In this document: piece by piece, positions 1 to 64,000 of the stretch
How the letters are laid out: every line of letters begins with the position of its first letter
Position numbering within the stretch: position 1 is the first letter of the stretch
Origin: Natrarchaeobius oligotrophus
Lineage (GTDB): Archaea; Halobacteriota; Halobacteria; Halobacteriales; Natrialbaceae
Length of the DNA stretch: 64,000 bases
Assembly: GCF_003841465.1 (NCBI RefSeq)
Contig: NZ_REFZ01000001.1
Location: 310,001 to 374,000, forward strand
Direction of reading: 5' to 3'
The notes under the pieces: model-generated
Databases searched by the model: none
Told to the model about the DNA's origin: nothing
The model's input: only the letters and a program-made list of their open reading frames with translations
Made by a program: the position numbers and the translations under genes

Positions 1-95
1 AGGAACCGGCGGCGATCGCGGGCGTAGGCGAGCAACAGCGGGAGGAACTGCCACGCGACCAGGACGAACCGCTTGTACGCGCGGAGTGAAGCCAG
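1..95 (-). CDS. ABC1/UbiB-family atypical kinase, N-terminal fragment
   Basis: The reverse strand reads LRAYKRFVLVAWQFLPLLL followed by AYARDRRRF, which matches the opening helix of haloarchaeal ABC1/AarF/UbiB kinase-like proteins (associated with isoprenoid quinone metabolism). The window ends after about 30 residues, so the kinase-like domain itself is not visible. The start is a problem. The reading frame opens directly after the TGA of the upstream Hsp20 gene, with no ATG, GTG or TTG before the conserved segment (the codons are ACG AGA CTG GCT TCA CTC CGC). The gene may use CTG, an internal TTG, or depend on coupling to the Hsp20 stop. The 5' limit given is therefore approximate. Confidence 0.55.
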   Translation of the reverse strand, partial: MASLRAYKRFVLVAWQFLPLLLAYARDRRRF

Positions 96-101
96 TCTCG
101 T

Positions 102-536
102 TCACCTCGGTTCGGTACGCTCCTCGTCGTCGGCCGGTCGGCCGTCACCGGCGCCCTCGCGGTCGTCACGTCCGGACGACGAGCGGTCGACGACGTCGAT
201 CGTCGTCTCCCCGTCGGTCGACCGCTTCGGAACCGTCACCTCGAGGACGCCGCGGTCGACGGAGACGTCCGTCTCCTCGGCGAGCGCGTCGTCCGGAAGC
301 GGTACCGACAGATCCAGAAAGACCGACCGGTTCTCCTCGAGGTAGCGGTAGTCGTCCGAGAGGTCCTTTTCGCGCTTTGCATCGATCGAGAGACGGCCGT
401 CCTCGATCGAGAGGTCGAGCGAGTCGGCGGTCACTCCCGGTACGTCGAGTACGAGCAGGTAGGCGTCCTCGCTCTCGAGGAGATCGAAAAAGACGTCTTC
501 GGAGAGCTCCCGCAGCGCGTCGCGCAGCGTTGACAT
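102..536 (-). CDS. Hsp20/alpha-crystallin small heat-shock protein
   Basis: A 144-residue small heat-shock protein, an ATP-independent chaperone that holds unfolding proteins in oligomers. The alpha-crystallin domain spans roughly residues 18-105: AYLLVLDVPGV begins it, and RGVLEVTVPK near residues 94-103 is the conserved G-x-L-x-x-x-x-P-K end. IDV at about 112-114 could be the C-terminal I-x-I/V clamp. The tail is Asp/Arg-rich and probably disordered. The ATG at 536 was chosen because the domain begins soon after it and a T-rich TATA-like box lies at 561-567, 25-31 bases upstream. A UbiB-like gene follows on the same strand almost without a gap. Confidence 0.9.
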   Translation of the reverse strand: MSTLRDALRELSEDVFFDLLESEDAYLLVLDVPGVTADSLDLSIEDGRLSIDAKREKDLSDDYRYLEENRSVFLDLSVPLPDDALAEETDVSVDRGVLEVTVPKRSTDGETTIDVVDRSSSGRDDREGAGDGRPADDEERTEPR

Positions 537-703
537 GGATACAGGTTCGAACGCCGATACGAAAAAGCCCGCGGTAGCGGTGAGGCCGCGGAGCGGAATC
601 GACGCTCGTGCGACCGGGTTCCCGGCGGGTTGACGTGTGACGGATCCGTCACGGTAATCCACCGCAGTCCGCCCGTTCTCGTCGACGGTGACTCGACGAC
701 CGA

Positions 704-1078
704 TCACGAACCGAGGACGTCTCTGGCGACCGCCGCAACCAGCAGCACGCAGACGACGACCATCACGCCCTGGGAGGTGGCCGCGACGACCGAGTCGACG
801 GAGCCGCCGGTTGCGAGCGCGATCACGTCCGGAATTCCCCGGGCCGAGCCGAGGATTCCGAGGACCGCCAGCGCACCGATGCCGTAGGTCGTGAGTTCCG
901 GTCGATCGAAGCGTCGACCTGCGGTGCCGAGCCCGACGAACACGACGCCGAAAAACGCCGGAATGAGCGCCGTGACGCTGGCGAAGTCGGTGAGGGCGTA
1001 CGCGCCCAGTCCGAGGACGACGAGGACGGCTCCGAGAACGATCCCGCTCGCGGGGGTGATCCGATCGGTATCTGCCAT
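704..1078 (-). CDS. Haloarchaeal four-helix membrane protein, unknown function
   Basis: 124 residues with four predicted membrane helices near residues 9-28, 33-52, 62-78 and 97-118, and short Asp/Arg loops. There are no catalytic motifs or metal ligands. The protein looks like a conserved haloarchaeal inner-membrane protein of unknown role. It is divergent from moeA, and the roughly 97-base space between them holds the promoters of both. The ATG at 1078 gives a short charged N-terminus (MADTDRITP) before the first helix. Confidence 0.7.
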   Translation of the reverse strand: MADTDRITPASGIVLGAVLVVLGLGAYALTDFASVTALIPAFFGVVFVGLGTAGRRFDRPELTTYGIGALAVLGILGSARGIPDVIALATGGSVDSVVAATSQGVMVVVCVLLVAAVARDVLGS

Positions 1079-1175
1079 ATCCCTGTATTTTCGTCGACGT
1101 GTGAACTATCTTTGGCTCGCGCGTCGAAACCAACCGATCCCCACGCTTTTTGCGCATGCCGAACCCAGTCAGGGT

Positions 1176-2462
1176 ATGAAAGGAGCCGACAGCGAGCGCA
1201 CCGACGCCGGGTTCAAAGTCCGGACGCCGGTCGACGAGGCGCGCGCGATCCTCAGGAACGCGGTCGCGCCGTCCGACGACGCGTCCGAATCGGGGCCCGT
1301 CGGTTCGCCGAAAACCGGAATCGAGTCCGTCGACCTCGAGCGGGCCGACGGCCGCGTGCTGGCCAACCCGGTCGCGTCGGCGCGAAACGTCCCCCACTAC
1401 AGGCGGGCGGCGATGGACGGCTACGCCGTTCGGGCCGAGGACACCTTCGGCGCGAGCGATCGCTCGCCGGCCGTGCTTCGAACCGCCCGAGACGACGGTC
1501 TCGATCCGGGAACCGCCGTCCGGGTTCACACCGGAAGCGCCCTGCCGGACGGCGCGGACGCGGTCGTGATGATCGAGCGGGTGACGGAACTCGAGGCGAC
1601 CGGCGAACTCGAGGTGGCCGACGCGGTGGCCGAAGGCGAGAACGTCGCGCCGGTCGGCGAGGACGTCGAGGCGGACCAGCACCTCTACGACGCGGGCCAC
1701 CGGCTTCGGCCCTCCGACCTCGGTCTCCTCCGATCGGCCGGCTACGCCCGGGTTTCGGTCGCAAAGCAGCCGACGGTGGGCGTGATTCCGACCGGCGAGG
1801 AGCTCGTCGACGGCGATCCGGGACCCGGCGAGGTGATCGAAACGAACGGGCTCACCGTCTCACAGCTGGTCGAACGCTGGGGCGGGACGGCGACCTACCG
1901 CGACGTCGTCACCGACGATCCGGAGGCGCTCCGGGTCGCGATCCAGCGCGATCTGACGAAAGACGTCGTGGTCACGACCGGCGGCTCGTCGGTGGGCGAG
2001 CGCGACCTCCTGCCGGAGGTGATCGACGTCCTGGGCGAGGTGCTCGTCCACGGAGTCGGGCTCAAACCCGGTCACCCTGTCTGTCTCGGCGTCGTCGAGG
2101 AGACGCCGGTTCTCGCGCTTCCCGGCTATCCGGTCGCGTGCATCGTCAACGCCGTCCAGTTTCTCAGACCCGCGCTTCGGTGGCTCGAGGGGGCGACGCC
2201 CGAAGCGCATCCGACGACGAGCGCACGACTCGAACGAAAGATTCCCAGCGAGCCGGGCACCCGCACGTTCGCCCGCGTGCAGCTCGAGGATCGCGACGGG
2301 GACGACGAGCCGCAGTTCGCGGCGATCCCGACCCGCGCGAGCGGCTCGGGCGTGCTCTCGAGCGTCGCGCTCGCGGACGGCTGGGTCGTCGTCGACGACG
2401 ATCGCGAGGGGATCCCGGCCGGCGAGACGGTCGACGTCGAGAACTGGGAGCCGACGGCGTGA
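1176..2462 (+). CDS. moeA: Molybdopterin molybdenumtransferase MoeA
   Basis: 428 residues. MoeA inserts molybdate into adenylylated molybdopterin to complete the molybdenum cofactor. The AMDGYA motif is at residues 79-84, the MoCF-domain motif TGGSSVGERD at 268-277, GLKPGHP at 295-301 and ALPGYP at 314-319. These cover domains I-III, and a C-terminal domain IV-like barrel follows. The ATG at 1176 was preferred over upstream codons because homology begins just after it and a CTTTTT box at 1146-1151 is 25-30 bases upstream, consistent with a leaderless transcript. Its product would serve the CoxL-type Mo-hydroxylase encoded at 53.8-56.2 kb, though the genes are not linked in an operon. Confidence 0.93.
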   Translation: MKGADSERTDAGFKVRTPVDEARAILRNAVAPSDDASESGPVGSPKTGIESVDLERADGRVLANPVASARNVPHYRRAAMDGYAVRAEDTFGASDRSPAVLRTARDDGLDPGTAVRVHTGSALPDGADAVVMIERVTELEATGELEVADAVAEGENVAPVGEDVEADQHLYDAGHRLRPSDLGLLRSAGYARVSVAKQPTVGVIPTGEELVDGDPGPGEVIETNGLTVSQLVERWGGTATYRDVVTDDPEALRVAIQRDLTKDVVVTTGGSSVGERDLLPEVIDVLGEVLVHGVGLKPGHPVCLGVVEETPVLALPGYPVACIVNAVQFLRPALRWLEGATPEAHPTTSARLERKIPSEPGTRTFARVQLEDRDGDDEPQFAAIPTRASGSGVLSSVALADGWVVVDDDREGIPAGETVDVENWEPTA

Positions 2463-2479
2463 GGTGGCGAAGCGACGAG

Positions 2480-2908
2480 CTATCGTCGATCTCGACTCGT
2501 CTCCCGCGAGGCGTCGGACTCGAACCGATCGTACCGACTGCTCGAGCCGTCGGACTCGAGCAGTCGATCGAGTTCGCGCTCGAGTTCGGCCTCGTCGATC
2601 TCCCCGTCGACGTACCGTTCGCGCAGGCGATCCCGCGGATCGGTCGTGGCGGTTCGCCGCTCGCGGTCGGTCGACGAGCGGGCGGTGCGCTCGGCGTCCG
2701 TCCGGTCGTCGCGGTCGCGAAACAGCGAGACCAGTCCGACGATCGCGAGCACGCAGACGGCCGCGACGACGGCCATCACGACCAGCGAAACGACGGTCGC
2801 GACGACCGAGAAGACGATCCCGACGATCGTCGCGACGACGCTCAGGACCAGTATCACGAGCGCGAGCGCGGCGAGTCCCTTGAGGAGAAGCGTGCCGAGA
2901 CGTCCCAT
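2480..2908 (-). CDS. SHOCT-domain membrane protein
   Basis: 142 residues. Two long hydrophobic segments (about residues 8-30 and 32-58, rich in Val/Ala) are followed by a charged linker and a SHOCT-like helical hairpin near 95-122 (pattern DPRDRLRERYVDGEIDEAEL). SHOCT domains are short oligomerisation modules often found at protein ends in haloarchaeal membrane proteins. The gene is convergent with moeA, 17 bases beyond its stop. No enzymatic residues are visible, and its function is unknown. Confidence 0.75.
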   Translation of the reverse strand: MGRLGTLLLKGLAALALVILVLSVVATIVGIVFSVVATVVSLVVMAVVAAVCVLAIVGLVSLFRDRDDRTDAERTARSSTDRERRTATTDPRDRLRERYVDGEIDEAELERELDRLLESDGSSSRYDRFESDASRETSRDRR

Positions 2909-2993
2909 ACGGAAGGTACGGTCGGAGGAACCAAAAATCTCACCACGGTCAGCTACCCGCGCTGGACGGATGCGACGAGGACGCGACGGGTGA

Positions 2994-3338
2994 TCAGGAG
3001 TCGTTCGAGCGGGGCTCGTCCGGCGGCGTCGCGGTCGGCTCGGTTCGGTCGGAGAGGCCGATGAGGTAGACGTCGAGGAGACAGACGAGCACCACCGCGA
3101 GCGGAACGGCGACGTCGACGTAGTTGACGGCGTCGAACTGCAACGCGGTGACGACGAACGGTTGGCCGGGCTCGAACGCGCCAGCGAGCGTTCGGGCGCT
3201 CAGAGCGCCGAGTGCGAGGACGTAGAGTGCGAACCAGATCGCGCCCCGTTTCCACAGCCCGAGATAGCAGTGCCCGAACCCGGCGGCCAGCGCCGACAGC
3301 GGATACGCCACCCAGATCGGGCGCGTCAGTTCACCCAT
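2994..3338 (-). CDS. Small membrane protein, unknown function
   Basis: 114 residues with about three membrane helices (near 8-27, 33-55 and 75-98). The N-terminal part (Gly-rich AAGFGHCYLGLWKRG) resembles the glycine-rich turns of TM2-type membrane proteins, but this is only a resemblance. The start overlaps the end of the upstream DUF7114-like gene by 8 bases, so the two are probably co-transcribed and translationally coupled. The acidic, Pro-rich C-terminus is likely cytoplasmic. Confidence 0.7.
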   Translation of the reverse strand: MGELTRPIWVAYPLSALAAGFGHCYLGLWKRGAIWFALYVLALGALSARTLAGAFEPGQPFVVTALQFDAVNYVDVAVPLAVVLVCLLDVYLIGLSDRTEPTATPPDEPRSNDS

Positions 3339-4218
3339 CGTCGCACTCTCCGTGCTGGAACGGAATCCTCGTTGCCCACTCGAGGCGGGCGACGGGCGAC
3401 CGCTCGTCGCGACTCGTCTCGAACGGGCGGTCGCGGTTCAGTCGCTCGATCGCCTCCCGCGCCCGCTCGAGGTGTCGCTCGCGTTCGCTCGAGGGCGTTC
3501 GCCGAGAGCGGTCGTCCCCGACCCGTTCGGAGTCGTCGACCGGAGCCGACGGCGGTGCACCCGACAGAATCCGCGTGACGTCCCGTCGCGACACCTCGCC
3601 GGTGGACGGATCGGCCGCGAGCGCGGTCGCCAGCGCGCGACCGTATCGTTCGATCGCCGCGCGGGTTTCGTCGGACGAGCCGACCGCCGCCGCGCCGAGT
3701 TCCCCCGCCGTCCCGACGAGCGTCCCGGTCGGCGCGAACTCGGCGTCCGCGTGGGTCGATTCGTTCGCCGCGCTCGCCAGTAGCTGCGTGGCGAGCTTCG
3801 TCGAGCCGCCGGTCAGCACCCGATACAGCTCGAGCGATCGGTCGGCTGGAACCGGCGCATCGGCGAGCCGTTCGTACGCGTCGGCGTGCAGGTAGTCGCT
3901 CGCCAGCACGGCGGCGTCGCGGACCGTCGGTCGGTCGTACCGATCGCTCGTCAAGAGATCGAGACGGATCGTCACGTATCCCTCGAACGCCGAGACGGCG
4001 TTCGCGACCGGCTCGACGATGTGGCTCACTTCCGTCTCGGAGAGCTCCGGTGCAGTGCGTCCGCCGAGTTGGCCGGCGAGCGTACAGAGGGCGACGGGGA
4101 GGGACCGATCGCGCGGGGACAGCGCTTCGGTGACGATCGTTCGGACCGACGGCGAGAGCTGCGTGAACGACCGGTCGAGAGGGGCGAAATCGTCGTGGAT
4201 TGCGGTGTGTTCGCTCAT
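3331..4218 (-). CDS. Degenerate polyprenyl-synthase-like protein (DUF7114 type)
   Basis: 295 residues, largely helical. The stretch VLASDYLHADAYERLAD around residues 103-119 resembles the second-domain region of polyprenyl synthases (gDYLyarA), but I find no Asp-rich DDxxD motif for the Mg-diphosphate site. The protein is therefore more likely structural or regulatory than a working prenyltransferase. The C-terminal third is charged and low in complexity. It overlaps the downstream small membrane protein by 8 bases, which suggests membrane or lipid-related work. The family name comes from memory of haloarchaeal annotations and is less certain than the degenerate-synthase observation. Confidence 0.7.
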   Translation of the reverse strand: MSEHTAIHDDFAPLDRSFTQLSPSVRTIVTEALSPRDRSLPVALCTLAGQLGGRTAPELSETEVSHIVEPVANAVSAFEGYVTIRLDLLTSDRYDRPTVRDAAVLASDYLHADAYERLADAPVPADRSLELYRVLTGGSTKLATQLLASAANESTHADAEFAPTGTLVGTAGELGAAAVGSSDETRAAIERYGRALATALAADPSTGEVSRRDVTRILSGAPPSAPVDDSERVGDDRSRRTPSSERERHLERAREAIERLNRDRPFETSRDERSPVARLEWATRIPFQHGECDDG

Positions 4219-4238
4219 GGGGGCGGGCTGGTTGGTAG

Positions 4239-4922
4239 TTACGGGCCGGTGGAGTCGTCGACGTCAGAGCCGATCGGATCGACGGCGTCTCGAAACGACG
4301 GACCGTCGTTCGGCGGCCGCTCGGTCGGGAACGAGACGCCGTCGACGAGGAGTTCGTCGATAATCCGGGCGATCGTCGCCGAACGCACGGCGTCGAGGTA
4401 ATCGCCGCGGTCGAGGGTGAGCTGTCGGACCCGAGCGCCGTCGATCGCCGCGATCAACAGCGCAGCCGTCTCTTCGGAGTCGTGGTCGACGAACTGACCG
4501 TCGTCGACGCCCGCGTTCAGGATGTCCTCGAGCGTCGACCGCAGTCGGTCGTCGATCTTGCGCAACTGTTCGCGGTAGCGGCTGTTGTACGGCGCCTGCG
4601 TCCGAAGTTCGAGCATCGCGGCGTGAAACGATCGGCGATCGTCTTCGTCCGATCCGTAGAGGTACCAGTCGAGAAACGTCGCCAACCGCTCGATCGGCGG
4701 CCGGTCGTCGAACCCCGCGGCCCGCTCGTCGAACTGCTCGAGCAGGTACTCGAGAAAGTCGACGACGATGTCCTCTTTGGAGTCGTAGTGATAGAACAGC
4801 AATGACTTGCTCCTGTCGGTCCTGTCGGCGATGTCCTGGGTGGTGAGGTCGGTGTAGCCACGTTCACAGAGCGCCTGGTAGGTCGCGTCCATGATCGCGT
4901 TCCGAACGTCGGCGGCCGTCAC
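4239..4922 (-). CDS. TetR/AcrR-family transcriptional repressor
   Basis: 227 residues. The N-terminal TetR HTH spans about residues 5-50 (YQALCERGYTDLTTQDIADR, then the recognition helix ending SLLFYHY). The rest is the variable all-helical ligand-binding domain. The GTG at 4922 was chosen as start because a TTTTAT box (complement of 4947-4952) lies 25-30 bases upstream, so the mRNA is probably leaderless. A perfect 6-6-6 palindrome occupies the space between that box and the start, which indicates autoregulation. The downstream ATG at 4893 would cut into the HTH. The neighbouring genes give no hint of the ligand. Confidence 0.88.
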   Translation of the reverse strand: MTAADVRNAIMDATYQALCERGYTDLTTQDIADRTDRSKSLLFYHYDSKEDIVVDFLEYLLEQFDERAAGFDDRPPIERLATFLDWYLYGSDEDDRRSFHAAMLELRTQAPYNSRYREQLRKIDDRLRSTLEDILNAGVDDGQFVDHDSEETAALLIAAIDGARVRQLTLDRGDYLDAVRSATIARIIDELLVDGVSFPTERPPNDGPSFRDAVDPIGSDVDDSTGP

Positions 4923-4923
4923 T

Positions 4924-4941
4924 ACTGACTCATTGGTCAGT
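4924..4941. promoter_or_regulatory. Palindromic operator between TATA box and start of the TetR gene
   Basis: The sequence ACTGAC-TCATTG-GTCAGT is a perfect inverted repeat with 6-base arms and a 6-base spacer. It ends two bases before the GTG start of the TetR gene and begins just downstream of its TATA-like box at 4947-4952. Binding there would block transcription initiation, the usual autorepression geometry for TetR proteins. The assignment to this regulator is inferred from position. Confidence 0.7.
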
Positions 4942-4974
4942 GGCGGATAAAAGGCATTTCGTTGCCGGTGATTG

Positions 4975-5253
4975 TCACTTCTTGAATCGCCGCACGCCGA
5001 ACTGGTCGTACGCACCGTATGCGACCTCGAGCGAGCCGATCCACCAGTTCCACCGGTCGACGGGAGTGCCGTCGGGTGCGTCGGCTAGTTCCGCGACGAC
5101 GACGTCGTTCGTGAGCGGAACGCCGACGTCGTCGGCGTATTTCCCCGAGTCCGCGAGGTCGACGGCCTGGCGGACGACGACGCGGGATTCGCCGTCGGTT
5201 CCGCCGAACTCCGCGCGCAGTCGGGTCTCGAGTCGTCCGGGATCGATGAACAC
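4975..5253 (-). CDS. Conserved haloarchaeal protein, unknown function; start uncertain
   Basis: About 92 residues. The sequence is ordered and acidic (FIDPGRLETRLRAEFGG, then RWNWWIGSLEVAYGAYDQFG near the end), with a Trp/Tyr-rich C-terminal segment. That pattern looks like a real small protein rather than a shadow frame. The frame stays open further upstream (TVKYGSVVRSV precedes), but I find no ATG, GTG or TTG there near the likely N-terminus. The GTG at 5253 is the first usable start, and a non-canonical start just upstream is possible. It is divergent from the S6e gene and tandem with the TetR gene. Confidence 0.6.
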   Translation of the reverse strand: MFIDPGRLETRLRAEFGGTDGESRVVVRQAVDLADSGKYADDVGVPLTNDVVVAELADAPDGTPVDRWNWWIGSLEVAYGAYDQFGVRRFKK

Positions 5254-5424
5254 GACCGACCGTACGACGGACCCGTACTTGACTGTTGTAGCGCCGACCG
5301 GACGCGGTGATCGCGGCCCGACCGGACGCTCCGGACGGAGGTTCTCGAGCGAACGCCGCGAACGACGGCGGAACCGTCGGCGGGAAACGATGTTCTTTTG
5401 AGCGACGGCCGTCTCCCGTCGACC

Positions 5425-5820
5425 ATGGCAAGTTTCACTGTCGTCGTCGGCGATCCGGATTCGGGGTCGTCGTACCAGCTCGAAGCGGAAGAACAGGACG
5501 CAAACCGGTTCATCGGCAAGGCGATCGGCGAAGAAGTCGACGGCGGTGCGGTCGGTCTCGACGGCTACACGCTCCAGATTACCGGCGGCTCCGACGACGC
5601 CGGTCGTCCTCTCAACGGCGACGTGGCCGGCGCGAGCCTGAACGAGGTGCTGATGGAGGGACGCCAGACCGGCTACCGGCCCTCGCGCGACGGCGAGCGC
5701 CGACGAATCACGGTCCGAGGCCGCGAGATCTCCGACGTCGTGGCACAGATCAACACCTCGATCGTCGAGCGCGGAAGCGCCGACGTCGAGGAGCTGCTTG
5801 GCGACGCCGACGACGAGTAA
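5425..5820 (+). CDS. rps6e: 30S ribosomal protein S6e
   Basis: 131 residues, the normal size for archaeal S6e, a small-subunit ribosomal protein found in archaea and eukaryotes. The N-terminus [19 protein letters not shown], the segment [18 protein letters not shown] and the later [13 protein letters not shown] are typical of the family. The ATG at 5425 was chosen over the upstream in-frame ATG at 5398 because family homology starts exactly there. A TTCTTTTG box at 5393-5400, 25-32 bases before it, supports a leaderless transcript. A DUF7112-like gene follows after 24 bases and may share the transcript. Confidence 0.97.
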
Positions 5821-5844
5821 CCGAACGCGATTTTCCCACATCCG

Positions 5845-6282
5845 ATGGCAGACAGAGTTTCGAGCGATCATCCGTCAGTTCGAACGGTTCGCGCGACGTG
5901 TACCGAAACGTCGACCGACAGCGCACTCGAGATACCGGCCGACGAGAGCGACGCGATTCCGGTCGAGGAGGTCGTCAGGTTCGTCCTCGACGGCGAGGAG
6001 TGCTTCGGCCGAGCGACGCGTTCGCTGGGGAACGACGGGCTCACGGTCTACGGCGTCTACGAGACGCCCGACGCGGCCAGAGATCCGGGTTCCGCCCCGA
6101 ACCGGCTCACCGACTGGATCGACGCCGAAGACGTCCGGACCGGCGGTTCGATCCTGGTCGACGTCGTCGAGCCCGATTTCCTCTACGGGCTCCGCACGCC
6201 GGGTGAGACGGCGTACTACGACGCCTACGAACCGCCGAGCGAGAGTTTGAGCGAGATCGCGAGGAGTCTCGAAGATCGCTGA
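5845..6282 (+). CDS. DUF7112-like haloarchaeal protein
   Basis: 145 residues, acidic. It starts MADRVSSDHPSV and carries a beta-rich middle (FVLDGEECFGRATRSL, VYGVYETPDA) and the run GSILVDVVEPDFLYGLRTPG near residue 110. The layout is that of a haloarchaeal family I associate with DUF7112. It follows the S6e gene by 24 bases on the same strand and could be translated from the same mRNA. No enzymatic motif is visible, and the function is unknown. Confidence 0.7.
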   Translation: MADRVSSDHPSVRTVRATCTETSTDSALEIPADESDAIPVEEVVRFVLDGEECFGRATRSLGNDGLTVYGVYETPDAARDPGSAPNRLTDWIDAEDVRTGGSILVDVVEPDFLYGLRTPGETAYYDAYEPPSESLSEIARSLEDR

Positions 6283-6354
6283 TCGGCCGCCTCCCTCGAG
6301 TTCGCCCGGCCGGAAACCGATTCGCACCGACGGTGAAAGCGCCGATCGACGGGT

Positions 6355-6846
6355 TCAGCGACGCGAGAGGAACGCGTACAGGAGGAGTCCGAACGCCAGA
6401 TGCTGGATCATCGACTGTTCGATCGTCGACGCAACGTACTCCTCGTCGGCGATCGAGTACTCCTTCGTCCGAACTTTGGCGTGCATCGACAGCACGTCGT
6501 CCGCTTTCAACTCGTGAAGCGACGGGTAGATCGTCCCGGGGCTGAGCGTGGTGTCGAAAAACCGGGTCAGATCCGAGATGAGTTCCTCGCCGTGCGTCTC
6601 TTCGCGCAACGCGATGAGCATCAGGAGCACTTCCTCGAGGTTCTCCTTGACGATCTCCTCGTCGAATTCGACCTCGTCGGTCGGGAGCGTTTCCGTCACC
6701 TGATCGATCAGTTCGCCGAGTTCGCGTTCGACCGCCTCGACGGACCCGTCTGTTTCACCGAGGGAGCCCGATTCCGACGCGTCTTCCGTCGCTGCCCTCG
6801 AGAGTTCCTCGAGTACGGATTCCGTGGTAATTGCATCGTTGTGCAT
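6355..6846 (-). CDS. PadR-family transcriptional regulator
   Basis: 163 residues. An acidic N-terminal extension of about 65 residues precedes a PadR winged helix: EEVLLMLIALREETHGEEL, then LSPGTIYPSLHELKADDVL, which matches the PadR recognition region (S-x-G-T-I-Y-P-x-L). The C-terminal segment is hydrophobic (HLAFGLLLYAFLSRR), unusual for a soluble PadR and perhaps a dimer helix or membrane contact. The gene faces away from the DUF5807 gene across a long AT-rich gap. Confidence 0.85.
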   Translation of the reverse strand: MHNDAITTESVLEELSRAATEDASESGSLGETDGSVEAVERELGELIDQVTETLPTDEVEFDEEIVKENLEEVLLMLIALREETHGEELISDLTRFFDTTLSPGTIYPSLHELKADDVLSMHAKVRTKEYSIADEEYVASTIEQSMIQHLAFGLLLYAFLSRR

Positions 6847-7292
6847 TGACGATCACTGATAGGGGGGTTTTCGTGAACGGACGCCTTCTCGTCACCCGCC
6901 AGCGGGGAAGAACCGAGAGGCCTATTCACGACTACTGGATTTCTGGCACTACCACCTATTAAACGACAGGGTGCTGCCCAGAACGTTCAGTAATAAATAA
7001 AGTATCTCGAGAGAACATAATAACGAATCGACGGACAGAAAAAACACACCGCCAGCAAACAGCGCAGCAATATTGAACATTGATCAACAAATCTGGCTCG
7101 AAATATATTGATTGGCCACAAGTGATGTAATTTCGAGGTTATGCATACTTGTTTTGGCCAAACGGCCGGACGAACAACCAGTTTTACAATGTCCAGGAGC
7201 GACAGCCAATGCTAATTATCGATCGCCCGGAGCAGATTTTCGGTGACGTGCGAACGACGGTCTTTTCCCTCCTCGAGCGGCAATTTGGACGT
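6847..7292. other. AT-rich intergenic region between divergent genes
   Basis: This gap separates the PadR gene from the DUF5807 gene. The part from about 6950 to 7140 is clearly AT-richer than its surroundings and holds several TATA-like runs (for example around 7105-7113). I see no convincing gene: the only ORF there is a 24-codon frame from 7142. TCTTTTCCCT at 7260-7270 is a plausible promoter box for the downstream gene. Confidence 0.5.
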
Positions 7293-7736
7293 ATGACGAC
7301 CCCACGAGAGGAGTTTCTGGCTGGCGAGCGACTCGACGACGTCGCCCTCTATCTGGCCGACTCGTACGTCTCCGACGATCGACTCGAGCGGTTCGGCACT
7401 CGCGTCGACGACGGCGTTCTCATCGTCGTCGACGGCGAGCGCGGACGAAACGCGTTTCGTGCCGCGACCGGAACCGGGGCGATGGAGTTCGCTCAGTCCG
7501 CGATGGGACTCGAGGGGATCGTCGACGACGAGCTAACGGATGGGCAGTGTCCGGAGGCACCCGGCGACGACGATCACGAGGTGCAGTTCGTCTTCGCGTT
7601 CGCGGAGGAACGAAACGAGGACGTCGGCGGCATCTACGCCGAGGGGGACGTCGTCCACGCCTACGCCCGGTGTTCGTGTGGAACCGCGTACTCCGATCGG
7701 TGGAACGTCGCGCCGGCGGAGCGTCAGCGGTCGTAG
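7293..7736 (+). CDS. DUF5807-like haloarchaeal protein
   Basis: 147 residues, strongly acidic. The opening MTTPREEFLAGERLDDVALY and the later pattern DGVLIVVDGERGRNAFRAAT match a haloarchaeal family I know as DUF5807. The C-terminal part contains a CSC pair (YARCSCGTAYSDRW) that could bind metal but lacks a second pair. The ATG at 7293 was chosen over 7149 because homology starts there and a T-rich box sits about 25-32 bases upstream. Confidence 0.75.
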   Translation: MTTPREEFLAGERLDDVALYLADSYVSDDRLERFGTRVDDGVLIVVDGERGRNAFRAATGTGAMEFAQSAMGLEGIVDDELTDGQCPEAPGDDDHEVQFVFAFAEERNEDVGGIYAEGDVVHAYARCSCGTAYSDRWNVAPAERQRS

Positions 7737-7870
7737 CGAACCGCGACGCAAGCGGGGTGTGGACGTCAGCGCGGCGAACCGAACCCGTCGTCGCCGGGAC
7801 GCGGTCGCCGGAACTCCTCCCCGGCAATCGCCCCGAAAAACACGATTGTCCGGATCGTCGTCGCAAACCT

Positions 7871-8272
7871 GTGAGCACCGACCCCGACGAACTCGAACTC
7901 ACAGACGCCGAAGAACAGTCGCTGCACGACCTGCAGCTTGGAATCGAGTATCTCTATTGTGCGTACGGATCGCTGCTCGAGTTCCACCACCAGCTGGGCC
8001 ACGCGATGGATCGGATGGACGACGCCGAGAGCGCGCTTCGCGACGACGGTCACGAGAGGTGGGCCGACGAGCTTCGAGACGACCACCTGCCCGCGGGGAC
8101 GATCAGCGACCAGTGGACGTTCGAACTCGTCGAGAAGTTCTCCCACGAGTTCCTCGACGACGTCGACGCGTTCGAACGAACGGTGCGAGGCGAACTCGCT
8201 GACGGCGTCGATCACGTGACCGAACGCCGTCGGAAACGCCGGCTGCGCGAGCGGGCACGACGAGACGAGTAA
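7871..8272 (+). CDS. Conserved haloarchaeal helical protein, unknown function
   Basis: 133 residues starting with GTG (STDPDELELTDAEEQSLHDL). It is nearly all helix, with a middle rich in His/Asp (FHHQLGHAMDRMDDAE) and a strongly basic tail (RRRKRRLRERARRDE). The long upstream extension of the same frame reads as Arg-rich noise, so I start at 7871 where acidic, haloarchaeal-style composition begins. A role in nucleic-acid binding is conceivable from the tail, but nothing specific is shown. The oxidase gene follows 35 bases downstream. Confidence 0.65.
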   Translation: MSTDPDELELTDAEEQSLHDLQLGIEYLYCAYGSLLEFHHQLGHAMDRMDDAESALRDDGHERWADELRDDHLPAGTISDQWTFELVEKFSHEFLDDVDAFERTVRGELADGVDHVTERRRKRRLRERARRDE

Positions 8273-8307
8273 CAAGGGTTTTCGAAGAGCCGACCGTAGC
8301 CCCCCGC

Positions 8308-9438
8308 ATGAGCGAACGGTACGACGCGATCGTACTCGGGGTCGGCGGGATGGGGAGCGCGACGGTCGCACACCTGGCGACGCGCGGCGTCGACGTCCTG
8401 GGCCTCGAGCGGTACGACGTCCCACACGCCTACGGCTCCTCGCACGGCATCACGCGCACCTTTCGACTCGCCTACGCCGAAGATCCGGCCTACGTCCCGC
8501 TGTTGCGACGGGCGGAGACGCTCTGGCGCGACCTCGAGGACGAACACGACCGACAGCTGCTCTACCGGACCGGCTCCGTCGACGCCGGACCGCCGTCAGA
8601 TTGGCTCGTGGAGGGCTCGATGCGCTCCTGTGAGGAACACGACCTCGAGTTCGAACGCCTCTCGAGCGACGACCTCGCAGAGCGGTTTCCGGGCTTTCGG
8701 TTGCCCGAGGAGTACGAGGCGATCTACCAGCCCGACGGCGGCTTTCTCCGACCCGAGGAGTGCACCGTTGCACACGTCGATCGCGCACACCGCGCCGGTG
8801 CGACGATCCGCGCGCGCGAGCGAGTCGTCGACTGGCGACCGACCGACGGCGGCATCCGGGTCGAAACCGACCACGGCGCGTACGAGGCCGACCGGCTCGT
8901 GATCACCGCGGGACCGTGGGCCGCCAACTTCGTCGACGTCCTCGAGGGGATCGCGGTCCCCGAACGGCAGGTGGTCACGTGGCTCCAGCCGAACGAGCCA
9001 GACTACTTCGAACCCGAGCGATTTCCCGTCTGGAATCTCGGTACCTCCGACGGCCGGTTTTACGGCTTTCCCGTCTTCGGCGTTCCCGGATTCAAGTTCG
9101 GCCGGTATCACCACCGCGAGGAGTCCGTCAACCCCGACGCGTTCGAACACGAGCCCACCCAGGCCGACGAGCGACTGCTCAGGCAGTTCGCCCGCGAGTA
9201 CTTTCCGGACGGGGCCGGCCCGACGATGCGCATGGAAACCTGCCTGTTCACCAACACGCCGGACGGTCACTTCGTCCTCGACACCCTCCCCGAGCACCCG
9301 CAGGTCGCCGTCGGTGCCGGCTTCTCCGGCCACGGGTTCAAGTTCGCCAGCGTGATCGGCGAGATCCTGGCCGACCTCGCACTCGAGGGCGAGACCGACC
9401 ACGACGTCGACGCGTTCTCGATCGATCGATTCGAGTGA
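8308..9438 (+). CDS. solA: FAD-dependent N-methylamino-acid oxidase (MSOX/SolA family)
   Basis: 376 residues, the length of monomeric sarcosine oxidase and N-methyl-L-tryptophan oxidase. These enzymes oxidatively demethylate N-methylamino acids to give formaldehyde and H2O2. The N-terminal dinucleotide fold has GVGGMGSA at residues 11-18. Cys312 in METCLFTNTPDGHF corresponds to the cysteine that binds FAD covalently, and Lys263 in GFKFGRYHH corresponds to the oxygen-activating lysine. The segment GAGFSGHGFKFAS near the C-terminus is the conserved FAD contact. The substrate (sarcosine, N-methyltryptophan or another) cannot be told from sequence. A TTTTCGAAG run at about 8278-8286 may be the promoter. 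Confidence 0.88.
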   Translation: MSERYDAIVLGVGGMGSATVAHLATRGVDVLGLERYDVPHAYGSSHGITRTFRLAYAEDPAYVPLLRRAETLWRDLEDEHDRQLLYRTGSVDAGPPSDWLVEGSMRSCEEHDLEFERLSSDDLAERFPGFRLPEEYEAIYQPDGGFLRPEECTVAHVDRAHRAGATIRARERVVDWRPTDGGIRVETDHGAYEADRLVITAGPWAANFVDVLEGIAVPERQVVTWLQPNEPDYFEPERFPVWNLGTSDGRFYGFPVFGVPGFKFGRYHHREESVNPDAFEHEPTQADERLLRQFAREYFPDGAGPTMRMETCLFTNTPDGHFVLDTLPEHPQVAVGAGFSGHGFKFASVIGEILADLALEGETDHDVDAFSIDRFE

Positions 9439-9505
9439 GCGACGTCGCGGGCCGACAGAGCGGTCCGGGTGAGCGTCGTCGGTCGAATCCCGAACGGAAC
9501 CGGCG

Positions 9506-10426
9506 TCAGCGCTCGTCGAGGATCTCGTCCGCGAACGTCGTCAGGGCACGCTCGGGGTCGTCGCCCTCGAAGCCGACGATGACGTGATCGAGTCCGTACT
9601 CCTCGAGCCGGCGGAAGTAGCCGCGAACCCACTCGACGCCCGCGCGGTAGCCGAGGTGCAACGGCTCCGGTTCGGCAGCCGGATCGTCGGCGAAGGCGAG
9701 TCGGACGGCGATGACGAACGGTTTCTCGCCCGCCAGTTCGCGCCAGTCGGCGAGGTAGCTCTCGAGCGTTCGTTCGGGCAGGTGATAGAAGAGCCAGCCG
9801 TCGCCGCGGTCGGCGATCCACTCGCGGGACTGACGCGAGTTGCCGGTCGGCAACAGGGGGATCGTTCCGGCGGTCGGCTTCGGAACGACGTCGAGGTCGC
9901 CCGCCAGTACACCCCATTCGCCCTCGAGTTCGGGAAACTCCTCGCGCCAGCACGCCTCGACGGCGTCGAAGCGCTCGCGAAAGATCGCGCCGCGATCGTC
10001 CCGGTCGACGCCGAAGGCGGGATACTCCGGGTCGCGATCGCCCGAGGCGACGCCGAGGACGAGCCGGCCGTCCGAGAGCCGATCGACCGTCGCGGCCGAC
10101 TTCGCGACGTGGATCGGGTGTCTGAGCGTCAGCACGACGCTCGCGGTTCCCAGTGCGACGTCGTCGGTGTGGGCGGCGACGTGAGAGAGCCACGGCCAGA
10201 CGTCGTAGGTCTGGCCCGCGTCGCCGAATCGCGGCCAGAACGTCGGTACGTCACGCGTCCAGAGCGCGTCGAAACCGACCGCTTCCGCGCGCTTTGCGAG
10301 TTCGACCTCCGCGACGGGATCGGGCGTCGATCGATTCGTCCCGGTCAGCGGAAAGACGGCACCGACGGTCAGTCCTTCGCGGTCGAACAGCCGCCGGTAG
10401 CCCGCGTTCTCGCGTCCGGAAGGCAT
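9506..10426 (-). CDS. LLM-class flavin-dependent oxidoreductase
   Basis: 306 residues with the luciferase-like monooxygenase barrel. AKRAEAVGFDALWTRDVP near residues 44-61 and VALGTASVVLTLRHPIHVAKSAATVD around 90-115 are typical strand/helix signatures. DGRLVLGVASGDRDPEYPAF near 120-140 matches the family sometimes annotated TIGR03571. These enzymes use FMN or F420, and F420 is common in haloarchaea, but the cofactor is not determined by the motifs seen. The gene is convergent with the MSOX-like oxidase. Confidence 0.85.
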   Translation of the reverse strand: MPSGRENAGYRRLFDREGLTVGAVFPLTGTNRSTPDPVAEVELAKRAEAVGFDALWTRDVPTFWPRFGDAGQTYDVWPWLSHVAAHTDDVALGTASVVLTLRHPIHVAKSAATVDRLSDGRLVLGVASGDRDPEYPAFGVDRDDRGAIFRERFDAVEACWREEFPELEGEWGVLAGDLDVVPKPTAGTIPLLPTGNSRQSREWIADRGDGWLFYHLPERTLESYLADWRELAGEKPFVIAVRLAFADDPAAEPEPLHLGYRAGVEWVRGYFRRLEEYGLDHVIVGFEGDDPERALTTFADEILDER

Positions 10427-10672
10427 TCGCTCGAGCTACCGACCGGATCGACAAGTCGCTGTCGCTGTCGGCTTCGTTCGAAGGCCGACGACTCGACAAC
10501 CGTTTCGCCTCGGTCGACCACAGAGAACCGCTCGAGACCCATCGCCGTCGGGTACTGACGGCGTCGAAAAATATCGAAAACGGACGGGGTCGTCGGAGGT
10601 TTGTCGTTCCGACGCGCCGGTGCAACCCGAACGGCTCGCGGTTGCGCCGACAACGACGTTCGACAGTCCGTC

Positions 10673-12640
10673 TCAGTCGTCGGCCGGTGCCGCGCCGCTT
10701 TCCTCGGCCTGTTCTTTCGTCCAGGCGAGCTTGCCGCCGGCGGCGAGGATGTCGCGTTCGCGCTCGGAGGCGTCGAGCGTCGCGGTGTACTCCTCGTCGC
10801 CCACGCGGACCGTGAACTCCTCCTGGCCGCTGGTGACCGCCTCGTAGACATCGTCGACGATCTCGATCTCGTCGCCCTGGTCGATCGACTCGTAGGTGTC
10901 CTCGTCGATCGTCAGCGGCACGATGCCGAAGTTGAAGAGGTTGGCGCGGTGAATGCGCGCGAAGCTCTGTGCGAGGACGCCCTCGATGCCGAGGTACATC
11001 GGACAGAGCGCGGCGTGCTCGCGCGAGGAGCCCTGGCCGTAGTTCTCGCCGGCGACGAGGAAGCCGCCGCCGGCCTCGAGCGCGCGCTCGGCGAAGGTGT
11101 CGTCGACGCGGCTGAGGGTGAACTCGGAGAGTTTGGGGACGTTCGACCGGTACATCAGGATGTCCTGGGTCGCCGGGATGATGTGGTCGGTCGTGATGTT
11201 GTCCGCCATCTTGAGCAGCGCCTCGCCCGAGATGTCGGAGCCGAGCTGGTCGCGGATCGGCACGTCGCCGATGTTCGGCCCCTTGATGAGTTCGTCGTCG
11301 ACGGCCTCGTCGGGCGCGATGAGGTCGGTCTTGGAGCCGTCGTACTCGTCGGGGAGTTCGACGCCGGGGTCCTCGAGGTCGTCGAGTTCGTCCGCGAGGT
11401 CGCGCGGATCGACGATCTCGCCGGCGAGCGCGGCGGCGGCGGCGACCTCGGGCGAACAGAGGTAGACGTTGTCGTCCTCGATTCCCGAGCGACCCTCGAA
11501 GTTGCGGTTGAACGTTCGCAGCGAGACGGAGTCCGAAGCGGGCACGTGGCCGATGCCGATACACGCGCCGCAGGTGGCCTCGGAGAAGTTGACGCCGGCA
11601 GCCATCAGCTCGGCGACCCAGCCCTCGCGGGCGAGCATCTCGGAGGCCTGCTTCGAGCCGGGCGCGATGATCGTCTCGGTCTCCATCGAGGTTTCCCGGC
11701 CCTCGAGCATCTTTGCGACGGGGAGGATGTCCTCGTAGCCGCCGTTCGTACAGGAGCCGACGATGACCTGCTCGACGGACTCGCCTGCGACCTCGCGGAC
11801 GGGCACGACGTTGTCCGGCATCGACGGCGTCGCGATCAGCGGCTCGAGGTCGGAGAGGTCGACGACGATCTCGTCGTCGTACTCGGCGTCGTCGTCGGGC
11901 TGGAGCTCGACGTACTCGTCGCCGCGACCGACGCGCTCTAAGTAGTCCTCGGTCCGTTCGTCGGTCGGGAAGATCGACGTCGTCGCACCGAGTTCCGTGC
12001 CCATGTTGGTGATCGTCATCCGCTCGGGCGCGGTCAGCGTCTCGACGCCGGGGCCGGTGTACTCGAGGATCTTGCCGACGCCGCCTTTGACGGAGAGGCG
12101 TCGAAGCATCTCGAGGATGACGTCCTTGGCGGTGGCCCACTCGGGGAGTTCGCCCTCGAGGCGGACGCTGACGACTTCGGGCATCTCGATGTAGTAGGGA
12201 GCGCCGCCCATCGCGACGGTGACGTCGATGCCGCCCGCGCCGATGGCGAGCTGACCGAGGCCGCCGGGCGTCGGGGTGTGGGAGTCGGACCCGAGAAGCG
12301 TCTTCCCCGGTGCCGCGAAGTTCTCGCGGTGGACGTTGTGGCAGATACCGTTGCCGGGGCGAGAGAAATACGCGCCGTAGGTGCCCGCGGCGGAGCGAAG
12401 AAAGCGGTGGTCGTCCGTGTTCTTGAAGTCAAACTGATACGTCTGGTGATCGCAGTACTGCGCCGCGATCTCGGTCTGGACCTCGTCCAGTCCCATCGCT
12501 TCGAACTGGAGCCAGACCATCGTCCCGGTCGTGTCCTGGGTGAGGACCTGATCGATCTCGATCCCGATCTCCTCGCCGGTTTCGAGGTCGCCCTCGACGA
12601 GGTGATCGTCGAGAATCTTCTCGGTGAGAGTCTGTCCCAT
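10673..12640 (-). CDS. acn: Aconitate hydratase
   Basis: 655 residues. Aconitase isomerises citrate and isocitrate in the TCA cycle. The 4Fe-4S ligands are Cys297 (VGSCTNGG) and Cys357 and Cys360 (TCGACIGIGH). Substrate-site segments include LGSDSHTPTPGG (117-128), VAMGGAPYYIEMP (142-154) and the C-terminal swivelling-domain signature GENYGQGSSREHAAL. The length fits the haloarchaeal single-chain enzyme. A GATAAAT box (complement reads ATTTATC) at 12668-12674, 28-34 bases before the ATG, is a good TATA box. Confidence 0.97.
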   Translation of the reverse strand: MGQTLTEKILDDHLVEGDLETGEEIGIEIDQVLTQDTTGTMVWLQFEAMGLDEVQTEIAAQYCDHQTYQFDFKNTDDHRFLRSAAGTYGAYFSRPGNGICHNVHRENFAAPGKTLLGSDSHTPTPGGLGQLAIGAGGIDVTVAMGGAPYYIEMPEVVSVRLEGELPEWATAKDVILEMLRRLSVKGGVGKILEYTGPGVETLTAPERMTITNMGTELGATTSIFPTDERTEDYLERVGRGDEYVELQPDDDAEYDDEIVVDLSDLEPLIATPSMPDNVVPVREVAGESVEQVIVGSCTNGGYEDILPVAKMLEGRETSMETETIIAPGSKQASEMLAREGWVAELMAAGVNFSEATCGACIGIGHVPASDSVSLRTFNRNFEGRSGIEDDNVYLCSPEVAAAAALAGEIVDPRDLADELDDLEDPGVELPDEYDGSKTDLIAPDEAVDDELIKGPNIGDVPIRDQLGSDISGEALLKMADNITTDHIIPATQDILMYRSNVPKLSEFTLSRVDDTFAERALEAGGGFLVAGENYGQGSSREHAALCPMYLGIEGVLAQSFARIHRANLFNFGIVPLTIDEDTYESIDQGDEIEIVDDVYEAVTSGQEEFTVRVGDEEYTATLDASERERDILAAGGKLAWTKEQAEESGAAPADD

Positions 12641-12667
12641 AGCACCTGAAACTCGGCCGGCCGTCCT

Positions 12668-12674
12668 GATAAAT
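12668..12674 (-). promoter_or_regulatory. TATA-like box for the aconitase gene
   Basis: On the reverse strand the sequence reads ATTTATC, 28-34 bases upstream of the aconitase ATG. That matches the haloarchaeal TATA position for a transcript with little or no leader. Confidence 0.55.
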
Positions 12675-12853
12675 CCAGCGTGTTACTATGACGATCAACC
12701 GTGTTAATTGCGACCATTACGGTAGTGTTCGAGCAATTCTTGCCGATCGACCGCGACGCCGTCGCCGTGCTCGCGCCGGGACGTTCCGGCGAGTCGAATC
12801 CGAGCCGAACGGATACGCTTTTCTCGACACCACCCCCTGTTGGGGACACCGCA

Positions 12854-13336
12854 ATGTTCCGTTCCGGTGCGTTCGTCGCCGACCACGTCTCGCCGACGAC
12901 CGACGACCAGGTCCAGCCCAACGGCGTCGATCTGACGCTCGACGTCGTCTTCGAGCAGCTCGAGCCGGGGCGAATCGGCCGCGACGGCAAGCAGATCGGC
13001 GACCGCGTCGCCCGCCCGCTCGAGGAACTCGAGATGAAAGATCCCGACACCTACTACCTGCCGACGGGCGCGTACATCGCCCGCTACGGCGAGCGGATCG
13101 CGATCCCGGAGGGACACGTCGGCTTCGTCTACCCGCGCTCGTCGCTGATGCGAAACTCCTGTATGCTCAACACGGCCGTCTGGGACGCGGGCTACGAGGG
13201 CCGCGGCGAGGGACTGTTACAGGTCCACCACGACGTCGAGATCGAACGCGGCGCCCGGATCGCCCAGCTCGTCTTCGCCGAAGCCGACCACGAGGACGTC
13301 TACGACGGCAGCTATCAGGGCGAGAACCTCGAGTGA
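12854..13336 (+). CDS. dut: dUTPase / dCTP deaminase-family nucleotide hydrolase
   Basis: 160 residues. This trimeric beta-barrel family removes dUTP or deaminates dCTP, keeping uracil out of DNA. Visible motifs are VQPNGVDLTLDVVFEQL, GHVGFVYPRSSLMRN (substrate-binding motif), NTAVWDAGYEGRGEGLL (nucleotide specificity motif) and GARIAQLVF. The family includes dUTPase, dCTP deaminase and bifunctional forms, and the motifs do not separate them with certainty. The ATG at 12854 was chosen because homology starts there. The longer frame from 12701 is unlike the family. Confidence 0.88.
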   Translation: MFRSGAFVADHVSPTTDDQVQPNGVDLTLDVVFEQLEPGRIGRDGKQIGDRVARPLEELEMKDPDTYYLPTGAYIARYGERIAIPEGHVGFVYPRSSLMRNSCMLNTAVWDAGYEGRGEGLLQVHHDVEIERGARIAQLVFAEADHEDVYDGSYQGENLE

Positions 13337-13567
13337 CGTGTCACCCCGGTCACGTCGCGTTCGTCTCGGACGGTCTCCCGTACCGACGTCTCGAGCGACC
13401 GCCGAACGGCTCGTCGCGCTCGGGAAACGACCGACGCCGGTCAGGATCGAGCGGGCGCGATCTCGAACCCGACTCGCCGCCCTCGGTCGAACCGGAACGG
13501 TGCGGTTCGGCGTCTCGCTTTTTGTCCGCGGGATCGAACTGACGGGTATGCCCGGTGAGCCCACTGC

Positions 13568-14122
13568 ATGATGGCGACCACGCACGTCTTCGTCGGGCTC
13601 GCGGCCGTCGCCCCGATTGCGTACGCCGCGCCGGAGCTGTCGACGCCGCTCGCCGCCGGAGCGATCCTCGGCGGTCTCGCGCCGGATCTCGACCTGGTCT
13701 TCGAGCACCGTCGAACGTGTCACTTCCCGGTCGTCGGCGTCGCGGTCGCCGCCGTCGCCGTCGGGGTTGCGCTCGTCGCACCGTCTCCGTTCGCGGTCGC
13801 TCTCGCGGCATTCGCCGCCGTCGCCTGGATCCACGCCGCGAGCGACGCCATCGGCGGCGGCCCGGAGATGGACCCCTGGAACGATCGGACCGAGCGGGCG
13901 GTCTACGATCACGTTCGCGGTCGCTGGATCCGCCCGCGACGCTGGATTCGCTACGACGGCGCACCCGAGGACGCCGCAATCGCGACGGCGTTTGCCGTGC
14001 CCGCCCTGCTGGTCTTCGACGGCTGGGTGACGGCCGCCGTGATCGTCGGGCTCGCGACGTCGTTCGTCTACGCACTGGTTCGTCGTCGGCTGGTCGCGTG
14101 GACGCCGGAGTGGCTCGAGTGA
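13568..14122 (+). CDS. Membrane-bound metal-dependent hydrolase (YdjM-like)
   Basis: 184 residues and about four membrane helices. The motif GGLAPDLDLVFEHRRTCHFP (about residues 38-57) is the signature of YdjM-type membrane-bound predicted metal-dependent hydrolases: two Asp plus His/Arg residues near a membrane face. A second conserved patch is WIHAASDAIGGGPEMDPW. A paralogue lies at 27602-28246, sharing the order of these motifs and the segment RYDGAPED. The substrate is unknown. The start is one of two adjacent ATG codons. Confidence 0.82.
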   Translation: MMATTHVFVGLAAVAPIAYAAPELSTPLAAGAILGGLAPDLDLVFEHRRTCHFPVVGVAVAAVAVGVALVAPSPFAVALAAFAAVAWIHAASDAIGGGPEMDPWNDRTERAVYDHVRGRWIRPRRWIRYDGAPEDAAIATAFAVPALLVFDGWVTAAVIVGLATSFVYALVRRRLVAWTPEWLE

Positions 14123-14254
14123 GACCGCGACGATCCACGGGTTCGCCGCGTCTCGAGGCGAGCGTTCGTCCGTCGGTCGACCGGTCGGATCGCGTGACGG
14201 TCGCAGTCGGCTGCAAGTCGGAACGCTGATACCATCGCCCGCCAAGCGACGGAC

Positions 14255-14719
14255 ATGGTCGATACGTTCCTCGTCCAGACGACGCACCTGGTGTTTGCGG
14301 CCATCTGGGCCGGCAGCGTCTTCTACGTCGCGTTCGTCGTGTTGCCGCTCGCTCGAGACGGCGCGTTCAACACGACGAAGCCGCTCGAGGTCATCTCCGG
14401 AAAGCTGACGACCATCTCGCGCGTGAGCGCGCTGGTCCTGTTGCTCACCGGCGGCCACCTCGCGGGAACGCGGTACACGAGCGAGAGTCTGATCGAGACG
14501 ACCAACGGCCAGCTCGTCCTCGTCATGGTCGCACTCTGGCTCCTCCTGGCCGCGCTGGTCGAGATCGGATCGAAACGACTCGAATCCGGACTCAACGGGA
14601 AGAAGCTCCGTGAACCCGCAGCCGACGCGCTGGGACTGTACCGGACGGCGGCGGTCGTCGCCGTTTCGTTGCTCGTCGTTGCCGGCGCGATTACGACTAA
14701 CGTCCAGGCGCTGCTGTGA
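14255..14719 (+). CDS. CopD-like four-helix membrane protein
   Basis: 154 residues with four membrane helices near 8-30, 50-68, 84-102 and 128-150. A His (TTHLVFAAIWAGSVFYVAF) is in the first helix and another (LTGGHLAGT) is just after the second. This arrangement resembles CopD-family membrane proteins linked to copper import or haem handling. Haloarchaeal members are common, and their function is not established. The gene is preceded by a 130-base gap. Confidence 0.7.
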   Translation: MVDTFLVQTTHLVFAAIWAGSVFYVAFVVLPLARDGAFNTTKPLEVISGKLTTISRVSALVLLLTGGHLAGTRYTSESLIETTNGQLVLVMVALWLLLAALVEIGSKRLESGLNGKKLREPAADALGLYRTAAVVAVSLLVVAGAITTNVQALL

Positions 14720-14875
14720 TTCGACCGTGACCGTCGCGGACGCCCCATTGCAACGCCTCGAGCGCCACCCTTCGCCGGGAACACGCCTCGAATGCGAGGT
14801 CTCCAAACCCGCCTACTCGTTCGTCGACGAACGTATGATTTCCGGCCAACACGTCAACGGAAACCGAACATTCTT

Positions 14876-14892
14876 GCGAAAGATACTTAATC
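14876..14892 (+). promoter_or_regulatory. Strong haloarchaeal promoter (BRE plus TATA)
   Basis: GCGAAAGATACTTAATC combines a purine-rich BRE-like element (CGAAA) with a TATA-like ACTTAATC at 14885-14892. It lies 21-28 bases before the ATG of the following gene, the right place for a leaderless transcript. Confidence 0.65.
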
Positions 14893-14912
14893 GGTTACTG
14901 TAACGTACTCCC

Positions 14913-15350
14913 ATGATGCTCAGGGGGAAAGACATGGCGCTCTCGCTTTTGGCCGTCGGCACGGCGGCGGTCGCCGGCTACGTGCTTCGCTCGAGTCGAA
15001 CGCGAACGGGCGATTCGCGCTCGAAGGCGGACCTCGGCGCACGGATCGTCGCCCGCGAGGAGATTCCCGCCGACGCGACCGTCGTCGACGCCTCGTCGCG
15101 ACGACTCGAAGAGATTCCCGGCGCGCGACGCGCCATCGAACGGGCGGTTCGAAACGGCGCACGCGAGGAGTGGGAGCACGTTACGCTCGAGCGAAGCGGT
15201 GCCTGGTCGGTCGTCGACGCGGTCCGCGGCTCGCTGCCGTACTACGACGGCACCGACGGGGAGTACAACGGCGTCTACGTCCGCTACGAGGATCGGTTTC
15301 TCGTCCTGGACGCCATCGGCTGGGCGCGCCTCGAAGACCCCCTCTACTGA
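14913..15350 (+). CDS. Membrane-anchored conserved haloarchaeal protein
   Basis: 145 residues. One N-terminal hydrophobic segment (ALSLLAVGTAAVAGYVL, about residues 9-25) is followed by a charged region and a folded C-terminal part (VYVRYEDRFLVLDAIGWARL). The N-terminal helix could be an anchor or an uncleaved signal, and no Tat twin-arginine is present. The promoter ahead of it is one of the clearest in the window. No family function is known to me. Confidence 0.7.
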   Translation: MMLRGKDMALSLLAVGTAAVAGYVLRSSRTRTGDSRSKADLGARIVAREEIPADATVVDASSRRLEEIPGARRAIERAVRNGAREEWEHVTLERSGAWSVVDAVRGSLPYYDGTDGEYNGVYVRYEDRFLVLDAIGWARLEDPLY

Positions 15351-15423
15351 CGCGTTTCTCCACGCCGGCCGATCGGCCGGGAAAATCACAACCACTACCT
15401 CGGTTCCCCCGCGAGCTATCGAT

Positions 15424-16323
15424 ATGCAACTGGGCGTAATCGGACTCGGACGGATGGGCCAGATCGTCGTCGACCGCGTTCTCGAGGCGGGAACCGACGT
15501 CGTGGCGTTCGACCTCGACGCGGAGGCCGTCGCGACGGCGGCCGACGCCGGTGCCGAACCGGCGGACTCGATCGCTGACTTCGTCGATCGGCTGGGCGAG
15601 ACAAAGCGGATCTGGCTGATGGTTCCCGCCGGCGAGGCGGTGGACGCGACCCTCGAGGAACTCGAGGCCCACCTCGACGCGGACGACGTCGTCGTCGACG
15701 GCGGCAACTCCTACTTCGAGGACACCGTTCGTCGCGCCGAGTCGTGTCCCGCGGCCTACCTCGACTGTGGTACCTCCGGCGGACCGGCGGGTGCAGACCT
15801 CGGCTTCTCGCTGATGATCGGCGGCCCCGAGTGGGCGTACGACGAACTCGAGCCGGTGTTCGACGCGGTCGCGACCGGCCCGGACGGTCACGAGCGGATG
15901 GGACCGTCGGGATCCGGCCACTACGTCAAGATGGTGCACAACGGCGTCGAGTACGCGCTGATGCAGGCCTACGGCGAAGGGTTCGAACTGCTCGCCGAGG
16001 GGCGGTACGACCTCGACCTCGAGGCCGTCGCCTCGGTCTGGAACAACGGCGCGGTGATCCGGTCGTGGCTGCTCGAGCTGTGCGAGGAAGCCTTCCGTGA
16101 GGAAGGGTCGGACCTCGGCGACGTCGCCGACCGAATCGAAGGCGGATCGACCGGCACCTGGACGGTTCGGGAAGGACTCGAACAGGAGGTTCCGCTGCCG
16201 CTGATCTATACGGCCCTCGGCGAGCGGTTCGGCTCGCGCGCAGACGACGGCCGGTTCTCGCGACGGCTCGCGAATCGGCTTCGGTACGGGTTCGGCCGCC
16301 ACGAGGTTCCGCGCAGGGAGTGA
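15424..16323 (+). CDS. gnd: 6-phosphogluconate dehydrogenase, decarboxylating (short type)
   Basis: 299 residues, the length of the short GndA/YqeC-type enzyme that converts 6-phosphogluconate to ribulose 5-phosphate. The N-terminal NAD(P) fold is LGVIGLGRMGQIVVDRVL (residues 3-20). VDGGNSYFEDTVRRA near 98-112 and TSGGPAGADLGFSLMIGG near 120-137 are family signatures. GHYVKMVHNGVEYALMQAYG near 162-181 contains the catalytic Lys and the adjacent HNGVEY motif. The position of the first residues of the fold fixes the ATG at 15424. Confidence 0.95.
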   Translation: MQLGVIGLGRMGQIVVDRVLEAGTDVVAFDLDAEAVATAADAGAEPADSIADFVDRLGETKRIWLMVPAGEAVDATLEELEAHLDADDVVVDGGNSYFEDTVRRAESCPAAYLDCGTSGGPAGADLGFSLMIGGPEWAYDELEPVFDAVATGPDGHERMGPSGSGHYVKMVHNGVEYALMQAYGEGFELLAEGRYDLDLEAVASVWNNGAVIRSWLLELCEEAFREEGSDLGDVADRIEGGSTGTWTVREGLEQEVPLPLIYTALGERFGSRADDGRFSRRLANRLRYGFGRHEVPRRE

Positions 16324-16555
16324 CGGAGAGACCGACTGAGCGGTGCAGCGTCCGCGTGCGAACGCGACCCGAACCGACCGCGACGTCGGACCACAACACG
16401 TATATCGATCCCTGCCGAAGCCGGGACTGACGTCGCCGTTCCGGGAGCGGCCGCCGATCGGAACGAGTCCGCGGGTCGAACTGTTCTTTCCTCGTGGGAA
16501 CCGGGGCTGGAATATTGAGGTATCTTCTTTACTACCGCTCTCGAGACCACCAGTT

Positions 16556-16861
16556 ATGAACTCTCACTCCGCGTCGACGACGGTAACCCAGGAACGGTCG
16601 CCGAGTATGGCCGTCGTCGACCTCGTCGCCCGGGTGGAGGGCGTCGATCCGATCGAGCTCGATCCGCTGTACGGATCGATCGATCCGGACGTTCTGGATT
16701 CGCTCTGTGCGTCGAGCAACGGATTCGACACGCTCGAGTTCGTCTACGCCGGACGAACGATCACGATCGAACGGACGGAGGACGGACTCAGGATCTCGGT
16801 CGCGGACTCCGTCGTTGGGACCGACGCGGTCGGCGTGGCCGACACCGAGTCGTCGACGTGA
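16556..16861 (+). CDS. HalOD1 output-domain protein
   Basis: 101 residues. It consists mainly of a HalOD1 domain, a small haloarchaeal output domain found alone or attached to sensors. VVDLVARVEGVDPIELDPLY (about 20-39) and FDTLEFVYAGRTITIERTED (about 61-80) are the two conserved halves. A TCTTTACTA box at 16526-16534, 22-30 bases upstream, supports the ATG at 16556. Its partners are unknown. Confidence 0.85.
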   Translation: MNSHSASTTVTQERSPSMAVVDLVARVEGVDPIELDPLYGSIDPDVLDSLCASSNGFDTLEFVYAGRTITIERTEDGLRISVADSVVGTDAVGVADTESST

Positions 16862-17098
16862 CGCGGGACGGACCGCCGTTCCGACGAATTGGTGCAACAG
16901 CGAGCCGCCTCGAGATCGCGCGATTCGAAACGCGAAGCGTCTCATCACGACGCGGGAGTGAAGCTGCCGCGAGGTCCGCGAATCCGAGGAGTCGCTCGAT
17001 CGCGAATCGCCGCGATTTCGAACGAACTCGAGGCGCACGGTCTGTTCGGCCCGTAGGCGGACCGCGATCCCGCCGGAACTGGCGGACGGCGGTCCGTA

Positions 17099-20000
17099 TC
17101 AGCCGTCGGCGTCGTGCCGACCGAACTCCCGATAGACGAGGGCGCGCTCGCGCGCCGACAACCCGTAGAGCGAACAGACGCGATCGTGGATCGTTCGGTC
17201 GACGACCGCGAGGCGGTCGTCCAGGTTCGCCGCGCGCTCGCGATCGTCGACGTACGCCTCGAGATCTGCCGCGACGTCCTCGAGTCGAGGGAGCGCGATC
17301 GCACGTAGCCGATCGATCGGGGCGATCGTTCTCGTCGCCGCCGCTCTGTAGTTCGCGAAGCCGTCGGCGCGCTCGACCGCGTACGGGACGAACGCCTCGA
17401 GAAGCGTCGCGAGGTCGTCGTCCGCGTCGGCGATCGCGAGCGCGGGGATCGGATCCGTCTCCGCGTATCCCCACCGGTCGGTGTCCCGGTCGCGGCCCGG
17501 TTTGTATCGAAGGCGCGCCGAGACGACGACCGTCGATCCGTCGCGTCCGACGTCGACCGATCCGATCCGCAGGTTCGGCCACGCATCGGTCGTCACGGTG
17601 AGAGACGGACCACGCCTTTCGTTCGGATCCGCGACGCGGCTCGAGAGGTCGCCGAGCGTCGGCCCGTCGTCGTACTCGTCGAGGTACGGGCCGATCGTTT
17701 CGGGGATCGCGTTTCGCTCGGCCGTCCCCGCGAGCCGTTCGTCGACCGCCGCGACGAGTTCGTCGTCCGGTCCGCCGTCCATCGCGATCGGAAACGACTC
17801 GAACGTCGACTGGTTGATCTGGGGAAACACCGATCGGTAAGCCGCGTGTTTGTAGTGGTGGTAGTAGTTCAAAAGCGGCGAGGAGAGCGCGCCGAGAACG
17901 TGTTTGTACGCGTCGATCGATCCCGACTCGAGGCGGACGGTGTAGACCGACTTGATCGTCGCCAGCCCGTCCGGATCGTACGTCCCGATCAGCGAGTCGC
18001 TCGTCTGTCTGAAGGCGAGCTTCGGGCTGCGGTACCGGCGTTCGTCCTTTTCGATGGCTGCGGGATCGACGTACCGGAGTTCGCTCTCGTCGACGTCGTA
18101 CCGGCGGATCGCGCTTCCCGGCGCGATCGGTCGACGATCCGCGGCGGGCTCGTCGCGAAGAAACGCCGCCCGCTTGCTCACCTCCTCCCCGCGAGCGAGG
18201 TCGGCGACGGCCGAAAGCGGCGGGTGGTCGTCGATTCGATCCAGCACGTCGCGCGTCGTCTCGTCGAGGTGGATCAGAAACCGATGCGCCGGCTGTCGCT
18301 CGAAGACGCCCACCGGAACGCCGGTCGTCCGCAGCGAACGAAGATCGGTCGCGTCGGTCGCGTCCACGCAGGCAACCTCACCGCTCTCGCGTCCGCCGCC
18401 GATCAGGATCGCGACCCCCGCCTCGACGCCGTCGAAGGCCGCGCCGACGCGGGCGATGCGCGACGGGGGCGCGTGCTCGAGGACGAACCTCCGGATCGGC
18501 CCGGCCTGCTCGCGCGCCAGGATCGAATCGGGCACCACGATCCCGACGCGACCGTCGCGGGCCAGCCGGATCGCCCGCTCGTAGAAGGCGACGTAGAGGT
18601 CGAACTGCCCCTCGGTCGCCTCGAAGGTCGCCTCGAGGTAGGATCGAAGCGCCGAATCCATCGCCGCGCTGACGTTCGCTCGACCCGCCGTCGCCACCCA
18701 CGGCGGATTGCCGACGACGGCGTCGAACTCCGGCGGCGCGTCCGGAACCGCGCTGTCGGACGCGTCGGGAAACGCGAGCGGCCAGTGGAAATACCGGTCC
18801 GACTCGGCTCGTCGTCGAGCCGTCTCGAACCACTCCGTCTCCGCCAGCCGACGCCAGCGATCGTCGTCGGTCAGCGCATCCGACAGCCGGTCGATCGCGT
18901 CGGCCGGAACGCCGGTGCCGGCTCGCCCCCCGCTCGTCTCGGCCCGTTCCGCGAACGCGCGCGTCGTCTGGACGTCCGCGATCGCCTCGAGGCGCTCCCT
19001 GAGTCGATCCCGCGCGTCGTCGGTATCGTGCGAACGGTCGAACTGGCGTCCGCCGTTCGAATCGCCGGGCGACTTCTCCCGAACCGACACCTCGAGGCGT
19101 TCGAGTAGCTCCCGGTCGGCCCCGACGAGGGCGTTGCCCGCCTTTACGTGACGCTCGAGCGCCGACGCCACCGTCTCGTCGCCGCCGGCCCGCAACCACA
19201 TCGACGTCCGCGCCAGGTCGACCGCGACCGGATCGAGGTCGACGCCGTAGACGCAACGCGCCGTGACGCGGCGACGCACTCGGCCGAGACTGCCGTCGGC
19301 GAGCGACTCGAGTCCCCCTCGTGCCGCGTGGCGCTCCCGAGCGACGACGAGCGCACGCGTGAGGCGGTCGACCGCGCGCTCGAGGAAGTAGCCACAGCCC
19401 GCGGCGGGATCGAGAACTCGCAGTTCGAGGAGTTCCTCGGCGAAGGCGTCGACGTACCCCGGTTCGCCGGGCGAGCGGTCGAGTTCGCGACGAATCTCCT
19501 CGATCTCGGGGTCCAGGGTGTGTTCGACGACGTACGCGACGACCGGATCGGGCGTGTAGTACGAGCCGGTTCGCTTTCGATCGGTCGACGCCGGCGTCAG
19601 GTACGCCCCGCCCGCGTCGACGCGCCGGTCGGTCCCGTCGTCGGCCGAGCGTTCGATGGCAGCGCGTGCGATCGGATACTCGTCGTCCCCCAGCGCACGC
19701 GATTCGTCCGCGAACTCGATCCGATACTCGAGCAGCCGTTCGTAGACGGTCCCGAGGTGTCGCGTCTCGAGCGAGGAGTAGTCGCGAAATCCGGGCTCGT
19801 CAGCGTCTGAGCCGTCGGTCAGGACGGCGACGGCCCAATCGAGCGCGTCGTCGTCGACCCTCGAGAGGGGGTCCCGGTCCACGGGTTCGGGCGCGGACGG
19901 CCCGTCGCCGGATTCGACCGACCCGCACCGGACGCCGCGAGCGTACAGGTCGACGACGAGTCGGTAACACGCACGCAACGCTCGGTCGTACGTCCGCTCG

Positions 20001-20944
20001 AGCGGGCCGTCGGCGCGCCGCCCGGAACCGCCACCGGCGTCGTCCAGGGGATCACCGCTCTCGAGATCGGCGGCCGCGGGATCGGTTCCCACAGCTTCGA
20101 CGTTCCCCCGGCGCTCGAGGTCGTCGCGAGCGAGGACGCAGACCGCCCGGCAGCACCGTCGGCGGAGGTCGTCGACGACCGCGCGATCGGCGACGGAGCG
20201 CTCGTCGGCGGCGACCTCGAGGAGCGGCGGTCCGCTCGAATTTCGAAACGCGACGCGGCCGAACAGGCAGTAAAAGTACCTGAACCCCGTCGAATCTCCG
20301 GTTTCGAGGATCTCCTCGAGGTCGATCTCGAGGTGTGCGTCGAACCGGCGTCCCGGACGATCGCCGTAGAGTCGCCACCGCTTCCCGTCGGTGAGCACGC
20401 CCCAGCGTGCGGGCGACTCGCGGAGGAACTCGGCCATACGCGTACTCGGGTTCTCGAACCCGCGCTCGCCCGTCGAATCCTGAGCCTCGAGCGAGCGCCC
20501 CCACCGACGCACGTCCGCGACGACGAGGTCGGGTCGATCGTCGCGACCGGCGGTTCGCGGGTCGTCCGCGCGGACTTCGTCGGCGGTCGACGGGTCGTCA
20601 CCGGGACCGTCGGCCAGCGGGCGACCGGAGTCGCTTTCGGTACCGACGATCGCGTACGGCGGCCGGCTCCGCGGCCGATCGGACGGCGGGTCAGACTCGA
20701 GCCGATCGAACTCGAAGCCGAGCGCCCGGCCCACCGGCTCGACGAGCGACGCCGAAAGTTCGGACGCGGTCCGGTTCGGCGCGTCCGTGCGTTCGCGCTC
20801 CCAGACGGCGGCAACCGACTCGTAGGCGTCCCGGAGGTCCCGCTCGTCGGCCGCGTTCCAGGCGACCGTTTCGGGGAGTCGGCGCTCGAGAACGGCGTCC
20901 GAGAACAGCCCGCGGTTACGACAGCAGTCGGGAACAGACGACAT
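17099..20944 (-). CDS. Eco57I/type IIG-like DNA methylase with decayed nuclease motif
   Basis: 1281 residues. The N-terminal region (about 95-205) looks like the PD-(D/E)xK nuclease part of type IIG and BREX PglX-like enzymes: PDLVVADVRRWGRSL (138-152), then WGVLTDGKRWRLYG (181-194). At the catalytic E-x-K position it reads Asp144-Val-Arg146, so cleavage is doubtful. The methylase follows: RTGSYYTPDPVV (motif X, about 458-469), LDPAAGCGYFLERA (motif I, 511-524), GVDLDP (567-572) and NPPW (motif IV, 746-749), which indicates N6-adenine or N4-cytosine methylation. The last 400 residues resemble a TaqI-type specificity region. No pglZ, brxC or other defence genes are adjacent, so it looks solitary. 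Confidence 0.88.
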   Translation of the reverse strand: MSSVPDCCRNRGLFSDAVLERRLPETVAWNAADERDLRDAYESVAAVWERERTDAPNRTASELSASLVEPVGRALGFEFDRLESDPPSDRPRSRPPYAIVGTESDSGRPLADGPGDDPSTADEVRADDPRTAGRDDRPDLVVADVRRWGRSLEAQDSTGERGFENPSTRMAEFLRESPARWGVLTDGKRWRLYGDRPGRRFDAHLEIDLEEILETGDSTGFRYFYCLFGRVAFRNSSGPPLLEVAADERSVADRAVVDDLRRRCCRAVCVLARDDLERRGNVEAVGTDPAAADLESGDPLDDAGGGSGRRADGPLERTYDRALRACYRLVVDLYARGVRCGSVESGDGPSAPEPVDRDPLSRVDDDALDWAVAVLTDGSDADEPGFRDYSSLETRHLGTVYERLLEYRIEFADESRALGDDEYPIARAAIERSADDGTDRRVDAGGAYLTPASTDRKRTGSYYTPDPVVAYVVEHTLDPEIEEIRRELDRSPGEPGYVDAFAEELLELRVLDPAAGCGYFLERAVDRLTRALVVARERHAARGGLESLADGSLGRVRRRVTARCVYGVDLDPVAVDLARTSMWLRAGGDETVASALERHVKAGNALVGADRELLERLEVSVREKSPGDSNGGRQFDRSHDTDDARDRLRERLEAIADVQTTRAFAERAETSGGRAGTGVPADAIDRLSDALTDDDRWRRLAETEWFETARRRAESDRYFHWPLAFPDASDSAVPDAPPEFDAVVGNPPWVATAGRANVSAAMDSALRSYLEATFEATEGQFDLYVAFYERAIRLARDGRVGIVVPDSILAREQAGPIRRFVLEHAPPSRIARVGAAFDGVEAGVAILIGGGRESGEVACVDATDATDLRSLRTTGVPVGVFERQPAHRFLIHLDETTRDVLDRIDDHPPLSAVADLARGEEVSKRAAFLRDEPAADRRPIAPGSAIRRYDVDESELRYVDPAAIEKDERRYRSPKLAFRQTSDSLIGTYDPDGLATIKSVYTVRLESGSIDAYKHVLGALSSPLLNYYHHYKHAAYRSVFPQINQSTFESFPIAMDGGPDDELVAAVDERLAGTAERNAIPETIGPYLDEYDDGPTLGDLSSRVADPNERRGPSLTVTTDAWPNLRIGSVDVGRDGSTVVVSARLRYKPGRDRDTDRWGYAETDPIPALAIADADDDLATLLEAFVPYAVERADGFANYRAAATRTIAPIDRLRAIALPRLEDVAADLEAYVDDRERAANLDDRLAVVDRTIHDRVCSLYGLSARERALVYREFGRHDADG

Positions 20945-21143
20945 CGATCACGGGAGCGTCGCGACGGCGGTTCGCCGGCGCGGGCGAGAGGGACGGTCGA
21001 CTGGGGACGGTTCGGATCGACTCGAGCGCATCGGCACGCCGACTACTAGCTCGGCCTGAATGTATAGTCTTTTCGCGGCCGGACGTCGCGCCGGTGTCGA
21101 CGCGTCGAGCGATCGGCGCGGACGCGGCGCTTGGCGCGTCCGG

Positions 21144-21530
21144 TCAGTACGTCCGGTACGTCGTCGACCCGACCTCGATCCGGACGAGCGTATTCTCCTC
21201 GTAGGCGTCGGACCGAACGCCGTACTTCTCGTTGATGCGCCGTCTGGCCGCCGCGGTTCGCTCCTCGTCGTCGACGACCCGTGCGGATCCGAGCATCGTC
21301 ACCGTCCACCGCGGGTCGCCGCCGTCGTCGGCCTGGACGGAGAGGGCGACTCGCGGATTGTCCCGGACGTTCGCGAGCTTTCGCCCCGTGGTTACGACCT
21401 CGACGACGCCGTCGTCGTACCGGAACCAGACCGGCGCGACGTGAGGTCGTCCCTCGAGACAGGTGCCGAGGTGGGCCATCAACGGCTCGCTCTCGAGCAG
21501 TCGCTCGGCTTCCGGCGGAACGTTCGACAC
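21144..21530 (-). CDS. Pyridoxamine 5'-phosphate oxidase-fold flavoprotein
   Basis: 128 residues of the split-beta-barrel PPOX type. LMAHLGTCLEGRPHVAPVWF (about 17-36), VEVVTTGRKLANVRDNPRVALSVQ around 44-66 and VTMLGSARVVDD near 78-89 are the usual strands. Members bind FMN, F420 or haem, and many haloarchaeal ones are probably F420-dependent reductases, but the cofactor is not shown by these motifs. It is on the same strand as the large methylase but about 200 bases beyond the methylase start. Confidence 0.85.
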   Translation of the reverse strand: MSNVPPEAERLLESEPLMAHLGTCLEGRPHVAPVWFRYDDGVVEVVTTGRKLANVRDNPRVALSVQADDGGDPRWTVTMLGSARVVDDEERTAAARRRINEKYGVRSDAYEENTLVRIEVGSTTYRTY

Positions 21531-21605
21531 GGGTGATCGTCGCCGTCGAACGACAAAAGTCGTCGCCCTGGTCGTGCGGGACGGGGTCGGAATCGACCCG
21601 CGAGC

Positions 21606-22334
21606 TCAGATCCGATCGCTCGTCCGCTCGTTCGCACGCAGTCGCTGGGCGTCCAGGCTGACGTAGTGAGCGAGCGTTCCGGTCAGCCCGTCCTCGGCGA
21701 TTCGACGGCCCGAACTCTCGACCAACACCCGCGGACAGTACCCCGTCGGATACCGCGCGCCCAGCGCCCGGCTGAACGACGTGTCCTCGTTCGGCACGTC
21801 CGGAAAGCCACCGCGTTCCTCGAACGCCCGGCGGTGGACGAAGCAGTTGAATCCCGGCAGAATCGGTCGCTCGAGCCGGGAAAACCAGTGGTTGATCGTC
21901 ACCTCCATCAGCTTCGCCCGGCGGGGTCCGGCGATCCGACAGTACGAACTCGCCGCCGCGAGCCCGTTGGCCTCGACGAAGCCGAGCAGGTGCGTCAGGT
22001 AACTCGCCCGAACGCGCGTGTCGGCGTCGACGAACGCGAGCCACTCCCCGCTCGCGTAGTCCGCGCCGAGGTTTCGCGACGCGGCGATGCTCGAATCCGG
22101 GCCCGAGAGCACCGTCGCGTCGTACTCGCGGGCGACGTGGCGCGTGTCGTCGCTCGAGTCGCCGTCGACGACGACGATCTCGTACTCGTATCCGGTATCG
22201 AGATCGGTGAGGCTGGCGAGCGCGCCGCGAAGGTACGCCGCCTCGTCTTTCGCCGGCACGACGAAGCTCACGTCGGGTTTCGGCGTCTCCGCGGCGTCCC
22301 CACCGTCCGCGTCGATCGACTCGCCGGCGTCCAT
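21606..22334 (-). CDS. Family 2 glycosyltransferase
   Basis: 242 residues. The GT-A fold begins VSFVVPAKDEAAYLRGALAS (about 23-42) and continues with VVDGDSSDDTRHVAREY. The metal site is WLAFVDADTRVRASYL, containing the D-x-D (DAD). RRAFEERGGFPDVPNEDTSF holds the acceptor-side ED motif. There is no C-terminal membrane helix. The acceptor is not known, and protein or lipid glycosylation is likely in this group. No other glycosylation genes are nearby. Confidence 0.9.
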   Translation of the reverse strand: MDAGESIDADGGDAAETPKPDVSFVVPAKDEAAYLRGALASLTDLDTGYEYEIVVVDGDSSDDTRHVAREYDATVLSGPDSSIAASRNLGADYASGEWLAFVDADTRVRASYLTHLLGFVEANGLAAASSYCRIAGPRRAKLMEVTINHWFSRLERPILPGFNCFVHRRAFEERGGFPDVPNEDTSFSRALGARYPTGYCPRVLVESSGRRIAEDGLTGTLAHYVSLDAQRLRANERTSDRI

Positions 22335-22984
22335 GCAGCCGACTCGAGACCCCGAACGCCCTTAAGTGCTGACCATTCCCCACTGAGTCGGCGAACGGAC
22401 CTGTGAGGTGGCCTCGCATCGTCCAAGCTATATCATGAACATTTATGTATGATCGATTCGTAGCGACCGGTACAGATGTCGGTCGTACGCCTCGCTGTAC
22501 GCTAATTCCTTTTCCGACGAGCATCAGCCGCCGAACATTCGACTCCGACCGACATGCACACCCAACACACCACCCCACGACCCGACCCGTCTTCCGACCA
22601 GCCGACGCCTCGAACACAGTCGATCACGTCGTTCGATGGACGACCTGCGAGCGCTCGAGCCCCGGCGACGTTCTCCGCGCGAAACACCGACCGCCTTCGG
22701 AATCTCGTCGACGAGTTCAACGCCGGATTCGTCGCTTCGGGTAGGGAGGACGACTCGACGTAGCTCACGTTCCCGCGATCAAAACCGTCTTTGGACCGCC
22801 GGGCGTAGACTCGAGCGGCCGATGACGACGCACCCGCTCCGAGCCGGACTCGGCATCCGGTGAGGACGAGCCCTATGAGTGCCGAGGCCACCGGTCTACT
22901 CGGGATACTTGTACCACCACCGACTTTGCGATTGGTTCCACCGTTCACGAACGGCCGGTCGCCAGCGTTGATCGCTGAGATTCC
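22335..22984. other. Long spacer with one doubtful small ORF
   Basis: This 650-base gap lies between the glycosyltransferase start and the HTTM gene end. It contains the small ORF annotated separately and TATA-like AT-rich sequence near 22425-22450. I see nothing else that looks coding: the remaining frames are Arg/Pro-rich and lack conserved patterns. Confidence 0.4.
22554..22763 (+). CDS. Possible small haloarchaeal protein
   Basis: 69 residues. The first 30 are Pro/Thr/Gln-rich. The second half is more ordered (RNTDRLRNLVDEFNAGFVAS, ending GREDDST). An acidic end and a Leu-Val-Phe heptad-like helix favour a real protein over a shadow, and TTCCTTTTCC at about 22507-22516 could be a promoter. 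No family or function is recognised, so the call rests only on composition and position. Confidence 0.35.
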   Translation: MHTQHTTPRPDPSSDQPTPRTQSITSFDGRPASARAPATFSARNTDRLRNLVDEFNAGFVASGREDDST

Positions 22985-24574
22985 TCACTCCGGTGGATCG
23001 ATCGCTTTCGGCTCGTTGTCGCCACAGCCGTGGGAGTAGATCGGCCGAATCTCTCGAGCGCGCTCGTCGGGTTCGTCGATCGTCTCGAGTGTCACGTCCT
23101 CGACGACGTAGTACATGTTGACGTGGGAGAGTGCTTCGCCGTGGTCTTCCGCCCAGGTTTCACACAGGTGTTCCGCGAGCGTTTCGGAGACGATATCGTC
23201 GGGACCGCCGCGTCTGACGCTGTTCATGTAGAAGCGTTCCCGGTAGGTGCCGAACTGCTTCTGGAGTTCGTCGTGGGGTCTCTCGTAGGTCAGCGGACGC
23301 TCGTTGTACGCGTCGACCGTCTCGCCGCCTTCGGTTTCGGCCGGGAAGACGTAGTATCGGTCGACGGTTCGCGGATGGGGTGCGAAGACGGTCCACTCGG
23401 GCTGGGAGACGCGGATCGCGTCGGCCCTGTCGTCGATGCGCTCTTTCGGACCGTCCTCCTCGTCGACCGACTGGGCGACGGGCAGGTGAGCCAGCGCCGG
23501 TACGACCAGCAGCGAGACGACCGCGACGACCAGTGCGAGGGTGTAGACGGTCGTCCTGACGTGGCCGAGGGTCTCCGAGTCGATCCGGGCGCGGGGGAGT
23601 CGAGATCCGAGCCGCTCGAGTTCGGTTCGGGCGTGGACGAGTCGGAACCGCTCGAGTGAGACGGAGCGGACGAGGGCCTCGAGTCGGTCCCAGACGGGCG
23701 TCTGCAGGAACAGGAGCAGGCCGGCGATGGCGACGTACGGGAACGCGCCGATCCGAACGGTGATCGCGAACGATGCGTGGCCGGCGAGGAACATGGCGAC
23801 GAAGAGCGTGCGTGCGTTCCCCCGGAGGAGGACGAGCAACCAGGCGAACAGCATCATGTAGTACCACGTCATCCCGCCGTACTGCAGGAGCGTCGGGACG
23901 TTTCGCATACCGTCGCCGAGGAGGAAGGTCGTGTTGTCGAGTCCCATGATGAGCGGGGTGGCCTCCCCGCCGGTCCACAGCGCGGATTCGCGCTTGTGGT
24001 AGCCGTTGAGGACGTACATGTAGACGATCTGGGCCAGGATCGCCGCGGACGCGAGACTCGCAACCGTCGGTCTCGGCGGCGCGTCGGCGTGGAGGGCGTC
24101 GACCGACCACCGTTCACCCAGCGGCAGGAAGATCGCCCAGAACAGCAACATTCGAAACAGCGTGTCAGCGAAGCTGAGAACCAGCGGATTGTGGTGATCC
24201 AGCGAGACGACGAGCAGAAACGAGAGGACGATCGCGACCCTCGTCCTGTAGCCGACGATCAGCTGTACCGCGACCAGTATCGTGAGGACGAACAGCGCGG
24301 CGATCACCGTCGGATCCGTCGTGAAGTAGTAGATCGAAAACGCGTTGTCAGCCGTCATCTCCGTGGCCACGGACTGCGGGACGACGCCCGACTCCGTGTA
24401 GAAGAACGTGAAGTTCCGAGCGCGAAGGAGGACGTCCGCGACGATGAGTAATCCGGCGGCGATCCGAAACGCGGCGAGCGCCCGGGTATCGATTCGAACC
24501 GCCCCGAGATCGACGTACGTGGCCTCGCGTAGGTGGCCTCGAGTACGCCTCGAGATCGTCCGGAGCGGATTCAT
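22985..24574 (-). CDS. HTTM-domain membrane protein (vitamin K carboxylase-like)
   Basis: 529 residues. About eight to ten membrane helices fill residues 30-350, and a soluble C-terminal domain follows. The opening LAAFRIAAGLLIVADVLLRA and FFYTESGVVP, then VSLDHHNPLVLSFADTLFR with its HH-NP, are HTTM (horizontally transferred transmembrane) features shared with gamma-glutamyl carboxylase. The C-terminal part contains Cys residues near the end (HLCETWAEDH, YSHGCGDNEP). Archaeal HTTM proteins have no defined substrate, so carboxylase activity should not be assumed. Confidence 0.85.
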   Translation of the reverse strand: MNPLRTISRRTRGHLREATYVDLGAVRIDTRALAAFRIAAGLLIVADVLLRARNFTFFYTESGVVPQSVATEMTADNAFSIYYFTTDPTVIAALFVLTILVAVQLIVGYRTRVAIVLSFLLVVSLDHHNPLVLSFADTLFRMLLFWAIFLPLGERWSVDALHADAPPRPTVASLASAAILAQIVYMYVLNGYHKRESALWTGGEATPLIMGLDNTTFLLGDGMRNVPTLLQYGGMTWYYMMLFAWLLVLLRGNARTLFVAMFLAGHASFAITVRIGAFPYVAIAGLLLFLQTPVWDRLEALVRSVSLERFRLVHARTELERLGSRLPRARIDSETLGHVRTTVYTLALVVAVVSLLVVPALAHLPVAQSVDEEDGPKERIDDRADAIRVSQPEWTVFAPHPRTVDRYYVFPAETEGGETVDAYNERPLTYERPHDELQKQFGTYRERFYMNSVRRGGPDDIVSETLAEHLCETWAEDHGEALSHVNMYYVVEDVTLETIDEPDERAREIRPIYSHGCGDNEPKAIDPPE

Positions 24575-25046
24575 GTCCGGTGTGATGCAGTCCTACTCAC
24601 AACAGTATGGACCATATACGTTGGTTCACGGCAGCTGTCCGATCGTCGCGTCTCGAGCGTCGACGCCGGGTCGTCCGATCGGAAGACGCCGGTCCAGCGA
24701 TCGAACGCAAGCGAGGCGTACAGCTGACGTAGACGGTAACTACGGAGACGGTTGTCCGGGAAATCGGGACGACAGGTCGGATGACAACAGTCAGCCTCAT
24801 TCGTCCCGGGTCACTTTCGCATCGCGAGGAGCCAGGCCATATATTTCCGCAAATCGGGCGCGTTTTCGTCGGTTGCAACCTCGACGAAGAGACGCACACT
24901 GTAGCCGGAGCGTTCGAGCGGGTCGCCGACTGGCCCGAAGACGTCACGCCGCCGTCCGAGCGACTCGCGCGGGAACGGACTGCGCGAGGGCGACCGCTTT
25001 CGAGCGCGAGCCCTAGACAGTTGCCCCAGCGGTTCGTACGTCGCGT
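24575..25046. other. Intergenic region, no gene identified
   Basis: This 470-base spacer lies between the divergent HTTM and renalase-like genes. Both strands have open frames but they are Arg/Ser-rich or lack starts. One reverse-strand frame ends at 24811 with an ordered tail (VRLFVEVATDENAPDLRKYM) but has no start that would give more than about 28 residues. TATATTT at 24839-24845 and nearby AT-rich sequence may be promoter elements. Confidence 0.4.
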
Positions 25047-26093
25047 ATGGAGATTGGGATCATCGGCGCCGGTGCAGCGGGTGCGGCCGCGACGTACGCC
25101 ATCCAGCGAGACGCCCCGAACGCTCGGTGTACGGTACTCGAGAAGTCCGGCGGCGTCTGCGGGCGGGCGGCGACGCGACGGGCGGACGGGCGATGCTACG
25201 ACTACGGAGCGAACTACCTGAAAGACGACGACGATCGCGTCGTCTCGCTGGTGACCGAACGACTCGAGAGCGACGGTCTCGTCTCGGTCGACGAGCCGAT
25301 ACACGTCTTCGACGAGGACGGAACCGTCGACGAAGGCCGGGAGACGGACGAGCGGAAGTTGACCTATCGAACGGGCATCACGCAACTCGCGAAGCGACTG
25401 TTCGCCGAGACGGACGCGACGGTAAACCGGAACACACGGATTACCGGAATCAGCCGCGACGGGGACCGGTGGCGACTGACCGACGCCGACGGCGGACAGT
25501 GGGGAGCGTACGATCGGCTGCTCTGTACGCCGCCGGCCCCGCAGACGGCGCGACTCGTCCGCGACGCGGACTGGGACGACGACCGACGCGACGCCATCAT
25601 CGAGGCCGCCGAAGCCGTCGAGTACCGGACGATCCTGACCGCCGTCCTCGGCTACGAGTTCGAACTCGAGGTGCCCTACTACGCGCTCGTCAACGTCGAC
25701 AAGGGACACGAGATCGGCTGGATCGCACGAGAGGAGTGCAAGCCCGGTCGCGTTCCCGACGGAGAGTCGATCCTGATCGTTCAGGCGAACGATCGGTGGT
25801 CGGTCGAACGGTACGACGACGATCCGACCGAGATCGTCGCGGCGCTCGCCCGACTGACCGCCGACGTCGTAGACGACGATCGACTCGAAAAGCCAGCGTG
25901 GACGGATTTCCAGGGATGGCGGTACGCACAGCCCGAAAACGGAGTCGATCGGGGTCCGGTCGAGTCGGCCGAACGCGAGGGACTGTACTGCCTCGGTGAC
26001 TGGGTCGCCGGCGAGGGGCGACTCCACGCCGCCGTTCGGAACGGACTGGAAACCGGCGAACGGGTCGCTCACTCGCTCGGAAGAGACGACTGA
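25047..26093 (+). CDS. Renalase-like FAD/NAD(P)-dependent amine oxidoreductase
   Basis: 348 residues. The N-terminal FAD fold is IGIIGAGAAGAAATYAIQRD (about 3-22). RAATRRADGRCYDYGANYLK follows, the region where renalase-type and amine-oxidase-type proteins bind the flavin diphosphate. LLCTPPAPQTARLVRD near 154-169 and LYCLGDWVAGEGRLHAAVRN near 310-329 complete the fold. Bacterial renalases oxidise 2-/6-dihydro-NAD(P) isomers. Whether this archaeal relative does so is inference. It stands alone between gaps. Confidence 0.85.
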   Translation: MEIGIIGAGAAGAAATYAIQRDAPNARCTVLEKSGGVCGRAATRRADGRCYDYGANYLKDDDDRVVSLVTERLESDGLVSVDEPIHVFDEDGTVDEGRETDERKLTYRTGITQLAKRLFAETDATVNRNTRITGISRDGDRWRLTDADGGQWGAYDRLLCTPPAPQTARLVRDADWDDDRRDAIIEAAEAVEYRTILTAVLGYEFELEVPYYALVNVDKGHEIGWIAREECKPGRVPDGESILIVQANDRWSVERYDDDPTEIVAALARLTADVVDDDRLEKPAWTDFQGWRYAQPENGVDRGPVESAEREGLYCLGDWVAGEGRLHAAVRNGLETGERVAHSLGRDD

Positions 26094-26353
26094 ACGACAC
26101 AGCGGCGTCACTTGCCGACCGCGACTCGCCGGAACGATCGGCGTGCGAGACTCCCACGCTCGGCCTCTCGAGTGGGATCGATTTTCCCATTGCGTCCGTT
26201 GGCACTCGACGCCACGCGGCGAACCCTGACAGCGCCGGCAGACGCCTCAACACCGCCAGGGCCGTAGCCGCGGCAACCGCCGCTCACACCGCAGTTCGAC
26301 CGGAACCGCGGCCGGTGGGCGGACCGACCACCACGTTCGCCGAGACGATCTCC

Positions 26354-27442
26354 ATGCCCCTCGACGACTACGAACTCCACGAGCGACTCGATCGACTCTC
26401 GGACGCCCGCGCGGATCGGGACGTCCTCGTCACGCTCGCCGTTCCGGCCGACGGGACGATCGGCGAGGCTCGCCAGCCCGTCGAAACCGACTACGCCGAA
26501 GCGACCCAGCTCGACGAACGGTCCTTTCCCCGGCCGCTCGTCGACGCGCTGGAAGCGGCTCGGAGCCGCCTGAACGAGTACGACGAGCTCCCGGAGAACG
26601 GGATCGCGCTCTACGCGGGAGAGGTCAACGGCGAGCTCGTCACGGTGGTCTTCGACGAGCTGTCGGTGCCGATCGAGGAGTCGGCGTACGAACACGCCAA
26701 CGCGTTCGACCTCGAGCCGCTCGAGTCCGTCACGGAACCCGACCGGAGTCACGGCCTGCTCGTCGTCGAGCGCGGCGGGGCGGCGCTCGGGCGGCTCGAC
26801 GACGACGGCGTCGACTCGATCGACGCGTTCGACAGCGACGTGCCGGGCAAATCGAGCGCGGGCGGACAGTCCGCCGAGCGGTTCGAGCGCGACCGCGAGC
26901 GCCGAAAGCGCGAGTTCTTCGACGCGGTCGCCGATCGGGCCGAACGAGCGTTTCTCGACGACGGAGACGGCGTCGACTCGGTCCTCCTCGGCGGAACGAC
27001 GGGAACCGTCGAATCGTTTCGCGAGGAGGCCGACCTCGACCACCGTCTCGAGCAACGGCTCGAGGGACCGTTCGCCGTCGAGTACGCCAGCGAGCAGGGG
27101 CTCAGACAGCTCGCCTCGAAAGCCGAAGACGTCGTCGACGAGCGCGACCGGCGGGACGTTCGGCAGACGCTCGAGGCGTTCTTCGACGGCCTGCGCGACG
27201 ACGAGACGCCCGTCGCCTACGGCGCGAGCGAGGTCGACGACGCGCTCGAGTACGACGCCGTCGAGACGCTGTTGCTCTCGACGAGCGTCGACGGCGAGCG
27301 GATCCGGACCCTCGGCGATCGGGCGTCGGATCAGGGCGGCGAGACGGTCGTCGTTCCGGACGACTTCCCGGACGGGAACCGGTTCGCCGAGGCGTTCGAC
27401 GGGGTCGGCGCGCTGTTGCGCTTTCCGATCGGGAACGGGTGA
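26354..27442 (+). CDS. eRF1-like Vms1/baeRF-family protein with GGQ, without NIKS
   Basis: 362 residues with the three-part plan of archaeal release factor aRF1. Domain 1 (about 1-100) has release-factor-like ENGIALYAGEVNGELV at 81-96. The peptidyl-hydrolase domain carries GKSSAGGQSAERFERDRERR with the GGQ at residues 170-172. The C-terminal third resembles the domain-3 fold. At the place of the stop-codon-reading NIKS motif the sequence is TQLDERS, so codon recognition is lost. By analogy to yeast Vms1 and to baeRF proteins it probably cleaves peptidyl-tRNA on stalled or split ribosomes. The ATG at 26354 starts the conserved part. Confidence 0.82.
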   Translation: MPLDDYELHERLDRLSDARADRDVLVTLAVPADGTIGEARQPVETDYAEATQLDERSFPRPLVDALEAARSRLNEYDELPENGIALYAGEVNGELVTVVFDELSVPIEESAYEHANAFDLEPLESVTEPDRSHGLLVVERGGAALGRLDDDGVDSIDAFDSDVPGKSSAGGQSAERFERDRERRKREFFDAVADRAERAFLDDGDGVDSVLLGGTTGTVESFREEADLDHRLEQRLEGPFAVEYASEQGLRQLASKAEDVVDERDRRDVRQTLEAFFDGLRDDETPVAYGASEVDDALEYDAVETLLLSTSVDGERIRTLGDRASDQGGETVVVPDDFPDGNRFAEAFDGVGALLRFPIGNG

Positions 27443-27601
27443 CGGCGGACGCGACCACCGCAACCCGGAAGCCGTCGTTCCCGAGCGCGTCGGCGTCGTT
27501 CGCGGTTCCCGGCGTCCCGCTCGCCCCCTTCGTCCTCCCCCGTCTCGAGCGGACGCGGTGATCGCGGTGATCGCCGATTCGCGAGGGGAGTACGATGGCG
27601 G

Positions 27602-28246
27602 TCACCGACTATCGTCGTCGATGCGCTCGAGATCCGACGCTTCGATCGGCAGCAACCGCTCCGGGAGACGGTCGAGGACGGGGTCGGGAACGCACACGAG
27701 AATCCACTCGGCGACCGCGACGAGCGGTTTTCGCACGAGCGCGTACCCCGCCGAGATCGCGAGCAATCCGAGAACGACGCTCCGGACGACGCCGTCGAAG
27801 ACTGCGAGAGAAGGGACGGCCAGCGCGACGGCGAGAACGAGGTCCTCCGGAGCACCGTCGTAGCGAACCCAGCGTCTGGGCTCGATCCACCGTCCGTGGT
27901 AGTGGCTGTAAACGGCCCGATCGGACGTCTCGAGCCAGGGTTTAAGCTCGAGACCGCCGCCGAACGCGTCCATCGCCGAGTGCAAGGCGGCCGCGAAGAG
28001 GAAGACCGCGACGGCGACGGTCTCCGGGACCGGAACGATCCACGCGACGGCCGCCGCGGGAACGGCGAGCAGCCAGTAGTAGACGGGGAAGTGAAGCGTC
28101 CGCCGGTGACCGGCGTAGAGATCGAGATCGGGAAAGAGCCCACCGACGATCGCGGCGACGGCGACGACGACCGCAAGCTCGGGCGCGACGGCCGCGAGCG
28201 GAGCGACGAGCGCGAGGGCTCCGAGCGCGTGAGTCGTGGCCATCAT
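27602..28246 (-). CDS. Membrane-bound metal-dependent hydrolase (YdjM-like), second copy
   Basis: 214 residues with about five membrane helices. GGLFPDLDLYAGHRRTLHFP (about 38-57) is the YdjM signature, and HSAMDAFGGGLELKPW and WVRYDGAPEDLVLAVALAVP follow in the same order as in the paralogue at 13568-14122. This copy has a C-terminal extension ending in a charged soluble tail (ERIDDDSR). The start is one of two adjacent ATG codons, matching the MMATTH start of the other copy. The substrate is unknown. Confidence 0.82.
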   Translation of the reverse strand: MMATTHALGALALVAPLAAVAPELAVVVAVAAIVGGLFPDLDLYAGHRRTLHFPVYYWLLAVPAAAVAWIVPVPETVAVAVFLFAAALHSAMDAFGGGLELKPWLETSDRAVYSHYHGRWIEPRRWVRYDGAPEDLVLAVALAVPSLAVFDGVVRSVVLGLLAISAGYALVRKPLVAVAEWILVCVPDPVLDRLPERLLPIEASDLERIDDDSR

Positions 28247-28408
28247 GACAGTGACGCGGTTAGGAACGGGAGCCACATATGGTCGTCGCGTCGGGCGATC
28301 GATCGCCGGTGCAAGCCCTGCCCTTTACTCGAGCCCGATCGTACGGATCGTCCGAATCGTCGCGACAGCCGGCGGCGACCGCCGCGAGCGCCGTCCACTC
28401 ACCCACCG

Positions 28409-29689
28409 ATGTCCCGCACCCCGACCCGCGCGTTCCACGGCGAGCGATCGAACGCCTACCTCTCCTGGCTCGCGATCGCCGTCGTCGCGGTGGTCGGCGG
28501 CCACGCACTTCTCGACGGCCGCGTTCACGACGTTCTGTTCGCCGCGACCGTCGTGGCGGTCGCGCTGGTTCCCGCGGTCGCACTCGAGTCGAAACGCGCC
28601 GCCCTCCCGTGGGAGGTGACGGCGGTCACGGTCGTGCCGCTGCTCGCGGCTGCGATCGCGCCCACGTTCTGGAGCCGACAGCTCGTTCTCTACGCCGGCG
28701 CCGGGGCGCTCGCGCTCGCGCTCACCCTCGAAGTACACGCGCTGACGGAGATCCGACTCGAGCGCTGGGTCGCCGTCGCCGTCGTCACGATGGTGTCGGC
28801 GTCGATCGCGGCCGCGTGGGCGATGGCGACGTGGCTGTGGGACCTCGTCGCCGGGACCGCCGTCCTGGCGAGCAACACCGAAGTGATGTGGCTCCTGCTC
28901 GCCGCGACCGTGACGGGATTGTCGGCGGGCGTCTGCTTCGACCTGTACTACCGGCACTTCCCGGGCGAGGAACTCGTCTCGGCACCCGTCGACGGCATCG
29001 CGGAGAACGCGTTCGCGATCGAAGCCGGCATCGACGGCCGACCGTCCCTCGAGCGTCGACTTCCGATTTCCGGACGCACGCAGTGCGGGCTCGTCCAGGT
29101 ACTCCGATTCGGGATGATCGCGATGGTCGGCTACGGCGCGGTCACGCTGGATTCGGGCGTCGTCGTCAACGCGGCCGCAATGCTCGGCGTGACGTTCGTG
29201 CCGACCCTGCTCCGACGGCGGTACGAGATCCCGTTCGATTCGGGGCTCACGCTCTGGATCACGTTCGTGGTCTTCATGCACGCGATCGGTTCGTTCTACG
29301 TGTACGATCGATCGTTCTGGTGGCACAACGTGACCCATCCGCTCTCGGCGACGCTCGTCGGCGCGGTCGGATACGTGGCGGTTCGGGTCGCGGACGAACA
29401 CCGCGACGAGATACACCTGCCGCCGGAACTGACGCCGGCGTTCGTCGTGGTCTTCGTCGTTGCGTTCGGGGTCTTCTGGGAGATCGGCGAGTTCGGGTTC
29501 GACCTCGTCGCCGATCGCACCGGTCTCCAGATGCCGCTGGCTCAGCACGGACTCGACGACACGATGTCGGATATCCTGTTCAACGCGATCGGCGCGATTG
29601 TCGTCGCTCGCTGGGGGCTGGCGTACCTCACCGACGTCACGGACGCCGTGACGGATCGCCTCGAGGCATGGTCGGTTCTCGATGGGTGA
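28409..29689 (+). CDS. Polytopic membrane protein with YjdF/DUF2238-like end
   Basis: 426 residues with around ten to eleven membrane helices. The last third (FWEIGEFGFDLVADRTGLQM, then HGLDDTMSDILFNAIGAIVV) has the E-x-x-E, D-T-x-x-D and N-x-x-G pattern of YjdF/DUF2238 membrane proteins. The first two thirds are hydrophobic and without known motifs. The ATG at 28409 begins a short polar segment before the first helix. It is divergent from the YdjM-like gene, with 162 bases between them. Confidence 0.8.
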   Translation: MSRTPTRAFHGERSNAYLSWLAIAVVAVVGGHALLDGRVHDVLFAATVVAVALVPAVALESKRAALPWEVTAVTVVPLLAAAIAPTFWSRQLVLYAGAGALALALTLEVHALTEIRLERWVAVAVVTMVSASIAAAWAMATWLWDLVAGTAVLASNTEVMWLLLAATVTGLSAGVCFDLYYRHFPGEELVSAPVDGIAENAFAIEAGIDGRPSLERRLPISGRTQCGLVQVLRFGMIAMVGYGAVTLDSGVVVNAAAMLGVTFVPTLLRRRYEIPFDSGLTLWITFVVFMHAIGSFYVYDRSFWWHNVTHPLSATLVGAVGYVAVRVADEHRDEIHLPPELTPAFVVVFVVAFGVFWEIGEFGFDLVADRTGLQMPLAQHGLDDTMSDILFNAIGAIVVARWGLAYLTDVTDAVTDRLEAWSVLDG

Positions 29690-29913
29690 CGGACTGGAGG
29701 CGGTAGACGCTCGATCCGAAATGCAACGGCCACCTCCATGCCCTGACGGCGTGGAATCGGGCCAGTGGATTTCCGGCTGATGTGACGTTCGAGGGTCCAC
29801 CCCGCACTCGACGGGAACCGACAGCTTCGCGGAAAATCTGTGGTAGCGGTTCGGCGAAGAACGGATCGACGGCTGGCCACAGCGTTATCCCGCTCGCCGC
29901 ACTAACCCGGAGG

Positions 29914-30246
29914 ATGGCGGACGACAAAACTGCACGAGACCAACGAACGGACGACGAAGAACGACGCCAGCGAGAGCGAGGGCTTCGAGAGGCGCGCGAC
30001 CGCGCAGACGAACCCGAACCGATTGACGCCGAATCCAACGAACAGCTCGGCGAGCTGGACGAGCGACTCGAAACGCACGAGTATCCGACGACCATGGACG
30101 AACTGGTCAGTGCCTACAGCGATATCGAGATCGAGACGCAGGGGGGATCGAAAACCGTAGCGGAGGTCCTCGCTCCGATCGACAACGAATCGTACGAATC
30201 CGTCGACGACGTTCGGAATCGGATACGGGGACTGGTTCATCGGTGA
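29914..30246 (+). CDS. DUF5789-like haloarchaeal protein
   Basis: 110 residues, highly charged. MADDKTARDQRTDDEERRQR opens a charged helix, then LGELDERLETHEYPTTMDEL and KTVAEVLAPIDNESYESVDD follow the order typical of DUF5789 proteins. It is at the short end of the family and stops soon after a basic RNRIRGLVHR, so the C-terminal helix seen in other members may be missing. A GGAGG run directly precedes the ATG at 29914 and may act as ribosome-binding site. Confidence 0.75.
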   Translation: MADDKTARDQRTDDEERRQRERGLREARDRADEPEPIDAESNEQLGELDERLETHEYPTTMDELVSAYSDIEIETQGGSKTVAEVLAPIDNESYESVDDVRNRIRGLVHR

Positions 30247-30402
30247 TGGGATCGTCCCCCGCGACCTGCATCCGGCCGAATTCGACCCCGTCACCCGAGA
30301 TCGATGCTCCGCGTTTTTGCGCCCGGAGACTCGATTCTCCCGCCCACCGGTCCCTTCACAACGGATGGGGAACGTCGACGTCCCCGCAACGGACGTGACC
30401 CG

Positions 30403-30564
30403 CTATTCTTCGGCGACGTCGATCGAGCGGTAGATTTCGGACCGCAACTCCGACGCCTTCTCTTCCCCGATGACCTCGCTCTCTTCGATCTCGTCTATGA
30501 GTTCGACGATCGCATCGCAGAGCCGCTTCGGATGGTCGATCCGTGTATCGGGTTCGTCGTCCAT
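30403..30564 (-). CDS. Small acidic helical protein downstream of TFB
   Basis: 53 residues (MDDEPDTRIDHPKRLCDAIV, then two acidic helices ending YRSIDVAEE). It is shorter than most gene-calling cut-offs, but acidic composition, regular helix pattern and same-strand position 125 bases after the TFB stop favour a real gene. It could be co-transcribed with TFB. Function unknown. Confidence 0.5.
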   Translation of the reverse strand: MDDEPDTRIDHPKRLCDAIVELIDEIEESEVIGEEKASELRSEIYRSIDVAEE

Positions 30565-30689
30565 ACGCTCCGTTCCGCATCGAGAGTATTCAACGAACGG
30601 GGTGCACGAGCAGTTCGACCATTCGTCTCGGTGGACTCCCGGAACGAGAACGAGTCGCGGCGGTCGTTCACGTCCGGACCGGTGCGTCG

Positions 30690-31655
30690 TCACCGGTGGT
30701 CCATCGTCTCGAGTTGCTCCGGGTACCGATTCCGGATCGTCACTTCGGTGACCTGCGCGACGGCCGCCACCTCGCGCTGGGTGTTCCGTTCGTGACAGAG
30801 CAACGAAGCCGCGTAAATCGCGGCTGCGGCCCACCCCGTCGGGGACTTGCCCGAAAGAAGTCCCCTGTCCGTGGTGACGCTGATGATTTCGATGGCTTTC
30901 GTCTCGACGGCCTCGCTCGCGTCGAGTTCGGAACAAAATCTGGGAACGTACTCCCGCGGATCGACCGGTTCCAGTTCCAGGTCGAGACGTTGGGAGACGT
31001 GCCGATACGTCCGTCCGATCTCTTTTCGTTCGACACGCGACACCTCGGCAACTTCCTCGAGACTCCGTGAAATTCCCTCCGTACGGCAGGCGGCGTAGAG
31101 ACAGCCGGTAGCGACGCCCTCGATCGACCGGCCGCGAATCAGATCCTCGGCGAGCGCGCGGCGGTAGATGACGCTCGCCACCTCGCGGGCCGAACGCGGA
31201 ACGCCGAGTGCACTCGCCATTCGGTCGATTTCGCCGAGAGCGTGCTGGAGGTTGCGCTCACCGGCATCTTTCGTTCGGATGCGCTCTTGCCACGTACGAA
31301 GCCGGCGCATCTGATCGCGCTTGTCGGCGGACAGGGAACGTCCGGCGGCGTCCGTATTCTTCCAGTCTATCTGCGTGGTGAGTCCCTTGTCGTGCATCGT
31401 CCGCGTGATCGGGGAACCGACCCGGGATTTGCTCCGGCGTTCGGACTGATTGAACGCTCGCCACTCTGGACCACGGTCGATATTAGGCGTCTCGACGACC
31501 AAGCCGCAGTGATTACAGACGAACTCTCCCCGATCGTCGCTCTTGATGAGGGTCTCCGACTCGCACTCAGTACACACCCGTTCCGGATTCGGTTCCCGCG
31601 CGCGTCGTTTCGCTTCGGATTCGCGCTCTCGCCGACGGACGGGTCTGGTTGTCAC
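30690..31655 (-). CDS. tfb: Transcription initiation factor TFB
   Basis: 321 residues. TFB bridges TBP-bound promoters and RNA polymerase. The N-terminal zinc ribbon is VCTECES and FVCNHCGLVV (two C-x-x-C pairs, about residues 27-54), followed by the B-reader/finger region. Two cyclin-fold repeats make up the rest (GVPRSAREVASVIYRRALAE in the first, KSPTGWAAAAIYAASLLCH in the second). The GTG at 31655 was preferred over GTG 31676 because a CCTTAAGAA box at 31678-31686 is about 27 bases upstream, right for a leaderless mRNA. Haloarchaea carry many TFBs, and which regulon this one serves is not visible. Confidence 0.92.
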   Translation of the reverse strand: MTTRPVRRRERESEAKRRAREPNPERVCTECESETLIKSDDRGEFVCNHCGLVVETPNIDRGPEWRAFNQSERRSKSRVGSPITRTMHDKGLTTQIDWKNTDAAGRSLSADKRDQMRRLRTWQERIRTKDAGERNLQHALGEIDRMASALGVPRSAREVASVIYRRALAEDLIRGRSIEGVATGCLYAACRTEGISRSLEEVAEVSRVERKEIGRTYRHVSQRLDLELEPVDPREYVPRFCSELDASEAVETKAIEIISVTTDRGLLSGKSPTGWAAAAIYAASLLCHERNTQREVAAVAQVTEVTIRNRYPEQLETMDHR

Positions 31656-31677
31656 GTGTCGTCTCTCGGTTCGCACG

Positions 31678-31686
31678 TTCTTAAGG
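31678..31686 (-). promoter_or_regulatory. TATA-like box deciding the TFB start
   Basis: On the reverse strand CCTTAAGAA is centred about 27 bases before GTG 31655 but only about 6 bases before GTG 31676. It therefore supports the shorter TFB protein. Confidence 0.5.
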
Positions 31687-31961
31687 CCTCGCCGGCTCGG
31701 TGAGGAAAACGGGTTCGACGGCGGGTCTCAGACGGATTATCGCGCAGGGCTGCGGCTGAGACGAACTGCTGGACGCGACTACCGGTGCAACCACGACCGT
31801 CGGACGGTCCCACCGGTACATCGTCACAGCAGTCCGTACGAAACGTCGTCCGTGATTTGCGATCCGTTCGATCAGCGGGTGGTACTCTTCGCGTTACGGT
31901 GACGACTCGTCAAAAATGAAATCCCGTTCGGCGTCGCCTCGTAGCGACGGTCAGAATCGGT

Positions 31962-32156
31962 TTAGTTGCGGACGACGTTCGTCGCGCGGGGGCCCTTGGG
32001 AGCCTGTTCGATGTCGAATTCGATCTCGGTGCCCTCTTCGAGGTCCGGTCCGCCGACATCTTCCATGTGGAAGAATACGTCGTCGTCCGCGTCGTCCGTC
32101 GAAATGAAACCGTAGCCGCCTGTGTCGTTGAAGAAATCAACGTTACCTTTCGCCAT
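31962..32156 (-). CDS. cspA: Cold-shock domain protein
   Basis: 64 residues, a single cold-shock domain, which is a nucleic-acid chaperone. MAKGNVDFFNDTGGYGFIST contains the RNP1-like GYGFI, and DDVFFHMEDV contains the RNP2-like VFFH. The end GPRATNVV is typical. A CTTATCC box at 32183-32189, 27-33 bases upstream of the ATG, supports the start and a leaderless mRNA. Confidence 0.96.
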   Translation of the reverse strand: MAKGNVDFFNDTGGYGFISTDDADDDVFFHMEDVGGPDLEEGTEIEFDIEQAPKGPRATNVVRN

Positions 32157-32182
32157 TACAAACAAACGTACGATCGAACCAC

Positions 32183-32189
32183 GGATAAG
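32183..32189 (-). promoter_or_regulatory. TATA-like box for the cold-shock gene
   Basis: The reverse strand reads CTTATCC, 27-33 bases before the ATG at 32156. Confidence 0.5.
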
Positions 32190-32328
32190 ACTTGCGAGGG
32201 GCGTGGTACCACGATCGCGGTCGTCGGACGCGGATCGAGTTCCGCGACCGATCGAATCGTCGCTCGCGTCCGTTATCTCCTCGAGTACCGTAGCCGTGCG
32301 ATCGGTCACGACCGAGTCGCGTCGGCCG

Positions 32329-33153
32329 TTAGGGCTGACTCGTTCCCGGATCGTTTGCGGCGGTCAGTCCCGACGATACTAACCGGCGAAGAAGCACGAC
32401 GATTCCGTTTTCGAGCCCGTTCGCGAAAACCGCCCGTTCGCTCTGCTTGCCGTTATCGGCCTGTGGATAGTATGTGCCGATCAGCAGCGTCGTTCGATCG
32501 ACGAGCAGGATTCGACTGATCGCAACCTCGTGATCGAACTCCGCACCGGTAAGCCAGTCCAGTCCGGATTCGAACGTACGAACGTTGGGGAGTTCCGTTC
32601 CGAGTCGCTCGGTGATCGCCTCCGTTTGACCACCGAGAAGGATCGAGAGGTCCCGATCGTTCGCCTCTCGAAGGCCGTCGAACAGCGATTCCGACATGAT
32701 CTCCTCGTCGACGACGAGAAGCGCAATTTCCGACTCCGCGTCGTCGATGAGATCGAGCATTCGCGTCTCGATCGCCTCGTTTCCCATCAGCGACCACACT
32801 TCCTGGAGCTGGTCGTCGTCTTCGGTCTTTCGAACGCTGGTGTTCTCGAGGTACGTCTCCAGCGTCTCGATGCGGTTGTCGTATTTCTGTCGAAGCGTCT
32901 GCGTCGCCTCGTTGATATCGACCGCTCGAAACCGCTGGGGGCTCGAGTGTTGCACTTCGACGAGGCCCTCCGACTCCAGTACGCGGATCGCATCGTACAC
33001 TCGCGTCCGTGGAACCTCGGAGATGTCGTGTATCTCCTTGGCCGTCCCGGTCGAGAGTTGCGTCAGCGCCATAAAGCAGCGCGCTTCGTACTCTTTGAGT
33101 CCGAGGTCCTGCAATAAACTAACCGCCTCCGAAATGATTTCGTCCTGTGTCAT
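32329..33153 (-). CDS. TrmB-family transcriptional regulator
   Basis: 274 residues. The winged HTH spans about residues 8-78: LLQDLGLKEYEARCFMALTQ, then KEIHDISEVPRTRVYDAIRV. A short coiled-coil (about 80-105) precedes the C-terminal PLD-like effector domain that starts SLMGNEAIETRMLDLIDDAE. The maltodextrin-type sugar-binding C-terminal domain of classic TrmB is absent, so the effector may be something else. The ATG at 33153 is preferred over the upstream frame because family homology starts there. No target operon is adjacent. Confidence 0.85.
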   Translation of the reverse strand: MTQDEIISEAVSLLQDLGLKEYEARCFMALTQLSTGTAKEIHDISEVPRTRVYDAIRVLESEGLVEVQHSSPQRFRAVDINEATQTLRQKYDNRIETLETYLENTSVRKTEDDDQLQEVWSLMGNEAIETRMLDLIDDAESEIALLVVDEEIMSESLFDGLREANDRDLSILLGGQTEAITERLGTELPNVRTFESGLDWLTGAEFDHEVAISRILLVDRTTLLIGTYYPQADNGKQSERAVFANGLENGIVVLLRRLVSSGLTAANDPGTSQP

Positions 33154-33668
33154 GGCCCAACCACGAGTTCGGTCGTCCGAACGTGCGAGATTGAGCACCG
33201 AGCGGCAAAAGGATTGTGTGACGGCTCGTCGTTCCATCCATTTCGATCGGCAAGAGCTTTCACCCAGATCATCACACAAGGTACTTGTGGGTAGACGCGC
33301 TACCCGTACCTGGCGCGCTCCGTCACGGCCCAACCACGGCGGAGCGTGTCATTTAGTACGTTCCGGTCCCCCGTTTCGAGGAGCGTTCGCTGCAGACGAT
33401 ACTCGACACCGTTCGAGTACTCGATCGATCTCTCGGTACCGGATCGACCAGCACGCAGCCGGAAGGCCACACCTCGAGGGACGCGGTTTTACCCCGCGAC
33501 CGGCGTTCGCGGATCAGAAAAGCCCCCGTCACCGGGAGTGTGTACCGTTGTCCACCAGTCGGACCAGGGGAGGTTTTCGAGGTTCGAGACTGCGTTCACC
33601 GACAAGCCCCACCCTCGACGTGCCGGAGGTGCGCCCGGTGAGGGAGTGGACCCGCCGATCGCGGCCCC
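33154..33668. other. Spacer with possible decayed IS200/IS605 right end
   Basis: No gene is convincing in this 515-base gap. AAGCCCCACCCTC at 33604-33616 followed by GAGGGAGTGGA at 33640-33650 can form a bulged stem, and resembles (from memory) right-end hairpins next to haloarchaeal tnpB genes. No tnpB reading frame remains. The TrmB promoter region lies at the left: CCTTTTG on the reverse strand around 33205-33212. Confidence 0.3.
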
Positions 33669-33998
33669 TCAGCGGCGGGGCGTGCTACCACAGTCGCGAA
33701 GTTCCTCCCGATGAACGTGAAGCACCTCGAGGAGCGGTCGGATGGCCTCGAACTGAGGTCCCCGTTCTACGGCGTTTCCGTCGCCTTCCCACTCGATAAA
33801 TCCGTAATCGGCTAATTTGGGAAGGTGGACGTGCTGCCGTTGAAGTCGATCGCCGGAGACGACGATCGTCTCGTCCGGTGACGAATCGGAGTACGGCGAC
33901 GTCTCGGATCGTGCGTCCGTCTTCAGCAGGGCGAACAACAGCTCCCGTCGCTGGTCGTCCGCTAACGCATCGAACAGCCGATCGACTTGGTGGCTCAT
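33669..33998 (-). CDS. DUF7344/ArsR-like winged-helix regulator
   Basis: 109 residues. VDRLFDALADDQRRELLFAL (about 5-24) is the ArsR-like first helix pair of haloarchaeal DUF7344 regulators. QRQHVHLPKLADYGFIEWEG (about 54-73) is the recognition helix and wing, with the usual H-x-x-L-P-K-L. The ATG at 33998 was chosen because the domain starts within five residues. The ligand and target are unknown. Confidence 0.78.
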   Translation of the reverse strand: MSHQVDRLFDALADDQRRELLFALLKTDARSETSPYSDSSPDETIVVSGDRLQRQHVHLPKLADYGFIEWEGDGNAVERGPQFEAIRPLLEVLHVHREELRDCGSTPRR

Positions 33999-34159
33999 CG
34001 TGGAAACAGTAAGGATCCTCGTCCTCTTGTATCCCAAACATATTCACGACGATCCGGGTTTTGATTAATCGGGTGACACAGAACAGCGGTCGATCGATCC
34101 AGCCGGGACTTCGCGAGCCGTCGCCGGGCTCTCCCTCGAGCGACGGCCCGCGCCGTCGG

Positions 34160-35425
34160 TCAGTATCGATCGAGAACGGCGTACGCGACCGGAACCGCAA
34201 GCGCCGCGAACGCCGCGAGCACGAGGAACATGACGGCGGGCGTGGAGTAGGTGAGGACGAATCCGGAGACGGCGGCGCCGGCCGCGCCGATGCCGAAGAT
34301 GCCGGCGAACACGAATCCGAACGAGAGCCCCCTGACCGACGGCGGCGAGTGTTCCGCGACGCTCGCCTGCATGAACGGCTGGAGGCCGAACAGGAACAAC
34401 CCGAGGAGCACGCTGACCGCGATCAGCGGGACGGGACCCGCTTCGACGGCGGGAACGTAGAGCACGGCCAGCACGGCGAGCGAGAGGAAGACGACGAGGA
34501 CGCCGCGTTCCGGGCGAATCCGATCGCTGATCCGACCCGCGGCGTACTGGCTGGCGACGCCGACGAGCAACAGCCCCGAGTAGAGGTACTGATCGGGGTC
34601 GATCGATCGGTCGCCGACGGCGACCGGCTCGAAGACGGCGAAGCCGGCGAGCAGTTCGGGAAGAAACGTGAGGATACCCCGGTAATACAGTCCCTCGAGC
34701 ACGTAGAGGACGAACACGAAAGCGAACGCGCCGACGAACAGCGTTCTGGTGTCGTCGATCAACGTTCGACGAAGTGAGACGTCGTCCGGTTCCCCGTCGC
34801 CGTCCGCAGCGTCCTCGGCCCCGCTTTCGTCCGGGTTCGAAACGAGGACGACCGGAATCGTGACGATTGCGGGGATCGTAAGCGCCAGGGCGACAATCCG
34901 CCAGTCGAAAAACAGCAGCAGTACGATGGTGGCGAGCGGGCCGAGCGCGATGCCGACGTTACCGGCCATCCCGTGGTAGCCGAGCGCCGTTCCACGCCGC
35001 GAGACGCCGGTGCTGATCAGCGACAGACCGGCCGGGTGGTAGACGCTCGCGGCCACCCCCCAGAGCACCAGCGAGAGCGCCAGGACGATCGGATCCCGCG
35101 CGAGGCTCAGCGCGACGAACGACGCCGCCATCCCGACGACGCTGAACAGGATGAGCCGTCTCGAGCCGCGACGGTCGGCGAGCACGCCACCGGGAAGCGC
35201 ACCGATCCCGTAGATGCCGTATCCGAGGGCGACGACGAGCCCGATTTCGGCCGGCGTCAGCCCGAACTCGACGAGCCAGATCGGGATGAACACGGGAATC
35301 GAGAGCTCGAACACGTGGACTGCGGCGTGGGCGAGCATCGTAATCGTCACGATCTGGCGCTCGTCACCGTCCATGTACCTCGGGTGGTTAGGACGATAGA
35401 CGGGATACTCTTTCGACTCCGGCAC
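34160..35425 (-). CDS. Major facilitator superfamily transporter
   Basis: 421 residues and about twelve membrane helices. The loop 2-3 motif is GGVLADRRGSRRL (about 79-91), the MFS G-x-x-x-D-R-x-G-R-R/K signature. The mirror motif after helix 8 is GRISDRIRPERG. The helix 4-5 region has SVYHPAGLSLISTGVSRRGT, similar to fosmidomycin-resistance-type (Fsr) efflux proteins. An acidic cytoplasmic loop of about 25 residues separates the two halves. The substrate is unknown. Confidence 0.87.
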   Translation of the reverse strand: MPESKEYPVYRPNHPRYMDGDERQIVTITMLAHAAVHVFELSIPVFIPIWLVEFGLTPAEIGLVVALGYGIYGIGALPGGVLADRRGSRRLILFSVVGMAASFVALSLARDPIVLALSLVLWGVAASVYHPAGLSLISTGVSRRGTALGYHGMAGNVGIALGPLATIVLLLFFDWRIVALALTIPAIVTIPVVLVSNPDESGAEDAADGDGEPDDVSLRRTLIDDTRTLFVGAFAFVFVLYVLEGLYYRGILTFLPELLAGFAVFEPVAVGDRSIDPDQYLYSGLLLVGVASQYAAGRISDRIRPERGVLVVFLSLAVLAVLYVPAVEAGPVPLIAVSVLLGLFLFGLQPFMQASVAEHSPPSVRGLSFGFVFAGIFGIGAAGAAVSGFVLTYSTPAVMFLVLAAFAALAVPVAYAVLDRY

Positions 35426-35489
35426 CGTTCGGCCCGGTCCGCGGCTTCGGTCGTCGAGTCACGAACCCGCGCGATACCCCCGTCGACCG

Positions 35490-36221
35490 TCAGATCGCGG
35501 GCGAGTTGAATCGGGGGAGGCCGGGCGAGAGCAGGTAGCCGCCGGTAGCAAGCGCGCCGAGTCCGAGCATCACCCCGTACAGGATCCACCAACCGGTGCT
35601 CCACTCGAGGTCGATCCACCGCTCGTAGACGTGGGCCACGTTCCGAAAGCAGATCGCCGCGGGAATCGCGGCGACGGCGAGTACCAGGCTCTCCTCGCGC
35701 GTTCGACCGGGCAGGTACTCGAGGACGAATCCCAGGTCGCCGACGATCGGAAGCTGCGGGAGCAACTCGGCGGCGACGATCGCCAGGACGCCGTCCTCGC
35801 CCACGTCCGTCGGATGGCTGACGAAGACGGCCGCGAGGAAAATGACGACCGGCACCGACGCGAGCGAGAGTCCCGCGAGCTTCAGCGCCCGCCACCAGTC
35901 GTTCGCCTCGTAGCGGCGCGCGTACGTGAACGTCGCCAGCGACGGCGACTCGTACGGATACGTCAGCCGGTTCCACAGCGCCGGAAGCCCGCTCCGAAGG
36001 ACGTACAGCGTCCGCAGGACGTACGTGACGATCAGCCCCAGCTCGAGCGCGACGAGCGTCGCGTTGAAAGCCGCGTTGCCGGTCGCTGGACGGCCGCCGA
36101 ACAGCAGGAACGAGACGACCGCGAGCGCGACCAGCACGGCGTGCAGGACGAACATCGATCCAGCCAGACCCGCCCCGGCGCGGGCGCACGATTCGAACAC
36201 GGCCGCCCTTTCGTCGGTCAT
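35490..36221 (-). CDS. Polytopic membrane protein, unknown function
   Basis: 243 residues with about six membrane helices (near 14-38, 50-70, 112-132, 145-160, 178-195 and 212-235). A conserved-looking amphipathic loop lies between helices 2 and 3 (RLTYPYESPSLATFTYARRY). The ATG at 36221 begins a short cytoplasmic N-terminus. It is in tandem with the MFS gene (64 bases apart) and may be co-transcribed with it. No family is recognised. Confidence 0.7.
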   Translation of the reverse strand: MTDERAAVFESCARAGAGLAGSMFVLHAVLVALAVVSFLLFGGRPATGNAAFNATLVALELGLIVTYVLRTLYVLRSGLPALWNRLTYPYESPSLATFTYARRYEANDWWRALKLAGLSLASVPVVIFLAAVFVSHPTDVGEDGVLAIVAAELLPQLPIVGDLGFVLEYLPGRTREESLVLAVAAIPAAICFRNVAHVYERWIDLEWSTGWWILYGVMLGLGALATGGYLLSPGLPRFNSPAI

Positions 36222-36441
36222 CACCCGAGTATAGCCTGGTCGTAGCGACCGCTTGACTGTTGTGACTGTCGGGACGATTGCCGGTGACGGTCGGGGGCTT
36301 CCCGTCGACGACGATCGAGTCGACTCGCACACTCGGTGCGTCGCTCGAGAAGATGACCCGAAAGCGGTGTATCCGATGTTCGGAGCCGTCAACCGGAGTT
36401 CGACGGGCCGGGAGCGCCGGTCGACGGCCGGTGTTTCGCGT

Positions 36442-36820
36442 TTACTCCGTAATCGCGACGGTCTGAAGGTACTGATTCTCGACGATTGCGGTCCCATCCG
36501 TCGCGCGATTGTACCGACTCATGACGGTCTAGAGGTCGTCCAGGAGGGCCTGTCGTTCGGCGGGATCGATGGTCTCGAGCGCTCGAATCGTCGGGCCGAA
36601 GTGCGTGCTGAACACCGCCACAGCGTGGTCGATCGACCGATAGTACTGGCGCGTCGTCCGTCGAGTGTTCGCAGTCGACCGAACGCCCGCACCGAGTAGT
36701 TCCTCGACTCCCTCGGTCGTTCCCCAGCGAAGGGGAGACTGAACGCCGGGTGGTGGAGGGGCGTACTCGGCGTGCACGGCGAACCAGTCACCGCTCCACC
36801 CCTCCGACATCGGGCTCGCT
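36442..36820 (-). pseudogene. Class I SAM-dependent methyltransferase, C-terminal remnant
   Basis: The reverse frame reads GWSGDWFAVHAEYAPPPPGV, QSPLRWGTTEGVEELLG and RSIDHAVAVFSTHFGPTIRA, which is the C-terminal half of UbiE/Methyltransf_11-type enzymes. The SAM-binding N-terminal half is missing: the left IS remnant begins where it should be. After ALLDDL there is an in-frame TAG at 36531-36529. The same frame then continues with MSRYNRATDGTAIVENQYLQ up to a TAA at 36444-36442, so the original gene was longer. The gene is dead twice over, by truncation and by a nonsense change. Confidence 0.7.
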
Positions 36821-37005
36821 AACGTGTATCCAGCGGGTGAACCCGCCGCTGGCGGGCTCGCCCGCGTGCTTCCCAACGCTTGTTGGCTAGCTCACGACAT
36901 TTCTCAACGAAGTCGAGGAGATCGATCTCCATACCAAGCTCGATCTCCTCGCCTTCGACCGTCTAACCCGTGATATCGGCCGATAAGATCGCTATTCGAT
37001 ACGAC
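36821..37005 (-). mobile_element. Decayed IS5-family transposase 5' end, left copy
   Basis: The reverse strand carries an upstream end and the start of a transposase frame from ATG 36932: MEIDLLDFVEKCRELA, then after a one-base deletion the frame of GKHAGEPASGGFTRWIHV. That is the N-terminus of IS5-type (ISH) transposases of haloarchaea. It breaks off at about 36821 and joins the methyltransferase remnant. The right copy at 39986-40225 is its near-identical inverted partner, with only a few differences over about 120 bases. Confidence 0.75.
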
Positions 37006-37270
37006 ACTTAAACGTAATCTTATGGGATCCAATTTAGTGTGAGTAAAGAAATAGTAATTCTTAATGAATATCCTCAGCATATACTTGTATTACTCCGCTT
37101 CTCTCAAAATGGATTCTCGACAAATCGTTGCTCTCATCACCCCTTTACTTATTTATTCTAGGCCATTAATTATTCTATTTCAGATAAGCTAAGAAAATAT
37201 TAATACCAATATAGTTGTTCGGCAAATATGTATGTCAGATTGATCTGACAACAGCAGCAGACGGCGCACC

Positions 37271-38470
37271 GTGCTGAAAGGAGTCGGAACGCTCACTGCC
37301 GTTCTGGCGACCCCCGCAGTGACGGGCTCCGCAGTTGGAGCGACCAAGGACGACTCGGCCGCAGTGAAAGGATCCGACGAGAAACTCCCCGAGCCGATTG
37401 CACGTCAGATCGCGAAGTATCGTGTTGCACACAACAGCACGCGTGAACACTTTGCAGAGTTCGATCCGGAGGGACTCGTCAAACCGGAACTGTTCTACTC
37501 GGTCTCCGAGGCCGGATCGTACAGACCTGCCGCCTGGGTATATCCGATCGAATCCGACGGAGAAGAAGTCGGACACGTAGCGGTGAGCGCGCAACCGGAC
37601 TCACCCGGAATTATCCGGTCCAGCACGCAGCCCGCACCACAGACCCGACTGTGGAACAACCGAACGCTCAGAAGTGAGGCCGGCGGTGATGAGATACGGT
37701 TCATCTATAATAACCCGATGAGCTTCGGGGTTGAGGTGTCGTCGGCGAATGTCGCAAGCGCCGAGGATGGAAAGTCGGCGTTCGTCGACCTGAAGCACGA
37801 ACACACGGCGTTGATCGACGCCGTCGCGAAACCGGAATCGGTAACCCAAACCGACAAAGCGGCGACCATCGATCGAAGGGGCCTGAAAGAGGCCGTCAAA
37901 GAAGGTGAACGGATCACGGGTAGCGTGCTCTCCTCGGAAAGCATCAGCAGCGATGTCCCGAATTGGGATGCGGATGACTGTCGTCCCCCTTGGGTTGGTT
38001 GTGTTCCAGCTGCCTCTGCAATGTGTATTGGAACCCACGAGTCGGTATCCAACTACTGTGACCTGATGTGGGAACTCAACGATCTGCTAGATACCGACAG
38101 TGACGGCAATACGTATCCCTTTGACTTTGACGGTATTGAGGACTACGATTCCTCGTACAGTGCCTCGAATACCTATTACGGTCGCCGTTCGGAGATCAAA
38201 GATCAGATCGATTCGGGGAACCCCTGTGTGCTAAGCCACTTCTTCGAGATTGACATAGACAAAGGCGATGTTAGTAGTCCAAGCGATCTTCAAGACGAAG
38301 CAGTTGGCCATGCCGAAACCGTCCATGAGTACGAAGAAGGCGACGACCCCTGGTATGATCCGACGGAACCCACGCTGTACGTGACCACTTACGACACGTA
38401 CGGGGGCACCAGCGAGTTCTCCTTGAGTAGTTCAACCGTCCTGTACCTCGTGCAGTCGATCGAACCGTAA
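37271..38470 (+). CDS. C39-like secreted cysteine peptidase, damaged Tat leader
   Basis: 399 residues from GTG 37271. A propeptide-like region (about 30-230) precedes a papain-fold peptidase_C39-like domain. The catalytic Cys is Cys244 in WVGCVPAASAM, His347 in GHAETVHEY and Asp375 in TTYDTYGG complete a likely triad. The upstream frame from ATG 37232 would encode SSRRRTVLKGVGTLTAV, a clear Tat signal (R-R-x-V-L-K), but codon 4 is TGA (37241-37243). Starting at the GTG loses the twin arginines. The gene may thus be a recent pseudogene, or make a cytoplasmic or Sec-type product. Composition is AT-richer than its neighbours, which suggests transfer. Confidence 0.72.
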   Translation: MLKGVGTLTAVLATPAVTGSAVGATKDDSAAVKGSDEKLPEPIARQIAKYRVAHNSTREHFAEFDPEGLVKPELFYSVSEAGSYRPAAWVYPIESDGEEVGHVAVSAQPDSPGIIRSSTQPAPQTRLWNNRTLRSEAGGDEIRFIYNNPMSFGVEVSSANVASAEDGKSAFVDLKHEHTALIDAVAKPESVTQTDKAATIDRRGLKEAVKEGERITGSVLSSESISSDVPNWDADDCRPPWVGCVPAASAMCIGTHESVSNYCDLMWELNDLLDTDSDGNTYPFDFDGIEDYDSSYSASNTYYGRRSEIKDQIDSGNPCVLSHFFEIDIDKGDVSSPSDLQDEAVGHAETVHEYEEGDDPWYDPTEPTLYVTTYDTYGGTSEFSLSSSTVLYLVQSIEP

Positions 38471-38963
38471 GCACACCGAAATCGAGGTCACAATCTTTTG
38501 TACTCTACAAAGCCGTTAGTAGAGACATCCGCTTGCTGAGTTGAGACCAAACAAACAGAGCGGGCGGAAGTGAAATCCACGAAGACCAGCTTCTGAACGG
38601 TCCCGTCAGCATCTCACCAACGCGCGTTTACGCTCGACCTCCGGGGCGAACGCTGAGGCCGAGTGAACGGATATTTCGAGATACGTATTCGAATATTTGG
38701 GTAGCACTCACACAACCCGCGGACTGCCAGAAGCCTCTCTTCGACTATTGAACGGCTATCTCAATGGATGTCGCCGTAGACGTCGAGTTCTCGCCGACAC
38801 GAGACCTATCATTAAATTTGGGAAATAGTCGGATATCACCCCTCTCGTCCAGTGAAAATGCGAATTCGAGAGACGATTAGAACATCGAAAATTCGAAATG
38901 ACCGAACGATATCGACAAATCTAGCCGCACTGGTGCTGATTACGCCTATAACTAGTGAGTGGT
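38471..38963. other. Spacer inside the IS-bracketed island
   Basis: About 490 bases between the convergent peptidase and methyltransferase genes. It is AT-richer towards 38.67-38.9 kb. No frame longer than 77 codons is present and none looks protein-like. No inverted repeat clear enough to call a terminator was noticed. Confidence 0.4.
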
Positions 38964-39629
38964 TCAGGGACGATCTCCCGTGGACGGATTACAACGACCG
39001 AAGACGAGTTCGACCGGTACAACCAACACCCACTCGATTTGGACCCGGAGAATCTCGAAATCGGCTCGAGAAAGGACGCCGCTAACGTCGAGCGGTCGAC
39101 TATCGACCAGCGTCGGAAAAACGTCGTTGAATCGCTCGTAGAGTGGAGAAATGAGATCGCTTGCTGTCGAGGGGGCGATGACACAGAGTCTACCTCCCGG
39201 AGCGAGCACCCGCTGTATCTCGTCGAGGACGGCCATCTGGTGGTCCTCCTCAAACAGTTCGAGCGTGAAGCTTACGAGAACAGCGTCGAAACTGTTGGAG
39301 TCAAACGGTAACGCCAGCGCATCACCACAGATGACCGCAGACCGGGAATCATCGTCAAGACGCTCGGTAGTTATCCGACACATCTGCTCTGCAATGTCGA
39401 TACCGACGACGGTGCCGTCGGAGCCAACAGCGTTCTGTAGCGTGCCCAATCCACGACCGGTTCCACAGCCGATGTCGAGAACGTGGTCGTCTGGGGAGAC
39501 GTTGAGGAAGTCGATCCCGCATCGTCGTAGACGCCCTTGAAAGGGATCGACGATCACATCGTAGTACCGGCTAAGCGCATTGTACCACGCTTTGCTATCC
39601 TGGACGTTGCGTGTCCGTGTCCCTATCAC
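38964..39629 (-). CDS. Class I SAM-dependent methyltransferase (UbiE-like)
   Basis: 221 residues. A leading helix (KAWYNALSRYYDVIVDPFQG) is typical of UbiE/COQ5-like enzymes. VLDIGCGTGRGLGTLQNAVG (about 50-69) is the SAM-binding motif I, VVGIDIAEQM motif II, and LPFDSNSFDAVLVSFTLELF the post-I/acidic region. The substrate is not apparent. Its stop overlaps the start region of the following gene by four bases with the small membrane protein upstream, so the two form a unit. It differs from the truncated methyltransferase at 36.5 kb. Confidence 0.85.
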   Translation of the reverse strand: MIGTRTRNVQDSKAWYNALSRYYDVIVDPFQGRLRRCGIDFLNVSPDDHVLDIGCGTGRGLGTLQNAVGSDGTVVGIDIAEQMCRITTERLDDDSRSAVICGDALALPFDSNSFDAVLVSFTLELFEEDHQMAVLDEIQRVLAPGGRLCVIAPSTASDLISPLYERFNDVFPTLVDSRPLDVSGVLSRADFEILRVQIEWVLVVPVELVFGRCNPSTGDRP

Positions 39630-39829
39630 TGACCTGTGTGTTCTTCTGATCCGCGAGAAAGTCTCCGGAAGAGATAGATGAGAACGAACGCAATCCCTCC
39701 GGTAATCAGCCCAGCGATAAGCAGCACGAGTACGATAAGGACGGTGGGGATGGCAATGTTACCAACTAGGACTGATAGAACCAAGCGGGGTCTTACAGCG
39801 ATGGGCATCAAATGTAGATTCGCGTTCAC
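39626..39829 (-). CDS. Small single- or double-helix membrane protein
   Basis: 67 residues, mostly hydrophobic (RLVLSVLVGNIAIPTVLIVL, then VLIYLFRRLSRGSEEHTGQ) with a basic-polar C-terminal tail. It overlaps the methyltransferase start by four bases, so translation is probably coupled. Its role is unknown: it could anchor the methyltransferase at the membrane, but this is inference. Confidence 0.6.
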   Translation of the reverse strand: MNANLHLMPIAVRPRLVLSVLVGNIAIPTVLIVLVLLIAGLITGGIAFVLIYLFRRLSRGSEEHTGQ

Positions 39830-39985
39830 CTTATTTATGTTTTATACTTGTTCGATAGAATTACCATGTCTGTCAGACTAATCTCGGCACTGTCCGGAGA
39901 CAGCTGTTGTCCGCAATGCTTTCTAACTCAAGCTTTGTCGAACCCGATCGCCGACGATTGTTTGAGGAACGGATCCACGTGCTGT

Positions 39986-40225
39986 GTTGTATAGCGATCT
40001 AATCAGCTAATATCACGGGTTAGACGGTCGAAGGCGAGGAGATCGAGCTTGGTATGGAGATCGATCTCCTCGACTTCGTTGAGAAATGTCGTGAGCTAGC
40101 CAAACAAGCGTTGGAAAACACGCGGGCTCGTCCGCTGGAAACACGTTGTATTGGACTGTCTTCGGTTGGAAGAAGACCACAGCTATCGGGAAACGCCGAA
40201 CCGGCTGGAAATGTGGGTTCCATAA
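39986..40225 (+). mobile_element. Decayed IS5-family transposase 5' end, right copy
   Basis: From ATG 40054 the frame is MEIDLLDFVEKCRELAKQAL. After an internal deletion another frame reads RWKHVVLDCLRLEEDHSYRE then TPNRLEMWVP and stops at 40223-40225. This is the first part of an IS5-type transposase; the DDE domain is absent. The upstream 60 bases (including TATCACGGGTTAGACGG) match the left copy in inverted orientation. Confidence 0.75.
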
Positions 40226-40229
40226 GATT

Positions 40230-40693
40230 GTCCTCATGTTCGCCATCATCAACATAGAAAAGCTCAGTGAGCTCCTCTAATCACCATTCAGCAGCTATTC
40301 AACAAAGCACCTTTTTGGTTCTCCGTTACGTCCGTATACGCGGTTTCGTCCATGCTCTCATCTCCGCTCGCGAGCGATTCGATCGCGAGCCCTACGCCCG
40401 CTCGTTCCCGTGAGTCGCTCGGGAAACCGGGAGATCGCTCGAGAAGACGTTGTGTGTTACACGGTAGCAGTCAGCATAACAGTGTCGGATCGACCCGGCG
40501 TATTCTCCGCCGGGACGGTCACCTCCGAGGGCGACCGGTATCGAGGCGATCGGACCGCATCTGGACGAACGAGTAGATCCGATCCTCAGACTCGTCCGGG
40601 GCGTTCGTCGCTGCGGTCGGTCGGGACGAAGACGCGTTCGATCCTTCGTCGCGTGGATCCGGTCAGAAATGCGTGTAACGCGTCCCACCGGCG
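40230..40693. other. Spacer right of the island, no gene identified
   Basis: 460 bases. The left 90 bases are AT-rich and may include more of the insertion's flank (TTCAACAAAGCACC at about 40289). The remainder is GC-rich without a protein-like frame. CCCGGCG and CGCCGGG around 40494-40514 form a 7-base stem with a short loop that could act as a hairpin at the end of a transcript. Confidence 0.4.
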
Positions 40694-41464
40694 TTAACGC
40701 TTTTCGGCGCGAAGTGAGATGCTCTTTACCCCGTACTCGTTACACGCGTTCGTCGCCCGATCGGAGACGAACCGATACTGGGGGTTCTCTCTGATTTCGA
40801 CCGCGTCGAACCCCGCTCGTTCTACCATTTCCCGGTAGTTATCGATCTGCTCCGCTCCGCCGATACACGCCGCCCAGAGGTCGGCGTTCGATTTGATGCT
40901 CTCCGGCATCTGGCTCTCGCTGATGATGTCCGAGAGCGCGATCCGTCCACCCGACTCGAGCACGCGGTAGGCCTCTTCGAACACACGGTCTTTCGACGCA
41001 GAGAGATTGATCACACCGTTCAAGATGACCGCGTCGAACGACGCATCGTCGAACGGAAGGTCCTCGATGGTACCACGCTCTATGGTGACGTTGTGAAACA
41101 TCCCTTCGTTCGCGAGTCGTCGGGCATTTTCGAGCTGTTCGTCGGTCATGTCCACGCCCGTGACCGAGCCGGTCTCGGTCACCCGTACGGCGGCGACGAA
41201 CGCGTCCATACCCGATCCGCTACCGAGATCGAGAACCGACTCTCCCGGCGCGAGAGCGGCTAAATCGAAGTGGTACCCGACCCCCGCAAACGAATCGATC
41301 GCCGCCTGCGGAACGTAAGCGAGGTCGTCGGAATCGTAGCCGAGGCGCTCTACCAGATCCTGGCCCATTTCGAAGTGGAACTCGCCGTCCGGCGTCTCCG
41401 CGACGTCCCGATAGACCGCTTTCACTTCGCGCTCGAGTTTGCTGACGTCAAGTGATTTCGACAT
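40694..41464 (-). CDS. ArsM-like SAM-dependent methyltransferase lacking key cysteines
   Basis: 256 residues, overall like arsenite methyltransferase ArsM. SVLDLGSGSGMDAFVAAVRV (about 76-95) is motif I, SVTGVDMTDEQLENARRLAN follows, and IERGTIEDLPFDDASFD, RVLESGGRIALSDII and WAACIGGAEQIDNYREMVER match the family order. Of the three As-binding cysteines only the last (AACIGG) is kept. The first position is GVG and the second is NGVINL, where ArsM has NCV. The substrate is therefore probably not arsenite. It is 10 bases downstream of a DUF1059 gene and probably in its operon. Confidence 0.82.
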   Translation of the reverse strand: MSKSLDVSKLEREVKAVYRDVAETPDGEFHFEMGQDLVERLGYDSDDLAYVPQAAIDSFAGVGYHFDLAALAPGESVLDLGSGSGMDAFVAAVRVTETGSVTGVDMTDEQLENARRLANEGMFHNVTIERGTIEDLPFDDASFDAVILNGVINLSASKDRVFEEAYRVLESGGRIALSDIISESQMPESIKSNADLWAACIGGAEQIDNYREMVERAGFDAVEIRENPQYRFVSDRATNACNEYGVKSISLRAEKR

Positions 41465-41474
41465 TCTGATCCCT

Positions 41475-41648
41475 TTATACGGTCTGTAGATGGTCGTCCT
41501 GCAGTTCCTCGTCGGTAAACTCCTGTCCGTGGACCTCTTTCATGTGTTTTCGTGCCAGTTCGACCGCCTCTTCTTCGTTCTCCGATTGGATGATGAATCG
41601 ACACGTATCCGATACCGACTCGCAATCGAGTTTGTGTGCTTTTGTCAC
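41475..41648 (-). CDS. DUF1059 small protein
   Basis: 57 residues from GTG 41648: TKAHKLDCESVSDTCRFIIQ, then SENEEEAVELARKHMKEVHG and a short acidic tail. This matches DUF1059, a family of about 55-60 residues with a Cys pair (Cys9 and Cys16 here) and the R-K-H-x-K-E-x-H pattern. It precedes the ArsM-like gene by 10 bases on the same strand, so the two are very likely one operon. Its function is unknown; small acidic Cys-containing proteins of this kind are often seen beside methyltransferases and regulators. Confidence 0.8.
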   Translation of the reverse strand: MTKAHKLDCESVSDTCRFIIQSENEEEAVELARKHMKEVHGQEFTDEELQDDHLQTV

Positions 41649-42221
41649 GTTGAGTCACCTCTGACCGTCTTCGCTCACCGGTGACCGAGGGGGTAAGCCG
41701 CCGACCCTCCCGTTCGTCGAACGGTGATCGTACTCAGTATCATGTTCAATGTTACCAAGCACCTATATCCGTACCACAGAAGATTGCTTAACCGTTTCCG
41801 ACGAAAGATATTCATATACGGACCGGAGAGTCCGACGTTCCTGGGAGTAGTGGGGCCGGATACCTCGGCGGAGTACGAACGGTTCGGGCGTGAGAAACCA
41901 TCGGAGGGGAAAACGGTGGCGTTCGCCGTCCGTGATCCGCCTCGAGTCGGACCACGATACGGCGGTCAGTGGTTGGCACGCGCTTTGACCACCCCCGTGA
42001 ACCGCCCCGGCGTCGAGTGGTTCGAGACGAGTCGCGTCAGTACGCGAGAGTGAAGCTTCCGCGAGGTTCGCGAACACCTTGGATTGTCGATCGACCTCGA
42101 CCACGGAGAAATCGCTGGCGGCCGCACTCGAGGTACTCGGCCGGATTCGCCCGAACGATAAAGCGCGCCCCATCTATGGCAGGCGCGAGATGGAAGCCAT
42201 GTGAACAGGTACCTCCTCCCG
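41649..42221. other. Intergenic region with AT-rich promoter and a short repeat copy
   Basis: 570 bases with no convincing gene. The left part (about 41730-41830) is AT-rich and may hold promoters. ACGCGAGAGTGAAGCTTCCG, continuing GCGAGGTTCGCGAA to 42074, matches 30 of 33 bases of a segment at 16950-16982, another intergenic place. CGATAAAG at about 42151 could be a TATA box for the next gene. Confidence 0.4.
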
Positions 42222-42458
42222 ATGAACGAGCCTCAATCTGCTTCCGACGGCGTCGTCGAGGACAGCGAGACGTACCGTCACGACGAACACGGGTGCGTCG
42301 AAGTCACCGGAATCTGGCACCGAACCCGCCGCCTCGAGACGACGCGCGACGTCGACCGCCGGAACACGATCGTCGTCCGCTTCGTACCCGGCGCGGACGG
42401 ACGCTGGATCGACGAACTCGCGGAGCCGTTAGACGACTTTCTCGACGAGATCGACTGA
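42222..42458 (+). CDS. Small acidic protein, unknown function
   Basis: 78 residues from ATG 42222 (an in-frame GTG at 42201 would add seven). Ordered beta-type segments (HGCVEVTGIWHRTRRLETTR, NTIVVRFVPGADGRWIDELA) and the acidic end DDFLDEID look like a real haloarchaeal protein. I recognise no family. It is convergent with the zinc-ribbon gene. Confidence 0.5.
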   Translation: MNEPQSASDGVVEDSETYRHDEHGCVEVTGIWHRTRRLETTRDVDRRNTIVVRFVPGADGRWIDELAEPLDDFLDEID

Positions 42459-42590
42459 CTCCCGCGGCCGTTTTCGCCAGTTGAGGATCGCGTGCAATCT
42501 CGAGTCGGTCCGTTCGCACGCCGACCGAGTCCCCACGGCGCAGTCGATCGTGACGTCGTCGGTAGCAGAACGGACCCCGCCGAGCGCCCG

Positions 42591-42818
42591 TTACTCCGAT
42601 TCGCCGTGGGCGCGAGCCTCGAGGGCGAGCATGCCGACGGCGGCGACGCAGTCGGGACAGCAGACCTTCGTGACGGCAGCGTACCGTCCCTCGAGTGCGG
42701 AACAGGGCTCGCTCGAGAGGCGGATCACCCGCTCGCCGGGTACGGGGTCGCCGCAGCGGTCGCAGACGGGGTCGGCGAGGTCGTCGGCGCTCGCGGCGGG
42801 GTCGGTCGTGGAACTCAT
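42591..42818 (-). CDS. Small zinc-ribbon-like protein
   Basis: 75 residues. Two C-x-x-C pairs (VCDRCGDPVPGER near residues 19-31, and CCPDCVAAVG near 53-62) form a probable treble-clef or ribbon zinc site, with an additional Cys (SSEPCSALEG) between them. The C-terminal helix is Ala-rich. An in-frame upstream ATG would add a Pro/Thr-rich stretch of 23 residues (MPEPIPGTPKPTATPEGTPP), so the start is uncertain. Function unknown. Confidence 0.6.
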   Translation of the reverse strand: MSSTTDPAASADDLADPVCDRCGDPVPGERVIRLSSEPCSALEGRYAAVTKVCCPDCVAAVGMLALEARAHGESE

Positions 42819-43412
42819 CGGCGGCGTCCCCTCGGGCGTCGCGGTCGGCTTCGGCGTTCCAGGTATCGGCTCCGGCATCGCAAGCGTCGACTCCGGCGTG
42901 GGCGCGAGTTCCTCGGGACTCGAGTCGGCCTCGAGATGAAAAGCGCGCGAGTCGGACTCGAGCGGTCGCTGGATCGGCGTCGTGGCTGATCGATGGCGAT
43001 ACTTCGTCGTCGTGCGAGACCTTTTTGTCTCGGTGGCAGTAACGAAAGCATGGCAGCCAAACGTCGTGTGTTTGGAAGCCACCGTCTCGGGTGTTGCAGC
43101 ACCCGGGGCATTTCGTACGCATGCCCCCGCGCTTGCGTTTCTGGAGCGCGATGGCTTCCATCCTGACAGACGCACTGAACGATAATATAATTACTGGAAC
43201 GCGCTGAAGGAATCGAAAGCGCGGTGTCGGCGATGTCGTCGTCCCAGACTACTATCGCTCGAGGATCCGTGGAGCTGATTCTACGCTCTTCCGTAGGAGA
43301 GTGTTGGTCCAGTTGTGTTGCTTGTCTGCGTGATTGAGATCTACATGTAGAGCGGTTCTTGATCGATGACCCAGTTCATAGCACTCAGCTCAGAATCGCA
43401 AGACAGCGATCC

Positions 43413-43462
43413 ATCAACAATGTTCTACACAAGAGCGATCAACAAAGTGCTACACAAGAGCG
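43413..43462. repeat. Two adjacent 25-base tandem repeats
   Basis: Units at 43413-43437 and 43438-43462 share ATCAACAA and CTACACAAGAGCG and differ at two of 25 positions. They directly abut. Confidence 0.75.
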
Positions 43463-43585
43463 TTTTATGAAAATAAATTGACGGATGCGTCACACGAGCA
43501 TGTGCATTTGAATAAGCATACAGTTTGATCATCACGAATTGTGACCGTCTCATTCGAACAAATATCACAAGTTAATGAAATAAGA

Positions 43586-43593
43586 TTAATAAT
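43586..43593 (+). promoter_or_regulatory. TATA-like box for the 43.6-kb gene
   Basis: TTAATAAT lies 22-29 bases before the ATG at 43615, the position expected for a leaderless or short-leader transcript. Confidence 0.5.
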
Positions 43594-43614
43594 ATCAGGG
43601 CAATACATCTGTAT

Positions 43615-44403
43615 ATGAAACGACGGGTCGTGATCGGAGGAGTGACAATCCTGCTGGTGTTTGTCGTGGTTGGCTCCCTGTTTGTGCTCCCGTTAAGCGT
43701 TGATCAGACAGACGGTCCAGTGGAGATGGGTTCGTCCGAGACATTCGTTTCCTCGGGAGAAATATGGGTTGATAGCGATGAGCTACTTGTGAAACACAAT
43801 GTCACGGTCCTTGAGGAAAATGAAGCCCATGGCACGTTCGAAACCAGCAACGGAACCATCGAAACCGTATCCGCTAACGGAACGATCTACAAAAAATACG
43901 AGACAAGCATCGACGATAAGGACTGGGTGGAACAAAGGGAGCCGACCGATGCAGAAAAAGTACACTTCGGACAGCATCAGGACAGAGTCGTCATGATTAC
44001 CAAAGAAAACAGAACTCAAACCGATCCCTTGGGCATGCAGTTTATTTTTGATCAGATCAGATACCTGGCGACCTTGCCCGAATACGACCGCGTCGATGAG
44101 GAGGCCGATCGAGTTGTCTATGAACCAACCTCGGCGTGGACCGAAGATGCCGCAGGGGAGATGATCCACGTCACGCCGGAGGCGGGTGAACTCAGCGTCG
44201 ACACAGAAACGGGCGTCCTCCGGGAGGCATCACTACAATACGAGGGTACGGATGTATCATCCTACGGTGAATATCTGCTTCGGACAGGCGAATCAGCAGA
44301 AATCCGTGTCGAATACGAGTACGAGCCGGATACCGATGTCGAGGACATCGAAGCACCTGACTGGGTAACAGAGTGTGTCAAGAACGATCGTTGTGAGTTC
44401 TGA
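43615..44403 (+). CDS. Membrane-anchored or secreted protein, unknown function
   Basis: 262 residues. A basic start and one hydrophobic helix (VVIGGVTILLVFVVVGSLFV, about residues 5-24) act as signal or anchor. The rest is extracellular-style, acidic and contains several N-x-S/T sequons (HNVTV, SNGTI, ANGTI, ENRTQ). It includes beta-type repeats with no known fold, and the last residues have a Cys pair (ECVKNDRCEF). No lipobox is visible. It is convergent with the giant Tat protein; whether they cooperate is unknown. Confidence 0.65.
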   Translation: MKRRVVIGGVTILLVFVVVGSLFVLPLSVDQTDGPVEMGSSETFVSSGEIWVDSDELLVKHNVTVLEENEAHGTFETSNGTIETVSANGTIYKKYETSIDDKDWVEQREPTDAEKVHFGQHQDRVVMITKENRTQTDPLGMQFIFDQIRYLATLPEYDRVDEEADRVVYEPTSAWTEDAAGEMIHVTPEAGELSVDTETGVLREASLQYEGTDVSSYGEYLLRTGESAEIRVEYEYEPDTDVEDIEAPDWVTECVKNDRCEF

Positions 44404-44416
44404 CCGGACGGCTCCG

Positions 44417-44493
44417 GTGAATCACTAGACTGCGGCAACTCAGCATGAAAAACCACGTTACTCGAGGCCTCACACCGGAGCGATCGTGACTGC
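44417..44493 (+). repeat. Direct repeat, left copy, beside the giant secreted-protein gene
   Basis: 77 bases that align with 48917-48992 in the same orientation (about 56 identical positions). The repeat starts with the identical 16-mer GTGAATCACTAGACTG and ends with the identical CGATCGTGACTGC. Confidence 0.65.
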
Positions 44494-44710
44494 ACCATAG
44501 AGGAATCCGGCGGTAACGAACCGATTGACAAATCTCAGGGAGTCAGTGAGACAACACATCCCAACTCTGTATGGCGATTCACCAACGTCGACCGGACTAT
44601 ATTGACGCTCCTCACCGCCCTGGTCCGATCCCGAGCATCAACACTCCGCTCGAGACACCAGTACCGACCCCATGTCAGGCCGGCTCCTAGTAAACGGCAC
44701 GGTTCTTGTA

Positions 44711-47700
44711 TTACCCCTCACAAATCTCTAACTCATCGCCGGTGTCAACACTCCTGATTCCAAAGGGAAGCGTTACGACTGCTTCGTCGGATTCGTCGTC
44801 CACGACTGTGATCTCAAGATCGTATGATCCGGTCGAGTTGAAAGCTAGATCTCGGGTGAGATCGATGTTGACGTCCGGCGGGAACTCGATCGGTTCGTCT
44901 GTGATTTCGCCGACTAGCTTACCATCGACCTCCTTGAGATCGTCTCGTCTTGCGAACTCGACTTCACCTTCAGAGATGCCATCCTCGCCAGAAATTTCGA
45001 TTTCGAGGCGGATGTCACCACCAGATTCGTCAGACCTGTTGGCGAGCGAAAATTCGAGGTCAGTGAAGGATCCTGTCTCGACAACAGAGGGAGTCATGAT
45101 CTCGAGATCGACCGCGGTCTGAATAACAACCTGATCGCCGCCGATGGCTGCAGGCGGCCGCTCGCTTCGCTGTTCGTTCCGTATCAGGACCTCAAGGAAC
45201 TCGGGAATCGAGTCTTCCTCGAACGATTCATGATAACAACACCAGCCATCCATTCCGCTTTGTGTCAACCCAAGTTCCTTCCCCGCTTCCGTGACGTCCA
45301 CCGACGAAAAGCTAGTTTCGATCGGATCGATGTCCGCAATTTCGCTGACGTAGGCCCAAGAGTCGTTGAGGCCGTCCTGGGTCTTGCCTAAGAGTCCACC
45401 GCCAGTGTTTACGAACTCCGCAATATCTTCTTGCCGGTCAATGAGCGCCTGGTTCTCGCTGTTAACAAGGCCGTTGTTGATCTGGTCCGTACTGCTGACG
45501 ATCCCGATCATCGCATACCCATCGAAATCGACATTACGAATATTGTCGCTTTCATTGACGAATGTCACCGGTTCGTCAACGCGTGAATCGTTCCCGACGT
45601 CGCCTTCCCAGTAGTCGACGATATCTGGATTACTATCGGTATTACCACCGAGCACGAGGATACCCTCGCCATCGTTCGTAACACTATCCAAGATCGATTC
45701 GACCATCTTAGCGTGTTCCTCCGGCGGGCCGTGACTGCTCGACCCTGGAGTCAGCTCCGAATCAAGACCCATCAAAATCACAGGGCCGCCAGTAACTTGC
45801 CCTTCGACGGTGAGTGTTCGGCGGTCGCTTTCGATACAGACTGGCTCTGGATCGTCGGACAAATAAAAACTCGGACCGTATGCGCCGACATCCAGATTTC
45901 TAGCGTCAAGGGGTTCCGAGACATCGATATCCGTCGACGTGCTGTATCCGACGACACCCTTCGCAAGTGTTTCCGAAAGCAGGGATTCGGGTGCAATAGG
46001 TGTGTCCTGGGTCAATGAATCACCAGCCGACCAGAACGCCGCGAGTTCGACGCCGGCACTGCCGCTTGTGCCCGCGCCAGCAAGTCCACGTGCGGCGCGG
46101 TAAGTCATAACCGGGCCCGGAAGGGCAGCGGAGATCACCCCATTTGCGAATATTTCAAAGCTCTCGCCAAGGAGATTCGCGACGACTTCCTCAGTCGTAT
46201 CACCCACCGTGTTGAACTCCGATGTCGATGTGAAGTTACTAACCCCGGTTTTTTCTGCGAGTTCACCCTCGACCTCGACGTCCAGGACGAATTCGCCGAT
46301 GTCACTAAACACCCGGTCTATTGACACTAACTCAAGGGCTCTCGACGACGGATCACAGTCCGTCGTCGATGTTATAATCAGGTCGAACTCTTCATCGACG
46401 GATCCATCAGCGAAATCCTCCTCACTGTAGTCCCTCTGGATTGGCGCGCTAATAAGGTCCCCCTCGTCTGCGATATTTCCGTCTTTATCATATACTGCGA
46501 CGAGTTCACCTTCTGGCCCCGGATCCGCGCTCATTACGACGGATACATCACCGGTTGTAAGGGATCTGCTCTGCCAGTGTGCGGAAAACGTCGCGGGGAT
46601 ACGGAAAACCCTCGTATCATCATCGAGGTCGTCCGGAACCCAGTCCGGAATGCCGTCACTGACGCCTGGCAGCCAACTCCCAAAGGCCGCATCGTTGTAC
46701 GCGTACTCTAAGGGGTACAACACGGGAGAGTCATCGTTCATACAGGTTTCCGGCAGTAGTTCCAGCGAACTGTTTTCTTGACTGGGGTCGTAAACTTCTC
46801 CGCCACTCTCGGTCAGAGTCGGCAACAGGATCTGGAACCAGAATTGGTCCTCAGGGTCCGTCGATTCGACCGAAAGACCAGAAGATACCCGCTGGCCCGC
46901 GTTCAATTGAGTCTGTTCAGATCTGATCTCACGTGCTACCTCATTGATTCCAGCCAACCTCCCAATTGTATCTGGTGTATCAAAATCGACGAGGTTGTCT
47001 GAAACACCCTCCGGTACGTTGAACACGTCGACATTGGACAGCCCAGCCGTGGTTCTCAGTGTGATGGATTCCGAACCAGGATTGGAGACATCAAACAGTT
47101 CTGTGAAATTCTTCGGCAGATCATCGCCGGATTCTGAGCTCAGGTCGATCGTGATATGATCACCGATCTCCACGCGCGAATCCGTCGATTCGAACTCTAT
47201 CGCGTCGATATCCTTCGACGCTTCGAACCTGACGAACGTTTCTTCTACAGTTTCCTCGGGTTCTGCCAGTGGTTCGGGAAGAATTATCGTTCCGTCAAGC
47301 TCTCTCCCCGCACCACCGACACCACCCTCGTCGAATTCAGTCAACTGGAAGAGAGAAAACCCACTAGCCAACGCAAAATAATGGTAGCTGGTGGGCGTTT
47401 CGTTGACGAGGATCGTTCTGACCTGCTCGAACGTTCCGTTGACCTGACGCTGGAGCGTCAGATCCTGTGGGTTATCAATTTCGTCCCTATCCACAGAGAA
47501 GCAAAACCGAACGGTCTCCGGTTCGTCTTGCTCAAAATCATTCACAATCTCGAACCCACCGTCGTCAATTGAGTCGTATGCGTCTGGAAGTGCAGGATCA
47601 TCGATCGTTATGTCCGGATCGATAGTAAATTCGACCGTCCCGACGGACTCCCGCCGGACCGACAGAGAGAGCATGCGGATCGATTCATCCTCGTTGATAG

Positions 47701-48799
47701 GAATGTTCGGCAGGTCCGCAATAATCGCCCCTTGATCATCGAGTTCAGAGGAAACGACTTCGACAGGGGGGTCATCCGAAACATCGAGGTTGAGGTCATC
47801 CTCTGAGCGCGGTGGCCACGGTGCGATCGCAAGCTTGTTGCCTACAAACCGATTGTTTTCTTGGATCGGTTGCGTATCAACATCAGCGAGTTCGGAGTCG
47901 TCGTTGACGACGAGGAGACCCACGTAATTGTCCAGAAAGAGGTTCTCTCCATCAGAACCGCCCAGTGAGACTTCTTCTGTATCTGGGTTAGTCCGTAGTT
48001 GGACCCCAGCCCCTTTCAGTGCCTTATCCCCTTCTTTACGAACGAGTTCGTCGGTGCCGAGAACAATGTTATTAGATAGGCTGATCGTTTCATCATAACC
48101 CCGCCCGATGTCGATTCCAACTGTGTCGGTGTCGATATCAAACCCTTCAATTGTGACATCGGAAGCATGAACCTCGATGCTGCCCTCAAGTAAGGGTTGA
48201 GTATTGAATTCTGGGACCTCTATATACTCGGTAACGTTACTACTACCGTCTACCGTTGCATTCCCCCTTGTCGCTGTGATTAGTCGATTGGCATCTCCCG
48301 TGATGGCCGGGGTTGCGTTCCCACGGGCAGCAACGTACAATCGCTCTACTTCGCCTTCGATCTCCGGACTGGAATTACCCTTCGATTCCACGAAAACAGT
48401 CTCATAGGATCCTGCTACAGTGGGTTGGGCGGTACCAGTCGTGGTGAGAATCAGGTTGTCACCTTCTCCGATTATTTCCTCTGAGGAATTTCCGCTCTCT
48501 TTTACCGCGATAGTCTCGGTTCCCGAAAACATCCGTGTCCGAGAGTCAGATTCCGCTCGCAAAGTGAGTGAATCTGTGTTGATTTCCACATTCTCTCGGA
48601 AGAGAGTCTCCAATCCGACTTCGATAGTGTGGCCCTCCTCAGCCTCATCTACAGCAGATTGTATCGAATCGTACGTATCGTCAGCATCTCTATTCTTGAC
48701 TTTGTCTCTCTGGTTATTCGGGTTTCGTGACAATCCATGAACGGGTGCCGATAAGGCCGTGACAGTACCAAGTCCGGCGATGAAGTGACGTCGTCTCAT
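44711..48799 (-). CDS. Giant Tat-exported beta-helix protein with PGF-pre-PGF domain
   Basis: 1362 residues. The N-terminus RRRHFIAGLGTVTALSAPVH is a Tat signal. Residues 40-330 look like a pectate-lyase-type beta-helix, starting YDSIQSAVDEAEEGHTIEVG. About five ~21-residue repeats near 96-195 carry glycosylation sequons (GNSS, GNSS, GNAT, GNAT). A PGF-pre-PGF-type domain lies at about 345-490 (FCFSVDRDEIDNPQDL, then ALASGFSLFQLTEF). The middle is unassigned. Near 1030-1240 a domain (VILMGLDSELTPGSSSHGPP, then VDFDGYAMIGIVSSTDQINN) resembles an alpha/beta domain seen in other secreted actinobacterial and haloarchaeal proteins. No PGF-CTERM anchor ends the protein. Composition is AT-richer than the core. 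Confidence 0.82.
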   Translation of the reverse strand: MRRRHFIAGLGTVTALSAPVHGLSRNPNNQRDKVKNRDADDTYDSIQSAVDEAEEGHTIEVGLETLFRENVEINTDSLTLRAESDSRTRMFSGTETIAVKESGNSSEEIIGEGDNLILTTTGTAQPTVAGSYETVFVESKGNSSPEIEGEVERLYVAARGNATPAITGDANRLITATRGNATVDGSSNVTEYIEVPEFNTQPLLEGSIEVHASDVTIEGFDIDTDTVGIDIGRGYDETISLSNNIVLGTDELVRKEGDKALKGAGVQLRTNPDTEEVSLGGSDGENLFLDNYVGLLVVNDDSELADVDTQPIQENNRFVGNKLAIAPWPPRSEDDLNLDVSDDPPVEVVSSELDDQGAIIADLPNIPINEDESIRMLSLSVRRESVGTVEFTIDPDITIDDPALPDAYDSIDDGGFEIVNDFEQDEPETVRFCFSVDRDEIDNPQDLTLQRQVNGTFEQVRTILVNETPTSYHYFALASGFSLFQLTEFDEGGVGGAGRELDGTIILPEPLAEPEETVEETFVRFEASKDIDAIEFESTDSRVEIGDHITIDLSSESGDDLPKNFTELFDVSNPGSESITLRTTAGLSNVDVFNVPEGVSDNLVDFDTPDTIGRLAGINEVAREIRSEQTQLNAGQRVSSGLSVESTDPEDQFWFQILLPTLTESGGEVYDPSQENSSLELLPETCMNDDSPVLYPLEYAYNDAAFGSWLPGVSDGIPDWVPDDLDDDTRVFRIPATFSAHWQSRSLTTGDVSVVMSADPGPEGELVAVYDKDGNIADEGDLISAPIQRDYSEEDFADGSVDEEFDLIITSTTDCDPSSRALELVSIDRVFSDIGEFVLDVEVEGELAEKTGVSNFTSTSEFNTVGDTTEEVVANLLGESFEIFANGVISAALPGPVMTYRAARGLAGAGTSGSAGVELAAFWSAGDSLTQDTPIAPESLLSETLAKGVVGYSTSTDIDVSEPLDARNLDVGAYGPSFYLSDDPEPVCIESDRRTLTVEGQVTGGPVILMGLDSELTPGSSSHGPPEEHAKMVESILDSVTNDGEGILVLGGNTDSNPDIVDYWEGDVGNDSRVDEPVTFVNESDNIRNVDFDGYAMIGIVSSTDQINNGLVNSENQALIDRQEDIAEFVNTGGGLLGKTQDGLNDSWAYVSEIADIDPIETSFSSVDVTEAGKELGLTQSGMDGWCCYHESFEEDSIPEFLEVLIRNEQRSERPPAAIGGDQVVIQTAVDLEIMTPSVVETGSFTDLEFSLANRSDESGGDIRLEIEISGEDGISEGEVEFARRDDLKEVDGKLVGEITDEPIEFPPDVNIDLTRDLAFNSTGSYDLEITVVDDESDEAVVTLPFGIRSVDTGDELEICEG

Positions 48800-48916
48800 A
48801 TTTCTGGGATTTATTAATTGTTATTAGTTGTATTGATCGAATGGTTCAGCAAATTCATTTTAGTAATCTTCAGTATTAAACACATATAAACGTATTATAA
48901 TATAATTTTTGGTTCT

Positions 48917-48992
48917 GTGAATCACTAGACTGTGGTGACTTTAGGTGAAAAAATAGTCGCTCGAGACGTCACGCTGCACCGATCGTGACTGC
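48917..48992 (+). repeat. Direct repeat, right copy, beside the giant secreted-protein gene
   Basis: 76 bases, the same-orientation partner of 44417-44493. It lies between the start of the giant Tat protein gene and the end of pxpA. The sequence between 48.8 and 48.92 kb is strongly AT-rich. Confidence 0.65.
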
Positions 48993-49042
48993 GGTCTCGA
49001 GCCCGCTGAGGCCGTCTTGCAACTCGATTCGAGCGTCCCGAG

Positions 49043-49810
49043 TCAGTCCGCGACGACCGCGGGCAGACCGGCGAGTTCGACGTCGTGGTCGTCGATTCGC
49101 TCGTGGATCGCCTCGAGCAGTTCGACGGCGTTGGGGTTGTCGCCGTGGATGCAGATGCTGTCGGCGGGGACCGAGATCTCCTCGCCGTTTGCGGCCTCGA
49201 CGACGCCCTCGGTGGCGATGGAGACGAACCGGTCGGCGACGAGGTCGGGGTCGCGGTCCGACAGCTCCTGTTCGACGATCAGCGATCGGTCGGCCCGGTA
49301 GTCGAGGTCGACGTACCCCTCGAAGACGGCCCGCAGGCCGTCGACCTCCTGGGCGACCTCGTAGATGTTCATGTCCGTCGCGAGGTAGATGAGGTCCTCG
49401 TCGACCTCGAGCATTCCCTCCATGACGGCCCGGGCGTGCTCGGGGCTCTCCGAGAGCATCGAGTACATCGCGCCGTGGGGTTTGACGTGCTGGACCGAGG
49501 TTCCGTGGCGGCGGGCGAACGCCGTGAGCGCGCCGAGCTGGTAGATGACGTAGTCGCGGACCTCCTCGGGGCTCGCGTCCATCTTCCGGCGGCCGAATCC
49601 CATCTTATCGGGGAGGCCGGGGTGGACGCCGATACCGACGTCGTGGTCTGCGGCCAGTTCGACCGTCTCGCGCATCACGTGCGGATCGCCCGCGTGGTAG
49701 CCCCCGGCGACGTTCGCGGACGTCACGTAGGGCATGACCTCGGCGTCGTTTCCCATCGACCAGTTGCCGAAGCTCTCGCCCATGTCGCAGTTGATGTCGA
49801 TCTCGACCAT
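49043..49810 (-). CDS. pxpA: 5-oxoprolinase subunit A (LamB/YcsF family)
   Basis: 255 residues, normal for PxpA. With PxpB and PxpC it hydrolyses 5-oxoproline to glutamate with ATP. VEIDINCDMGESFGNWSMG (2-20) and TSANVAGGYHAGDPHVM (30-46) are the signature metal/substrate segments. GIGVHPGLPDKMGFGRR, VQHVKPHGAMYSML and ICIHGDNPNA carry the conserved His and Asp residues. It is last in a leftward cluster after pxpB, pxpC and a biotin carrier protein; the gaps of about 150-180 bases before it could hold internal promoters. Confidence 0.93.
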   Translation of the reverse strand: MVEIDINCDMGESFGNWSMGNDAEVMPYVTSANVAGGYHAGDPHVMRETVELAADHDVGIGVHPGLPDKMGFGRRKMDASPEEVRDYVIYQLGALTAFARRHGTSVQHVKPHGAMYSMLSESPEHARAVMEGMLEVDEDLIYLATDMNIYEVAQEVDGLRAVFEGYVDLDYRADRSLIVEQELSDRDPDLVADRFVSIATEGVVEAANGEEISVPADSICIHGDNPNAVELLEAIHERIDDHDVELAGLPAVVAD

Positions 49811-49965
49811 GTGTGCAACTCCGTCGCACGGCCCGATATAGGTTGTGTGCGGGTCGCACCCGGCGCTCCAGTCGCTCGAGACTCATCACGCATCGAGCCG
49901 TTCGACCGCGGATCGGAGTCGGGGATGGGTCGAACGGGAAAAAGCGGCGGATCGCTCGAGCGCGA

Positions 49966-50214
49966 TCACTCCACTTCGATCTCGACGATGGCCTGGTCGG
50001 CTTCGATCTCGGATTCGTCCTCGACGTGGAACTCCCCGACGGTGCCGGCCTGGTCGGCTTCGATCTCGTGGAAGTTCTTCATCACCTCCACGAGGCCGAT
50101 CGTGTCGCCGGCCTCGACGCTGTCTCCTGGTTCGACGAACGGTGCTTCTTCGGGATCCGAACGTCGGTAGAAGACGCCCGGCATTGGTGAGTTGACGGTG
50201 GTGGTCTGGGACAT
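49966..50214 (-). CDS. Biotin carboxyl carrier protein
   Basis: 82 residues, a single biotinyl/lipoyl domain. EVMK at residues 43-46 carries the biotin-acceptor Lys46 in the EVMKNFHE context typical of biotin carriers (AMKM in many bacteria). The start SPMPGVFYRRSDPEEAPFVE and the second strand GDSVEAGDTIGLVEVMK are the domain's mirror-image halves. It sits between pxpC and pxpA. No biotin carboxylase gene is adjacent, so the partner must be encoded elsewhere. Confidence 0.9.
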   Translation of the reverse strand: MSQTTTVNSPMPGVFYRRSDPEEAPFVEPGDSVEAGDTIGLVEVMKNFHEIEADQAGTVGEFHVEDESEIEADQAIVEIEVE

Positions 50215-50396
50215 TGTGATTTCGGAGCCGCGTTACCACGGCGTGCTGTGTGGCGTGTGGACGAGTGTCGTATCCATCCGATCCGTACGACGTCCGCACT
50301 CATACGTGTTGGCTCGAGACGGCCACCTCGTCCGCGTTCGAGTCGGTTCGATCGCGGACGCTCGAGTCGGCTCGATCCTCGCTGGGGGCGACCCGC

Positions 50397-51368
50397 TCAT
50401 CCGTCGATCACGGACCGAATCTCCGCGAGGCGCTCGCTCCGACGCCGTCGCGCGTCGATCGCCTCCTCGACGTCGACCGACTCGAACGAGACGGTCTTGT
50501 GGGTCTGGCGCTGGGCCAGCAGTCCCCGATCGGCGCTGATGACGGTGCCGACGGTGGCGTAGCCGCCGCCAGTTACCGCGTCCTGCATGAGGACGATCGG
50601 CTGCTGGGGAACCTGAATCGAGCCGATCGGGTAGCCGAGGTCGACGACGTTCGACGGATCGGTGCCGGCACCGAACGGCTGGTCGCGCTCTTCGAACTCG
50701 AGGTCCGGTCCCTCGAGGCGGTAGCCGACGCGGTCGGCCTCCGCGGAGACGGTCCACTCGGCGGAACAGAGCGTCTCCCTGGCCTCGTCGGTGAGCCGGT
50801 AGCTGGTCAGACCGACGACGATCCGGACGGTGTCCTCGTCGGCGTAGTCGGGGACGTACTCCGCGGGCAGTCGCGTGCCGACCAGGTCGGCGCTGCCGTT
50901 CGCGGGGTCGCCGATCGGGAGTTCGTCGCCCGCCTCGAGTCCGCGGCCTTCGTGACCGCCGATGCCGACCAGCGTGTACGTCGACCGGCTCCCCATCACC
51001 TCGGGAACGTCGACGCCGCCGGCGACGGCGAGGTACGCGCGAGCGCCGTCGGTCGCGAACTGGACATCGAGTTCGTCGCCCGCATCCACGGCGACGGTCT
51101 CCCAGGTGCCAATCGGATCACCGTTCAACTCCGGCGACATGTCGGCACCGGTGATCGCGATCACGGCGTCGTCGTCGAACGTGGCCGTGATTCCCTGGTA
51201 GGTCATTTCGACGGTCGCGGCGTCGCCGTCGTTGCCGACGAGGTAGTTCGCGACCGTGTGGGCGTACTCGTCCATCGCCCCCGACGGCGGCATGCCGATG
51301 TGGTAGTGTCCCGTCCGGCCGAGGTCCTGGACGGTGCTCGCGATTCCGCCCTCGCGAATTTCGATCAT
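50397..51368 (-). CDS. pxpC: 5-oxoprolinase subunit C (AHS2/KipA-type carboxyltransferase domain)
   Basis: 323 residues. IREGGIASTVQDLGRTGHYH (4-23) is the opening of the AHS2/PxpC family. MPPSGAMDEYAHTVANYLVG, ITGADMSPELNG and LAVAGGVDVPEVMGSRSTYT follow. The end PQQPIVLMQDAVTGGGYATV, then GTVISADRG, matches family ends. AHS2 is homologous to part of the carboxyltransferase of urea carboxylase. Its ATG overlaps the pxpB stop by four bases (51365-51368), so translation of B and C is coupled. Confidence 0.93.
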   Translation of the reverse strand: MIEIREGGIASTVQDLGRTGHYHIGMPPSGAMDEYAHTVANYLVGNDGDAATVEMTYQGITATFDDDAVIAITGADMSPELNGDPIGTWETVAVDAGDELDVQFATDGARAYLAVAGGVDVPEVMGSRSTYTLVGIGGHEGRGLEAGDELPIGDPANGSADLVGTRLPAEYVPDYADEDTVRIVVGLTSYRLTDEARETLCSAEWTVSAEADRVGYRLEGPDLEFEERDQPFGAGTDPSNVVDLGYPIGSIQVPQQPIVLMQDAVTGGGYATVGTVISADRGLLAQRQTHKTVSFESVDVEEAIDARRRRSERLAEIRSVIDG

Positions 51369-52267
51369 TCGATTACCTCCGTGAGCCGCTCGTTGTACTC
51401 GTGTGGCGACTCGAAGAACTCCTCCGGCGAGAAGCGCACCCGCTCGTAGGTGTACTCGTACGTGCCGGCTTCGACCTGCTCGCGGATCTCGTCGTAGGTC
51501 TCGCGGTCGATGCGGCGGTAGTTCAGGATGTCGCCGGGGTTGGGAAACACCATCGAGTCGCCGAAGTCGGGCAGCGACTGGTCGACGTCCAGCACCTCGA
51601 TGGGCGTCCGCCCGTACAGCTGGTAGCCGCCCGCACCCTGGACCGGGTAGATGACCGAGAACGCGCCCCCGAAGCCGACCGCGCGACTCGGCGTGTCGGT
51701 GCGGGGCTCGACGTACTTCGGCACCTCGAGCTGTTCGCTGCGGGGCACCATCTGGAAACACCACGGGAGTCCGGGGACGAACCCGACCATCGTCACCATG
51801 TGCGGCGCGCCGACGAACGCGTCGAGAAACGCCTCCACGGAGTCGTAGCCGTTGATCCGCGCGGAGTACTCGAGGTCGGTCGAGTCGGCGTCCTGGTGGC
51901 GGTCCCGAAACTCCATGAGCGTCTCGTGGGTCCACGGATCCTGGAAGAGGACGGGGACGTCGATCAGCCGCGTCTCCCACTCGTACTCCTCGAGGTCGAG
52001 TTCGGCCTCGAGTTCGCGAAGCTCCGCGATGAGGTCGTCCGGGTGGATCACCTCGGGATCGATGCGGAGCATGTAGGAGGCGTTGGCGGGACAGTTCTCG
52101 ACGACGCCCTCGATGTCGCGTTCGGCCACCTGCTGGGTGATCGCCATCGCCTTGAAGTTCGCGGTGAAGCTCATCGCTTCCGCGAGCTCGACGAACACGT
52201 GATCGTCCGCGCCGTACTCGTAGCGGGGCTCGGGAAGGTCTACTGGTTTGATCCGTTCGTTCGCCAT
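51365..52267 (-). CDS. pxpB: 5-oxoprolinase subunit B (AHS1/KipI-type carboxyltransferase domain)
   Basis: 300 residues, longer than bacterial PxpB because of a roughly 60-residue N-terminal extension and an extended C-terminus. The AHS1 core shows VPVLFQDPWT, VGFVPGLPWCFQMVP (the G-F-x-P-G-x-x-x family motif), PRTDTPSRAVGFGGAFSVIY and GAGGYQLYGRTP. The first gene of the leftward operon, it faces coxG across 379 bases. The ATG at 52267 was chosen over 52282 because it directly begins the conserved NERIKPVDLP. Confidence 0.92.
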   Translation of the reverse strand: MANERIKPVDLPEPRYEYGADDHVFVELAEAMSFTANFKAMAITQQVAERDIEGVVENCPANASYMLRIDPEVIHPDDLIAELRELEAELDLEEYEWETRLIDVPVLFQDPWTHETLMEFRDRHQDADSTDLEYSARINGYDSVEAFLDAFVGAPHMVTMVGFVPGLPWCFQMVPRSEQLEVPKYVEPRTDTPSRAVGFGGAFSVIYPVQGAGGYQLYGRTPIEVLDVDQSLPDFGDSMVFPNPGDILNYRRIDRETYDEIREQVEAGTYEYTYERVRFSPEEFFESPHEYNERLTEVIE

Positions 52268-52646
52268 GCCGTACGATACCAAATCAGAGTTAGCTATGAA
52301 TAGGTATTGGTGAGCGTTCGAGACTATTCAGTCAGTTTCGGATTCGATACCAGAATCCCACAAGTCAATGAATCTCATGCAAACCAATCGAACTGCGTCC
52401 GGACCGCCGTTCGGCAACGTCGACCCGCGACCGCCCGGACGGCCGCTGCTCGCGACCCGAACCGCGGACCCGACTCCGTCCGACTCGAAAATCGAACTCG
52501 AGAACAGTGTATCGAAGACGAGACGGTACGTTTGGACGGAAATTATCGAAAACGCACACATTCTTCCAGCCCTGGTCGACATTCAAGATAGTTTTTTACC
52601 CGCTCGAACCGACTTCCTGTGTTGTGGTGACAATTCCCAATATCCC
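52268..52646. promoter_or_regulatory. Divergent control region between pxp and cox operons
   Basis: 379 bases. On the reverse strand CCTATTCATAG around 52293-52303, about 26-36 bases before pxpB, is a candidate TATA region. On the forward strand GTTTTTTACCC around 52592-52602 lies about 45-55 bases before coxG. No regulator gene is adjacent and no clear palindrome was noticed. A forward frame through the region is not protein-like. Confidence 0.45.
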
Positions 52647-53258
52647 ATGAGATTCGACGGGACGTTCGAACTCGAGGACGCGTCGACGGAGGCGGTCTGG
52701 CTCGCGCTGTCCGATCCGGTGATGATCGAGCGGTCGCTGCCGGGCTGTGAGTTCCTGCTCGAGGTCGACGGCGACGAGAACTTCGACGAGCTTCGCGAGC
52801 GGGCGGACGCGATCGAGGAGCAACCGCCCACGCTGCCCGAGGCGACGCCGGAGGAGGTCGCCGAGCGCGCCTTCGAGGAGGGCCAGACGTACGCGGCGCT
52901 GATGGAACTGGGCGTCGGCGGCGTCAAACCGAGTTTCGAGACGACGGTGACGATCGCCGAACGGGAGTTCCCCCGGATGGCGACGACCGGAGAGGGGTCG
53001 GCCGCCAACAGCTCGTTCGAGATGTCGGCGTGGATGGAACTCGCGGAGACCGACGACGGCGTCGCCGTCGAATGGGAGGCCGAGGCCGACGTCTTCGGCA
53101 AGATCGCACAGCTGGGCGGTCGCGTCATCAACCCGGTCGCCAACCGTCTCGTCAACCAGTTCTTCGACGACGTCGCCACCCGGCTGCGCGAGGTAGAGGA
53201 CGCAGACGACGAGGGCGACCGAACTCGCCTCAGGGATCGAATCAGGGACGCGCTATGA
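52647..53258 (+). CDS. coxG: CoxG-like SRPBCC protein
   Basis: 203 residues. The SRPBCC/CoxG fold is seen in [31 protein letters not shown] (the S-L-P-G-C signature), [34 protein letters not shown] and NQFFDDV. In molybdenum carbon monoxide dehydrogenase systems CoxG helps membrane recruitment of the enzyme. The insert of about 40 acidic residues (about 50-90) is longer than in bacterial CoxG. It is first in the operon with coxS, coxL and coxM. The longer frame from 52368 is not protein-like. Confidence 0.88.
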
Positions 53259-53292
53259 GCGCCGGATCACCGACGATCGGAGGACGAACGCT

Positions 53293-53787
53293 ATGACCAC
53301 GGACACACACGAGATCACGCTCACGGTCAACGGAACGACACGAGAACTGCGCGTCGAACCTCGGACGCTGCTGATACACGCGCTCCGGGACGAGCTGGGG
53401 TATACGGGACCCAAGGTCGGCTGCGAGACCACCCTCTGTGGAGCCTGTACCGTCCACGTCGACGGGAAGCCGGTCAAGTCGTGTACGATGCTGGCCGTCC
53501 AGGCCGACGGTGCCGACGTGACCACGGTCGAGGGGCTCGGCGAGGCTGACGAGCTTCACCCGCTTCAGACGGCGTTCCAGGAGGAACACGGGCTGCAGTG
53601 TGGCTACTGTACGCCCGGCATGCTGCTGACGGCGCTTTCGCTGCTCGAGGACGAGCCCGACCCGACGCGGGCGGAGATCAGGGAGGCGCTCGAGGGGAAC
53701 CTCTGTCGGTGCACCGGCTATCAGAACATCGTCGACGCCGTCGAGACGGCCGCCGCGCGGATGAACGCGGCCGAGGGGGCCGACTGA
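53293..53787 (+). CDS. coxS: Molybdenum hydroxylase small subunit, two 2Fe-2S clusters
   Basis: 164 residues. The plant-type cluster ligands are Cys44, Cys49, Cys52 and Cys64 ([17 protein letters not shown]...SC), and the second cluster ligands are Cys103, Cys106, Cys138 and Cys140 ([18 protein letters not shown]). All eight are intact. It passes electrons from the Mo-cofactor subunit to FAD. GGAGGA at 53278-53283 is a good ribosome-binding site. The stop and the coxL start are one base apart. Confidence 0.95.
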
Positions 53788-53788
53788 G

Positions 53789-56152
53789 ATGGCGTCGGAA
53801 CCGAACGCCGAGAGCGTCTTCGGCTCGTCGGTCGAGCGCCGCGAGGACGTCGGTCTGTTGACGGGCGACGCCGAATTCACGGACGACAAGCTTCAGGACG
53901 CCGCCCACGTCGCGATCCTGCGCAGCCAGTTCGCCCACGCGACGATCGAGGAGATCGACGTTAGCGCCGCCGAGGAGCGCGACGGCGTGCTCGCGGTCTA
54001 CACCGGAGCTGACGTCGAGGAAAGCGGCGTTCCGAACGATATCCCGACCGCGTGGATGCTTCCCGGGCTCGTGACCCCGCAGTACCGCATCATGGCGACT
54101 GACAAGGTACGCCACACCGGCGACGCCCTCGCCGCGGTGGTCGCCGAGGACCGCTACGCGGCCTACGACGCCCTCGACGACGTCGACGTGACGTACGACC
54201 GGCTCGAGGCGGTCACGAGGCCCGACGAGGCGGTCGAGTCCGACGTGACCGTCCACGAGGAAGCGCCCGACAACGTCGCGTTCGACTTCGAACTCGGGGA
54301 CGCCGACGCCGTCGACGAGGCCTTCGAGGCGGCCGACCACGTCGCGAGCGTCGACCTCGAGCAGCCGCGCATCATCCCGAACGCCGTCGAACCGCGTGCC
54401 GCCGCCGCGTCCTACGACCCCTCGAGCGACGAGCTGACGGTGTGGATGACGTCACAGAACCCCCATCTCCACCGGGTGCTCATGTCGACGGCGACGCTCG
54501 GTCACCCCGAGCACAAGCTGCGGATCGTCGCCCCGGAAGTTGGCGGGGGCTTCGGCAGCAAGATCTACCACTACCCCGACGAGGCGATCACCGCCTGGTG
54601 TGCGAAACAGCTCGGCGGCTCGGTCAAGTGGCAGGCGACGCGAACCCAGAGCTACGCGACCGACTGCCACGGGCGCGATCACGTCACCGAGGCCGAACTC
54701 GCGCTCGATTCCGACGGCACCATCCGCGGACTGCGCGTCGAAACGCACGCGGGTCTGGGCGCACACCTCTCGCAGTTCGCCACGGCGACGCCGTCGTACC
54801 TCTACGCGACCATCCTCTCGAGCGAGTACGCCATTCCGGCGATCCACTGCCGCGTGATCGGCGCGTTCACGAACACGACGCCGGTCGACGCCTACCGCGG
54901 CGCGGGCCGCGCGGAGGGAATCTACGTCACCGAGCGGATCGTCGACGTCGCGGCGAGGGAACTCGACCTCGACCCGGTCGAGGTTCGTCGGACGAACCTG
55001 ATCCCGCCCGAGGAGTTCCCCTACGAGACCGCGGTCGCGCTCGTCTACGACAGCGGCGAGTACGAGGAGGCGATGGACCGCGCGCTCGAGCTGATCGACT
55101 ACGAAGGCGTCCGCGAGCGCCAGGAGAAACTCCGCGAGGGGGGACGGTACCTCGGGGTCGGCGTCGCGAACTTCGTGGAGTCGGCGGGGCTCTCGCCGTC
55201 GAAGGCCGCCGGCGAACTCGGCGCGCAGGCCGGCGGCTGGGAGGCCGGCGTCGTCCGCTTTCACCCGTCCGGTACCGTCTCGGTCGCCGTGGGAACGGCC
55301 GACCAGGGCCAGGGTCACCGCACGACGCTCGCCCAGGTCGCGGCGGCGGAACTCGGCGTCCCGGTCGACGACGTCGAGGTCGTCGAGGGCGACACCGACG
55401 AGGTCCCCCAGGGGATGGGGACCTACGGCAGCCGGAGCGGTCCCGTCGGCGGCGGCGCTGTCGCCCAGAGCGGCCGCAAGGTCGTCGAGAAAGCTCGATC
55501 GATCGCCGCCCACAAGCTCGAGGCGAGCGAGGACGACGTCGAGTTCGACGACGGAACGTTCCACGTCGTGGGCGCGCCGGATCGATCGATCTCGATTCAG
55601 GAACTCGCCTACGCGGCCTACCTCGGCCACGACATCCCCGACGAGATGGAGCCCGGACTCGAGGCGACGTCGTACTACGATCCGGAGAACTTCACGTTTC
55701 CGTTCGGAACCCACGCCGCGGTCGTCGAGGTCGACCCGGACACCGGCGAGGTCGAGTTCCACCGCTACGTCGCGGTCGACGACTGCGGCGAGCAGATCAA
55801 CCCGATGATCGTCGAGGGCCAGGTCCACGGCGGAATCGCACAGGGGATCGGCGCGGCGCTCTCCGAGGCGGCGAACTACGACGACAACGGGACGCTCGTC
55901 TCGGGCTCGATGAACGAGTACGCGCTCCCGCGGTCCGACAGCTTGCCGGAGTACGAAACCGACAGCACCGTCACGCCGAGCCCGCACAACCCGATCGGTG
56001 TCAAAGGCGTCGGCGAGTCGGCGACGATCGGCGCGACGCCGGCCGTCGTCAACGCCGTCGTCGACGCGCTCGAGCCGTTCGGCGTCGACCACCTCGACAT
56101 GCCGCTGACGGACGAAACCGTCTGGACGGCGATCGACGGGGGTGAGCGCTGA
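53789..56152 (+). CDS. coxL: Form II molybdenum hydroxylase large subunit (CoxL/XdhA-like)
   Basis: 787 residues of the xanthine dehydrogenase/CoxL family. GGGFGSK (252-258) and the active-site loop AYRGAGR (368-374) mark form II; true CO dehydrogenase form I has AYxCSFR. GVGE near the end holds the catalytic Glu743 that activates the Mo-bound water. Form II enzymes hydroxylate N-heterocycles, aldehydes or purines; CO oxidation is not supported. It lies in coxGSLM order and shares one base with the coxM start. Confidence 0.94.
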   Translation: MASEPNAESVFGSSVERREDVGLLTGDAEFTDDKLQDAAHVAILRSQFAHATIEEIDVSAAEERDGVLAVYTGADVEESGVPNDIPTAWMLPGLVTPQYRIMATDKVRHTGDALAAVVAEDRYAAYDALDDVDVTYDRLEAVTRPDEAVESDVTVHEEAPDNVAFDFELGDADAVDEAFEAADHVASVDLEQPRIIPNAVEPRAAAASYDPSSDELTVWMTSQNPHLHRVLMSTATLGHPEHKLRIVAPEVGGGFGSKIYHYPDEAITAWCAKQLGGSVKWQATRTQSYATDCHGRDHVTEAELALDSDGTIRGLRVETHAGLGAHLSQFATATPSYLYATILSSEYAIPAIHCRVIGAFTNTTPVDAYRGAGRAEGIYVTERIVDVAARELDLDPVEVRRTNLIPPEEFPYETAVALVYDSGEYEEAMDRALELIDYEGVRERQEKLREGGRYLGVGVANFVESAGLSPSKAAGELGAQAGGWEAGVVRFHPSGTVSVAVGTADQGQGHRTTLAQVAAAELGVPVDDVEVVEGDTDEVPQGMGTYGSRSGPVGGGAVAQSGRKVVEKARSIAAHKLEASEDDVEFDDGTFHVVGAPDRSISIQELAYAAYLGHDIPDEMEPGLEATSYYDPENFTFPFGTHAAVVEVDPDTGEVEFHRYVAVDDCGEQINPMIVEGQVHGGIAQGIGAALSEAANYDDNGTLVSGSMNEYALPRSDSLPEYETDSTVTPSPHNPIGVKGVGESATIGATPAVVNAVVDALEPFGVDHLDMPLTDETVWTAIDGGER

Positions 56153-57051
56153 TGTACCCGGCATCCTTCGAGTACGTCGCGGTCGACAGCGCCGAGGAAG
56201 CGATCGACTCGCTCGCCGAGCACGGGGACCGAGAGGTCACGCTGCTGGCGGGCGGACACAGCCTCCTGCCGATGATGAAGTCCGGACTGGCTTCCCCGGA
56301 GGTCGTCGTCGACCTCGGCGGCGTCGACGCGCTCTCCGGCATCGAACGCGGCGACGACGCGACCCGGATCAACGCGATGACCGAGTACGCCGCGGTGGCC
56401 GACGACGAGGGGCTGTGGAGCGATAATCCGGTCGTCCCGGAGGCCGCCGCCGCGATCGGGGACGTGCAGGTGCGAAACGTGGGGACCGTCGGCGGTAACG
56501 TCGCCCACTCCGACCCCGCGGCCGACCTTCCCGCGGCGATGCTCGCGGCCGACGCGACGATCCACGCGCTCGGCCCCGACGGCGAGCGCGAGATCCCCGC
56601 GGCCGATTTCTTCCAGGCGATGTTCACGACCGCGCTCGCGGACGGCGAGCTCCTCACCGCGATCGACGTCCCCCACCTCGGATCGGACGACGCCGCCGCC
56701 TACGTCAAGAAGGCGAGCCCCTCCTCGGGATACGCGCTGGTCGGCGTCGCCGTCGTGCTCGAGACCGACGGGGAGGAGATCGCCGACGCGCGGGTCGCCG
56801 CCAACGGCGCGTTCGACCACGCGATGGCCCTCGAGCCGGTCGAGGAGGAACTCGTCGGCGGATCGCTCGACGACGAGTCGCTGCCCGAACGCGCGGCCGG
56901 ACGGGCCACCGACGACGTCGAGTCGTACCTGGTGCTCGACGACGAGCAGGCTTCGAGCGAGTACCGGGCGCACCTGCTCGAGGTTTACGCCGAGCGCGCC
57001 CTCGAGACGGCGATCGACCGCGTCGGCGACGGTTCGAACGCCGACGGCTGA
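56152..57051 (+). CDS. coxM: Molybdenum hydroxylase FAD subunit
   Basis: 299 residues. LLAGGHSLLPMMKSGLASPE (about 31-50) and GTVGGNVAHSDPAADLPAAM (about 110-129) are the two FAD-binding signatures of CoxM/XdhB-type subunits. The C-terminal CO_deh_flav_C-like region is also present. The stop of coxL and this ATG overlap by one base (TGATG), so translation is coupled. It is convergent with the JAMM gene. Confidence 0.94.
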   Translation: MYPASFEYVAVDSAEEAIDSLAEHGDREVTLLAGGHSLLPMMKSGLASPEVVVDLGGVDALSGIERGDDATRINAMTEYAAVADDEGLWSDNPVVPEAAAAIGDVQVRNVGTVGGNVAHSDPAADLPAAMLAADATIHALGPDGEREIPAADFFQAMFTTALADGELLTAIDVPHLGSDDAAAYVKKASPSSGYALVGVAVVLETDGEEIADARVAANGAFDHAMALEPVEEELVGGSLDDESLPERAAGRATDDVESYLVLDDEQASSEYRAHLLEVYAERALETAIDRVGDGSNADG

Positions 57052-57103
57052 TCGAGCGGCAGTCGTCCCGTCTCAGCCCGGGACCGACTTACCGCAGACC
57101 GGT

Positions 57104-57649
57104 TCACTCGAGGACGAGTCGCTCGCGTTCGAACGTCCCTTCGTCGCCGTTGCCGGCGACGCAGCTGGCTCCGGCGTCGTCACCGTCGCTGATACTCGCC
57201 TCGTCCTCGTCGTTCGACCTCGCGCCGCCACCGCCGCCCGAGCGCCAGCGCCACGAACCGAGTTCGAACGGCTCGAGCGAGGCGATCAGGTACGATCGAT
57301 CGGGCCAGGTCGCCTTCGCGGCGTCCGTCGCGCTCGGACGCGGCGGGCCGGTCGGGTGCGAGTGGTAGAAGCCGACGATCTCCTCGCCTCGTTCCTCGAG
57401 TCGATCGAAGATCGACAGCTGTCGCTCGGGATCGATCCGGTAGCGCGTCCGCGGCGTCTCCGCGACGTTCGCGGCGGGGTACTGCGACCGAACGCGGCTG
57501 CGCTCGTCGCCGAACTCGCCGCCGAGGACGCCACAAATCTCCCGTGGCCGTCCGTCTCGAGCCCGTTCGACGATCGCGTCCCGGACCGAGGCGGAGACGA
57601 CGAGCGTCGGCGTCTCGGGATCGATCGACGGATCCGAGTCGCCCGTCAC
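57104..57649 (-). CDS. JAMM/MPN+ metalloprotease
   Basis: 181 residues. The MPN+ motif is intact: ICGVLGGEFG with its upstream Glu, and HSHPTGPPRPSATD (H-x-H-P-x7-S-x-x-D) binding zinc. Haloarchaeal JAMM proteins remove ubiquitin-like SAMPs from proteins or MoaE, and this is a plausible function. The C-terminal tail (about 140-181) is Gly/Ser/Asp-rich. GTG 57649 was chosen because it overlaps the BtuF-like stop by four bases (57646-57649), giving coupled translation, while the upstream frame is antisense noise. Confidence 0.85.
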   Translation of the reverse strand: MTGDSDPSIDPETPTLVVSASVRDAIVERARDGRPREICGVLGGEFGDERSRVRSQYPAANVAETPRTRYRIDPERQLSIFDRLEERGEEIVGFYHSHPTGPPRPSATDAAKATWPDRSYLIASLEPFELGSWRWRSGGGGGARSNDEDEASISDGDDAGASCVAGNGDEGTFERERLVLE

Positions 57650-58734
57650 GGTTCCGGACCGCCCGTCGCGTCCCGCTTGTGGCCACCCTCCGGTCCGGGA
57701 GTCGCGTTCACGGCGGCGACGTCGTCGAGCCGATCGAACGGGACGGCGACCTCCGCGAGCGGCGCGCTCGAGTCGGCACCGTCGGTCGAGTTCCCGTCGA
57801 CGCCGTCGCTGGCTCCGATCCCCTCGAACAGCGTCGGCTGGACGATCCGCGCCAGGACCTCGAGCGCGTCGACCAGCCGCGGTCCGGGACGATTGAGGTA
57901 GTGGTTCCCGTCCATCGCCCAGACGCGCCCCGCTCGAACGGCAGCGAGGTCGGTCCAGCCGTCGCGATCGACGAGGTCGCGTCTGTTTTCGGCGATCTGT
58001 GCGAGCGAGAATCCGCAGGGTGCGACGATCACGACCTCCGGATCGTACTCGCGGATCTCGTCCCACTCGCGCGGTCGCGACCGCTCGCCGACGTCGGCCA
58101 GCCCGTACTCGCCTCCGGCCCAGCCGACGAGTTCGGCGGTCCAGTGGCCGGCGATCATGACCGGATCGGTCCAGTCGAAGATCGCGACTCGCGGCCGGTC
58201 GTCGGCGTCGAGCGCCGCCGTCCGTGAGCGAACGCGATCGATGCGGGTCTCGAGTTCCCCGCGAACCACCCGTGCGCGCTCGAGTCGATCCGTCGCTCGT
58301 CCGACCCGTTCGACGTCGGAGAGCACGTCGTCGACGGTGTGGGGATCGGTCGTCAGGATCTCGGGCTCGACGAATCCGGACGCGGCCCGCGCGCTCGAGG
58401 CGCGACGCTCCGCGGCGATCCGCTCGACGGCCTCCTCGACGATCACCTCGTCGACCGCACAGACGTCGCACGCGTCCTGCGTGACGATCAGCTCCGGCTC
58501 GACGGCGGCGAGGGTTTCGACGTCGACGTCGTAGACGCCGCCGTCCGCGGCCGCCTCGAGCACCTGCCGGTCGATCTCGCCGCTTTCGGCGTCCGCGTCG
58601 ACTCGCGAGCGGGTGATCGACGGCAGCGACTCGACGCCGGGCGGATAGTCGCACTCGTGGGAGACGCCGACCGGCTCGAGGCCGAGCGCCGCGACGGTCT
58701 CGGTCGCGGCGGGCAGCGTCGTGACGATTCGCAT
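57646..58734 (-). CDS. btuF: BtuF-like cobalamin-binding protein
   Basis: 362 residues. The opening MRIVTTLPAATETVAALGLE is the periplasmic-binding class III type used for vitamin B12 and siderophores. A bridge of helix follows, and VIVAPCGFSLAQIAENRRDL and VWAMDGNHYLNRPGPRLVDA match cobalamin-binding proteins of the BtuF type. There is no signal peptide: the ATG runs directly into the first strand, so this copy is probably cytoplasmic. The C-terminal 40 residues are acidic and specific to it. It is transcribed before the JAMM gene and overlaps it by four bases. Confidence 0.85.
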   Translation of the reverse strand: MRIVTTLPAATETVAALGLEPVGVSHECDYPPGVESLPSITRSRVDADAESGEIDRQVLEAAADGGVYDVDVETLAAVEPELIVTQDACDVCAVDEVIVEEAVERIAAERRASSARAASGFVEPEILTTDPHTVDDVLSDVERVGRATDRLERARVVRGELETRIDRVRSRTAALDADDRPRVAIFDWTDPVMIAGHWTAELVGWAGGEYGLADVGERSRPREWDEIREYDPEVVIVAPCGFSLAQIAENRRDLVDRDGWTDLAAVRAGRVWAMDGNHYLNRPGPRLVDALEVLARIVQPTLFEGIGASDGVDGNSTDGADSSAPLAEVAVPFDRLDDVAAVNATPGPEGGHKRDATGGPEP

Positions 58735-58846
58735 GGTCGACGGTAGGGAGCGAGACGACAAAAACGCCGCCCCCGATCGGTTCCCCAACCCGATCGTCTC
58801 CGACCGGTCGAAACGGCGTCGCTCGATCCGCCGAGGTCGAGCGTCC

Positions 58847-59575
58847 TCACTCGAATCCGTCGGAACCGGCCGATGGGGTCGCCTCGACTCGTTCGGGACG
58901 GCGATCCGTCCCGCCGTGACGATCGACGACCCGACGCATCAGCTCTCGTTCGGCCCGCCTGAGCAGCATCGACGCCGAACTCTCGGCGCACTCGAGCGCG
59001 CTCGCGACGTCCGCGAGCGCCGCCCCGCGGGGGACGTCGTAGTAACCGAGTTCGAGCGCCGCGCGAACGGCCTCGCGCTGGCGGTCGGTGAGCGCGCCGG
59101 CCATCGTCGCGCCCCGCCGATCGTAGGTTCCGACCTCGACCACGGTCACCTCGACGTCGGCGGGCAGCTCCTCGAGAACCCCCTGGACGTCGCCGCCGTC
59201 CCCGACGATCGTCATCCGCATCGCCGCCTCGTCGTCGAACCGGACCGGAGGAACGACCACCAGCTGGCGGTCGGCGAACGCGGCCCGCCAGGCCCGGTCC
59301 TCCGGGCGGGTCTCCTGGCAGGCCCAGACGTGGATCGACTCGTCGTCGATCGGCGCGATCCGGTACTCCCGGATCGACTCCACGCCGGCCAGCGCCGCGC
59401 GGTATCGCTCCCTGTCGGCCTCGACGTAGAACAGCTCGTACTCGAGTCCCTCGTCGGGGACGACGTTCCACGTGAGCAGCTCCTCGTAGCGAACGGCGTC
59501 CTCGGTGCGGATGAACTCCTGCATCGGGTGGAGCATCCAGTCGGGCTGGCGAAGCCGAACGTCGACGTACTTCAT
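58847..59575 (-). CDS. Bacterio-opsin activator-like HTH_10 regulator
   Basis: 242 residues. The N-terminal sensing region (about 1-160) has the pattern of haloarchaeal bacterio-opsin activator homologues (YEELLTWNVVPDEGLEYELF). The HTH_10 domain is at about 165-225: LTDRQREAVRAALELGYYDV, then ALADVASALECAESSASMLL. A reverse-strand ATTTATGT box at 59603-59610, 28-35 bases upstream, supports the ATG at 59575. It is divergent from the P450 gene and so is a candidate regulator of it. Confidence 0.85.
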   Translation of the reverse strand: MKYVDVRLRQPDWMLHPMQEFIRTEDAVRYEELLTWNVVPDEGLEYELFYVEADRERYRAALAGVESIREYRIAPIDDESIHVWACQETRPEDRAWRAAFADRQLVVVPPVRFDDEAAMRMTIVGDGGDVQGVLEELPADVEVTVVEVGTYDRRGATMAGALTDRQREAVRAALELGYYDVPRGAALADVASALECAESSASMLLRRAERELMRRVVDRHGGTDRRPERVEATPSAGSDGFE

Positions 59576-59602
59576 CCGATAGGCGTCGGTACGTTCTCGA
59601 GT

Positions 59603-59610
59603 ACATAAAT
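59603..59610 (-). promoter_or_regulatory. TATA-like box for the HTH_10 regulator
   Basis: The reverse strand reads ATTTATGT 28-35 bases before the ATG at 59575. It falls within the 88-base divergent space shared with the P450 gene. Confidence 0.5.
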
Positions 59611-59663
59611 TCCCTAGGAGCTTCGACCGAAGGGGAATCCGCGAGACGCCCGAAGGGAAACCC

Positions 59664-61073
59664 ATGACGTCACGACGAACGGCCGTCGGCGACGACGCCG
59701 CGATCGAACGCGGCGACGGGGTTCCCCCGCGACCGCTCGAGGAGTATCCGCTCCCGCCGGGGCCGGACGGCTATCCGCTCGTCGGCAACACGCTCTCGGT
59801 CGTCCGCGATCCGTTCGCGTTCTACGACGAACTCGCGACGCACGGCGACGTCGTTCGCTACCGGGTCGCCGGGCGGACGTTCACCGCGCTGTTGCACCCG
59901 GACTACGTCGAGCGCGTGCTGGTGTCGGAACCCGGCCGGTTCGAGCGGTACGTCTTCGCCGACCTCGGGTTCGATATCGGCACGGAGGGACTGCTGATGA
60001 CCGACGGGACGCAGTGGAAGCGCCAGCGCCGGCTCCTCCAGCCCGCGTTCACGATCGATCGCATCGAGACGTACGCCGAGACGATGGTCGAGTGCGCCGA
60101 GCGGACCGCCGACTCCTGGATCGACGGCAGCGAGGTGGCGCTGAACAGCGAGTTCTCCGAGTTGACGCTTCGCATTCTCGCGAAGGCGCTGTTCGACGTC
60201 GAAGTCGATCCAGCGACGGACGGCGAGGTAATCGCTCGGGCCGCCCGGGCGATCAACGAGCGCGTCAACGCCCGGAACCTGTCGACGTTTCTCCCGCAGT
60301 GGGTGCCGCTGCCCGCGAACCGGCGCTACGAGCGGACGATGCGCGCGTACCGCGAGCAGGTCGACGCGCTGATCGATCGACGTCGGAGCGCCGACTCGAG
60401 CGGAGAGGCCGACGATCTGCTCTCGATCATGCTTCGCGCGAGCGACGATCGCGGCGGGACGCTCTCGGAGACCGAGGTGCGCGACAACCTCGTCACGTTC
60501 CTGTTCGCCGGCCACGAGACCAGTTCGCTCGCCCTCACGTACGCGCTCATGCTGCTGGCCCGCCACGACGACGTCGCGGCCACACTCCGCGCGGAACTCG
60601 AGGAGGTGATCGGCGACGAGCGGCCGACGGCCGCCCACGTCCCGGAACTCGAGTACGCCGACGCGGTGCTCACCGAAGCGATGCGACTGTACCCGCCGGC
60701 GTACATCCTCTTTCGAAAAGCGACCGACGACGCCGTTATCGGCGGCTACCGGATTCCGGCGGGGACGATCCTGACGCTTCCCCAGTTTCACCTGCACGTC
60801 GACGACCGGTTCTACGACGACCCCGAGGAGTTCAGGCCGGAACGCTGGCTCGACGACGACCGCGACCGCCCGGAGTACGCGTACTTCCCCTTCGGCGGCG
60901 GGCCGCGCCACTGCATCGGCATGCGATTTGCGACCCTCGAGATGACGCTGATCGTCGCGGTCCTGTTGTGCCGGTTCGACTTCGAACTCTCGAGCGAACC
61001 GGATCCGGAGCCGTCGGCCGCGGCAACGCTCCAGCCCGAGAACGACGTCCGCGTGCGGGTTCGCCGGCGGTAG
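59664..61073 (+). CDS. Cytochrome P450
   Basis: 469 residues. The haem-thiolate loop FGGGPRHCIG puts the axial ligand at Cys417. AGHETS is the I-helix oxygen-activation motif and EAMR the K-helix E-x-x-R. LPPGPDGYPLVGNTLS near the N-terminus is the Pro-rich hinge. There is no membrane anchor, so it should be soluble. Similarity is highest to bacterial CYP102/CYP132-like class enzymes in pattern, but the substrate is unknown. No ferredoxin gene is adjacent. Confidence 0.93.
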   Translation: MTSRRTAVGDDAAIERGDGVPPRPLEEYPLPPGPDGYPLVGNTLSVVRDPFAFYDELATHGDVVRYRVAGRTFTALLHPDYVERVLVSEPGRFERYVFADLGFDIGTEGLLMTDGTQWKRQRRLLQPAFTIDRIETYAETMVECAERTADSWIDGSEVALNSEFSELTLRILAKALFDVEVDPATDGEVIARAARAINERVNARNLSTFLPQWVPLPANRRYERTMRAYREQVDALIDRRRSADSSGEADDLLSIMLRASDDRGGTLSETEVRDNLVTFLFAGHETSSLALTYALMLLARHDDVAATLRAELEEVIGDERPTAAHVPELEYADAVLTEAMRLYPPAYILFRKATDDAVIGGYRIPAGTILTLPQFHLHVDDRFYDDPEEFRPERWLDDDRDRPEYAYFPFGGGPRHCIGMRFATLEMTLIVAVLLCRFDFELSSEPDPEPSAAATLQPENDVRVRVRRR

Positions 61074-61118
61074 ACGTCTCCGGTGTCACAGCGGAGTGGA
61101 AAAATTGGGACCGAAGCG

Positions 61119-61778
61119 TTACCGCTCGCCGTCCGCGCCGAAGTCACGGCCGTCGTCCGCGTCGTTCCCGCGGTCGTCCTCGTCGTCCTCACGGCCGCCG
61201 ACGCGAGTCTCGCCGTCACCGATCTCCTTTCGCTCGCCGACGTCCCGATCGCCGCTCTCGAGTTCGTCCGCGACGTGGTCGTCGTCCTCGCGATCCTCGA
61301 CTTCGATCTCGAACTCCTCGATCCCGTCGTCGGCCGGGTACTCGGCGACGTCGAACTCGTCGGTTGCGAGCTCCCGCCCGTCGACTCCGACGCTTCCCTC
61401 GTCGATCTCGATGACGACACCCTCGTGATCCGCCGAGCGCCCGAGGAGCCGGTTCGCACCCGATTCCACCTCCCGGTTGACCGACCAGGCGAACCGCAGC
61501 ACCGACTCGAGTTCGGTGCTCGCCCGCCGCGTCCCCGGCTCGGCCGACAGCTCGCCCAGGCTCCGGGCTCCCTCGGGGTGGAGGTACTGGATCGGGTGAT
61601 CGGTCGGCACCTCCCGGAGGTCGACGTCGAACGACCAGAGGTACGGCAACAGCTGAACGGCGTATCCCTTCGGTTTCGGTGCTCTGCGCCCGGCCGCGGT
61701 GAGGACGGTAGCGATCGCCGTCGTCCCCGAATCGGTGTCGTAGTAGACGCCGGGAAGGCCCGGAACTGAGACGCGCAT
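61119..61778 (-). CDS. Haloarchaeal protein with acidic low-complexity tail
   Basis: 219 residues. The first 125 (MRVSVPGLPGVYYDTDSGTT, then LPYLWSFDVDLREVPTDHPI) look folded and conserved. From about residue 150 the sequence is nearly all Asp, Glu, Gly and Arg, so disordered. It is convergent with the P450 gene, 45 bases apart. No family is recognised. Confidence 0.6.
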   Translation of the reverse strand: MRVSVPGLPGVYYDTDSGTTAIATVLTAAGRRAPKPKGYAVQLLPYLWSFDVDLREVPTDHPIQYLHPEGARSLGELSAEPGTRRASTELESVLRFAWSVNREVESGANRLLGRSADHEGVVIEIDEGSVGVDGRELATDEFDVAEYPADDGIEEFEIEVEDREDDDHVADELESGDRDVGERKEIGDGETRVGGREDDEDDRGNDADDGRDFGADGER

Positions 61779-61925
61779 ACTCGAGCGGTCGAACCCGTCG
61801 GGGGTGAGTCTAGAGCCGGCAGTGCCAGCCCGCTTTTATACCGTTGCGGCGGTCGCAAGCGGATCCGACCGACAGAACTGGCCGCTTCTCGGCCACACCG
61901 GAGGCTACCCGCGAACCCGATCCCC

Positions 61926-62672
61926 TCAGAAGTTGTCGGCGAACTTGTCGCGGCGGTTCACGTCGAGTTCGCTCACGCTCGAGCCTTCCCTGCTCGCGGC
62001 GAAGGCGATCACCTCCGCGACCTCCTCGGGTTCGGTCACCTCGCCCTCCTCGAACGCCTTGGCGAACGTCGAGCCGCTCGTCGTCTCGAACTCCGAGCGA
62101 ACCTCGGCCGGGTTGACGACCGAGACGCCGACGCCGGCGTCGCCGACCTGCGCGGCGACGCTCTTTGCGAACCCGCGGACCCACCACTTCGACGCGGCGT
62201 AGACGGGGTTGAACGAGCGGGGGTACTTCCCCGCGAAACTGCCGACGAAGATCAGGTGGCCGCTTCGCTCGCGAACGTGTGGGATCGCCGCCCGCGTCGC
62301 GTAGAAGACGCCGTCGACGTTCGTCTCCTGGATCGTCTCGTACTCGTCGGTCGACATCGCCTCGACCTCGCTTCCCCGCGAGAGCCCCGCGTTGTTCACC
62401 AGCACGTCGATCCCGCCGAAGGCGTCGACGGTTTCGTCGATCAGCGCGTCGACCTGCGTTTCCTCCCGGACGTTCGTCGGGACCGCGAGCGCGTCCGCGT
62501 CGTGCTCGCGCTCGAGTTCGTCCGCGAGTTCCGCCAGCCGATCCTCGCTGCGGGCCGCGAGGACGACGCTTGCACCGTCCGCGGCGAGCGCTCGAGCGGT
62601 CGCCGCGCCGATGCCCGAACTCGCGCCGGTGACGATCGCGACCTGTTCTTCGAACCGTCTCGTCGCTGTCAT
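61926..62672 (-). CDS. Short-chain dehydrogenase/reductase
   Basis: 248 residues of the classic SDR fold. VTGASSGIGAATARAL (about 14-29) is the NAD(P) site, DVLVNNAGLSRG holds the NNAG motif, FVGSFAGKYP carries the catalytic Ser, and YAASKWWVRGF the Tyr-x-x-x-Lys pair. The Arg at AARSEDR after strand 2 favours NADP. The substrate is unknown. A neighbour of the P450 region, but no operon is evident. Confidence 0.92.
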   Translation of the reverse strand: MTATRRFEEQVAIVTGASSGIGAATARALAADGASVVLAARSEDRLAELADELEREHDADALAVPTNVREETQVDALIDETVDAFGGIDVLVNNAGLSRGSEVEAMSTDEYETIQETNVDGVFYATRAAIPHVRERSGHLIFVGSFAGKYPRSFNPVYAASKWWVRGFAKSVAAQVGDAGVGVSVVNPAEVRSEFETTSGSTFAKAFEEGEVTEPEEVAEVIAFAASREGSSVSELDVNRRDKFADNF

Positions 62673-62755
62673 CGGTGTCGAATCCTGCGTCGTCCACGAC
62701 CGTCGGTGTTTCGCTTGTGGCGTTCAAGACGCGAACTGGCGGGTGAAAGACGGGA

Positions 62756-63064
62756 CTAGAGACGTACCGATTCGATCACGCCGAGGGTGCGGATCGTAGC
62801 GGCGACGACGACGAGGACCACGCCGACGAACCAGAGCCACTCGCTCGAGAGCGGTCCGTCGCCGTCGTCGTCGGGGAGCGGCATCGATCGGGTGAGCGCT
62901 CCGGTCGCGTATATCGCCCCGCCGATCGCGAGCAGGACGCCGGCGACTCCCTCTCGCGACGCTCCGAGCCGTCCGGACGGCGCACCGGCCAGAACGCCGT
63001 CGACAGCGATCGCACACCCCCACCAGACCATCGCGAGGCCGTACAGCACGTGTACTCGTCTCAT
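62756..63064 (-). CDS. Small three-helix membrane protein
   Basis: 102 residues with three membrane helices (about 8-25, 40-58 and 75-93), and a short acidic loop (PLPDDDGDGP). No motif suggests an activity. It sits between the SDR and carboxypeptidase genes on the same strand. Confidence 0.65.
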   Translation of the reverse strand: MRRVHVLYGLAMVWWGCAIAVDGVLAGAPSGRLGASREGVAGVLLAIGGAIYATGALTRSMPLPDDDGDGPLSSEWLWFVGVVLVVVAATIRTLGVIESVRL

Positions 63065-63158
63065 GCACCTTCGTTCGTGTTTTGTTACTAATTATTCTTC
63101 TGGGAACGTATCGTGCAACGGGAAGAGTACGCAGGGCGTGTCAGCCTCGAGCGCCGAA

Positions 63159-64000
63159 TCAGTACTCCTCGAGGTCGTACAGCTCGCCGTACTTCGACTC
63201 GACGTACTCGAGGAAGTAGTCGGCGGTGAACGCCTCGCCGGTCGCGCGCTCGATCAGTTCGGGCGTGGTGTAGCGCTTGCCGTGCTGGTGGACGTTCTCG
63301 CGGAGCCAGCCGTTGAGGTCGTCGAACTCGCCCTCTCGAATGTCGTCCTCGAACGGGCCGAGTTCGGCCTCGGCGGCGGCGTACAGCTGTGCGGCGAGGA
63401 CGGAGCCGAGCGAGTACGTCGGGAAGTAGCCGAACGAGCCGTGGGACCAGTGGATGTCCTGCAGGCAGCCCTCCGCGTCGGTCTCGGGTCGGACGCCGAG
63501 GTACTCCTCGTACTTGTCGTTCCAGACCTCGGGCACGTCCTCGACGTCGAGGTCGCCGCTAACGAGCGCGCGTTCGATCTCGAAGCGGATCACGATGTGG
63601 AGGTGGTAGGTGAGTTCGTCCGCCTCGACGCGGATGAGGTTGTCGTCGTACACCTGGTTGGCCGATTCGTAGGCCCCCTCGGGCGTGACGTCCTCGAGTT
63701 CCGGGAATCGCTCCCGGGCGATCGGCAGGAAGTGCTCCCAGAAGGGCCGGGACCGGCCGACGTGGTTCTCCCAGAGGCGAGACTGGGACTCGTGGACCGA
63801 GAGGTCGCGGGCCTCGCCGAGCGGCGTGGCGTAGCCCTCGTCGGGGAGCCCGAGCGTGTAGTTGGCGTGGCCGAACTCGTGGATCGTCGAGGTGATCGAT
63901 CCCAGCAGATCCTCGGGTTCGAAACGCGTCGTCACGCGGGCGTCGAACTGGGTGCCCGACGAGAACGGATGAGGCGCGGTGTCGAGACGACCCCGGCTCC
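63159..64000 (-). CDS. M32-family metallocarboxypeptidase, C-terminal part
   Basis: About 280 residues are in the window; the gene continues past its right end. The visible part begins GRLDTAPHPFSSGTQFDARV, the conserved H-P-F/S and D-x-R-x-T-T segment of M32 enzymes. The zinc motif HEFGHANY (H-E-x-x-H) and the HESQSRLWENHVGRSRPFWE signature follow. M32 enzymes are thermostable, zinc-dependent carboxypeptidases that trim C-terminal residues. The apparent ATG at 63935 is internal to a larger protein and not its start. Confidence 0.92.
   Translation of the reverse strand, partial: SRGRLDTAPHPFSSGTQFDARVTTRFEPEDLLGSITSTIHEFGHANYTLGLPDEGYATPLGEARDLSVHESQSRLWENHVGRSRPFWEHFLPIARERFPELEDVTPEGAYESANQVYDDNLIRVEADELTYHLHIVIRFEIERALVSGDLDVEDVPEVWNDKYEEYLGVRPETDAEGCLQDIHWSHGSFGYFPTYSLGSVLAAQLYAAAEAELGPFEDDIREGEFDDLNGWLRENVHQHGKRYTTPELIERATGEAFTADYFLEYVESKYGELYDLEEY

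Follow-up and report, generated by a model that had tools for sequence, protein, structure and literature searches.

Related Carboxylases and Lactam-Opening Enzymes

Among the closest described systems is urea carboxylase, represented by fungal Dur1,2 and bacterial Uca (TIGR02712; K. lactis entries 3va7 and 5i8i). This enzyme carries on one chain the same three activities that are proposed below for the present system, and its partner is an allophanate hydrolase. The likeness extends to homologous carboxyltransferase halves, the general-base lysine (KlUA K1605) and the N/D/Y residues of PxpC. A second related system is PxpABC, encoded by ybgJKL in E. coli and kipI/kipA/ycsF in B. subtilis, which has the PxpA family and homologous PxpB/PxpC domains in common with the locus described here. 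The name of the PxpA family, LamB/YcsF, derives from LamB of Aspergillus nidulans, in which lamA/lamB were reportedly connected with lactam (2-pyrrolidinone) utilisation by Katz and Hynes in 1989 (cited in PMC8016842).

Lactam opening has also been described for the caprolactamase CapAB, where it is ATP-dependent and strictly requires bicarbonate; lactam carboxylation figures among the mechanisms that its authors consider (PMC8453981). CapAB belongs to the hydantoinase/oxoprolinase family, is unrelated to the system described here and operates without biotin.

Gene Content of the Locus

The window is a stretch of 64,000 nucleotides from Natrarchaeobius oligotrophus (contig NZ_REFZ01000001.1, positions 310,001 to 374,000). 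It contains pxp-like genes together with a gene for a biotin carrier, and a molybdenum-hydroxylase operon runs divergently from them (Table 1). The pxpB and pxpC genes overlap by 4 bp. The original prediction had placed a free carrier bearing EVMK at Lys46 between pxpC and pxpA, and both its position and its motif are confirmed from the sequence.

Table 1. Features of the pxp-carrier cluster, the adjacent operon and the distant biotin carboxylase (BC). Positions refer to the window except for the BC.
Feature	Position	Strand	Remarks
pxpA (LamB/YcsF), 255 aa	49043..49810	minus	PF03746, 297 bits; proposed hydrolase of carboxylated substrate
Free biotin carboxyl carrier protein, 82 aa	49966..50214	minus	PF00364, NF005457/PRK07051; predicted biotinyl-Lys46 (EVMK)
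pxpC-like, 323 aa	50397..51368	minus	PF02626; other carboxyltransferase half (CT_A_B)
pxpB-like, 300 aa	51365..52267	minus	PF02682; half of urea-carboxylase-type carboxyltransferase (CT_C_D)
CoxG-like protein	52647..53258	plus	PF06240; ATG at 52647; operon divergent from pxp genes
[2Fe-2S] subunit, molybdenum hydroxylase	53293..53787	plus	PF01799, PF00111
Molybdopterin subunit, xanthine-oxidase-family hydroxylase	53789..56152	plus	PF20256, PF02738, PF01315; AYRGAGR at 368
FAD subunit, molybdenum hydroxylase	56152..57051	plus	PF00941, PF03450
Stand-alone BC, 453 aa	contig C1:471955-473316	minus	No carrier domain; ~110 kb from pxp cluster

We consider it probable, at roughly three chances in four, that the four pxp-carrier genes and the distant BC encode a split biotin-dependent carboxylase of the urea carboxylase type, which would carboxylate a lactam on its nitrogen for subsequent hydrolysis by PxpA. 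The four-protein architecture of this putative carboxylase (BC, carrier, PxpB and PxpC) is strongly supported at the level of sequence.

The family scores of the individual proteins differ in character. PxpA, the sole LamB/YcsF protein of the genome, scores as a canonical 5-oxoprolinase PxpA (NF003814, 302 bits; cut-off 226). PxpB scores 98 bits with the urea carboxylase model TIGR02712 and 71 bits with the PxpB model TIGR00370, for which the curated cut-off is 145.55 bits. Similarly, PxpC scores 228 bits with TIGR02712 and 220 bits with NF045499, the PxpC model, whose curated cut-off is 500 bits. The label “PxpB/PxpC” needs a caveat, as both proteins lie under the cut-offs of the 5-oxoprolinase subunit models. 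Nor is the system a single-chain BC-CT-BCCP urea carboxylase: it consists of four separate chains, with a free, AccB-like carrier, and no subunit comes near the TIGR02712 cut-off (1303.85 bits). The carrier scores 110.5 bits with NF005457 (cut-off 87) and matches the biotinyl domain of E. coli AccB (1bdo). The MK pair is kept in all linked carriers, K46 of EVMK being the lysine in the window carrier. A lipoyl domain was rejected, as the best family is BCCP.

Carboxyltransferase Residues and Phylogeny

Residue K184 of PxpB (VPKYVEPRT) occupies the position of the urea carboxylase general base in the alignment, and lysine is found there in 25/25 linked PxpB proteins, in the Thermomicrobium PxpB and in three urea carboxylases. 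The corresponding position holds arginine in 8/8 canonical PxpB sequences. In addition, Y215 of PxpB lies in GGYQ, where canonical PxpB has GGWQ, and N240, D243 and Y246 of PxpC are common to urea carboxylase. In the tree, PxpB/PxpC fall on the urea carboxylase side with support of 100/99, as a clade separate from the urea carboxylases themselves. The kinship of PxpB and PxpC with the carboxyltransferase of urea carboxylase, as originally noted, is borne out by this placement and by the retained catalytic lysine.

Paracoccus, Gemmobacter, Microvirga and Lactiplantibacillus have R-type PxpBC, without the lysine, that are linked to a BC or carrier. As R-type PxpBs are also BC-linked, the choice between lysine and arginine was rejected as a marker of biotin linkage; the lysine marks the urea-carboxylase-like clade only. 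AlphaFold models of PxpB and PxpC built from three sequences gave pLDDT values of 52 and 38, too poor to place K184. Going by chain names alone, PDB entry 9yx5 holds allophanate hydrolase subunits 1 and 2 together with an AccA3 BC-carrier subunit.

These proteins could instead form a canonical 5-oxoprolinase, in which PxpABC opens 5-oxoproline through direct phosphorylation at the expense of ATP, with no part for the neighbouring carrier. PxpA does score as the corresponding subunit, neither a BC nor a carrier adjoins the pxpBCA operon of E. coli, and phosphorylation of 5-oxoproline by PxpB/PxpC is assumed in a 2026 paper (PMC13274462). Nonetheless, this reading is unlikely, given that PxpB and PxpC fall under their family cut-offs and on the urea carboxylase side of the tree, and that a carrier and a BC accompany PxpC in every haloarchaeal genome with an intact pxpC. 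Compared with PxpABC, the present system has lysine for arginine, GGYQ for GGWQ and a dedicated BC and carrier.

Biotin Carboxylase and Co-Occurrence in Haloarchaea

The locus had been read as resembling a split carboxylase missing only its BC, with an AccC-like protein perhaps supplied in trans. The split architecture is well supported, but the BC is not missing; its gene lies on the same contig, about 110 kb from the pxp cluster. This dedicated stand-alone protein scores 614 bits with NF006367 (cut-off 597) and is identical to E. coli AccC at 15/16 active-site positions, with position 236 varying. The architecture originally proposed is supported by the presence of this BC in the genome and by its clustering with the pxp genes in nearly all relatives. 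Its lack of linkage to the pxp cluster in the window genome was counted against the preferred reading. In a congener, only 3 kb separate the BC from pxpA, and each of the halves matches the window genome, so an inversion probably separated the two here. The genome also encodes biotin ligase-family protein(s).

In a survey of 145 haloarchaeal genomes, with carriers counted when over the NF005457 cut-off, PxpC was found in 16 genomes spanning 13 genera, and the carrier in the identical 16. Were the genomes independent of each other (they are not), the odds of identical sets would be 1 in C(145,16), or ~1e-21. The carrier as a chance neighbour of the pxp genes was rejected on this co-occurrence. 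A stand-alone BC occurs in 15/15 genomes with an intact pxpC, usually less than 7 kb away; among the BC matches listed, none whose open frame is shorter than 560 aa lies outside these 15 genomes. The linkage of BC, carrier and pxp genes persists despite differing gene order.

The database names of both carrier and BC are acetyl-CoA carboxylase, and the genome holds two PF01039 carboxyltransferases. It might be supposed that carrier and BC serve an acetyl- or propionyl-CoA carboxylase with a separate carboxyltransferase and merely lie near the pxp genes, an alternative that had also been raised for the carrier. The pxp cluster contains no PF01039 carboxyltransferase, and one of the two proteins adjoins a fused BC-carrier (in the order PccB, small ORF, PccA). 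For the second, a counterpart with 79-84% identity was present in 13 of the 14 haloarchaea examined, all of them lacking both PxpC and a carrier over the NF005457 cut-off, and it is therefore independent of these parts; service of the BC and carrier to it was rejected on that ground. With both PF01039 proteins explained without the carrier, the alternative is disfavoured and appears highly improbable.

Proposed Mechanism and Substrate

In the proposed scheme, the BC would use ATP and bicarbonate to carboxylate the biotin that the carrier bears on Lys46. A heteromer of PxpB and PxpC would act as the carboxyltransferase, with K184 of PxpB as the general base; the acceptor of the carboxyl group would be a small cyclic amide (lactam), modified on its amide nitrogen. 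PxpA would then convert the activated N-carboxy-lactam to an amino acid and CO2. The scheme would parallel urea carboxylase plus allophanate hydrolase. We infer that the subunits form a complex, that the carrier is biotinylated, that the substrate is a lactam carboxylated on its nitrogen and that PxpA acts as the hydrolase; the earlier suggestion that ATP may be spent through lactam carboxylation would fit. It bears on how PxpBC, which comprises carboxyltransferase domains only, uses ATP, as here the BC would perform the ATP step.

The same lysine and motifs, and the position on the urea carboxylase side of the tree, would also suit a split carboxylase acting on urea, guanidine or another acyclic amide. 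The partner, however, is LamB/YcsF and not allophanate hydrolase. No allophanate hydrolase was found by a Pfam scan of the neighbouring genes in the window or among the annotations of related clusters, whereas Novosphingobium and Enterobacter have one in their urea carboxylase operons. As PxpB/PxpC also group apart from the urea carboxylases, an acyclic substrate seems very unlikely.

For lactam N-carboxylation, 5-oxoproline is only one substrate candidate, because the genome also holds three hydantoinase/oxoprolinase-type genes, whose products could open 5-oxoproline instead. The lactam may be made by the adjacent molybdenum hydroxylase, which is present in the Thermomicrobium cluster too, and the CoxG-like protein and its operon are possible pathway partners of the pxp system. 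With a score of 697.9, the molybdopterin subunit falls short of the CO dehydrogenase cut-off of 991.15.

Bacterial Relatives

Evidence from bacteria comes from plasmid records, 255 of which contain a match to the carrier. A compact operon, pxpA-carrier-accC-pxpB-pxpC, occurs in Azospirillum, Diaphorobacter, Agrobacterium, Sulfitobacter and Shinella. The Thermomicrobium cluster comprises accC, the molybdenum hydroxylase, an ABC transporter, the carrier, pxpB, pxpC, pxpA and bioY (biotin transporter). As a point against the preferred reading, pxpA-carrier-BC is present in Rhodococcus pRHL2 and PxpBC is absent within the 14 kb read. The literature searched yielded no functional study of the bacterial operon and no paper on a biotin-dependent PxpABC.

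Databases annotate the bacterial operon as acetyl-CoA carboxylase plus 5-oxoprolinase. These names are probably misleading and, if the present reading is true, would be wrong in many genomes. On the same condition, biotin-dependent carboxylation would be a general route for opening stable cyclic amides, comparable to the way urea is broken down. A broader proposal is put forward tentatively, as possible rather than probable: a widespread, uncharacterised class of lactam N-carboxylases, in which a molybdenum hydroxylase would turn an N-heterocycle or cyclic amine into a lactam for opening, by transient carboxylation, by a split urea-carboxylase-like enzyme with LamB/YcsF. Fatty-acid or acyl-CoA carboxylases might then lend a BC and carrier to other PxpABC “5-oxoprolinases”.

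The bacterial operon (carrier PRK07051, BC PRK12833) has the same five genes as the haloarchaeal system, forms its sister clade in the tree and probably encodes the same enzyme. In bacteria the genes sit together in one compact operon, accompanied by a LysR regulator and in many cases by an ABC transporter, whereas the haloarchaeal genes are scattered, often with an Lrp/AsnC regulator.

Carboxylase Genes and a Distant Biotin Carboxylase

Judged from sequence, the system encoded here is probably a biotin-dependent carboxylase of the urea-carboxylase type. The original prediction had placed pxpB, pxpC, a free biotin carboxyl carrier protein (EVMK, Lys46) and pxpA at 49043-52267, and gene positions on the minus strand together with Pfam and NCBIfam matches confirm all four. 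The carrier belongs to NF005457/PRK07051 (110.5 bits against a cut-off of 87). Its residues 7-80 match the biotinyl domain of E. coli AccB with identical numbering on both sides, and Lys46 is the predicted biotinylation site. The MK pair is invariant in the carriers of related clusters, with the Glu preceding VMK sometimes being Gly. Adjoining pxpA is the gene of a protein that matches nothing in Pfam and whose N-terminus (MRRRHFIAGLG) is twin-arginine-like.

Features of the carboxylase system and its surroundings (C1, the contig of the window, which spans C1:310001-374000)
Feature	Position	Strand	Description
pxpB	52267-51365	minus	CT_C_D (Pfam, NCBIfam)
pxpC	51368-50397	minus	CT_A_B (Pfam, NCBIfam)
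Carrier	50214-49966	minus	Biotin_lipoyl (Pfam, NCBIfam); NF005457/PRK07051
pxpA	49810-49043	minus	LamB_YcsF (Pfam, NCBIfam)
Protein adjoining pxpA	44711-48799	minus	1362 aa
Divergent molybdenum-hydroxylase operon	52647-57051	plus	CoxG, 2Fe-2S, molybdopterin, FAD subunits
Stand-alone biotin carboxylase	C1:471955-473316		453 aa, without carrier domain

The biotin carboxylase (BC) had been expected in trans, and a stand-alone BC is indeed present on the same contig, approximately 110 kb from pxpB. It is one of two found across the whole source genome (4.6 Mb, 69 contigs); the other is the fusion of BC and carrier that is usual in haloarchaea, in the gene order PccB, small ORF, PccA. The stand-alone BC is identical to E. 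coli AccC at 15 of 16 active-site positions; neither a PxpBC-type carboxyltransferase nor a carrier gene was seen among its flanking genes. The congener G119 holds BC, pxpA, carrier, pxpC, pxpB and the molybdenum-hydroxylase operon in a single locus (L092), with 3 kb between BC and pxpA. Since this locus corresponds on its left to the BC region of the source genome, inverted, and on its right to the window in direct orientation, the simplest reading is that BC once lay inside the cluster and that one inversion, with a breakpoint between BC and pxpA, would have moved it.

The free BC and carrier might instead serve an acyl-CoA carboxylase. The source genome encodes two acyl-CoA-type carboxyltransferases, one of which belongs with the fused BC-carrier, as the PccB, small ORF, PccA order indicates. 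The second is conserved (79-84% identity) in 13 of 14 haloarchaea without PxpC and the NF005457 carrier; these parts are unneeded there, and it therefore does not explain them. Taken by its chain names alone, PDB entry 9yx5 combines allophanate hydrolase subunits 1 and 2, close to 3mml (itself a match to PxpB/PxpC), with the BC-carrier subunit AccA3, a hint that proteins like PxpBC may form complexes with a subunit of this kind.

Affinity of the Carboxyltransferase

The proposed kinship of PxpB and PxpC with the carboxyltransferase of urea carboxylase is borne out by model scores, a tree and an aligned general-base lysine. Against the urea carboxylase model PxpB reaches 98 bits and PxpC 228; against their own family models they reach 71 (PxpB, cut-off 145.55) and 220 (PxpC, cut-off 500). 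A tree built from 36 rows of concatenated PxpB and PxpC has a branch (support 100/99) that puts the window group together with a bacterial operon group, Thermomicrobium and three urea carboxylases, opposite the canonical PxpBC of E. coli, Paenibacillus and others. The program gave a long-branch warning, so that exact placement within either side is less certain.

In the Kluyveromyces lactis urea amidolyase, Lys1605 serves as general base (PMC5770610), and K184 of the window PxpB aligns with it. This position is Lys in Thermomicrobium, the three urea carboxylases and all 25 linked PxpBs, versus Arg in 8 of 8 canonical PxpBs. The same two groups are divided by GGYQ (canonical GGWQ) and by PxpC N240, D243 and Y246. 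The lysine was rejected as a marker of biotin use because arginine-type PxpBs of Paracoccus and others are also BC-linked; it marks the urea-carboxylase-like clade.

Distribution in Haloarchaea and Bacteria

The survey of haloarchaea proposed with the original prediction, covering 145 genomes (each at least 90% complete), found PxpC in 16 genomes, and the genomes with a carrier above its cut-off are precisely these. The nominal chance value of about 1e-21 for this coincidence overstates the evidence, since the genomes are relatives and not independent samples. An extra stand-alone BC occurs in all 15 genomes with intact pxpC and, among the higher-scoring matches listed, every BC with an open frame below 560 aa is from a PxpC genome. 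The five genes mostly lie within 7 kb, with the carrier approximately 60 kb away in G047 and BC approximately 39 kb away in G137; several clusters are plasmid-borne. Order and orientation vary between genomes, and co-occurrence that outlasts such reshuffling argues for joint function. The sixteenth genome, G123, yielded no stand-alone BC in the survey search. Its pxpC (L106, 8815-9585) is a stop-containing fragment covering positions 149-260 only, beside a still intact carrier gene; this is a decaying copy of the system.

Among plasmid records, tblastn matched the carrier in 255. A compact operon of pxpA, carrier, accC, pxpB and pxpC, often with a TorT-like ABC transporter after it, occurs in Azospirillum, Diaphorobacter, Agrobacterium, Sulfitobacter and Shinella, and Rhizobium laguerreae has the same order. 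Thermomicrobium roseum carries accC, a three-subunit molybdenum hydroxylase, an ABC transporter, carrier, pxpB, pxpC, pxpA and the biotin transporter gene bioY. An exception is Rhodococcus jostii pRHL2 (L110), which has pxpA, carrier and BC, with no PxpBC within the 14 kb read. Lactiplantibacillus plasmid pEM2 (L124, 4620-6787) has pxpB, pxpC and an AccB-type carrier in a row, adjoined by an IS256 transposase. Paracoccus, Gemmobacter and Microvirga (L126, L127, L129) combine pxpA, fused pxpBC and fused BC-carrier, so that biotin carboxylase is linked in a second way, here with arginine-type PxpBC; the two annotated records also show a putative hydro-lyase and a metal transporter of the NRAMP type.

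Public annotation already contains this operon type, under names that mislead, and its two split carboxyltransferase genes were pointed out as unstudied by Lombard and Moreira (2011; PMC3199775). A literature search, with most subscription papers outside its coverage, found no functional study of it.

Proposed Mechanism and Substrate

BC, carrier, PxpBC and PxpA would probably act in sequence as a cyclic-amide N-carboxylase and hydrolase. BC would carboxylate the carrier biotin with ATP; PxpBC, using K184 as the base, would move the carboxyl onto the nitrogen of a small cyclic amide; and PxpA would hydrolyze the activated amide with loss of CO2. This would be the chemistry of urea carboxylase, with a LamB-type hydrolase replacing allophanate hydrolase. 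Caprolactamase, a bicarbonate-dependent lactam-opening enzyme (PMC8453981), offers a precedent, although it is unrelated to the window proteins.

PxpA homology suggests a lactam substrate. Three hydantoinase/oxoprolinase-type (HyuA) genes of the source genome (C36:4571, C3:213378, C8:61446; L135-L137) are candidate alternative openers of 5-oxoproline or hydantoin. The molybdenum hydroxylase has an AYRGAGR motif and scores below the CO dehydrogenase cut-off. As its operon is again found next to the cluster in Natrialba swarupiae, G116 and the congener, and inside that of Thermomicrobium, one guess is that this enzyme may supply the lactam by acting on an N-heterocycle or cyclic amine.
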